Below, piece by piece: positions 1 through 33,948 of a DNA stretch of 33,948 nucleotides (its first letter is position 1; every line of letters starts with the position of its first letter). Below the pieces are notes generated by a model. The model had not been told where the DNA came from and did not search any database. It was given only the letters and a program-made list of their open reading frames with translations. Source of the DNA: Alkalicoccus sp. (GTDB taxonomy: Bacteria; Bacillota; Bacilli; Bacillales; Salisediminibacteriaceae). Where the stretch lies: positions 1-33,948 of the forward strand of contig REBZ01000070.1 of NCBI GenBank assembly GCA_007692495.1, in the 5' to 3' direction. Position numbers and translations under genes: made by a program.

Positions 1-1
1 A

Positions 2-406
2 GGAGCTTGTGAAGCGGAAGAAACGGTGAAGGAAGATGACTATCAGACATTCAAAGAGAAAGTAAATGAAGAAAGCTTCACGGGCTTCGTATACTTAGGA
101 GAAAAATGGGAAATGGAGCAGACTGAGTATATTCCAATGCTTGCGGAGATTTTTCATGAAACGGGAGCTGTATTGTATTACGGAGATCTCAACAGTATGA
201 AAAACGTGACGAGAGATAAATTCAGCGACGACCGGCTCGACCCTGATGTCTACCTGCCGGTAAACCGGCTCGCCTATATTAAAGAAGGGGAAGTTGTTTC
301 AGAGTGGGGGGCCCGTGAAGACCGTGATCCTGAAGAGGTTGAAGACCAGATACGTCACTTTATCGATAAATACAGCCATGGAAACTATGATCATAACGAA
401 GAATAA
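2..406 (+). CDS. Probable lipoprotein, thioredoxin-like, 5'-truncated by window edge
   Basis: The frame is open from base 2 with no stop, so the gene starts outside the window. The first visible residues read GACEAEETV, and the Gly-Ala-Cys fits the end of a lipobox, which would make the Cys the lipidated first residue of a secreted lipoprotein. A GTG at position 26 could be taken as a start but has no spaced ribosome binding site and would cut the frame. The rest (FTGFVYLGEKW, then a strand-rich segment with VLYYGDLN) looks like a thioredoxin-type fold, but there is no CxxC motif, so redox activity is not supported. The charged C-terminus ends just before a strong terminator. The function is unknown and the fold call is an inference. 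Confidence 0.6.
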   Translation, partial: GACEAEETVKEDDYQTFKEKVNEESFTGFVYLGEKWEMEQTEYIPMLAEIFHETGAVLYYGDLNSMKNVTRDKFSDDRLDPDVYLPVNRLAYIKEGEVVSEWGAREDRDPEEVEDQIRHFIDKYSHGNYDHNEE

Positions 407-425
407 CAGTTATACAGATAAAACA

Positions 426-471
426 TGAAAAAGTACTGTCCACCCGAAACAGCGGGGGCAGTACTTTTTAC
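426..471 (+). terminator. Rho-independent terminator of the first gene
   Basis: AAAAAGTACTG at 428-438 pairs with CAGTACTTTTT at 459-469 around a GC-rich inner arm, followed by U residues. It lies about 20 bases after the stop of the probable lipoprotein gene. Confidence 0.8.
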
Positions 472-494
472 GTTTTGTGATTGGCTGTGTTAGC

Positions 495-612
495 CTCCGG
501 GTTCTTACGTAAGGAAAGGGAATACACTTTTCTGCCTGTTTGGCACAGCGGTTTCATCTGTTGAAAATGCCGATAGAACGAGCTTTAGTAGATAAAGTCT
601 GCTGGTTTAATT
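495..612 (+). repeat. Dispersed ~110-base repeat R1, copy 1
   Basis: The segment beginning GGGTTCTTACGTAAGGAA and ending near GATAAAGTCTGCTGGTTTA is closely repeated at 29633-29735 in the same direction and at 21187-21302 in the opposite direction. The copies share the CTTACG core, a TTTTCTGCCTG-like stretch and GATAGAACGAGCTTTA-like blocks. It carries no credible protein frame. The origin is unknown; a small mobile or structured intergenic element is possible. Confidence 0.7.
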
Positions 613-808
613 TAGGTTTATTAGAATATAAAGCTTGTTTTACCCAAGTTTACGTAAGAGCCATAAACATTAACAGAGACACTTATGCCACATCGTTGGT
701 GAAAATGCCCTTTTATCATAATGAAACCTCCTGCCTGACCAGGAGGAACGAAACCTGGTTGGACGGAAGATCCTGCTCTGTTTTTTTACCGTAAGCTGTA
801 GTGGACAG

Positions 809-931
809 GGGGCACTCCGGGGCGATCAAGGCTGAGAGGAAGAAATTAGCTGAAGCCGTCCCGCCTGGAAAGCTTCCCCATGGAAACGAAAGCGGCCGGT
901 CATTATTTAGCTGCTTTATTTTCAAGGCAGC
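809..931 (+). repeat. Composite intergenic repeat, partial copy A (R3 left part joined to R2 end)
   Basis: The right part (about 864-931) is the reverse complement of the left end of the complete element at 25359-25770 and ends in the same terminal sequence TATTTTCAAGGCAGC (917-931). The left part (809-866) instead matches the R3 copies at 29426-29540 (inverted) and 23449-23550. Copy A is therefore a junction of two repeat families, which suggests modular or rearranged elements. Confidence 0.7.
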
Positions 932-979
932 CTTGTGATTAATAGAAGCGGGGGCAAGCATTAGCCTTTTTCAAGCAGC

Positions 980-2089
980 TTAGGACATTTTGTTATAAGC
1001 GGCATTCCGGACACTATATGGCGCAGCAGGAACAATCTGATTTCTGCCGCTGCTTTTAGCAAGATATAAAGCTTTATCCGCCTCTGTTATCAGCTCATGT
1101 GCCCGGGACGTTTCCGGATGGGAAGCAGCCCCGATGGACACCGTAATATGAATAATCTCTTTATTTGTCAGAACAAAAGGGTGATCTTCCACGGCTGTAC
1201 GAACCCGCTCTGCCGTAGTTTGTGCTTCCTGCAGCGTCGTATCAGGAAGCATTACCGTAAACTCCTCGCCGCCGTTCCGGCTCACTATGTCTTTTTCCCT
1301 TACGTTATTTTGAATAAGCGTCCCAAGCTGCTGCAGAACCACATCTCCTTCCTTATGACCATATGTGTCGTTAATATTTTTAAAATAATCAATGTCGATA
1401 TAAATAAGTGAAAGGTTTTCCTCGTTTTTTTCTGCTTCTTTTACCAAAAAGTTATACTTTTCGTCAAATTGGCGTACATTATAGAGGCCGGTCAGGCTGT
1501 CAGTCAGGGATTCCTCTTTATAACGTTTCACGAGCATCTGCATTTCCCTGGTGGACTCAATCGTATAAAAAGCTGCTGCTCCGGCCAGATAGGATATCCC
1601 CCAGAATAAAGGAACTAGAAAAAGTAATGTCTGGACATCCTGAAGCAGGTAAATAATCACTACAGTGAAAATAATATTCGAGGAAGTAAGCATTACGGTA
1701 ATCCGGGACTTTCTTGTCGGCAGTTTATTTATGAGCAGAGCGGATACGGTGACAGCAGCGATTAACAGCATGGCGGTAACGGAAGATATGCTGATGCTGA
1801 TCAGAAAGCGTCCGATAATGATCATCCCCATCGTTATTAAAGTCGGAATCGCCCCACCGTAATAAGCGGTTAAAAGTACGGGAATGTGCCGGAGGTCGAC
1901 CATCGTTTCTCCGAATTCCATACTGTACTGCATCAGCAGGTTGGAAAGAAGCCCGGCCATAATCCCCATAAACAGTTTCAGGCGCAGCGAAACAGTATTA
2001 TACAATGTGGAGGATTTCGTAAAATGAGTATACAAAAACAAGCACGCCATCAAAATGGCCAGATTGGAAATCAGCTCTTTAAAAATCAT
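980..2089 (-). CDS. Membrane-bound diguanylate cyclase (5TMR-LYT-like + GGDEF)
   Basis: This 369-residue protein has an N-terminal half with five or six hydrophobic helices, resembling the 5TM LYT sensor domain (inference from hydrophobicity), and a C-terminal GGDEF domain. The active-site loop reads GGEEF (about residues 273-277), preceded at the standard five-residue spacing by REKD, an RxxD inhibitory site. IDIDYFKNINDTYGH carries the metal and nucleotide residues. It should make cyclic di-GMP from two GTP at the membrane, with product feedback inhibition. The start at 2089 is preferred: GGGAG lies seven bases upstream, whereas the longer frame from 2152 would begin inside an extended -10 box. 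It is a monocistronic gene with no adjacent phosphodiesterase or effector. Confidence 0.9.
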   Translation of the reverse strand: MIFKELISNLAILMACLFLYTHFTKSSTLYNTVSLRLKLFMGIMAGLLSNLLMQYSMEFGETMVDLRHIPVLLTAYYGGAIPTLITMGMIIIGRFLISISISSVTAMLLIAAVTVSALLINKLPTRKSRITVMLTSSNIIFTVVIIYLLQDVQTLLFLVPLFWGISYLAGAAAFYTIESTREMQMLVKRYKEESLTDSLTGLYNVRQFDEKYNFLVKEAEKNEENLSLIYIDIDYFKNINDTYGHKEGDVVLQQLGTLIQNNVREKDIVSRNGGEEFTVMLPDTTLQEAQTTAERVRTAVEDHPFVLTNKEIIHITVSIGAASHPETSRAHELITEADKALYLAKSSGRNQIVPAAPYSVRNAAYNKMS

Positions 2090-2142
2090 AAAACGGCTCC
2101 CGGTAAATGTATTAAATGTTTTTAAAACATTTGTATGGTAAA

Positions 2143-2151
2143 AGTATAGCA
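2143..2151 (-). promoter_or_regulatory. Extended -10 promoter of the diguanylate cyclase gene
   Basis: On the minus strand TGCTATACT matches the extended -10 form TGnTATAAT with one mismatch. It lies about 55 bases upstream of the chosen start and explains why the in-frame ATG at 2152 is unlikely to be used. No good -35 was seen. Confidence 0.45.
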
Positions 2152-2351
2152 TAAAGGTTACATCTGGCAGATGATTATCCTATTATTTTCCTTAATAGAA
2201 ATCTTCACGATAAAAACTGATACAGTAAGACCGGAATGTCATCATAATCTCAGCCGTGCAGACTGGAAACGAATGTTGTTAAAGCAGTAATGAGCACCTT
2301 TAAAGCTCTGCACACAATTATTGAGATCATTAAGTGTTTTTAATAGTGCTT

Positions 2352-2380
2352 TTGCAAATACAGCGGGTTTTGTTTATGAT
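2352..2380 (+). promoter_or_regulatory. SigA-type promoter of the TPP riboswitch-tenA transcript
   Basis: TTGCAA (2352-2357) is separated by exactly 17 bases from TATGAT (2375-2380). Transcription would start near 2387, just before the riboswitch. Confidence 0.6.
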
Positions 2381-2393
2381 GATAGATATAGAA

Positions 2394-2488
2394 TATCCAC
2401 TAGGGGAGCCTTACGGCTGAGACGAAATTTACTTCGGACCCTTTGAACCTGATCTGGTCAATACCAGCGGAGGAAAGTGGCGGTTGTG
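2394..2488 (+). ncRNA. TPP riboswitch (THI element)
   Basis: The segment has the conserved TPP aptamer landmarks in order: AGGGGAGCC, then GGCTGAGACGAAA, then GACCCTTTGAACCTGATCTG, then the closing CAGCGGAGGAAAGTGG. It lies directly upstream of tenA and is followed by an intrinsic terminator, giving the usual Firmicutes arrangement in which thiamine pyrophosphate binding favours termination. The identification rests on recognised sequence motifs; the switching mode is inferred from the layout. Confidence 0.96.
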
Positions 2489-2512
2489 TGCGGATTAATG
2501 ATTAAGCACAGC

Positions 2513-2548
2513 AGCTTCTCTTTCCCCTGGGATGGAGGAGCTTTTTTT
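2513..2548 (+). terminator. Riboswitch expression-platform terminator
   Basis: AGCTTCTC (2513-2520) pairs with GAGGAGCT (2535-2542, one G-U pair), followed by seven T. It sits between the aptamer and tenA, so it is the likely ligand-controlled terminator. An ATG at 2532 lies inside the hairpin and is not a credible start. Confidence 0.8.
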
Positions 2549-2597
2549 GTTCCAGGGTGTGGATGTTCTTCCTATTCTATTAAAGGAGGAAGATAGC

Positions 2598-3290
2598 ATG
2601 AGATTTTCAGAAAAGCTGAGACAGGAAGCGGATCCGATTTATGAAGCAATTTTTAAGCATCCGTTTGTACAGGGAATCGCAGAGGGCAGTGTGCCGAAAG
2701 AAGCGCTCATTCACTACGTAAAGCAAGATTATGAATATTTAACAGCCTTCTGCCGCATTTACGGAATGGCTGTATCGAAGTGTGAAAACAGAGAAGAAAT
2801 GGCCTTCTTCCAGAATCAGATTGGATTTATTCTTCATGAGGAAATTCATCCACACAATAATTTCTGTGAAGTGGCAGGGGTGCGGTATGAAGACCTTCAA
2901 AAAACTCCACTCGCACCGACGGCCCACCACTATACGAAGCACATGCTGGAAGCTGCTTCCGGCGGTACGCTTGGTGAAACATTGACGGCGCTTGCACCAT
3001 GTCCGTGGACGTACTGGGAGATTGGAAGCCGACTGATGAAGGAAGCAGATCTTTCTCCGGATCATCCTTTTTACGACTGGATTACTTTTTATGGTGATAA
3101 AGAAGTGGCGGAGATCACGGGTGCTTTTAAAAAAATGATCGACGATTGTGCAGAGAAGGCCGGCGAACGGGAGCGGGAGCAGATGCTTGAGAATTTCCTC
3201 GTGAGTGCCCGTCTGGAGCACCGGTTCTGGACGATGGCTTATGAGCAGGAGACATGGGAAACTGTGAATTCCTCTTTTGACCCCAAGTGA
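2598..3290 (+). CDS. tenA: Thiaminase II / aminopyrimidine aminohydrolase TenA
   Basis: This 230-residue protein matches the family length. It hydrolyses aminomethyl-aminopyrimidine (and thiamine) to HMP, salvaging the pyrimidine moiety for thiamine synthesis in the cytoplasm. Recognisable residues are Asp44 in VKQDYEYL, the nucleophile Cys135 in APCPWTYWEIG and a catalytic Glu near 207 in ARLEHRFW. The ATG at 2598 is chosen because AAAGGAGGA precedes it by eight bases; the longer frame from 2532 starts inside the riboswitch terminator. It is a single gene under a TPP riboswitch with no other thi gene nearby. No terminator is obvious downstream. Confidence 0.96.
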   Translation: MRFSEKLRQEADPIYEAIFKHPFVQGIAEGSVPKEALIHYVKQDYEYLTAFCRIYGMAVSKCENREEMAFFQNQIGFILHEEIHPHNNFCEVAGVRYEDLQKTPLAPTAHHYTKHMLEAASGGTLGETLTALAPCPWTYWEIGSRLMKEADLSPDHPFYDWITFYGDKEVAEITGAFKKMIDDCAEKAGEREREQMLENFLVSARLEHRFWTMAYEQETWETVNSSFDPK

Positions 3291-3353
3291 AAACAGACGA
3301 AAGAACTAACTTACAAAAAAGTAAATAAAACGATTGTTAACGGCCTTTCTTAG

Positions 3354-3379
3354 TTTAATAAATGCTTTAAGCGGAAAAA
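3354..3379 (+). promoter_or_regulatory. Possible SigB-type promoter of the stress protein gene
   Basis: GTTTAA (3354-3359), a 14-base spacer and GGAAAA (3374-3379) resemble the SigB pattern GTTTAA-N12-15-GGGTAT; only the -35 is a good match. The general-stress nature of the downstream product agrees with it. Confidence 0.4.
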
Positions 3380-3427
3380 GACATATATAACCGTAACAAT
3401 GTCATTATTACAGGAGGATGATATAAT

Positions 3428-3829
3428 ATGGCAAAACGTGTTATCGGTATTTACGAAGGTGAAATAGAGGCGAAGGAAGTAGTAGAAAGCCTGGAAAAAG
3501 AGGGATATCAGCCGTTTGAAGTTGTTTTGTTGACCAACGATGCTGATGCCACTTCATGGCTTCGTGATGAAACAAAGGCGAAAGTCGATTCAGCAGATGG
3601 TCACTATACACAGGCAGACGGCGAAAATGCGTCTTTCTGGAAGAAAGTAAAAGAAGCCGCCAAGGGAAACATCTCCTTTCACGGCAAAGATCTCGATAAC
3701 AGCGGTAAATCGCTTGTGGAATACGGCTTAACTCCGGAACAGGCCGATGTTTATAAAAGTGAGATTCAGAACGGGAAAGTACTTGTACTTGTCCCGGAAG
3801 AACCGAGCCAAAAAAAGCACTCGAACTAA
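3428..3829 (+). CDS. General stress protein 17M-like (YflT family)
   Basis: This 133-residue cytoplasmic protein begins MAKRVIGIYEGEIEAKEVVESLEKEGY, the typical start of the general stress protein 17M-type N-terminal domain, in which a ferredoxin-like fold with a glycine turn is expected. It is followed by a charged middle segment and YGLTPEQADVYKSEI plus a strand with KVLVLVP. The family's biochemical role is unknown; members are induced by general stress in Bacillus. AGGAGG lies nine bases before the ATG, and a possible SigB promoter lies about 50 bases upstream. It is monocistronic and ends with a strong terminator. Confidence 0.85.
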   Translation: MAKRVIGIYEGEIEAKEVVESLEKEGYQPFEVVLLTNDADATSWLRDETKAKVDSADGHYTQADGENASFWKKVKEAAKGNISFHGKDLDNSGKSLVEYGLTPEQADVYKSEIQNGKVLVLVPEEPSQKKHSN

Positions 3830-3866
3830 CGATGAAAATCGCTGTAAATATTTTCTGGCAAGCAGA

Positions 3867-3898
3867 AGGAGACGGAGCATCAGCTTCGTCTCCTTTTT
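3867..3898 (+). terminator. Rho-independent terminator of the stress protein gene
   Basis: GGAGACG (3868-3874) pairs with CGTCTCC (3887-3893), followed by TTTTT. Confidence 0.8.
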
Positions 3899-4031
3899 AC
3901 GGACTTGCAGAATTAGCTTCGATAAGAATCAAAGGATAATTGTGTTGAAAAAATCAGAAAACGAATAACTGAGAAACAGAAAGGGTATAGAGAAAGGAGA
4001 TTTAATAAAATGTAAAAGGAGTGTCCTGCTT

Positions 4032-4232
4032 ATGAAAGAAGATTTTGTGAATGAACCACGCCTGAACAGCCTTCCCCGGGCAGAAAAAGAGGAGTACGAC
4101 AAGCTGACGCAGCAAATAACGGACGAAAAGAAAAAGCTTGAGGTGGACTTTCCTGGAGAACCGGAAGACCGTCTCGCTATTGAGCATCAAATTGAATTAC
4201 TGGAAGAAAAGAGACAAAGAATTCTGCTTTAA
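4032..4232 (+). CDS. Small charged coiled-coil protein, unknown function
   Basis: This 66-residue protein is rich in Glu and Lys and is predicted to be mostly helical, with heptad-like spacing of hydrophobic residues from KLTQQITDEKKKLEV through IEHQIELLEEKRQRILL. It has no signal peptide, membrane segment or Cys. AAAAGGAG lies nine bases before the ATG, which supports expression. Its stop codon lies in the loop of its own terminator. The family is not recognised; a small structural or regulatory protein is possible. Confidence 0.7.
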   Translation: MKEDFVNEPRLNSLPRAEKEEYDKLTQQITDEKKKLEVDFPGEPEDRLAIEHQIELLEEKRQRILL

Positions 4233-4251
4233 AAAGCAGGGTTCTTTTTTT
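4218..4251 (+). terminator. Terminator overlapping the stop codon of the small coiled-coil gene
   Basis: AGAATTCTGCTT (4218-4229) pairs fully, with two G-U wobbles, with AAGCAGGGTTCT (4233-4244), followed by a run of T. The TAA stop of the upstream gene (4230-4232) is the loop. Confidence 0.8.
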
Positions 4252-4364
4252 GTGGAGGTTTTAAAAGCTGCACGGTCAGCTGCACCTGAAAGAGTCATAT
4301 CTTTCGGGAAATCATTCAGCATGTAAGAAATTTTTACCTCCAGTTCAGAACCCTCAATATAATC

Positions 4365-4403
4365 TTTACAAAACATTAATAATTCAAATACAAAGAATTT
4401 ACA
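4365..4403 (+). promoter_or_regulatory. Pho-box-like array of four hexamers upstream of the Na/Pi cotransporter
   Basis: TTTACA (4365), TTAATA (4376), AATACA (4387) and TTTACA (4398) recur at an exact 11-base period with five-base spacers. The Bacillus PhoP box is a set of direct TT(A/T/C)ACA repeats spaced about 11 bases apart. The two outer hexamers match fully and the inner two match loosely. It sits about 65-100 bases before a phosphate transporter gene, consistent with induction on phosphate starvation. The binding itself is inferred. Confidence 0.65.
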
Positions 4404-4466
4404 AGGAGTTGTTACAGTTGCCTCTGGAATGAATAATAATCTGCTGAATTGGAGAGATGATACGTA

Positions 4467-6122
4467 ATGGATGTTCAGGGAATACTTTTTCTTTTCTTTG
4501 GAGGACTCGGAATATTCCTCTTTGGAATTAAATATATGAGTGACGGATTACAAAAAACAGCAGGAGAAAAACTGAGAAAGATCCTGGAAGCTGCGACCAA
4601 CAGTCCAATCCGTGGTGTATTTGCCGGTATGATGGTCACCGTCATGCTGCAGACTTCCACTGGTTCAACTGTTATGATTATCGGTCTCGTCAATGCAGGG
4701 CTGCTTACGTTCCGCCGGGCGATTCCGATGCTTTTGGGAGCAAATCTGGGTACAACAGCAACAGCTTTTATGATTTCTTTTAAGATTGGTGATTTCGCTC
4801 TGCCGATTTTGTTTTTCGGGATGTTTCTTATTTTCTTCTTTAACAAAAAGAGAGTTAATAACATCGGCCAGGTTATTTTCGGTTTCGGGATGATTTTTCT
4901 TGGATTGAATACAATGTCAGAAGGGCTGTATCCATTCCGGGATGTTCCTGCCTTTGTCGATATGATGGCAACTCTTGGTCAGAACCCTCTACTTGGTGTT
5001 GTAGCAGGAACAGTATTTACTGTACTTGTGCAGAGTTCCACGGCGGCAATTGGTGTGCTGCAGACGATGGCAGTCGATGGACTTGTTACACTCGATCAGG
5101 CGCTGCCTATCTTATTCGGAGATAACATAGGTACAACAATAACAGCAGTACTTGCCTCCATTGGAGCAACAGTAGCTGCTAAACGGGCAGCTTTAGTACA
5201 CGTTATTTTTAACGTGACAGGAACGATAATGTTTTTAATTATCCTTCCAATTGTCCAGGCAGTAGTCGTCTGGATGTCAGCTAACTTCGGGGGAGATATT
5301 GCAAGAGAAATTGCCTATGCACATGGTTTGTTTAACTCAGTGAATGTCCTGTTTCAATTTCCACTCATCGCTTTTTATGCGTACATCGTGACTAAAGTGA
5401 TCCGTGGAGAAGATGATATTATTCAGCACGGGCCTAAACACCTGGAGCCGGCACTGATTCAGCAGCCTACCTTTGCGCTGGAGAAGGCGCGTCAGGAAGT
5501 GGTGCATATGGGTTCACTTGCAAAAGAAAACGTAGCACATTCTACAAATATGCTCCTTAACAATGACGCAAAAGAAGGGGAGCGGACGATAAGAAAAGAA
5601 GAAATCATTAATGATTTAAACTCGCACATTGTGGATTATTTGACGAAAATCGGCATACGGTCGTTAAATCAGGAACAGTCGTCGATGAATTCCCAGCTTA
5701 TGCATAACGTAACAGACATTGAACGCGTCGGTGACCATTGTGAAAATTTAATGGAGCTTTCCGAATACTCGATCGCCCACAAAATCAATTTTTCAGAAGA
5801 AGGAACGAACGAATTAAAACACATGATCAACGTAACTTCCGAGGCTTTCGGATACGCCTTGGACGCACTGGAAAATCAGGACGTTGGGTCGGCTATGAAA
5901 GTACTGGAGCTCGAAGGTCAGATCGACTCACTGGAGAAAGAAGGACGGAAAGCTCATGTTAAGCGTATGAATACCGGCGTATGCACCGGAGCGAGCGGCA
6001 TGGTGTTCCTTGATATGCTAAGCAATCTGGAACGTATCGGCGATCATGCATCCAACATGGCTGAAAGCGTTATTCAAATGAATCAGGAAATATACGGATC
6101 TGCTGCCGGAGGGGACGAGTAA
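4467..6122 (+). CDS. Na+/phosphate cotransporter with C-terminal PhoU-like domain
   Basis: This 551-residue protein has about eight membrane helices in the first 320 residues with the family's duplicated signature, QTSTGS (62-67) and VQSST (188-192). These mark the inverted Na/Pi-IIb-type repeats that bind phosphate and sodium. From about residue 340 there is a soluble helical PhoU-like domain, with recurrent ERVGDHCENLMELSE and ERIGDHASNMAESV motifs. It should import phosphate driven by sodium, which suits an alkaliphile or halophile. GGAGAG precedes the ATG. The Pho-box-like array just upstream suggests phosphate control. The next gene is an orphan response regulator, 222 bases downstream and past a hairpin, so it is probably a separate unit. 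Confidence 0.93.
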   Translation: MDVQGILFLFFGGLGIFLFGIKYMSDGLQKTAGEKLRKILEAATNSPIRGVFAGMMVTVMLQTSTGSTVMIIGLVNAGLLTFRRAIPMLLGANLGTTATAFMISFKIGDFALPILFFGMFLIFFFNKKRVNNIGQVIFGFGMIFLGLNTMSEGLYPFRDVPAFVDMMATLGQNPLLGVVAGTVFTVLVQSSTAAIGVLQTMAVDGLVTLDQALPILFGDNIGTTITAVLASIGATVAAKRAALVHVIFNVTGTIMFLIILPIVQAVVVWMSANFGGDIAREIAYAHGLFNSVNVLFQFPLIAFYAYIVTKVIRGEDDIIQHGPKHLEPALIQQPTFALEKARQEVVHMGSLAKENVAHSTNMLLNNDAKEGERTIRKEEIINDLNSHIVDYLTKIGIRSLNQEQSSMNSQLMHNVTDIERVGDHCENLMELSEYSIAHKINFSEEGTNELKHMINVTSEAFGYALDALENQDVGSAMKVLELEGQIDSLEKEGRKAHVKRMNTGVCTGASGMVFLDMLSNLERIGDHASNMAESVIQMNQEIYGSAAGGDE

Positions 6123-6172
6123 CCGACTTGGAAGCAAGCTGAGTTAATAATCTCTTTTCCCGCAGTGCTGCC

Positions 6173-6208
6173 GAAAACGGTCATGACATTTTTGTTATGG
6201 CCGTTTTC
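6173..6208 (+). terminator. Strong hairpin after the Na/Pi cotransporter
   Basis: A 16-base-pair stem (GAAAACGGTCATGACA with TGTTATGGCCGTTTTC, two G-U pairs) closes a four-T loop. There is no U-tail on either strand, so it could be an RNA-stabilising hairpin rather than a classical terminator. Confidence 0.5.
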
Positions 6209-6344
6209 AGGATCCAGATAAAGTCTTTTCAAGTTAATAAAGGCCAAATAAATTATAAGATTCTTCTCTGGCATTTCCGTCGGGGCAAAACGGATAGAAC
6301 AGAGAAATTTGACTCGTATCATTCGCCATTAGGGGGGATATTAA

Positions 6345-7073
6345 ATGAAAGGAAAAACAATTCTTGTAATTGAGAAAAATAGTTCTTATAGAGAAGAAAT
6401 TAACTATGCCCTGAAAGGAGCAGGTTTTGACGTCTGGGAAACAGGAAGCAGTGAAGCTCTTTTCGGACCACTTTCTCATCTTTCTCCCGACGGTATAGTG
6501 CTCGATGGGAATATGACGGATAAAACGGGGAATTTTATCAGCAGCAAAATCCGGAAGCTCATGCACGATGTTCCTCTTATCGTAATGACAGAAAATCCAG
6601 AGGAGCTGGAAGTTGTTCTTCATCTCGAGAGAGGAGCAGACGACTGCATGTTAAAGCCCGGACGGCCGAGAGAACTGGTCAGTCGGATGAGAACACTTCT
6701 GCGGAGAGTAACGAACGACTGTGCGGCAGGAGAGATACGTATATCGAGCGGACTTGTTACGAACGGAGATATTAAAGTGAATCTGCTGAATCATAAAGTA
6801 TACGCAGAGGAAAAAGAGCTGGCCATGAGTTCCAGGGAGCGCGCTCTCCTTACCTTCCTCGTCCTGAATCAGAACCGGCTGTTTTCAAGAAAAAAGCTTC
6901 TGGATGCTGTTATGGAAAAAAAGGAAGGGCGGTCTTCCCGTATGGTTGATGCGTTAATCAGCCGCATTAGGGATAAAATAGAGCCGAATTCCCGCCGGCC
7001 GGTTTACATTAAAACTGTCCGCAAAATGGGATATATGATGGAATCCATACCTGCTGCAGGAAAGGAAGGATAA
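6345..7073 (+). CDS. OmpR/PhoB-type response regulator (orphan)
   Basis: This 242-residue protein has a receiver domain at about 1-120 and a winged-helix DNA-binding domain at about 140-235. The phospho-acceptor Asp54 lies in IVLDGNM, with Thr82 and Lys104 (CMLKPG) conserved. The usual acidic pair after the first strand is only half kept: ILVIEKN has Glu10 but Lys11, which may weaken magnesium-dependent phosphorylation. The output domain ends with the typical SRIRDKIEPNSRRPVYIKTVRKMGY wing. AGGGGGG lies nine bases before the ATG. No histidine kinase is adjacent, so its partner and signal are unknown; the Na/Pi transporter upstream is a possible but unproven link. Confidence 0.9.
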   Translation: MKGKTILVIEKNSSYREEINYALKGAGFDVWETGSSEALFGPLSHLSPDGIVLDGNMTDKTGNFISSKIRKLMHDVPLIVMTENPEELEVVLHLERGADDCMLKPGRPRELVSRMRTLLRRVTNDCAAGEIRISSGLVTNGDIKVNLLNHKVYAEEKELAMSSRERALLTFLVLNQNRLFSRKKLLDAVMEKKEGRSSRMVDALISRIRDKIEPNSRRPVYIKTVRKMGYMMESIPAAGKEG

Positions 7074-7095
7074 AAAAATCCCTTTCCTCTGACTT

Positions 7096-7124
7096 TTGAC
7101 ACACCCTCCGTACGGCGGTAAAAT
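7096..7124 (+). promoter_or_regulatory. SigA-type promoter of rlmD
   Basis: TTGACA (7096-7101), a 17-base spacer and TAAAAT (7119-7124) form a near-consensus promoter, 86 bases before the rlmD start and just after the response regulator gene. Confidence 0.65.
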
Positions 7125-7209
7125 AAGAAACTGCTGAATAAAAAATGACAGCTTATAACGTATAATGCCTTGAAAACTAAAAGGATATGGATAGAGAGGA
7201 GAAAGGGAA

Positions 7210-8595
7210 TTGACTTCTGAAACGATGAAGACCACGGTGCACGAACTGGATTACAAAGGATCCGGCCGGGCGGAAGTGTGGCGTGAGAACGAAAAAGGAA
7301 ACTTAAAAAAACTGAAATTGACGATTCCTCAGACGCTTCCGGGAGAAGAGGTGCAGGTGACAGTTCCGGCACGAAGACTGAAACGGTGGCGGACATATGC
7401 AGATAAAATTATTACTGCGCATGAAGAGCGGGTGGAACCTCCCTGTCCTCACTTTGTACAGTGCGGCGGCTGTGTGTGGCAGCACTGGCAGTACGAAGGT
7501 CAGCTGAAGGCAAAGACGGACTACGTCAAACGCGCATTAAATAGCGTGGACTTTGATCCCTCTCTCGTCCAGGATACGCTCGGTATGCAGGAACCGTGGC
7601 ACTACCGGAACAAAATGGAATTTACTTTTGCTCCGGATGGCTCTCTCGGTTTGATGGAACAGGGGAATTTCCGGAATGTTATTCCTTTGGAAACGTGCCT
7701 GATTGCCGGGGAAGACATGGTTAAAACGGCCATGGAAGCAGCGGAATGGACGAAAGAATACGGTCTGGAAGGATATGATAAAGAAGAGCATACCGGTCTG
7801 CTGCGGCATCTGATGGTCCGTCAGTCCTTTGCGACAGGGGAAATTATGCTCGGCCTCTTTGCAACAGAGTCTCCGGAAGGGCGACTTCAAGAAGCAGTGA
7901 GTGCGTTCGTAAAACGCATCGAAAACAAGTTTCCACAGGTGAAAAGCATCATGTGGCTTGAAAACCGGGACTGGGCGGACCGTGCCCAGTCGGAAAAAAC
8001 ACATCTGCTTTCCGGCCGTGACTTTATTTACGATGAAATGTCCGGATACCGGTTCCGGCTGTGGTTCGATACGTTCTTTCAGACAAACCCGGCGCAGGCG
8101 CAGAAGCTGGTTGATCTTGCGCTTGAAATGGCTGAACCGAAGAAAACGGAAAAAATGATGGATTTATTCTGCGGAGTAGGGACGTTCTCACTTCCGTTTG
8201 CAGACAAAGTAGGATCACTGGCCGGAATTGAGCTGGTGGAAAGTTCTATAGCTTCTGCAAGAAGAAACGCAGAAGAAAATGGCGTATACAATACGACGTT
8301 TCTTGCTAATAACGCGAGAGAAGGAATCGAGCAGATGCTGGAATCGTTCGGACGTCCCGAACTGCTGCTTCTCGACCCGCCGCGTTCCGGAGCCGGGGGG
8401 AAAGTAATGCGGAAAATCGGCCGGGCCCAGCCGGAACGTGTCGTGTATGTGTCCTGCAATCCGGATACGTTTGCAACGGATATTCAAGAGCTGGAAGCAT
8501 TCGGCTACGAACTTAAAACTGTACAGCCGGTGGACCTGTTTCCTCAGACTGTACACGTCGAGTGCGTGGCGAGACTGGAAAGGAAAGACAGCTGA
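7210..8595 (+). CDS. rlmD: 23S rRNA (uracil-C5)-methyltransferase RlmD/RlmCD
   Basis: This 461-residue SAM enzyme methylates C5 of a uracil in 23S rRNA (U1939, and U747 too in Bacillus RlmCD). The N-terminal TRAM domain (about 8-65) is followed by the iron-sulphur Cys set C79, C85, C88 and C163, in CPHFVQCGGC and ETCLIAG. The Rossmann domain carries DLFCGVGTFSLPFA, then LLLDPPRSG and the catalytic Cys416 in YVSCNPDTF. The start is TTG at 7210, with AGGAG eight bases upstream; an ATG five codons later has worse spacing. It is monocistronic, convergent with the next minus-strand gene, with which it shares a bidirectional terminator. Confidence 0.95.
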   Translation: MTSETMKTTVHELDYKGSGRAEVWRENEKGNLKKLKLTIPQTLPGEEVQVTVPARRLKRWRTYADKIITAHEERVEPPCPHFVQCGGCVWQHWQYEGQLKAKTDYVKRALNSVDFDPSLVQDTLGMQEPWHYRNKMEFTFAPDGSLGLMEQGNFRNVIPLETCLIAGEDMVKTAMEAAEWTKEYGLEGYDKEEHTGLLRHLMVRQSFATGEIMLGLFATESPEGRLQEAVSAFVKRIENKFPQVKSIMWLENRDWADRAQSEKTHLLSGRDFIYDEMSGYRFRLWFDTFFQTNPAQAQKLVDLALEMAEPKKTEKMMDLFCGVGTFSLPFADKVGSLAGIELVESSIASARRNAEENGVYNTTFLANNAREGIEQMLESFGRPELLLLDPPRSGAGGKVMRKIGRAQPERVVYVSCNPDTFATDIQELEAFGYELKTVQPVDLFPQTVHVECVARLERKDS

Positions 8596-8702
8596 AAATT
8601 AGCAGAATCGGATAAAACCCGATGAATAATTTCAGTGTCCATTTTTATTGCAGAACCTGCGAAAGCCCGAAAGCAAAATAACTTTAAAAATTGTTAAGAT
8701 TA

Positions 8703-8750
8703 AAAAAGACTGGCTCCTGTCTTAAACAGACAGGAGCCAGTCTTTTTTTT
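8703..8750 (+). terminator. Bidirectional terminator between rlmD and the small minus-strand gene
   Basis: AGACTGGCTCCTGTCT (8707-8722) pairs perfectly with AGACAGGAGCCAGTCT (8728-8743). The stem is flanked by A on the left and T on the right, so it works for both convergent genes. Confidence 0.9.
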
Positions 8751-8758
8751 GCTGATGT

Positions 8759-9043
8759 TTATTCTACAGAAGAAGCGATTTTTTCTATAGAGGCCTTAAC
8801 GGTTGCTTTATCTCCTCCGCAGTAGAACGCTGCGAGAAGTTCATAGGAAGCCCGAAGATCGATCAAATAACAGTCGTGCGTTTCCGTATTGTACACAAAA
8901 TGACTAACTTCCTCTCCAGTGGAACCGTCGAGTACTTTATAATTTTCAAGATCAAATAATTCACGGATGCCGGCCTGGGACATCTCCATAAATTCTTCCC
9001 TTGATACTTTTCTTTGCGCAGTGAATAATTTTTCCATATCCAT
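8759..9043 (-). CDS. Small acidic protein, unknown function
   Basis: This 94-residue cytoplasmic protein has no membrane segment. The N-terminal part (REEFMEMSQAGIRELFD) is helical and amphipathic; the middle looks like strands (YKVLDGSTGEEVSHFVYN, then CYLIDLRASYELLAAFYCGG); the tail is helical. There are two Cys residues, not in a metal-binding pattern. GGAGG lies nine bases before the ATG, and the gene shares a terminator with rlmD, so expression is likely. The family is not recognised. Confidence 0.75.
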   Translation of the reverse strand: MDMEKLFTAQRKVSREEFMEMSQAGIRELFDLENYKVLDGSTGEEVSHFVYNTETHDCYLIDLRASYELLAAFYCGGDKATVKASIEKIASSVE

Positions 9044-9466
9044 TTTAAAACCTCCAAAAATTTTAAGTTATATTGGGATCATGGGGATGCAGATACGCTC
9101 ACGCCCATAAAGACAGTCAGGAAAAGCAGCCCTGCTGTTTTCAGTTCCACCCCAGTTGACACTCACAAATGTATTATAAAGTATTGAGGATTTATAATAA
9201 AATAATTAGGGCTTTAAAAGACAGAAGAAATTTCATGAGTTTTTAATAAAGGGTTATCTGAACGCTCTTAATGATGTTCATGTCAAACTGCGCTGAAAAA
9301 CCGGGAACCACCATCTTTAATCTGGACACGCTGTCGTGTGAACATGAAAGTATAAATTTTTATGATTGTTCGTCCGCACTTGTGGAATTGATGAAGTCTC
9401 TGTACTGCTTGTTTATAAGTGATAAAATAAATGAAGGAATAGTTACTGAGAACGAGGAGGAAATGT
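9044..9466. other. 420-base gap, no gene supported
   Basis: This is the divergent upstream region of the small minus-strand gene and of a GNAT gene. An 80-codon frame at 9271-9513 overlaps the GNAT start, lacks a ribosome binding site and has no recognisable content. No clear hairpin or repeat copy was seen. Confidence 0.5.
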
Positions 9467-9955
9467 ATGTTTATAAGAGAAGCAGAACTTACGGATGCAG
9501 ATATCATCCGTAGCCTGATGTGGGAGGCCTTTGCCGTTTACAATAACGATAATCCGCCGTCCGGAGCTGTGAAAGAGACAGCAGAGTCGATCAGGGAAGG
9601 GTTAAACAATGGAGAAAAAGCACTGATAGCATTTGTAGAAAATGAGCCGGCAGCGGTAGTGCGTTATACGAAAAGGGAACATGGGTGGTACTTTTTCCGC
9701 CTCGCTGTCCATCCTGCCATGCAGGGGGAAGGTCTTGCAAAATCACTCGTTAAAGCTCTGGAGGACCATTTTCTGACGCTCGGTATCGATTACCTTTACT
9801 GTAAAGTACGAAAAGACACGCCGGGAAACATTGCAAAATATGAAAGCTGGGGATATCAGATTTTTGAAGAAGAAACGATTCAAAAGCCCGGGAAACCCCC
9901 TGTTGAAGTTGTATCGATGGAAAAAATACTCTACAGGGCCGAAAATTCAGGATAG
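9467..9955 (+). CDS. GNAT family N-acetyltransferase
   Basis: This 162-residue single-domain acetyltransferase uses acetyl-CoA. The acetyl-CoA binding motif A is LAVHPAMQGEGLAKSLVKAL, with QGEGLA as the pyrophosphate loop, and motif B follows with NIAKYESWGYQIFEEE. The substrate cannot be read from the sequence. GAGGAGG lies six bases before the ATG at 9467. It stands alone, 135 bases before a second, only distantly similar GNAT gene. Confidence 0.88.
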   Translation: MFIREAELTDADIIRSLMWEAFAVYNNDNPPSGAVKETAESIREGLNNGEKALIAFVENEPAAVVRYTKREHGWYFFRLAVHPAMQGEGLAKSLVKALEDHFLTLGIDYLYCKVRKDTPGNIAKYESWGYQIFEEETIQKPGKPPVEVVSMEKILYRAENSG

Positions 9956-10090
9956 TTGATCAGCACTAAAGCAGAACAGCGAAGAGTACTTAAAAACCTG
10001 CAGGGAAAAGTTTTCAAGCGGACGGGGCGCTGCAAATAAGATCAATCTCTGCCCTTTCGAAGCACCTGGTCGTCAGAAGGAGGAAACACA

Positions 10091-10582
10091 TTGAACGAAA
10101 TAATAGTAAGAAAAGCTGTGATTGAAGATATTTCGTCTATACAAAATGTTGCTTATAAAACGTGGCACGATACATATGACGGCATGATACCGGAAAATGT
10201 GCAGGATAAATTTCTTGAAAAAGCTTATTCAGATGAAAACATGCCGGGCAGAATCGAAAGAACCTCTCTATTTGTGGCTGTAGATAAAGAACAAATCATC
10301 GGCTTCGCCAATTTCTTTTACAAGAATCATTATGAGGCAGAATTAGGCGCTCTGTACGTTCTACCTGAAGCGCAGGGGAAGAAGACAGGTACTAAGCTGC
10401 TGGAAGCGGGGCTGGTGGAGAAACAAAGCCTTCAGGAAATTCATGTTGAAGTAGAACGGGATAATGTAACAGGCACTTCTTTTTACGAAGCCCGCGGCTT
10501 TAAAGTGCTGGAGGAATACGAAGAAGAACTTTATGGTCATAAACTCCAGACAAAAAGGATGAAGCTGACTGTACCTGGATAA
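10091..10582 (+). CDS. GNAT family N-acetyltransferase
   Basis: This 163-residue protein has the GNAT core. VRKAVIEDISSIQNVAYKTWHDTY is the first strand and helix, GALYVLPEAQGKKTGTKLLEAG is the acetyl-CoA loop (AQGKKTG), and the C-terminal part reads SFYEARGFKVLEEYEE. The start is TTG at 10091 with AAGGAGG upstream at good spacing. The substrate is unknown. A weak terminator follows and a promoter for the next gene lies downstream, so it is probably monocistronic. Confidence 0.88.
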   Translation: MNEIIVRKAVIEDISSIQNVAYKTWHDTYDGMIPENVQDKFLEKAYSDENMPGRIERTSLFVAVDKEQIIGFANFFYKNHYEAELGALYVLPEAQGKKTGTKLLEAGLVEKQSLQEIHVEVERDNVTGTSFYEARGFKVLEEYEEELYGHKLQTKRMKLTVPG

Positions 10583-10604
10583 AATAGATTACCATCCAGA
10601 TGGG

Positions 10605-10631
10605 AAATGTCAATATATTTTGGCATTTTTT
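10605..10631 (+). terminator. Terminator of the second GNAT gene
   Basis: AAATGTCAA (10605-10613) pairs with TTGGCATTT (10620-10628, one G-U pair), followed by a T run. Confidence 0.6.
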
Positions 10632-10659
10632 GCTAATTATAGTTATGGAATGTTATAAT
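10630..10659 (+). promoter_or_regulatory. SigA-type promoter of the SAM methyltransferase gene
   Basis: TTGCTA (10630-10635), an 18-base spacer and a perfect TATAAT (10654-10659) lie 65 bases before the start codon. The -35 overlaps the T-tail of the preceding terminator. Confidence 0.6.
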
Positions 10660-10723
10660 TTAAGTTCATTCATCACGCAGCTGCCTGACGAGGGATGCTC
10701 CACTATGGAACGGAGGAAACTGT

Positions 10724-11536
10724 ATGAAAGTGAACTTTGGAAAGGTAGCAGATAATTACAGCCGGTACCGGAATGACCTTCCGGCTGATTTTATACCGGC
10801 TCTGAAAGCAAGAGGCAGCAAAATTAAAGGAAAAAAAGCGGCAGATCTGGGGGCAGGGACAGGAGTACTGACACGGGCTCTATATGAAGAAGGAGCACTT
10901 GTGACGGGGGTGGAACCTTCCAGGGAATTAATTGAAAAAGCAGAAGAACATAATAAAAAAGATGGTTTTAATATTGAGTATAGAAACGGAAGCGCAGAAT
11001 TAACCGGCCTTGAAGACGGCTGTTTTGACTACGTCACAGTTTTTAGAGCGTGGCACTGGTTTGACCGTCAGAGAGCTCTAAAGGAAATCAGGAGAATTTC
11101 AAAAAAGAAAAGTACGTTAATCATTGCTGATTCCGGATTTGTATCCAAGTCAAAAGTAATTAGAGATACTATGGACATAGTCGGAAGATATAAACACGGA
11201 GGAAAAATAATACCGGCCGGAGCAAAAGCCGACGCCGGTCAGGTGATTAACGGTTTTCCAGTCGAGTGGTTCCGGGAATGGCAGGATGCGCATTTTGATC
11301 TGCAGGACACATATAAGTTCACTTACGATGTACTTTTCACAAATGATGAATGGTGTGGAAGAGTAGGATCGCTTTCGTGGATGGCAGAATTTGACAGGAA
11401 AAAGCAGCAGGCTATTTTAAATGAGCTTTATGATCATCTGCTGTATACTTTTGGAGAAACGGAACATGAAATAGAGCACAGCTGCTTTACGGCTGTTCTT
11501 AAACGAAATCCCGATCCGGTCGATCAAGTTTATTAA
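10724..11536 (+). CDS. Class I SAM-dependent methyltransferase (UbiE/YafE-like)
   Basis: This 270-residue protein has a Rossmann methyltransferase domain in its first two thirds. Motif I is AADLGAGTGVLTRAL, the acidic residue ending strand 2 is in VTGVEPS, and motif IV is DYVTVFRAWHWFD, a signature common in small-molecule methyltransferases of this subgroup. The C-terminal third (YKFTYDVLFTNDEW onward) is typical of the same group. The acceptor is unknown. CGGAGG lies eight bases before the ATG. Confidence 0.88.
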   Translation: MKVNFGKVADNYSRYRNDLPADFIPALKARGSKIKGKKAADLGAGTGVLTRALYEEGALVTGVEPSRELIEKAEEHNKKDGFNIEYRNGSAELTGLEDGCFDYVTVFRAWHWFDRQRALKEIRRISKKKSTLIIADSGFVSKSKVIRDTMDIVGRYKHGGKIIPAGAKADAGQVINGFPVEWFREWQDAHFDLQDTYKFTYDVLFTNDEWCGRVGSLSWMAEFDRKKQQAILNELYDHLLYTFGETEHEIEHSCFTAVLKRNPDPVDQVY

Positions 11537-11678
11537 TACAGCGCTCTGCCACATGGCAGCCGTCAGCTCTGTTGGGAATTTTCCTGCTGATTAAATACTA
11601 TTCAGTACTGCTTTGCCGAGCGGAGGAGGTATTTATTCTTCAGACTTCATAATTATTTCAACTACAGAATTCAATCAA

Positions 11679-11712
11679 CAAAAAAATACAGAACGAGGTT
11701 TTCGTCCTGTAT
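11679..11712 (-). terminator. Terminator of the LPxTA cell-wall protein gene
   Basis: On the minus strand ATACAGGACGA pairs with TCGTTCTGTAT (11686-11712) and is followed by seven T. Confidence 0.85.
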
Positions 11713-11749
11713 CCTTTTGTATTTATTTTTATAGGCTGAAAATCAACTG

Positions 11750-12688
11750 CTACTGCTCTGTTCTTTTCGTTCTGCGTCCGATTACAAGCACTCCGCCTGC
11801 GGCTGCAGCAAGGAGCAGGCCGGCAGCAGTCCACATTGGCTGGTTCGTTGCTGTAGCCGGAAGTTCATCGCCTTCTTCAACCTCTCCGGCCTCGTCCATT
11901 TCTTCCTCAATCATTTCTTCCAGATCAACAGCTTCTTCTAAAACTTCCTCTGGAATGTCGAAATCTTCTACTCCATTAAAATTATGGAATTCCATATCCA
12001 TCGACTGGTCCATAGAAACTTCCATACCGTCTGCCCGCAGTTCCATCGTAAGATCTACGGAAGCTTCGGTGAGGTAATAGTTTTCCTGGTCTACGTACAT
12101 TTCATAGGAAAAATGGGATATATCCAGCTCGTCCATCATTTCCTCCATGCCTTCTTCCTCTCCGTACAGCTCTTCACCGTATTGATCCATTATATCCTCC
12201 AGCTCCTCACCGCTTCCGGAGTAGGAAATAACATAATAGCCGTCTTCTTCGGTAAGTTCCAGATCTTCTCCCAGGGCCATCGCTTCATCCATCTGATCTC
12301 CAGGGTCATACATATTAGCATCAAGGCCGTCGTCTATTTTTATCCAGCCTCCGGTCTCGTCTTCCTCATAATAGCCGTCTTCTGTAATGTATGATGTTCG
12401 TGTCTGCTCTCCTGAACCGTCCGGCATCTGTTCTGTTGTTTCCTGACGTATTTTCAGGGGATCCAGAATGACATCCTGCGTCACTGTAGACTGAATATCA
12501 AAATCTTCCTCACCGTCGCCCATGGACATATCGATGTCAATTACACTCGAAAAGCTGTCGAGGTTCTCCATTGCTTCGTTTGATTCGTGAAGAATATCTT
12601 CAGCGTTATGTTCTTCAGCAGAAACTGATACAGCTCCTGCCATAAAAAGTCCTGCGGCGGTGACGGTAAATAAGCTTGTTTTCTTCAA
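11750..12688 (-). CDS. Secreted, sortase-anchored (LPxTA) acidic protein, DUF6612-like
   Basis: The 312-residue protein starts with a Sec signal peptide (KKTSLFTV, a hydrophobic core, then VSVSA before EE). A very acidic extracellular domain follows, with DILHESNEAMENLDSFSSVIDIDM, a pattern seen in LppX/DUF6612-type beta-sheet proteins (tentative). The C-terminus has LPATA at about 276-280, a hydrophobic helix and an RRTKR tail, a sortase sorting signal of the LPxTA type. The start is TTG at 12688, with AAAGGATG upstream; the longer frame from 12781 has no binding site and hides the signal peptide. No sortase gene is in the window. The acidic composition fits a salt- or alkali-adapted host. 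Confidence 0.82.
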   Translation of the reverse strand: MKKTSLFTVTAAGLFMAGAVSVSAEEHNAEDILHESNEAMENLDSFSSVIDIDMSMGDGEEDFDIQSTVTQDVILDPLKIRQETTEQMPDGSGEQTRTSYITEDGYYEEDETGGWIKIDDGLDANMYDPGDQMDEAMALGEDLELTEEDGYYVISYSGSGEELEDIMDQYGEELYGEEEGMEEMMDELDISHFSYEMYVDQENYYLTEASVDLTMELRADGMEVSMDQSMDMEFHNFNGVEDFDIPEEVLEEAVDLEEMIEEEMDEAGEVEEGDELPATATNQPMWTAAGLLLAAAAGGVLVIGRRTKRTEQ

Positions 12689-12860
12689 AAAATCGCATCC
12701 TTTGTTTATGTATTTGTAACCAAAGTAGTCACTGTTGTATACTGTTTCCTTATGGTGGAAATTTAAACCACTAATTGACAATATTATACTTTATTAGTTC
12801 CTATGAACGGAAAAAGGAGGGACATAAAAACATCTTTTCTCTATCTATTGTTACCTGAAT

Positions 12861-12892
12861 ATAAAAACTGTCCAGACGTGGCTGGACAGTTT
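12861..12892 (-). terminator. Terminator of the RraA-family gene
   Basis: A perfect 11-base-pair stem, AAACTGTCCAG (12865-12875) with CTGGACAGTTT (12882-12892), is followed on the minus strand by five T. Confidence 0.85.
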
Positions 12893-12925
12893 GAGGAAGA
12901 AGGGAGGAATCGAACGTATTTACAT

Positions 12926-13540
12926 TCAGCTCAGCTGTTTGTTGATGTACTCCAGAGCAGATTCCCTGTTTTTCAGCACTTTTTCTTCCCGTTCTTCGTC
13001 TTTTACGATTTTTTCTTTTGACTTATCGAGTATATCCTGTGCTTTCTCCTGAGGCACGACGACCACACCGTCTATATCGCCGACAATAATATCTCCTGTA
13101 CGCACGACAGTACTGCCGCAGGAAATCGGAACCCCGGTCTCTCCGGAACCGTGCTTGTCGCTTGCTGCAGCCGTTGTTCCTTTGCAGAATACAGGGAAAT
13201 CAAGATCCAGTATTCCATTCATATCACGCACAGCCCCGTCGATTACAACACCTCCGAGACCCATCGTTTTTGCAACTCCAATGACAAAGTCGCCGCACGA
13301 GGCATTTTCCATATATCCTTTGGCGTCAATAACGAGAATATCACCGTCCTGTGCTTCTTTAATACCTTTCATGACGAGCTTATTGTCGGCTGCCCGGAGT
13401 TTTACGGTATAGGCCCTGCCGGCTGTATGCGTGTCACGGTTCAGCGGTTTAATGGACTGCTCCATATTCGTCAGACCGTTCAGCGCATCCGATACAGCGG
13501 TAGCCGGTATCCGGGAAAATTCTTTGCTCACTTCAGTCAT
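12926..13540 (-). CDS. RraA / 4-hydroxy-4-methyl-2-oxoglutarate aldolase family protein
   Basis: This 204-residue protein has the RraA-like alpha-beta-beta-alpha fold. GVVIDGAVRD carries the Arg105-Asp106 pair that binds pyruvate/oxaloacetate and the divalent metal in the aldolase members, and GDIIVGDIDGVVVVP is the family's second signature. Keeping both favours a metal-dependent aldolase/oxaloacetate decarboxylase over an RNase E regulator, and bacilli have no classical RNase E. A charged C-terminal helix (KEKIVKDEEREEK) is extra. TGGAGG lies nine bases before the ATG. It is monocistronic and its substrate is uncertain. Confidence 0.88.
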   Translation of the reverse strand: MTEVSKEFSRIPATAVSDALNGLTNMEQSIKPLNRDTHTAGRAYTVKLRAADNKLVMKGIKEAQDGDILVIDAKGYMENASCGDFVIGVAKTMGLGGVVIDGAVRDMNGILDLDFPVFCKGTTAAASDKHGSGETGVPISCGSTVVRTGDIIVGDIDGVVVVPQEKAQDILDKSKEKIVKDEEREEKVLKNRESALEYINKQLS

Positions 13541-13796
13541 TATGTATAACCTCCACTATACAAAATTCAGCCGAAGCTCCTGAAATTCGAGTGTAAGTAA
13601 AGGAGTCTGATAGGCTGTATGTGTAAATTTTAACATATTCTTAAACTGTTTTCTTTCCATCGCGGGATTTTTCTGACAATAGAAGCAAAGGAGTAATAAG
13701 AATAGCTTTAAGACGGTTAATTAGCATAGCCTTTATCGCTGCAGTTTGTACTGCTTACAAAATACCTGCATAGAAAATTTGAAATTGAATTGTATG

Positions 13797-13838
13797 AAAA
13801 TCAGGAGCTGCCGGAACAACCGGTCAGCTCCTGATTTT
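13797..13838 (-). terminator. Terminator overlapping the stop of the esterase gene
   Basis: A 14-base-pair perfect stem, AAAATCAGGAGCTG (13797-13810) with CAGCTCCTGATTTT (13825-13838), can act on either strand and includes the end of the esterase stop codon. Confidence 0.8.
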
Positions 13839-14577
13839 ACGCACGGGACTTTATAAAGGACAGCGTTTTTTCAATAATTTTCTGCTGATCATTATCAAGG
13901 ACCGCATCGTGATAGCTTTCTTTTAGGGAAACAAGTTCTTTATCTGTAGAAGAAATTTGATCGTAAATCAGCTGCGAGTTTTCTGGAGGAACGACATGAT
14001 CCTCTTCTGAAGATAAAATCAGCGCGGGAGAGACGGCCTTTGGGAGTCCAAGTTTTACCTGCTTAATTAAATCAAGAAGTTGTCCTACTGAAGCAACTGG
14101 AGTTTTCTCATAGAGAAGTTCTGTCGTATCCGGCTTTTTAATATCAGAACCGAACGAATCAATAAATCGTCCTTCCGTGTGCCTTACAGGCTCCATAGCA
14201 GGAACATCCACCGCAGCATTAATCAGAACGAGGCCTTTCACTTCGGGATGATGCTGTCCCGTATGAAGTGCGAGGGTGCCTCCCATAGAAACTCCGGCGA
14301 CAAAAACACTTTCACAGCGTTCCTTCAGCCACCTGTATCCTTCTTCGACCGAGTCAATCCAATCTTCATATGAAGACTGCTCCATATCCTTGTAGTGTGT
14401 TCCATGACCTGCAAGACGCACTCCGTAAATCGTGTACCCTGCATCTGCAAAAGCTTTACCAAGCGGCCGCATACTTTGTGGCGTACTGGCAAAACCGTGC
14501 AGGAGAAGCACTCCGATACCCACGCCCTCGATTTTAAATGGTTCTGCCCCTTTCATAACGTTCCATTGTTCCTCCAT
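13837..14577 (-). CDS. Alpha/beta-hydrolase, carboxylesterase Est30-like
   Basis: This 246-residue protein has almost the same length as the Geobacillus carboxylesterase Est30. The oxyanion-hole segment is LLLHGFASTP, the nucleophile Ser97 is in GVSMGG, Asp193 is in SEEDHVVPP and His223 is in SYHDAV, so the triad is complete. It should hydrolyse short to medium acyl esters in the cytoplasm. GAGGAGGG precedes the ATG with seven bases between. It is monocistronic, with a terminator overlapping its stop. Confidence 0.9.
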   Translation of the reverse strand: MEEQWNVMKGAEPFKIEGVGIGVLLLHGFASTPQSMRPLGKAFADAGYTIYGVRLAGHGTHYKDMEQSSYEDWIDSVEEGYRWLKERCESVFVAGVSMGGTLALHTGQHHPEVKGLVLINAAVDVPAMEPVRHTEGRFIDSFGSDIKKPDTTELLYEKTPVASVGQLLDLIKQVKLGLPKAVSPALILSSEEDHVVPPENSQLIYDQISSTDKELVSLKESYHDAVLDNDQQKIIEKTLSFIKSRA

Positions 14578-14823
14578 TTAAATCCCTCCTCTGTTGAGAA
14601 AAACTGCTTTACGGGTTATTCGACAAGAAATCGAAATATCCCTCTTTATCAAGGAGAAACGAAAGCAGCTATCAGTCTACAGGAAGTAAAATAATCTATT
14701 TTATTATATTGGATGTGTTAATGCTCAGTTTTGATGTATGGCGCCTGCATCTCTTCTTACTAAGGTAAGTATTCGGACAGTTTTCAATGATTCTGAAGCA
14801 GGAGCTAGAATTTATAAATTTAA

Positions 14824-15522
<699 letters not shown>

Positions 15523-15525
15523 TTA

Positions 15526-16412
15526 ATGAAAATACTTACAGCAGGCATTCTGCTTCTGCTGCTGACTGTAATCATCAGTACAGGAACCGGGGCTTCCTCT
15601 TTATCACTAGGCCGTGTGCTGCCGGTTTTATCCGGCCAGGGCAGTTTCCCGGAATCATTCGTATTATTTTCTGTCCGGCTTCCGAGGATAGCAGTCACAC
15701 TTCTTGCCGGAGCGGCTCTGGCAGTGTCCGGGGTCATCCTGCAGGGACTGACAAGAAATGATCTCGCCGATCCGGGAATCGTCGGTATTAACTCCGGTGC
15801 CGGCGTGGCTGTGGCCGTTTTCTTTTTGTTTTTCCCAGTTTCTGCAGGAAGCTTTGTTTATAGACTTCCGATAGCAGCATTTTTTGGTGCTCTTGTGACG
15901 GCTGCACTAATTTTTTTTGCTTATGAAAAGCATCAGGGTCTTCATCCGACCCGGTTCGTTCTTGTAGGCGTCGGGTTTTCCCTGGCCTTGTCCGGGCTAA
16001 TGGTTGTCCTTATTTCCGGTGCCGACAGGGTAAGGGTGGAGTTTATTGCTAAATGGCTGGCAGGAAACATATGGGGAACAGACTGGCCGTTTGTTCTGGC
16101 ACTGCTCCCCTGACTGCTGCTGCTTTTTATTTTACCCGGGAACTGAACATGCTCCGGCTTGGTGAAGAAACAGCTGTCGGTGCAGGGGTGGCAGATTCAA
16201 AAAACACAGGTGCTGCTTCTTTTGACAGCTGTAGGCCTGGCAGCGTCCGCTGTATCTGTTACAGGAGGCATGGCGTTTGTTGGACTGAAGAACCGCACAT
16301 TGCCCGGTCATTAACCGGGGCCGATCATCGTCGTGTGCTGCCGGCAGGTATCGTCGTTACGCTTCTCGGTGCACCTTACTTTATTTATCTGCTTCTCCGG
16401 AACCCTTTTTAA
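15526..16412 (+). pseudogene. Iron-siderophore ABC transporter permease (FecCD family), degraded
   Basis: The segment from [13 protein letters not shown] reads well as a FecCD permease: RLPRIAVTLLAGAALAVSG, LTRNDLADPGIVGINSGAG and FIAKWLAGNIWGTDWP. A TGA at about 16111 replaces the expected Trp. The homology then jumps frame to RELNMLRLGEETAVGAGV, back to AVSVTGGMAFVGL and again to EPHIARSLTGADHR, so at least three frameshifts are present. About 33 residues are lost between the DHRRVLPA and GIVVTLLGAPYFIYLL segments. No ribosome binding site precedes the ATG. It once imported ferric siderophores with a binding protein and ATPase that are not in the window. Confidence 0.88.
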
Positions 16413-16739
16413 TGTAGTAAGACGATTGAACAAAACCTTCACGAATGTTGTCGTGAAGGTTTATTGTGTTTTTCAAGTATAAGTTTGTGTTTCTATGCTT
16501 TCCACAGAGGGAAACAGGTAAAGGCAGGGAGAGCACGGAATTTTCCCGCACAGAACATGACATACAACGATAAAGCATCAAACAGGCTCCGGGATAAAAG
16601 ATATTGCATTACGAAACACAAGTATGTAAAAAATTAAACTTCTTTCGTTTCAGGTATATTTTTTGACCTGTGCGGGAATAGGAAGTGCACGCGTGATATA
16701 AATATCCAGAGGAATCTGGAAAAAGGAGTGAGTTACCAT
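16413..16739. other. Gap with a hairpin and the gvpA leader
   Basis: This 327-base region contains the hairpin at 16433-16462 and the upstream region of the first gvpA. No convincing SigA promoter was found. A GGGAAT at about 16675, preceded by a T-rich stretch, could be a SigB-like -10, but no good GTTT -35 sits at the right distance. Confidence 0.5.
16433..16462 (+). terminator. Hairpin after the FecCD pseudogene
   Basis: A perfect 11-base-pair stem, AAACCTTCACG with CGTGAAGGTTT, encloses an eight-base loop. It has a modest T-rich tail (ATTGTGTTTTT), so it is probably the old terminator of the FecCD gene. Confidence 0.6.
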
Positions 16740-17003
16740 ATGGGAATTCAAAAAAGTACAGATTCATCCAGTCTGGCCGAAGTTATCGACCGCATACTTG
16801 ATAAAGGAATTGTCATTGATGTATACGCCCGAATATCTGTAGTAGGTATAGAATTAATTACGATCGAGGCACGAGTCGTCATTGCCAGCGTGGATACGTG
16901 GCTCCGCTATGCGGAAGCTGTCGGCCTTCTGCGGGACGAAGTGCAGGGGGAAATAGATTCAGATCTGTCAGAAAGCAGCCGGGGCCAGCTCAGCTACTAT
17001 TAA
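16740..17003 (+). CDS. gvpA: Gas vesicle structural protein GvpA, copy 1
   Basis: This 87-residue protein is clearly Gvp[22 protein letters not shown], then [29 protein letters not shown], almost identical to the GvpA/GvpB proteins of Bacillus megaterium. GvpA is the small hydrophobic protein whose ribs form the gas vesicle wall. The ATG at 16740 is used; a GTG at 16728 overlaps the AAAGGAG binding site. The gap between binding site and ATG is long (11 bases), as in copy 2. The acidic C-terminal tail differs from copy 2. None of the accessory genes needed for vesicles (gvpF, L, N, G, K, J, S) is in the window, so vesicle formation from this locus alone is doubtful. Confidence 0.95.
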
Positions 17004-17073
17004 CATCCGCCGGAAATGAAACAGCGGAAGCATATTTAAGACGATTTTCAAAGGAGAGGAGTGAACTGTTTTA

Positions 17074-17337
17074 ATGGGGATTCAAAAAAGTACGGATTCA
17101 TCGAGTCTGGCAGAAGTCATCGACCGCATACTTGATAAAGGAATTGTCATTGACGTATACGCCCGTATCTCCGTGGTAGGCATTGAGGCGATTACAATCG
17201 AGGCACGAGTCGTCATTGCCAGCGTGGATACATGGCTGCGCTACGCCGAAGCTGTAGGTCTGCTTCGGGATGAAGTGCAGGGCGAGATTGATGCGGATCT
17301 TTCCGAAGACGGAGAAAAGCAGCTCAGCTATTTTTAA
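17074..17337 (+). CDS. gvpA: Gas vesicle structural protein GvpA, copy 2
   Basis: This second 87-residue GvpA starts 70 bases after copy 1. It is identical to copy 1 over most of its length; it has Ala instead of Leu at residue 39 in [11 protein letters not shown], Ala instead of Ser near 74, and a different tail ([11 protein letters not shown] against [11 protein letters not shown]). The DNA shows two runs of 35 identical bases separated by stretches with many silent differences. AAGGAGAGGAG precedes the ATG, 12 bases from its last G. It is probably co-transcribed with copy 1, since no terminator separates them. Paired GvpA paralogues occur in other bacilli, but normally within a full gvp cluster. 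Confidence 0.95.
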
Positions 17338-17416
17338 AAACAGTTTCGAATGAAAAAGAAGTGCCATCAGCAGATTGTTAGTTATCGGAAGTCGATTTAT
17401 GAGGGAGGGATGTATA

Positions 17417-17590
17417 ATGTCAGACAGCAGCAGAGATAAAGCCGAAGGAAAAGGAAGCCAGGCTAAGGGAGTAATGAAAGAAAAGACTGGAAAAGCAGTG
17501 AAGGACGACAAGATGGCCCGGGAAGGTACAAAAGAAAAAGCGAAAGGCTATGCAAAGGAAAAAAAGGGAGAAATGAAAGATAACCAATAA
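17417..17590 (+). CDS. CsbD-like general stress protein
   Basis: This 57-residue, Lys/Glu/Gly-rich protein has the CsbD pattern of repeated helical segments (GKGSQAKGVMKEKTGKAVKDD, then EGTKEKAKGYAKEKKGE). CsbD-like proteins are small soluble stress proteins of unknown mechanism, under SigB in Bacillus subtilis. The ATG at 17417 is used because GAGGGAGGG precedes it; the frame extends upstream to 17375 without a binding site. It follows gvpA copy 2 by 79 bases and ends in a very strong terminator, so the three genes may form one stress-type unit. Confidence 0.82.
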   Translation: MSDSSRDKAEGKGSQAKGVMKEKTGKAVKDDKMAREGTKEKAKGYAKEKKGEMKDNQ

Positions 17591-17644
17591 AACTTACTCA
17601 AAAAGCTGCCCGCTGTGAAAGCGGGCAGCTTTTTGAGTAAGTTT
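17590..17644 (+). terminator. Very long perfect terminator hairpin after csbD
   Basis: A perfect 24-base-pair stem closes a seven-base loop (TGTGAAA). The stem contains AAAAAGCTGCCCGC and GCGGGCAGCTTTTT, so either strand can terminate. It also lies downstream of the minus-strand YeiH gene and may serve both. Confidence 0.9.
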
Positions 17645-17763
17645 GCATTATTGAATAGCTCTTCCTGTAATTATTAAGCTTCCGTGCTCAATAAAGGTCT
17701 CGCGTAAGGTGTAAGCAGGGAACTGGAGACATAAAAAAACACTTTTTCGACTTTATAAGGATA

Positions 17764-18867
17764 TTAAATCCATCCTCCGAGAAGTGAGACCATTACGAGA
17801 CTGACAAGAGACACAGTCACAGCCGCAATGATGCCAACGATCAACGGCCGGATACCGAGTTTACGAAATATAGCTAAATTTGTTGAAAGACCGACAGCGG
17901 CGAGTGCTGTGCTGAGAAAGTACGTTGTACCAGCGTGACTGATTCCCTGCCATAACGCAGTCCATATATTTGGGGACAGCAGACCAAAAGCGAGGTTTGT
18001 GCTTTCTGCCGTAGTATCTCCAATAGTCCGGACAACAGCCATGAGAAGAAAGCCGATAACAAAATAAGGGAACAGCTGGCGGAGGGGTTTCTGCTTTGTC
18101 TCGGCGCGGCTGTTTCTGAAATATAAATAAGACATGAGAGGTACTACAGCAATCAAAAAGGCGTTGCGCGTCAGTTTTGTGACGGCTGCTGTATCGACCA
18201 CCTGCTGGGAATCGTAAAGCTGATCGTAAATAAGCGAGGCACCGATTACCTGAGAGGTGTCATGAATAGCGGTGCCGAGAAATAGGCCTGCACGAACCGG
18301 GTCTCCGCTGAAAAAAGTATAAGCGAGATAAGGATAAAGAAACATACTTGCCATACCGAATAAAGTGACAATAGCTACGGCGTAAGAAATTTCCGGTTCT
18401 TTTGCTTTAATAGCAGGAGCAGTTCCCATTATGGCTGTAATACCGCATATGCTGGTCCCGACTGCAGTGAGGGTTCCCAAGCTCCGCTGCTGGTTCAGAA
18501 GGCGGGCAGCCCATAAAGTTGTTACTAAAGCTGCAGTAATACACATAATAATAATAGGAAGGCCCCAGGCACCGAGAGTAATTACATCGAGAAGGCTGAG
18601 ACGGAGACCAAGGAGAATGATGCCTGCTTTCAGTACTAAACTCATTGCAAATGAAATTCCTTGTGCAAAAACGTCATTAACACCGATCGTATTGCGGATA
18701 ACGACTCCGAGAAGGACAGCTGTAAAAATAGCGGATAGTGGATTTTCCCCTTCCGTAATTCCAGTGATCTCAAGCAGCCGTCCTGCAAGGTCCGTTATCA
18801 GCAGAGCGGCCCCCATTAGTGCAATACACAAAACGAGGCCCGGGATAATAGCTTTTAATTTGTTCAT
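17764..18867 (-). CDS. YeiH family membrane protein, putative sulfate exporter (UPF0324)
   Basis: This 367-residue protein has about ten membrane helices. Family landmarks are NPLSAIFTAVLLGVVIRN, the GIILLGLRLSLLDV segment, LGTLTAVGTSICGITAI and the AIHDTSQVIGASLIYD motif. YeiH proteins are predicted to export sulfate or related anions, but this is not well proven. GAGGAG lies 11 bases before the ATG. It is 33 bases downstream of the racemase gene on the same strand, and the two may be co-transcribed. Confidence 0.88.
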   Translation of the reverse strand: MNKLKAIIPGLVLCIALMGAALLITDLAGRLLEITGITEGENPLSAIFTAVLLGVVIRNTIGVNDVFAQGISFAMSLVLKAGIILLGLRLSLLDVITLGAWGLPIIIMCITAALVTTLWAARLLNQQRSLGTLTAVGTSICGITAIMGTAPAIKAKEPEISYAVAIVTLFGMASMFLYPYLAYTFFSGDPVRAGLFLGTAIHDTSQVIGASLIYDQLYDSQQVVDTAAVTKLTRNAFLIAVVPLMSYLYFRNSRAETKQKPLRQLFPYFVIGFLLMAVVRTIGDTTAESTNLAFGLLSPNIWTALWQGISHAGTTYFLSTALAAVGLSTNLAIFRKLGIRPLIVGIIAAVTVSLVSLVMVSLLGGWI

Positions 18868-18900
18868 AATTTAAGAAACTCCTCAAAATATCAATCTAAG

Positions 18901-19602
18901 TTAATTAGTATTGTCCCTCAGAGAAAAAGCAGCTGCTTTTTCCGAATGAAGAAGTGTTGTATCGAATAGGATTAAATGGGTGTCCTGCGGACGGAGGAGC
19001 AGCGACAGCTCTGTACAGCCTAAAATAATACCCTGCGCACCACGGTTTTCCAGGTTATGAAAAATATCAAGGCAGGCTTCTTTGGACGATTCTTTCAGTT
19101 TTCCGAGGCAGAGCTCGTCAAAAATTATTTTATGTAATGTATGCTGTTCCTGTTCTGATGGCACAATGGTCTTAATTCCATATTTTTTCATACGCCTGCT
19201 GTAAAAAGTCTCCTGCATCGTAAAAGACGTTCCTGTGAGGCCGACTGTCTGAAGGCTGCGCTTCTGAATGGCTTCAGCGGCTGCATCTGCTATGTGAATA
19301 AACGGGACATTAATAGAGCTTTCAATTGCTTCAGCTAATTTATGCATCGTATTCGTACACATTACAACAGCTTCCGCTCCGGCTTTTTCCAATTTAACAG
19401 CAGCTGAAATCAACCTTTTTTCAAGCGTTTTCCAGTCGCCTTTCTGCTGCAGAAGAGCAATTTCTGCAAAATCAAAAGAATGAATAATACAGGAAGCAGA
19501 ATGAAGGCCTCCAAGTTTCTCCTGAATTGCTTTATTTATAAGCCGGTAATATTCGCTGGTAGACTCCCAGCTCATCCCTCCGAGCAGTCCGAGTGTTTTC
19601 AT
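18901..19602 (-). CDS. Aspartate/glutamate racemase family protein
   Basis: This 233-residue protein starts MKTLGLLGGMSWEST, the classic beginning of aspartate racemases. The two catalytic cysteines, which act as paired acid and base, are present in VVMCTNTMH and ILGCTELS. It should interconvert L- and D-amino acids (Asp or Glu), feeding cell-wall or D-amino acid pools. AGGAGGAG precedes the ATG. A YeiH transporter follows closely on the same strand. Its substrate among Asp, Glu and hydantoin-type compounds is not certain. Confidence 0.92.
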   Translation of the reverse strand: MKTLGLLGGMSWESTSEYYRLINKAIQEKLGGLHSASCIIHSFDFAEIALLQQKGDWKTLEKRLISAAVKLEKAGAEAVVMCTNTMHKLAEAIESSINVPFIHIADAAAEAIQKRSLQTVGLTGTSFTMQETFYSRRMKKYGIKTIVPSEQEQHTLHKIIFDELCLGKLKESSKEACLDIFHNLENRGAQGIILGCTELSLLLRPQDTHLILFDTTLLHSEKAAAFSLRDNTN

Positions 19603-20101
19603 CTTTAATCTCCTCCTGAAAGTTTCAGATGAACGTAGTTAAGCTTTCTCCGCGGCAGGTGAAAAGAGCCGCAGACATCCACGGAGCTTTAACAGAGACA
19701 TTGATGCAATTAAAACTGCACCATAAAAAATGAAAATATCCAACGCTGTGTAACGAAGACGGGGACACCCGGAGGATCAGTGCGGTTCGAGGATCCATTT
19801 TGGCGGACTGTTCTCCCGCCAAAATTAGTCGAAAACAAGCCCTTAGGTAAGCCCCGCCGGGAGTGCAGCAGCGTTATGTCCATTTCATAAATGAGTTATT
19901 TTCAAGGCAGCCTGCGGGAAAAGTACAAGTAACAGCTTAGCACAAGAACAGTTTATCACGACAGGTAATCTTACATTTTTCTCAGAGTCTGTTTATTATA
20001 AAATGAATTTAATACACGTTCTGCAGAATGCAGAGAAGAAGCGTACAGACGCAAATGGAGGGGGCCGGTGGAAATATTTCAACTCATAGAGTACACGTTT
20101 A
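19603..20101. other. 500-base gap with composite repeat copy B
   Basis: The gap holds the partial composite repeat at 19643-19911, including a small inserted palindrome at 19795-19822. The last 190 bases before the prenyltransferase stop show no gene, terminator or repeat that I can support. Confidence 0.5.
19643..19911 (+). repeat. Composite intergenic repeat R2, partial copy B
   Basis: The segment has the same order as the complete element at 25359-25770: GCTTTCTCCGCGGCAGGTGAA, then GAGCCGCAG, CGGAGCTTTAACAG, GAAAATATCCAACGCTGTG and GTGCAGCAGCGTTATGTCC. It ends in the shared terminal TATTTTCAAGGCAGC (19897-19911). The left end with its terminal repeat is missing. An extra insert of about 70 bases carries the palindrome ATTTTGGCGG...CCCGCCAAAAT. 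Confidence 0.75.
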
Positions 20102-21028
20102 TTAAACAAAAATACCAAGCCACAAAGCAGTGAATACTGCGAGAAGGAGCAGTTTCTTTTCGCAGTCCGTTACTTCATGGACGTTTTTAGGATCAATGTT
20201 TCGGATGAGAAAAAATGATACTGTAACGGCACTCATCGCACCAAAAGCGGCTGCCGGGCGGTCCCAGACCATCCATGAAATTGGAATTACAGTAAGCAGG
20301 AGATAACCTGAGGCAGGAAAGCGGGAGGCGGAATAACCGAATTTCTGAACTGCCCAGACTACCGTTGTTTTTTTTGCAGGTTCCGCGCGTTTGTCTGCTT
20401 TTATATCAGGAATATGATGGATCATCACCCAGGCAAGACAGAATAGCGCGTTCACCAGACCATTCTGCCATGCCCATACTGGTATCGTTCCAAGTGCAAT
20501 CCAGGGGGCGGCTGTGCCAAGAAGGAGAATGGAGGGGAACAGGCTGAACCATTCTCCGAAGAAAGGCCGATAGCTCAGCCTCAGTGGCGGCATGGAGTAG
20601 GAATAGGCTCCCCAGACACCGACTGTGAGAAGTACTGCTGTTTCTATTCTTCCGGCAATAATGAATACTGCTGCCAAAGCGAGCAGGACAGAGGCGAGAA
20701 GGACACCAATTTTCTTTAATCCTTCGGGTTTCATAGCCCCTGTCTGAAGCACACGGCTTCCCCCGGATAAAAGTGCAGGGCTCCACTGGTCTGTCCCTGA
20801 TTTGTAATCTGTATAATCATTAAATGCATGAGTAAGTACACCGTGCACAGCAAAAGCTGCGGTAATTAACATAATAAAAAGAAGTGCAAGATAACCCGGG
20901 GTAAGGTCTGTATGAAAAAGTAAAGGGAGCATACTGGACAGAACAGCAGCAGCACTGGAGGAAATAACAGCGGCAGACCGGAACAGCATACTCCACTTTT
21001 TAATGAACCCCGCGTTTAAAACAGTCAT
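20102..21028 (-). CDS. UbiA-family prenyltransferase (MenA-like)
   Basis: This 308-residue protein has about nine membrane helices. The first Asp-rich motif is HAFNDYTDYKSGTDQ (NDxxD), binding the prenyl diphosphate through magnesium, and the second is HHIPDIKADKRA. LLSGGSRVLQTGAM follows the first motif as in MenA, so a 1,4-dihydroxy-2-naphthoate polyprenyltransferase-like role in menaquinone synthesis is plausible, though other acceptors are possible. The ATG at 21028 has GGAGG seven bases upstream; a TTG one codon earlier is too close. No other men gene is nearby. Confidence 0.85.
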   Translation of the reverse strand: MTVLNAGFIKKWSMLFRSAAVISSSAAAVLSSMLPLLFHTDLTPGYLALLFIMLITAAFAVHGVLTHAFNDYTDYKSGTDQWSPALLSGGSRVLQTGAMKPEGLKKIGVLLASVLLALAAVFIIAGRIETAVLLTVGVWGAYSYSMPPLRLSYRPFFGEWFSLFPSILLLGTAAPWIALGTIPVWAWQNGLVNALFCLAWVMIHHIPDIKADKRAEPAKKTTVVWAVQKFGYSASRFPASGYLLLTVIPISWMVWDRPAAAFGAMSAVTVSFFLIRNIDPKNVHEVTDCEKKLLLLAVFTALWLGIFV

Positions 21029-21186
21029 CAATCTCCCTCCTTACTTGATATACAAGTTTCCCCGGTAAGGCCTCCTGAAAACTCCTGTTACCAGCTGCGC
21101 ATCACTAATTATTTGTTCAGATGTGGTTAAGTTCGTCGCTCTTCCGCAAGCATAGTGAAAAAGCTTCGTACTCCAATAAAAACAAT

Positions 21187-21302
21187 TTAAACTAAAAGAC
21201 TTTATCTATTAAAGACCTTACTACCGGCTTTTTCAGTGGATGAACCCGTTGAAATAAACCAGCAGATAAGTGTATGCCCCTTCCTGGCGTAAGAACCCGA
21301 AG
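21187..21302 (-). repeat. Dispersed ~110-base repeat R1, copy 2 (inverted)
   Basis: The reverse complement begins GGGTTCTTACGCCAGGAAGG and ends GATAAAGTCTTTTAGTTTA, aligning along its length with 495-612. It is more diverged than copies 1 and 3 are from each other. Confidence 0.65.
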
Positions 21303-21420
21303 TTTAAACAAAGCCTTTATTTTAAATAAGCAGTTATTTTCATGCGGGGACAATGGCTGATCAGAAGATAAAAATTCTGCCTGAGAAAGTAAATTAAATA
21401 TTCAGAAAAATACATAAGTA

Positions 21421-21429
21421 TGTTATAAT
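21421..21429 (+). promoter_or_regulatory. Extended -10 promoter of the small basic protein gene
   Basis: TGTTATAAT matches the extended -10 consensus exactly; the -35 position (TTCAGA, 17 bases upstream) is weak, as is common for extended -10 promoters. Confidence 0.45.
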
Positions 21430-21547
21430 GAACATAAGTAGACGGGTAGTCCCTTTTCCTTTAAATAGAAATATTCCCTGTGGAGGTGCATAAGCAGCGT
21501 CCGGCAAACAGCCGCTTGTTCTTTTACTTTACCGGAGGTGAGGAAGG

Positions 21548-21745
21548 ATGAAGCAGAAAGAAAGAAAAACAAAACATTTCTTTACTGTTGACCCGAAGGA
21601 GCGCTTTAAAGGTACGTGGATGCGTATGCAGGCAAGAAAACACAGAAATGATTACATGGAAAGAGGGAGACGCGGTAGATACGGTGAACCGCCGCCGCTG
21701 CGTAAAAGCAGGGAGAACGACGAAAGAGAACCCCGCATCAAGTAA
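21548..21745 (+). CDS. Small, very basic protein of unknown function
   Basis: This 65-residue protein contains roughly 40% Lys plus Arg with scattered acidic residues, one FF pair near the start (KHFFTVDPKERFKG) and a C-terminal GRRGRYGEPPP stretch. It has no Cys and no membrane segment. The composition suggests nucleic-acid or ribosome binding or disorder, but no family is recognised. The ATG is preceded by CGGAGGTGAGGAAGG. The gene has its own promoter-like site and a terminator downstream, both supporting expression. Confidence 0.65.
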   Translation: MKQKERKTKHFFTVDPKERFKGTWMRMQARKHRNDYMERGRRGRYGEPPPLRKSRENDEREPRIK

Positions 21746-21807
21746 AAAGATTTATGCTGAAGGAGTTGTATGGCAGGTGTCTTTTCTGAATAAAAGCAAG
21801 CAGTCCG

Positions 21808-21845
21808 GCGCATCAGGAAAGTATTCCTGGTGCGCTTAGTTTTTT
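21808..21845 (+). terminator. Terminator after the small basic protein gene
   Basis: GCGCATCAGGAA pairs with TTCCTGGTGCGC (21808-21835, one G-U pair), followed shortly by a run of six T. Confidence 0.8.
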
Positions 21846-21899
21846 GCGGCTGCTTGAATTAGATACATATTAAGCTGATTCTCAGAATTTTAAGAAAAA

Positions 21900-23264
21900 C
21901 TATGTTCCAGGGGGCTCCTGTTCCACCCTTTTCTGGACAATGCGCAGCCTCACATAGAAGCCTGCGGCAGCACATGTCAGTCCTAAGGTGATGCCGACCC
22001 AGAGACCAAACGGGCCGAGGGGAGACCAGACGGAAAGGCTGTATCCTGCAGGTATTCCAATTAACCAATAAGAAATAAAAGCAGTAATAAAAGGAATTTT
22101 CACATCCTTGTAACCGCGAAGCACTCCCTGAAGACCGGATTGGGCAGCGTCGGAAAGCTGGTACACGATGGCGATGAGAAAAAACTGGGAAGCAAGCAGT
22201 ACCACTTCCCGGTCGGACGTATAGAAGTAGGATATCTGCTCGCGGAAAAGGAATAAGAATACTGCACCGAACGCCAAAAAGCCAATACCGCCAAAAACAC
22301 CGAGCCGTCCGTAGGATTTCGCTGCTTCAAATTTTCTGCCGCCTACAGAGAATCCGACAACGATTGTCAGTGCCATGGATATGCTCAAAGGGATCATAAA
22401 GATCAGCGTCGTGAAACTAAGCGCAATTTGATGAGCGGCTACAGTTACTGTCGTGAACAAAATCCCCATGAGAAGCGTAACTACAGAGAATATACTTGAT
22501 TCAAAGAAGATGGACAGGCCAATCGGAATTCCGATACTGAGCTGTTCCTTCCATTTTTTCCATGAAGGTTTCACCCAGGAAACGAAAACGCGGTAATGTC
22601 TTAATTCCGAAACGCGGAACGTCATCCATAGACTGAAGAAGAAAATAATCCAAAATGTTCCGGCTGTAGCATAACCTGCGCCGATTCCACCGAGTTCGGG
22701 AAGTCCAAAATTCCCAAAAATAAACCCATAGTTCAGCACAACATTAAAAGGCACGGCCGCAACCGTAATAATCATCGTCAGACGGGTGAATCCCTGCCCG
22801 TCGAAAAAGTTTCTCAGAACATTTGCCAAAAACAGCGGAATAATACCGATCGATAAACCGACAAGGTAATGAAAAGCAATGTGCTCCACTGCTGGATCGA
22901 GATTCATAACAGAAATCAGCGGCTGCAGGCCGGCCGCCCCTGCCGCGAGTACAAGCAGTGCCATTGCAAAAGCCAGATACAGCGCCTGGGTAATGTTGTC
23001 ACTGATTTTGTCCTGGCGGCCGCTGCCGACAAGCTGGGCAATAATAGTAGTTACAGCAAGAAGAATACCGTTCATTCCTGTGAAAACCGGCATCCATAAG
23101 TTCGATCCTATCGCTACGCCTGCCAGATCGTTTGTCCCGACCCGCCCTGACATAATCGTATCGACCAGGTTCATAGCAAATAAGCTTACCTGTGTAATCA
23201 TGATCGGCCAGAGGATCCGGAGAAAAAGCTGTATTTTTTCTTTCCTGGAATCTACGTGTCTCAT
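21900..23264 (-). CDS. MATE family multidrug/sodium antiporter
   Basis: This 454-residue protein has about twelve membrane helices, the normal size of NorM-type MATE exporters. It starts with a short charged segment, then LRILWPIMITQVSLFAMNLVDTIMSGRVGTNDLAGVAIGSNLW, the conserved N-lobe beginning, and has two symmetric halves. It should export cationic compounds in exchange for Na+ or H+. The start at 23264 is chosen because CAGGAG lies six bases upstream; the longer frame (from 23315) has no binding site. It is monocistronic. Confidence 0.92.
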   Translation of the reverse strand: MRHVDSRKEKIQLFLRILWPIMITQVSLFAMNLVDTIMSGRVGTNDLAGVAIGSNLWMPVFTGMNGILLAVTTIIAQLVGSGRQDKISDNITQALYLAFAMALLVLAAGAAGLQPLISVMNLDPAVEHIAFHYLVGLSIGIIPLFLANVLRNFFDGQGFTRLTMIITVAAVPFNVVLNYGFIFGNFGLPELGGIGAGYATAGTFWIIFFFSLWMTFRVSELRHYRVFVSWVKPSWKKWKEQLSIGIPIGLSIFFESSIFSVVTLLMGILFTTVTVAAHQIALSFTTLIFMIPLSISMALTIVVGFSVGGRKFEAAKSYGRLGVFGGIGFLAFGAVFLFLFREQISYFYTSDREVVLLASQFFLIAIVYQLSDAAQSGLQGVLRGYKDVKIPFITAFISYWLIGIPAGYSLSVWSPLGPFGLWVGITLGLTCAAAGFYVRLRIVQKRVEQEPPGT

Positions 23265-23448
23265 AAGTTTCTCCTGTTCCTTATCGATAGAATAAATAAT
23301 ATGTAAGAACTGCATTCTATTCTAACAAAAAGAAGCAGAAGAAGCTCTAAAAGCTGATGCGGCAGCGTAAGTCTGTATTTGTTTATTGGTTAAGTTATTA
23401 TCATTCCAGTCATTGTTTAAGCTCCTGTGCTGCTCCCGAAGAGATGAT

Positions 23449-23550
23449 TCTGAGGCGATAAAGAACGAGGCGTAGATTAGTTTCGATGGAAGAAATCAGC
23501 TGAGGCCGGCCCGCCGGGGAAACGTCTTAAAAGGCGAAAGCAGGGAACTG
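23449..23550 (+). repeat. Dispersed repeat R3, copy 2
   Basis: GAACGAGGCGTAGATTAG, GGAAGAAATCAGCTGAGGCC and GGCGAAAGCAGGGAAC align with the reverse complement of 29426-29540 and, in the first half, with 809-866. No protein frame is shared by the three copies, so this is a non-coding repeat. Confidence 0.65.
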
Positions 23551-23579
23551 CATGTGTATATAAACAAATTTTAAGAAAA

Positions 23580-23623
23580 AAAAGCACAGAAAGGTCCTTA
23601 AATAAGAGCCTTTCTGTGCTTTT
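23580..23623 (-). terminator. Terminator of the amphi-Trp protein gene
   Basis: AAAAGCACAGAAAGG pairs perfectly with CCTTTCTGTGCTTTT. On the minus strand it runs into a long T tract. It lies about 100 bases after the gene's stop. Confidence 0.8.
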
Positions 23624-23723
23624 AAAGTTAATCTTTTGTTAAATCACATTGTTTTTGGTGGGAGAACGGAGACTTTTCTGATACTACAAGAGATGCCAAG
23701 CGGAAGGAAGGGAGCTGTCACTT

Positions 23724-23996
23724 TTATTTAATATTCAGTGATTGACTGCCTTTATCATCAGTACGCCAGTCGAGTTCAATCTCAAAAGAATGTTTAGCTC
23801 CCTTAATAGTGTACTTGTACTCTGCTTCCACCTGTTCGGAAGGGGCGATGACAATTTCCTCTTCATTATGCAGGAAAGTGAATTGTTTGTTCTCTTTTAA
23901 TTTTTTAGCGATGTTTTCCAGCATATCTGCAAATTCGTTCAGACGTTGATGCTCCTCATGGTCAATCAGTACTTCTGTAACTGGTTTTTCTTTCAT
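23724..23996 (-). CDS. Amphi-Trp domain-containing protein
   Basis: This 90-residue acidic protein has an N-terminal helix (HEEHQRLNEFADMLENIAKKL) followed by strands FTFLHNEEEIVIAPS, VEAEYKYTIKGAKHSFEIELDW and a short tail. The alternating, amphipathic FEIELDWRTD strand matches the amphi-Trp domain family, small proteins known mainly in haloarchaea and some bacteria, with unknown function. AAGGAG lies ten bases before the ATG; an earlier out-of-frame ATG stops at once. It is monocistronic. Confidence 0.78.
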   Translation of the reverse strand: MKEKPVTEVLIDHEEHQRLNEFADMLENIAKKLKENKQFTFLHNEEEIVIAPSEQVEAEYKYTIKGAKHSFEIELDWRTDDKGSQSLNIK

Positions 23997-24088
23997 AACA
24001 TCACTTCTCCTTTTTTCGTTCTTTATTATAAGTATTCCCCGACCTTAGACGAGGGAAACTCCTAACATCTCCAGACAGGTTATAAAGA

Positions 24089-24130
24089 AAATCTGCTGAA
24101 AAAGAATTTTTCTAAAACCTCAGCAGATTT
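24089..24130. other. Hairpin in the divergent region before the YhfP-like gene
   Basis: AAATCTGCTGA (24089-24099) and TCAGCAGATTT (24120-24130) form a perfect 11-base-pair stem with a 20-base loop. It lies upstream of genes on both sides, so it is not an obvious terminator; it may be a relic or a leader structure. Confidence 0.5.
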
Positions 24131-24318
24131 CTGCTTGAATGCCAATTATTTCCCCCAAAAACGCACGTCGTTGATCTCTCCGGCTTTCCGGACCTGATTT
24201 TCTTCTTACCTGCAGTAAAAATAGGCATAGAGTCAGACAAATCAGGGAAAGGCTACTAACAGACTGCCTGTAAAGATCGGCAGAAATCTTTCAGCCAAAC
24301 ATTCAAGGAGGCATCTGT

Positions 24319-25299
24319 ATGACTCAGGAATTTAAGGCATTTGAAACAGAGGGCGATAAGACAGGCCGCATTGTAACGCGGTCGATGGACGATCTGCCGG
24401 AAGGAGACGTGACGATTAAAGTTCACTACTCCGGTGTTAATTACAAAGACGGCATGGCACTTGATAAAAACGCAAAAATTGCCGGGCATTACCCGATTGT
24501 TCCGGGAATTGACCTGGCAGGGGAAGTAGTGGAATCCAAGGACGACAGCTTAAAAAAAGGTGATGAAGTAATCGTTACAAGCTACGCACTCGGCACTGGA
24601 CATGACGGGGGCTACAGTCAATACGCCCGTGTGCCGGCAGAATGGGTGGTACCGCTTCCGGAAGGATTGACGACCCGGGAAGCGATGATTATCGGAACGG
24701 CAGGGTTCACCGCGGCTCTCTCCATTCACAAGCTTGAAAAACACGGACTTACGCCGGAAGATGAACCGGTACTCGTTACCGGGGCAACAGGTGGTGTCGG
24801 AAGCATGGCCGTTGATATGCTTTCAAACAAAGGCTACAGTGTAACGGCGAGTACGGGAAAAGAGTCAGAGCACGACTATTTGAAAAAGCTGGGTGCTGAA
24901 AACATTGTCGGAAGAGATGAAGTTACTCCCGAAAAAATAAAACCACTCGGTAAACAAAAATGGGCCGCTGCGGTGGATCCAACCGGAGGGAAGCCTCTTG
25001 CTTCTATTTTGAGCTCAACCAAATATAATGGTGCAGTCGCTGTCAGCGGGCTGACTGCAGGGATAGAAGTACCGACAACGGTTATCCCATTTATACTCCG
25101 CGGGGTGGATCTTCTCGGTATCGATTCTGTTTACTGCCCTATGGATTTACGGAAAGAAGTATGGGAACGTGCTGCTTCGGATCTGAAACCTCAGCATCTG
25201 GAGGAAATTGCCCAGGAAGTGTCACTGGATGGCCTCCAGTCAGCTCTGGAAGATATTATACAGAGTAACATCCGGGGGCGTGTGCTTCTGAAGCTATAG
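24319..25299 (+). CDS. yhfP: Zinc-free MDR oxidoreductase, YhfP/AcuI (acryloyl-CoA reductase) family
   Basis: This 326-residue protein is close in length and sequence to Bacillus subtilis YhfP. The substrate-side signature is YSGVNYKDGMA, and the nucleotide-binding fold carries VLVTGATGGVGSMAVDML. SVYCPMDLRKEVWERAASDLKP near the C-terminus is shared with YhfP. No zinc ligands are seen. The family reduces activated double bonds (acryloyl-CoA, quinones, enones) with NADPH. CAAGGAGG lies seven bases before the ATG. It is monocistronic with its own terminator. Confidence 0.92.
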   Translation: MTQEFKAFETEGDKTGRIVTRSMDDLPEGDVTIKVHYSGVNYKDGMALDKNAKIAGHYPIVPGIDLAGEVVESKDDSLKKGDEVIVTSYALGTGHDGGYSQYARVPAEWVVPLPEGLTTREAMIIGTAGFTAALSIHKLEKHGLTPEDEPVLVTGATGGVGSMAVDMLSNKGYSVTASTGKESEHDYLKKLGAENIVGRDEVTPEKIKPLGKQKWAAAVDPTGGKPLASILSSTKYNGAVAVSGLTAGIEVPTTVIPFILRGVDLLGIDSVYCPMDLRKEVWERAASDLKPQHLEEIAQEVSLDGLQSALEDIIQSNIRGRVLLKL

Positions 25300-25305
25300 C
25301 AGCAG

Positions 25306-25339
25306 AATGGCTGTTTCCAATAGGAACAGCCATTTTTTT
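25306..25339 (+). terminator. Terminator of the yhfP-like gene
   Basis: AATGGCTGTT (25306-25315) pairs with AACAGCCATT (25325-25334), followed by seven T. Confidence 0.9.
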
Positions 25340-25358
25340 ATGAATTTTTTTGATGAAA

Positions 25359-25770
25359 GCTGCCTTGAAAATAAAGCAGCTAAGTAATGACCAGCCGCCT
25401 TCGTTTACATGGGGAAGCTTTCCAGGCGGACCGGTTTCCGCTTCGTTTTTGCCGTGAAAGAGACATCCATCTGCTTTTTATGATGCCTGTTTCTCCTTCC
25501 GTAAAACCGGCGACAGGTCAGAGACGGCTGCGGAAAAAGAAAGCGGGAAGATCCTCCCGGACGTCAGGGAAGCCGCGTGCCGGGCAGGCGAAAAAATCCG
25601 CAGGCACAAAACAACACGGAGCTTCAGCAGTGACATTGATGCCGTTAAAAACGGCTCCATGAAAATATCCAACGCTGTGCAGCGAAGGCGGGAACAAGCC
25701 CTCGGGTAAGCCCCACCGAGAGTGCAGCAGCGTTATATCCCTCTCATAAACGAGCTATTTTCAAGGCAGC
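25359..25770 (+). repeat. Complete composite intergenic element R2 with terminal inverted repeats
   Basis: The 412-base element begins GCTGCCTTGAAAATA (25359-25373) and ends with its exact reverse complement (25756-25770). Parts of it recur at 809-931, 19643-19911, 31812-31905 and 33632-33870. An internal module at about 25528-25590 can form a hairpin in the other copies. There is no transposase frame and no clear target-site duplication. The size and ends resemble a MITE (non-autonomous transposon), but this is an inference. An open frame at 25387-25662 is incidental. Confidence 0.78.
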
Positions 25771-25957
25771 CTTGAATAAAGAAGATAAAATGATTGAAAG
25801 TAATAGTAATTTCAGAAGTAAATATTCCAGTCATTTTTAATAATCGGCTGCGAGGAAACGAATGAAAGGAAACTGGAGAATATGCTGATATTAATAGGGG
25901 TGTGTTAAACTGAAAAGAAGAAAGAAAAAGGGATAACATTAGAAAGGAGAGAGGCGG
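25771..25957. other. Upstream region of the 40-residue membrane protein gene
   Basis: This AT-rich leader follows the composite repeat. GTGTTAAACT at about 25902-25911 is a weak -10-like site. No other element is seen. Confidence 0.35.
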
Positions 25958-26080
25958 ATGCTTAGTAATATAACCGGATTGGAAAATGTCGGGATGCCGC
26001 TTTCTTTTTTTATCGTAGTTCTGGCTGCTGCTTTTACCGCAGGCATTTTTTTAATTATTCATATGTTAAAAAACAAGTAA
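25958..26080 (+). CDS. 40-residue single-helix membrane protein, unknown function
   Basis: A short frame reads MLSNITGLENVGMPL, then one strongly hydrophobic helix (about residues 14-34, FFIVVLAAAFTAGIFLIIH) and a positive tail, MLKNK. The ATG is preceded by AAAGGAGAGAGGCGG. This would be a one-pass membrane peptide with a cytoplasmic, positive C-terminus. Such small membrane proteins often modulate a transporter; the next gene is a large membrane transporter 316 bases downstream, but no link is proven. Confidence 0.55.
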   Translation: MLSNITGLENVGMPLSFFIVVLAAAFTAGIFLIIHMLKNK

Positions 26081-26396
26081 ATTACTTCGGTCTATTTTAC
26101 AATTTTTCCTCTCTGTTAAATCTCCACGGTGTCTTTAGAGAGTATGAGGCTGGCTCCTGACCATTTATCCTGGATTTTTGAGTAGACTGTCCTAGGTTAT
26201 AAGTATTCCCGCAGGAAGTTCTTTCGCATTGTGCAGTAACATTTCCAGCAACCTGCTGAAGATATGATTCCTTCTGACTTTCCAGAAGTTGAAAGGAAAG
26301 ACTGCCTTACATTACTGTTTCCAAGTCTTTTTCAAAATAGTATAGTACTTTAATAAAAACTTCTTTATTAATAGAAGATAAGAGGAGGGATCCTGG
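26081..26396. other. 316-base gap, no element supported
   Basis: This is AT-rich sequence before the transporter gene. Neither a convincing promoter nor a repeat was found. AAGAGGAGGG lies just before the next start. Confidence 0.4.
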
Positions 26397-27995
26397 ATGG
26401 AAGGGCTGCGCACGGTGCTCGATGAGCCGCTCGTGCTTTTATTTGTGATTTTATTTATAGGTTCGGTGGCTGGACAGGCCAAAATAAAAGGAATCAGTCT
26501 GGGGACAAGCGCCGTGCTTTTTGTTGCAATGGTGTTTGGCCACTTTGGCTATGAGGTGTCGGGAGTCGTTCAGAATTTTGGGCTGAGTCTGTTTATTGTA
26601 GCTGTGGGACTGCAGGCGGGTCCGCGTTTCTTTAAAATGCTGCGGTCCTCTGGAGTGGTCTTTGGTATTCTCGGTCTGCTGACGATTGTTTCTGCGGCCG
26701 GTACCACACTCGTCATGGCTTCCTTGTTCAACATTTCACCTGCGCTCAGCGTTGGTATTATGAGCGGAGCTCTGACGAGTACGCCAGGGCTTGCTGCTTC
26801 TCTGGAAGCGACAGGGGATCCATTGACTTCTGTGGGGTATGGGATTGCCTATCCTTTCGGCGTGCTTGCTGTGGTTCTTTTTGTACAGCTTTTCCCAAAA
26901 ATACTCAAGGTGGATTTAATGAAGGATTTGAATCGCAGAAGCGGACCAGTCCGTCACAAAGGCTCACCGGAAGTAATGACTATTGAAGTAACGAGTGACC
27001 AGGTTCACCGGCGGACGCTCCGGGAGATTGGGATTGGTAAGGGTACTTCGGCGGTGATAAGCCGTGTAATCCGCGGGAATAGAAATATTATCAGCCTGAG
27101 TGATACGGTCATTTTAAAAGGAGACCTGCTTGTTACGGTCGGACTTCCGGAAGATTTGAAAAAAATCCGGGATTCAATCGGAAGGGAAACAGTGTATGGA
27201 AAAGAAAATCACGATCATGTCAAACTGAGGAAAGTTACCGTCGATGCAGCTGATGTAGTTGGTAAAAGCCTTCGGGAACTGGCCCTCCGCAGAAATTACG
27301 GAGTGACGGTAACAAGAATTGAACGAGGTGGATTCGAGTTTAATCAGCAGCCTGGATGGCGTCTGGAAACCGGGGATATTCTTACCGTGGTCAGCAGTGA
27401 GGACAGAATCGCTGAAGTCGAGCGTTTATTCAGCCGACGGGAGCTGGAAGTAACTAATATTCACATTTTGTCTCTCAGTCTGATTCTTCTTATCGGAGTA
27501 CTGGTCGGCATGATCCCTCTTTACATACCAGGGCTCGGTTCGATGACACTTGGCACAGCTGGAGGCCCGCTGCTGGCTGCGCTGATTATTGGGCACTTCG
27601 GAAAACTCGGACCGATCAGAGCGCGATTTTTTCAGCCCTCCAACGAAGTAATCCGCGATCTGGGGCTGGTGCTTTTTCTTGCCGGAGCGGGGACGACCGC
27701 TGGTGCCGGCCTGGTCGAGGTGCTTGCAGAGGAAGGGCTTCAGCTGCTGGCTGCAGGGGCCGTGATTACCATTCTTCCACTTCTTTTAGTTTTTCTGGCT
27801 GCCAAAAAACTGTTTCACCTCAGCATGCTTCACTCGCTTGGAGCTATCTGCGGTGGGATGACGAGCACCCCGGGGCTCGGAGCCTTGAATCAGATTGTAG
27901 ATTCAGAGGATCCTTCTATCGCCTATGCTGCAGCTTACCCGTTCGCTCTGATTTTCGTCGCCTTTGTTTCCCAGCTCCTCGTGCTGCTGCTGTAA
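26397..27995 (+). CDS. AspT/YidE-type transporter with two central RCK_C (TrkA-C) domains
   Basis: The 532-residue protein has two membrane halves of about five helices each (about 1-185 and 365-532) with matching signatures GALTSTPGLAAS and GGMTSTPGLGAL, the duplicated AspT/YidE domain. Between them lie two RCK_C domains, about 195-265 (RRTLREIGIGKGTSAVISRVIRG) and 280-350 (VVGKSLRELALRRNYGVTVTRIERG). The family includes aspartate-alanine antiporters; RCK_C domains sense ligands such as nucleotides, so regulated antiport or anion transport is likely, with the substrate unknown. GAGGAGGG lies before the ATG. Confidence 0.9.
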   Translation: MEGLRTVLDEPLVLLFVILFIGSVAGQAKIKGISLGTSAVLFVAMVFGHFGYEVSGVVQNFGLSLFIVAVGLQAGPRFFKMLRSSGVVFGILGLLTIVSAAGTTLVMASLFNISPALSVGIMSGALTSTPGLAASLEATGDPLTSVGYGIAYPFGVLAVVLFVQLFPKILKVDLMKDLNRRSGPVRHKGSPEVMTIEVTSDQVHRRTLREIGIGKGTSAVISRVIRGNRNIISLSDTVILKGDLLVTVGLPEDLKKIRDSIGRETVYGKENHDHVKLRKVTVDAADVVGKSLRELALRRNYGVTVTRIERGGFEFNQQPGWRLETGDILTVVSSEDRIAEVERLFSRRELEVTNIHILSLSLILLIGVLVGMIPLYIPGLGSMTLGTAGGPLLAALIIGHFGKLGPIRARFFQPSNEVIRDLGLVLFLAGAGTTAGAGLVEVLAEEGLQLLAAGAVITILPLLLVFLAAKKLFHLSMLHSLGAICGGMTSTPGLGALNQIVDSEDPSIAYAAAYPFALIFVAFVSQLLVLLL

Positions 27996-28200
27996 AGCAT
28001 AGATAGACCGAGACGGGCGGCAGAAAATTTACCCGGCGAGCAGGTTTTCCTGCCGCGCGCTGTCTGCGGTCCAGGATAACTGCAAGTGGCTTTTATAGAA
28101 AGCATATAGACGTTTATCATTTGCTGCTCAAGCAAAAGTAGATGAAACTGCCGGAGTTTTCGGGTACGCTTATATAAGTCATTAAAAAGGAGAGTGTTTC

Positions 28201-28812
28201 ATGTCGAAGGAAATGTGGGATAATAATTTTGATCAGGATGAATATATATATGGAAGCGAGCCGAATGCATTTATTAAGGAAAAAGCTTACCTTTTAAAAA
28301 ATCATTCACGTACGGCCTGCTTCGCAGAAGGGGAAGGAAGAAATGCTGTTTATCTGGCTGGACTAGGACATGCGGTAACGGCTTACGATCAGTCAGAAGT
28401 GGGGCTGGAGAAGGCACAGGAGCTTGCCCGTGAGGCAGGCGTAGCATTGAACACCGTAACATCAGATTTAACTAAGGAAATGCCTCCGAAGGAATTGTAT
28501 GATGCTGCAGTAATGGTTTTTGGGCATGTACCACGTGAGCATCAGCAGTTTATGGTTGAAAATATACTTCATTCTTTAAAGCCGGGAGGTCTGCTTCTTA
28601 TAGAAGTATATTCTGAAGCGCAGCTGCAGTACAATACAGGAGGTCCCCCGTCCAGGGAGCTCCTGTATGATCCGGAGGAAGTACTTCGGTGGATCCGTCC
28701 ACATTTCTGCCCGTACTTTTACTGCGGAGAAGCTGACCGGGTGGAAGGCACAAAACATACTGGAGTAGGACATGTGATTCAGGCGGTCGTTAAGAAGAAA
28801 ACAGTGGAATGA
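28201..28812 (+). CDS. Class I SAM-dependent methyltransferase (TehB-like)
   Basis: This 203-residue protein starts WDNNFDQDEYIYGSEPNAFI, typical of TehB-type methyltransferases linked to tellurite or thiopurine resistance. Motif I is weaker than usual, TACFAEGEGRNAVYLAGLGH (EGEGRN), and VTAYDQSEVGLEKA gives the second acidic residue. PGGLLLIEVYSEAQL is the late motif. The substrate is unknown. AAGGAG lies 11 bases before the ATG. It ends in its own terminator. Confidence 0.88.
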   Translation: MSKEMWDNNFDQDEYIYGSEPNAFIKEKAYLLKNHSRTACFAEGEGRNAVYLAGLGHAVTAYDQSEVGLEKAQELAREAGVALNTVTSDLTKEMPPKELYDAAVMVFGHVPREHQQFMVENILHSLKPGGLLLIEVYSEAQLQYNTGGPPSRELLYDPEEVLRWIRPHFCPYFYCGEADRVEGTKHTGVGHVIQAVVKKKTVE

Positions 28813-28841
28813 TCCCCCCACACAGCAGGTGTAAAAGCAGG

Positions 28842-28881
28842 GGCCGTCGAATTGTTTAAAAACAAACGACGGTCTTTTTTT
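28842..28881 (+). terminator. Terminator of the TehB-like methyltransferase gene
   Basis: GGCCGTCG (28842-28849) pairs with CGACGGTC (28867-28874, one G-U pair), followed by a run of T. Confidence 0.85.
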
Positions 28882-28936
28882 GTGCCGGAACCACTTTATG
28901 TAAAATCGTATTATCAGGAGAAGGAGTTGTGGGGGC

Positions 28937-29305
28937 ATGGTTTCTTTTTTAATGGTACTCAGCCGGATGCTGCGGGGAATCGGTCGTGGAATGAAAGATC
29001 CGGAATTTCAGGTGCTTCTGACATTAATGGTTTTCACGCTGTTCTCCGGTACAATCTTTTATTCTACTGTAGAAGGACTTCGTGTTTTTGATGCTTTTTA
29101 CTTTAGTGTTATTACTCTTTCCACAGTAGGGTACGGAGACTTTTCTCCACAGACGGATTTCGGAAAGCTGTTTACGGTTGTTTATATTTTTACCGGCATC
29201 GGTCTTCTGATGGCTTTTGCAGGCAGGATTTTTCAGTACATTGAATTAAACCGGATGGAATTAAGAGAAAAAATACGGAAAAAACATCAGCCGAAAAATA
29301 AGTGA
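28937..29305 (+). CDS. Two-helix potassium channel (Ion_trans_2)
   Basis: The 122-residue protein has a first membrane helix at about 25-45, a pore helix and filter TVGYGD (63-68) in VITLSTVGYGDFSP, and a second helix at about 75-97, then a charged tail of about 25 residues. TVGYGD is the K+ selectivity filter. There is no RCK or other ligand domain, so this is a minimal KcsA-like channel that should form a tetramer. A purine-rich GAAGGAG lies about ten bases before the ATG. Confidence 0.9.
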   Translation: MVSFLMVLSRMLRGIGRGMKDPEFQVLLTLMVFTLFSGTIFYSTVEGLRVFDAFYFSVITLSTVGYGDFSPQTDFGKLFTVVYIFTGIGLLMAFAGRIFQYIELNRMELREKIRKKHQPKNK

Positions 29306-29425
29306 AACGTGACACTCGCTTTTCACAATCACTCAGTTTAAAGATTGTTCAGAAAAAGCCGACTGGGATGAAATTTCCAGCCGGCTTCAGGCTGTTGATA
29401 AAGTGTTTTTTATGTATAGATAGAC

Positions 29426-29540
29426 GGTTTCCTGCTTCCGCCTTCCGGGACGCTTCCGGGCGGGCCTCAGCTAATTTCTTCCTAAACGGATCTTCGCCTC
29501 GTTCTTGATCGCCCCGGAATCGCCCCTGCGGCTGCGGCAG
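29426..29540 (-). repeat. Dispersed repeat R3, copy 3 (inverted)
   Basis: The reverse complement contains GGGGCGATCAAGAACGAGG, GGAAGAAATTAGCTGAGGCC and GGCGGAAGCAGGAAAC. It matches 809-866 in its first half and 23449-23550 over its whole length. Confidence 0.7.
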
Positions 29541-29632
29541 AGAAATAGAAAGAAGTTTTCTGCGCATCCAAAAAAGGACAGTACCTGCATCAATAGACAA
29601 ATTTCTCCATTAAAAGTAATGTTCAAGTTTAG

Positions 29633-29735
29633 AGTTCTTACGTAAGGAAGGGGAAGATGCTTTTCTGCCTTTTTGGCACAGCGGGTTCATCTGCTGAAAA
29701 TACTGATAGAACGAGCTTTAATAACGATTTATTTT
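29633..29735 (+). repeat. Dispersed ~110-base repeat R1, copy 3
   Basis: The segment GTTCTTACGTAAGGAAGGGG onward, through TTTGGCACAGCGGGTTCATC and GATAGAACGAGCTTTA, is the best match to copy 1 at 495-612. It ends about 35 bases before the small exporter gene, so it may carry that gene's promoter. Confidence 0.75.
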
Positions 29736-29770
29736 AAAATATCTTTCATGAAATAAAAGGTTATTATAGT

Positions 29771-30304
29771 ATGGAAGAATATACTTCAGACTGTAAAGGG
29801 GATGAGTCATTGGATGAAGTAAGAGAAACCATTCAGGATTTTGTGATTGAACATTTTGGGTTCCTCGGCCCGCATGTCGTCATATTAATAATTTCTATAC
29901 TTCCGGTAATGGAAGTCCGCGGTGGTATCCCGGCAGGGGCTCTGCTGGAAGTGTCTTTTATAAGTACGATGCTTATCAGTTTAGCCGGAAATATTGCTCC
30001 GGTACTTCCCATGCTTCTTTTGTTTCAACCGATGAGCCGTCTGCTTCGAAAAATAAAGCTGTATAATAAATTTTACTACTGGATTTATGACCGGGTGATG
30101 CAGAAAGGAACTAAAGTAAAAAAGTACGGTGGATATGGACTTGTCCTGTTTACAGCCGTTCCTGTACCTTCCACCGGGGCTTATAGTGCCTGTCTGGCGG
30201 CGATTATTTTCGCCGTACCCGTACGAACCGCGTTTTTAGGGATAAGCGTCGGAGTGGTTATTGCTGGCCTCATAGTAGGTGTAGTAAGCTATCCGTTATT
30301 TTAG
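29771..30304 (+). CDS. Small multidrug export protein (Sm_multidrug_ex family)
   Basis: The 177-residue membrane protein carries the family signature ISILPVMEVRGGIPAGALL and about four to five helices, with FTAVPVPSTGAYSACLAAI as the second conserved segment. The family is annotated as small multidrug exporters, but evidence for transport is thin. The ATG at 29771 has AAAAGG ten bases upstream; a TTG at 29810 with AAAGGGG upstream is an alternative start that would drop a hydrophilic leader of 13 residues. It is monocistronic. Confidence 0.82.
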   Translation: MEEYTSDCKGDESLDEVRETIQDFVIEHFGFLGPHVVILIISILPVMEVRGGIPAGALLEVSFISTMLISLAGNIAPVLPMLLLFQPMSRLLRKIKLYNKFYYWIYDRVMQKGTKVKKYGGYGLVLFTAVPVPSTGAYSACLAAIIFAVPVRTAFLGISVGVVIAGLIVGVVSYPLF

Positions 30305-30442
30305 ATAGACATCCTGCCGATTTTCCATGTTATCGTGTCACTAATCCGAAATAATTTACCATACAGAACCTATAGAAGCTTAAAGGATTTCTGAACTGTT
30401 CCCTGACAAGAGGACAATGAAATAATAAAATGTCAGGCAGCG

Positions 30443-30467
30443 CCCTGGTTCCGGTATTCCACCAGGG
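30443..30467. terminator. Weak hairpin between the small exporter and EamA genes
   Basis: CCCTGGT and ACCAGGG form a seven-base-pair stem with an 11-base loop in the convergent gap. The U-tail is poor on both strands, so termination is doubtful. Confidence 0.35.
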
Positions 30468-30581
30468 CCGGACTGTTTAATTTCTTCTTTTACAGTATAC
30501 GATTGCAAAAATGAATGTAGTCTTTGATATTATTTCCCGGGTTACCTGCCCCGAAGTTTCAGATGACCTTTTCATACTGCT

Positions 30582-31583
30582 TTAATTCTCATTTGGAAAA
30601 TGTTTTCTGTTTTTGCTCAGAGATTTATCGGAATTATTGTTTTTATGCAGCCTTGCCGTCTGATTTTTCGAGGAACGGGGAGTATGTTCACCTGAAGTTA
30701 AGAGAAACGTCATCGCTATAATACATACTGTGCCCATCCACTGAAACCCCCCGAACGGTTCTCCGAGCCAGAGTACTACTGTGAATACAGCAGACAGTGG
30801 CTCGAGACTTCCAAGAAGACTTGTTTCCTGAGGTTTCAGGCTCTGCAGACTTTCAATATAAAACCAGAAAGCGAGCATCGTTCCAAAAATAACAACGAAA
30901 ATCAAATATGCATACATTTCCCCCGTAAAAGCAGTGAGGTTGACTTCCCATGGAGGATGCACAAAGCTCAGGAAAGCTCCGCCGATAACCATTGCCCAGC
31001 CCACTACGACGAGAGAGTCGAACTGTCGAAGCAGAGGAATGGCATAAAGTGTGTAAAAAGCCAGGGCAGCTCCGGAAAGGACACCCCAGATGATCGCAGG
31101 AGGCGGCACAGCCAGAGCGGAAAGCGAACCGTTCGTAAGCAGGAAAAAGCAGCCTGTCAGAGCAAGGGTGACTGTAATCATATCTTTTCCATTCAGTACT
31201 GTCAGGCGGCGTATAAGCAGATAAAAAATAATCATCACCGGAGCGAGGTACTGGAGAAGCGTGGCAACAGCAGCGTTCCCGTGATTGATGGAAGCCATAT
31301 ATGTATACTGGACTGCGAGCATCCCGAGCAGTCCGAAAATAACCAGCGGGACAGCGGTCTGCCGGCTTTTCCAAATAGCAGCTGCCTGAGAACGGTCTTT
31401 CAGCAGAGACTGTATTACGAGAAGTAGAATACCGGCAGTGAGAAGCCGAACAGTTACAAGCCAGTCAACGGAAACACCGTGTTCCTGAAACAGCCGCTGG
31501 GAAACAGCACCGCCGATACCCCAGCAGGAAGCCCCGATTATAACGAGGAGAAAGCCGGTAAGTCTTGACTGTTTTCCGCGCAG
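30582..31583 (-). CDS. EamA family (DMT superfamily) transporter, apparent CTG start
   Basis: The protein has about ten membrane helices in two EamA repeats ([16 protein letters not shown] and, later, [24 protein letters not shown]). The substrate is unknown; related proteins export metabolites or amino acids. After the last helix there is a basic tail of about 35 residues. The frame opens with an ATG at 31601 that has no binding site. An almost perfect Shine-Dalgarno sequence, GGAGGTGAT, lies inside the frame; eight bases after its GGAGG comes CTG (31583), which I take as the most likely start. The ATG is the alternative. No promoter was identified. Confidence 0.8.
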
Positions 31584-31811
31584 AAGAATCACCTCCAGCA
31601 TATGTAATAATTTAAGTTAAATGTTATCTTCAAGTTTCCGATGGTTCTGAATGGTTATTTAAGTACTTTTGTATAAGCTGTTTTGGATATTGTTTATTGG
31701 ATGGCTGCGGCTCCGGACTATTTGCAAATAAACAAATGAATACTGCCAATGCGCCACGTTGCCGGTTATTATATAATAGATGAGCCGTATTTTAAATAGG
31801 GTTTGTCGAAG

Positions 31812-31905
31812 CATAGGAGACCTGCCGCGGAGAAGGTCTTCAGGCTCCTGAACTTCCGCGAGGATTTCCACGCTTTTTTCCGCAGGGCGTCAGCGCCAGT
31901 CGGTT
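31812..31905 (-). repeat. Composite repeat R2, degenerate hairpin-module copy H
   Basis: CCTGCCGCGGAGAAGG and TTTTTTCCGCAGGG face each other across a GC-rich inner part, in the same order as at 33682-33750 and, inverted, at 25528-25590. The copy is diverged and lacks the terminal repeats. Confidence 0.55.
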
Positions 31906-31954
31906 TAAGATAGAAATTTTCCAATATATCAGTGCAAAATCTACTGTAAATAAC

Positions 31955-31978
31955 AAAAAAACAGGCTGGGAGCCTGTT
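31955..31978 (-). terminator. Minus-strand terminator just upstream of the DUF429 gene
   Basis: On the minus strand AACAGGCT-CCC-AGCCTGTT (31960-31978) is followed by seven T. It faces against the downstream plus-strand gene and would stop leftward or antisense transcription before the EamA gene. Confidence 0.7.
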
Positions 31979-32003
31979 CAGATATTAGAAAGAAGGTGAT
32001 GGA

Positions 32004-32711
32004 GTGGAGGCAGCAGGGATAGATGGATGCCCGGGAGGATGGGTCACTGCCAGAGCAGAAAACGGCCGCGTTTATTCTATAGAAGTTATTCCAGGTTTAT
32101 CCTGTTTGAACACGAGCTGCGCAGATGTAATATGGATCGATATACCAATTGGGCTTCCTTCTGCCGTCTCTTTTCCAAGAAAAGCAGAAAGAGAGGCCAG
32201 AAAATTGTTGAAAACGAGAGCCGCAAGCGTGTTTACTGTTCCCTGCAGGGAAGTACTTCATAAGGCTGAATATCAAGAAGCCAACAGAGACCATCTGGAG
32301 CTCACCGGCCAGGGGCTGTCCAAGCAGTCCTGGTATTTATTAGAGAAAATTAAAGAAGCAGAAGTGTTTGTAAATCAAATGGGCGAAAATATGATCCACG
32401 AAGCACATCCGGAGCTTGTTTTTCATGGCCTTTCGGGAAAGGTAATGAAGCACAGCAAAAAGAAAGAGGAAGGAAGACAGGAGCGGCTGGACGTATTAAA
32501 AACCTATTTTCCAGAGGCGGAAAAGCAATATGAAATGGCTGTGCAGCAGTGGATGCGTAAAGTAGTTTCAAAAGATGATATCATCGACGCTATGGCTCTC
32601 GCTGTTGCCGCCTCGCATCCAGAACTAACACACAAAAAAGTTCCCGCGGAAGACGAGTATGAGGAAACCGGGCTGAGAATGAATATAAGCTATTCCATTC
32701 ATAAACAATGA
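32004..32711 (+). CDS. DUF429 domain protein (RNase H-like fold)
   Basis: This 235-residue protein starts AGIDGCPGGWVTARA, the typical DUF429 opening, with Asp in the first strand of an RNase H-like fold. IWIDIPIGLPS supplies a second acidic strand and DDIIDAMALAVAA the third, so the three carboxylates expected of such nucleases are present. The activity is unproven. The start is GTG at 32004, with AAGGTGATGG just upstream. It converges on the short-chain dehydrogenase gene with only 19 bases between the stops and no visible terminator. Confidence 0.85.
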   Translation: MEAAGIDGCPGGWVTARAENGRVYSIEVIPGLSCLNTSCADVIWIDIPIGLPSAVSFPRKAEREARKLLKTRAASVFTVPCREVLHKAEYQEANRDHLELTGQGLSKQSWYLLEKIKEAEVFVNQMGENMIHEAHPELVFHGLSGKVMKHSKKKEEGRQERLDVLKTYFPEAEKQYEMAVQQWMRKVVSKDDIIDAMALAVAASHPELTHKKVPAEDEYEETGLRMNISYSIHKQ

Positions 32712-32730
32712 AACGTTTGCTTTGCTTCTG

Positions 32731-33483
32731 CTATTTCAGTGAATATCCGCCATCCACAACGAGCTCGGCTCCTATAATATAGGAAGCAGCGTCTGATGCA
32801 AGAAAGCGCACCGTATTAGCAATTTCCTCCGGAGCCGCATAAGAACCGCGTGGTGATTCTTTGGAGGACTTCTCAAGAGCCTCTTCACTTCCGTACGCTT
32901 TGATGGAGAGAGCCGTTTTCGTAGGACCTGGAGATATGCAGTTTACGCGAATTCCCTGCCTGGCAAAGCGCAGAGCTGTGCTTTTTGTCATTGCTACAAT
33001 CGCTGCTTTCGTCCCGCTGTAAGCTGGCAGCATTGGATTGACTTTATCGTTTCCGAGAATGGCGGCATTATTAATGATCGTTCCGGATTTCTGTTTCTGC
33101 ATGGCCTGAAGCGTATATTTCATATAAAGAAACACAGACGTCTGGTTTGTAGCAATCAGTGTATGCCAGTCTTCCTCTTTAACCCGGGCGAGCGGACCGC
33201 TGCCAATAGAGAGAACGCCCGCATTGTTGAACAGAATATCGATTTGGGATTCTTTCGTGAGGAGCTCTTCAAAAAAATTGCTGATCTGACTCGGATCTGT
33301 GTTGTCGACCTGGTGAAAGTAAGCTTCTCCGTCTGCTTCCTCCTCAACTTCCCGGCCTTTGTCCGCGCTTCTCCCCGTAAAATGCACGCGTGCTCCCCGG
33401 GCCGCAAACTGCTTAACAGTTTCGGCACCAATCCCTGATGTACCACCGTTAACAACAACAATCTTACCTTTAAAATTCTCCAT
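32731..33483 (-). CDS. Short-chain dehydrogenase/reductase lacking the usual catalytic Ser
   Basis: This 250-residue classical-SDR protein has the NGGTSGIG cofactor loop (14-21), TGRSADKG (an Arg that favours NADP), NNAG and the YSGTK active-site Tyr/Lys. In most members the strand before the active site reads INxSS or VNTAS and supplies the catalytic Ser; here it reads IINNAAILG, with Ala at that place. The C-terminal NCISPGPTKT and VRFLASDAASYIIGAELVVDGGY are normal. It may be a weak or non-canonical oxidoreductase, or have another role. The ATG is preceded by a weak purine-rich site (AAAGAGGGG, on the minus strand). Confidence 0.88.
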   Translation of the reverse strand: MENFKGKIVVVNGGTSGIGAETVKQFAARGARVHFTGRSADKGREVEEEADGEAYFHQVDNTDPSQISNFFEELLTKESQIDILFNNAGVLSIGSGPLARVKEEDWHTLIATNQTSVFLYMKYTLQAMQKQKSGTIINNAAILGNDKVNPMLPAYSGTKAAIVAMTKSTALRFARQGIRVNCISPGPTKTALSIKAYGSEEALEKSSKESPRGSYAAPEEIANTVRFLASDAASYIIGAELVVDGGYSLK

Positions 33484-33948
33484 AAAACCCCTCTTTTCTC
33501 TTTGTTTAACCTTTGTATAATATATTCACGAATTTATGTGTAATGAAACCTGTTCCAATAAGTTTCTCCTAAGAAGACTTAGGTGAAGTTGATTTGCAAA
33601 ATAATAAATACTGTAACTGCCTTATAGTTAAGGCTCTGTTAAAGCTCCGTGTTGTTATTGGAGTGCCTGCGGCTCATTTCACCTGCCGCGGAGAAAGCAT
33701 GCGGCTTCCCTGACGTCCGGGAGGATCTTCCCGCTTTCTTTTTCCGCAGGCGTCTCGAAAAATCACCTTGGCACCGGTTTTACGGCAGGAGTAATAAGAA
33801 ATCATAAAAAACAGAAGGACGTCGCTTATACGGCAAAAACGAAGCGGAAACCGGCCCGTGGAAGAAGGAGATTGGAAGATCCCGCAGAGCGTAAGCTCGA
33901 GCCGGAAATCTCCTCCACGGCAGGCCGAGTTGAAGTGAAGTTTTCTGC
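33484..33948. other. Final gap with composite repeat copy D, cut by the window edge
   Basis: The upstream region of the dehydrogenase gene is followed by the composite repeat (33632-33870) and then another GC-rich inverted segment (33858-33920). The final GAAGTTTTCTGC also occurs near 29554, just beyond the R3 copy there, so another repeat module may begin at the edge. No gene is supported. Confidence 0.5.
33632..33870 (-). repeat. Composite repeat R2, partial copy D
   Basis: The reverse complement follows the complete element from about 25425 to 25640: CGGTTTCCGCTTCGTTTTTG, then CATAAAAA-like, ACCGG, GCGGAAAAAGAAAGCGGGAA, GATCCTCCCGGACGTCAGGG and CAACACGGAGCTT. The hairpin module (33682-33750) is best preserved here, with CCTGCCGCGGAGAAAG facing CTTTCTTTTTCCGCAGG. 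Confidence 0.75.

Follow-up and report, generated by a model that had tools for sequence, protein, structure and literature searches.

The window analysed here, a stretch of 33,948 nt corresponding to contig C213 of a draft genome (2.74 Mb, 220 contigs, 80.8% complete) of Alkalicoccus sp., a bacterium of soda-lake type, harbors a compact unit of three plus-strand genes, gvpA1 (16740-17003), gvpA2 (17074-17337) and a csbD-like gene (17417-17590), without adjoining gvp accessory genes. Both gvpA genes are intact frames of 87 residues that match the Pfam family Gas_vesicle (PF00741) with 56.6 and 51.1 bits, respectively (cut-off 25 bits), in agreement with an initial annotation that had recognized two near-identical GvpA genes at this position. 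The term near-identical fits the proteins, which differ in 7 of 87 residues, six of them among the last 14, but it fits the DNA less well, because 29 further codons differ synonymously and 45 of 264 bases differ overall. The third gene, initially described as a CsbD stress gene, encodes 57 residues and scores 39.1 bits against PF05532 (cut-off 40). For the orthologues found in two relatives, the scores are 41.8 and 41.3 bits, with the profile match of the former extending over the stop codon and the frames of both being open over 56 residues. As judged by eye, a Shine-Dalgarno-like stretch precedes the start of each of the three genes.

The unit is followed by a long hairpin (17590-17644, not assigned to a strand), which lies between csbD and a convergent downstream gene and likely serves as a terminator. 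It folds with 25 pairs as part of a predicted structure of -44.7 kcal/mol (z -11.5 relative to shuffled sequences), and a stem scan counts at least 20 pairs on both strands, so that the hairpin underlying the previously proposed very strong terminator is indeed present. A much smaller hairpin with a 6-pair stem is located in the leader, 5' of the ribosome site (16705-16720, plus strand). It forms in the predicted fold, although the scan classes its stem as terminator-like on the minus strand; one stem base is changed in both relatives with retention of a G-U pair (by eye), and the complete leader does not clearly exceed shuffled sequences in stability (z -0.85). A profile search of the window contig returned gvpA1 and gvpA2 as the only matches to PF00741, and none of the nine window proteins scanned by profile represents another gvp gene.

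The genes on either side lie outside the operon. Upstream, a FecCD iron permease (15310-16412, plus strand) is broken, with the two ends of its PF01032 match falling into two overlapping frames, whereas the copy of Alkalicoccus saliphilus (L027) is intact and comprises 335 residues; the description of this flank as a dead iron permease thus proved accurate. In an alignment with L027, the adjacent window positions 15523 and 15524 map to positions 3003 and 6306, which indicates that about 3.3 kb are absent from the window. In L027, the missing span includes part of an oxidoreductase gene, a 278-residue frame, a binding protein and the first permease. The sediment MAG relative (L024) is interrupted at the corresponding point on the left, with a larger loss on the right side. 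The iron-siderophore permease region of the window (14843-16412) has undergone a deletion of about 3.3 kb and further decay, with a left breakpoint common to L024, while A. saliphilus retains both permeases and the binding protein in intact form. Downstream, the minus strand encodes a membrane protein of the Cons_hypoth698 family (PF03601; 17764-18867). This is the gene described earlier as a YeiH exporter. This YeiH-type gene occurs in the same three of eight genus genomes as the detached gvpA pair and is absent from the five that lack the pair, so that no empty site can be aligned from the downstream side. Given this patchy occurrence and the loss in the flanking permease region, the operon lies in a part of the chromosome that varies among Alkalicoccus species.

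A dispersed repeat of about 180 bp was also seen in the region. It is found in the window at 29386-29563 and, as less extensive matches, near 23413-23550 and 786-902, and has at least 40 matches in the source genome (40 of 149 candidates scored) as well as matches in all six genus genomes searched. In A. saliphilus, two oppositely oriented copies (L027 7341-7537 and 9103-9283) flank the detached gvpA operon; no copy was matched at the equivalent places of the window.

The same draft genome contains five matches to PF00741, of which two fall into the window and the other three into contig C189. In the section of C189 from 3.5 to 10.2 kb, open frames encode GvpT (NF041669), GvpU (NF041667), GvpB, GvpO/R (PF05800), GvpN (TIGR02640), GvpF and GvpL (both PF06386), GvpG (PF05120), the GvpA-like GvpS, GvpK (PF05121) and GvpJ (PF00741), with the labels B, S and J assigned according to the gene order of B. 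megaterium (PMC11223475). The cluster additionally includes a GvpQ-like protein, whose 38.5 bits lie below its cut-off of 100, and an acidic protein with no family match above cut-off. In B. megaterium, R, T and U are reported to be dispensable and A, P and Q were found so earlier, leaving a set of B together with N, F, G, L, S, K and J (PMC11223475). All members of this core are present on C189. The apparent lack of accessory genes therefore holds for the window contig but not for the genome, in which a search for GvpF, L, N, G, K, J and S found every one of them. Missing machinery was thus rejected as an interpretation, and of the possibilities raised initially, a dispersed structural locus with its accessory cluster elsewhere is the one supported, both by the C189 cluster and by the relatives described below.

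Matches to PF00741 occur in all eight Alkalicoccus genomes, and the detached gvpA1-gvpA2-csbD arrangement in three of them, each of which also carries a main gvp cluster. Besides the source genome, the carriers are, as identical coordinates show, Alkalicoccus saliphilus 6AG and CSSed10_241R1, a MAG from sediment; each of these two named assemblies contains the detached operon as well as the main cluster. We rejected a binning artefact as the cause, because A. saliphilus 6AG is an isolate assembly. At the level of the family, a GvpA match is present in 17 of 35 genomes, with the detached pair restricted to the three Alkalicoccus genomes, and the remaining 18 lack both. Among 78 named loci fetched with gvpA1, 76 have accessory genes and two represent the detached pair; at both of these named orthologues, accessory genes are absent. 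In a sample of 249 genomes from the order, which leaves out the other two carriers (G005 and G006), 56 had a strong match, 27 of them a single one and 29 at least two copies. The linkage figures cover these 29 genomes: in 28, a single contig carries two copies separated by 0.8-1.4 kb, and the exception is the source genome, with two copies at a distance of 0.33 kb and one more on C189. Two of the 28, G196 and G268, have a third gvpA copy; these copies were considered as further detached genes and rejected, because each belongs to a second cluster with its own O, F, G, L, S, K and J. A search of 50,697 phage records gave no gvpA match, and 43 plasmid records match, the two best with 82% identity over 61 residues.

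Several other gvp loci came to light in these comparisons. L153 (3014-3910, minus strand) and L154 (3157-3915, plus strand) encode a GvpA with a long C-terminal repeat tail and have other gvp genes adjoining. Their tails weakly resemble apolipoprotein (33.8 and 32.2 bits, cut-off 90), and it would be uncommon for a shell protein to bring its own amphipathic tail. No gvpN was detected within the 7 kb retrieved for each of these two loci; likewise, tblastn found no gvpN at the usual place in L029, L042, L072, L080 and the second clusters of L151 and L152. GvpN is described as essential in B. megaterium in the abstract of a study whose first screen listed it as possibly not so (PMC11223475). G002 has, besides a full cluster, a separate small locus (L155, 3908-5982) with a TetR-like regulator (by eye), gvpL and a gvpJ-like gene. 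In G018 (L156, L157), the cluster is split into gvpQ-B-O-N-F-G and gvpL-S-K-J, two parts of one contig that are separated by about 1.1 Mb, and in L043, too, the sequence covered after gvpG was found to lack L, S, K and J.

The sequence of GvpA1 places it with the main shell type rather than with the GvpJ or GvpS side branches. It is 92% identical to the gvpB product of the same genome over residues 1-86, whereas the GvpJ and GvpS frames share only 49% (residues 5-53) and 36% (residues 4-79) with it. Up to residue 73, GvpA1 and GvpA2 differ from this GvpB at two and three positions, respectively (by eye). Among solved structures, GvpA2 best matches 7r1c, the B. megaterium shell, and a gas-vesicle chain of 8gbs matches as well.

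All three genes are intact and their order is kept in the three genomes, with the gvpA pair under strong purifying selection. According to Nei-Gojobori estimates, which here concern short genes from three closely related genomes, dS and dN between genomes are 0.36-0.83 and 0.010-0.021 for gvpA1 and 0.37-0.74 and 0.010-0.026 for gvpA2, giving omega values of 0.014-0.058 for the two genes. The earlier impression of intact and conserved coding sequences was thus well founded. For csbD, comparisons with the window copy yield a dN of 0.030-0.045, a dS of 0.22-0.27 and an omega of 0.11-0.20, showing that it is under weaker constraint than the gvpA pair. Within a genome, gvpA1 and gvpA2 are separated by a dS of 0.69-1.08, and the detached genes have reached saturation in their synonymous distance to gvpB of the main cluster; a recent separation of the pair from a linked cluster, which the initial annotation had considered, is therefore not seen. 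In a rebuilt tree of 21 rows, for which five of 26 rows starting two or three residues late were left out (they gave false branches of length ~10), the six A1/A2 rows form one clade apart from gvpB (support 99/98). Within it, the three A1 rows group together (98/93), as do two of the three A2 rows (99/95). The simplest reading of these data would be a single duplication before the three genomes split, with retention of both copies. The A1/A2 clade may or may not have arisen inside the Alkalicoccus gvpB lineage, a single Alkalicoccus clade having a p-AU of 0.30 for a set chosen after the first tree had been seen. The ranks of the between-genome distances differ between the two genes, the window being nearest to G006 for A1 and to G005 for A2, which may reflect recombination or gene conversion.

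The region 5' of gvpA1 is conspicuously conserved, with 89-91% identity over 120 bp across the three genomes, compared with 49-82% in the gap between gvpA1 and gvpA2 and 44-67% in that between gvpA2 and csbD. Within this block lies a candidate sigma-B-type promoter (16654-16679, plus strand; 6 + 14 + 6 bases), predicted 61-86 nt upstream of gvpA1. It was scored with a weight matrix derived from 16 sigma-B-like sites, found by means of the sigma-B consensus. The training sites stem from nine stand-alone csbD loci and seven sigB loci: of ten stand-alone csbD loci above or near the cut-off, L143 was left out for its weak best site, and the weaker CsbD matches L148-L150 and the sigB locus L160 stand outside the set (seven of eight sigB loci scanned). 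Ties in mismatches were settled by taking the site at the common position (L159, L161 and L163) or the GTTT site (L136). The candidate scores 13.1, at the low end of the leave-one-out range of 12.8-20.6 for the 16 training sites, whose own selection had depended on their resemblance to this consensus. Eight of 67,840 window positions score at least as high, corresponding to an expectation of 0.014 per 120 nt on one strand. The three genomes share identical hexamers and spacing, with the site beginning 86, 86 and 85 nt ahead of the start codon. The -35 hexamer is weak, lacking the GTTT present in all 16 training sites. A higher-scoring site at 16489 (14.9) drops to 11.4 in L024 and is without a counterpart above 6.6 in L027. 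A sigB gene scores above the cut-off in all eight genus genomes (TIGR02941), and csbD is listed in the SigB core set of B. subtilis (PMC7824861). Taken from these sequence features, the detached operon is probably under the control of sigma-B. Sigma-H and sigma-A readings of the conserved upstream block were considered by eye, and a promoter of another type may be present in it. In front of the main cluster, the sequence preceding its first gene scores at most 9.8, which is less than the range of the training sites, and the detached operon and the main cluster may thus be differently controlled.

This arrangement resembles several known systems without coinciding with any of them. Priestia (Bacillus) megaterium likewise has a near-identical shell pair, gvpA and gvpB, served by one assembly set (PMC9994262), but both copies lie inside the cluster, whereas Alkalicoccus has gvpB in the cluster and two more shell genes elsewhere with csbD. 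Several shell genes for one machinery are also reported for Anabaena and methanogens, there as identical copies inside the cluster and not as diverged paralogues outside it (PMC9501494). A stress sigma factor controls gas vesicle genes in Streptomyces coelicolor, where SigB acts on a whole gvp operon in another phylum (PMC5733086), while in Alkalicoccus the predicted sigma-B control would cover shell genes and no other gvp genes; upon acid shock, 11 of 16 gas-vesicle genes of S. coelicolor are reported to go up and two down (PMC2631018). The csbD gene of the Bacillus sigma-B regulon similarly encodes a small CsbD-family protein (PMC7824861). Of the ten stand-alone csbD loci in the genus, nine have a readable sigma-B-like site of their own, in contrast to the window csbD, which stands third behind two shell genes and has none (best score in the gap before it, -5.75).

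We consider it rather probable that the locus is a supplementary shell operon, probably driven by sigma-B, that feeds the vesicles made by the main cluster in one group of Alkalicoccus including A. saliphilus, an assessment based on comparisons of three closely related genomes, the only ones from which the operon is known. A simpler explanation, unlikely but deserving serious weight, is that the pair just adds gvpA dosage from a housekeeping or growth-phase promoter, with csbD as a chance neighbour, yielding the same vesicles without stress control. Several gvpA genes per cluster are indeed common, with seven reported in Anabaena flos-aquae and three to four in methanogens (PMC9501494), and the two-copy arrangement in 28 of the 29 multi-copy order genomes would fit such a role. 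However, the Alkalicoccus pair is detached and linked to csbD in every carrier, together with the sigma-B-like site, and a simple scan, which misses many real promoters, found no sigma-70-type site on the plus strand of 16300-17780. It is quite improbable, in our estimation, that A1 and A2 instead replace GvpB under stress to give vesicles of another width or collapse pressure, with alanine 39 of A2 tuning assembly. This idea draws on the presence of alanine at residue 39 of A2 in all three genomes. Across 110 GvpA-type frames from the 78 named loci, collected with a search pattern that misses more divergent frames, 64 have isoleucine at this position, 44 have leucine and two, both of them detached A2, have alanine. 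Vesicle diameter is reported to depend on the sequence of GvpA, and the seam between the half shells of B. megaterium is described as being sealed by Val35 and Ile37 of the beta-turn (PMC9994262). Residue 39 lies just past this turn, and alanine 39 may affect the seam. On the other hand, A1 keeps leucine at this position, the change in A2 may be neutral, and most other differences fall into the tail, corresponding to residues 67-88 that are flexible in the solved structure (PMC9994262).

A repurposing of the GvpA-type products for a stress role outside gas vesicles appears very improbable. The initial annotation had raised it, and the part of that suggestion concerning a stress operon fits the detached position, the csbD linkage and the conserved sigma-B-like site, but nothing indicates an exit from vesicle duty: the protein core is nearly that of GvpB, all pair-bearing genomes have the cluster, and the family genomes without a GvpA match also lack the pair. 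A decaying relic of a former second cluster, to which the broken iron permease next door might point, can practically be dismissed and was rejected, since the gvpA frames are open in three genomes and their omega does not exceed 0.058.

If the locus is a supplementary shell operon, transcription would start at the sigma-B-type promoter upstream of gvpA1 and end at the long hairpin that follows csbD. Extra GvpA would be made from the operon in response to general stress, such as salt, energy or stationary-phase stress, and N, F, G, L, S, K and J from the main cluster would insert it, along with the GvpB of that cluster, into the same vesicles. The additional subunits would then raise vesicle output or alter the shell, and CsbD would be a co-regulated stress protein without a vesicle role. 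A. flos-aquae GvpA placed in the B. megaterium cluster is reported to be incorporated into vesicles (PMC9994262; PMC11223475), which suggests that foreign or variant subunits can be accepted. Conversely, gvpA, which is the additional shell gene in the cluster of B. megaterium, is described as dispensable (PMC11223475), suggesting that extra copies need not matter much. A bolder proposal, for now tentative and on balance unlikely, is that a second, stress-sigma-driven set of subunits, encoded apart from the assembly cluster and including one with an altered residue next to the seam, might alter the composition, width or strength of the vesicles under stress and thereby place the organelle under two-input control.

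Extra gvpA copies are already known, but the detached place, the csbD linkage and the predicted stress control look new with respect to the open-access literature, in which gas vesicles were not found together with Alkalicoccus, nor with sigma B and gvpA, and in which one paper mentions both gvpA and csbD. The find is a modest one, because additional gvpA copies are well known and the data consist of sequence only. Nevertheless, the detached A1 and A2 proteins represent natural GvpA variants for vesicle engineering. Moreover, a selected, detached shell operon would uncouple the control of subunit supply from that of assembly and, for Bacillota, would connect gas vesicles with the general stress response.
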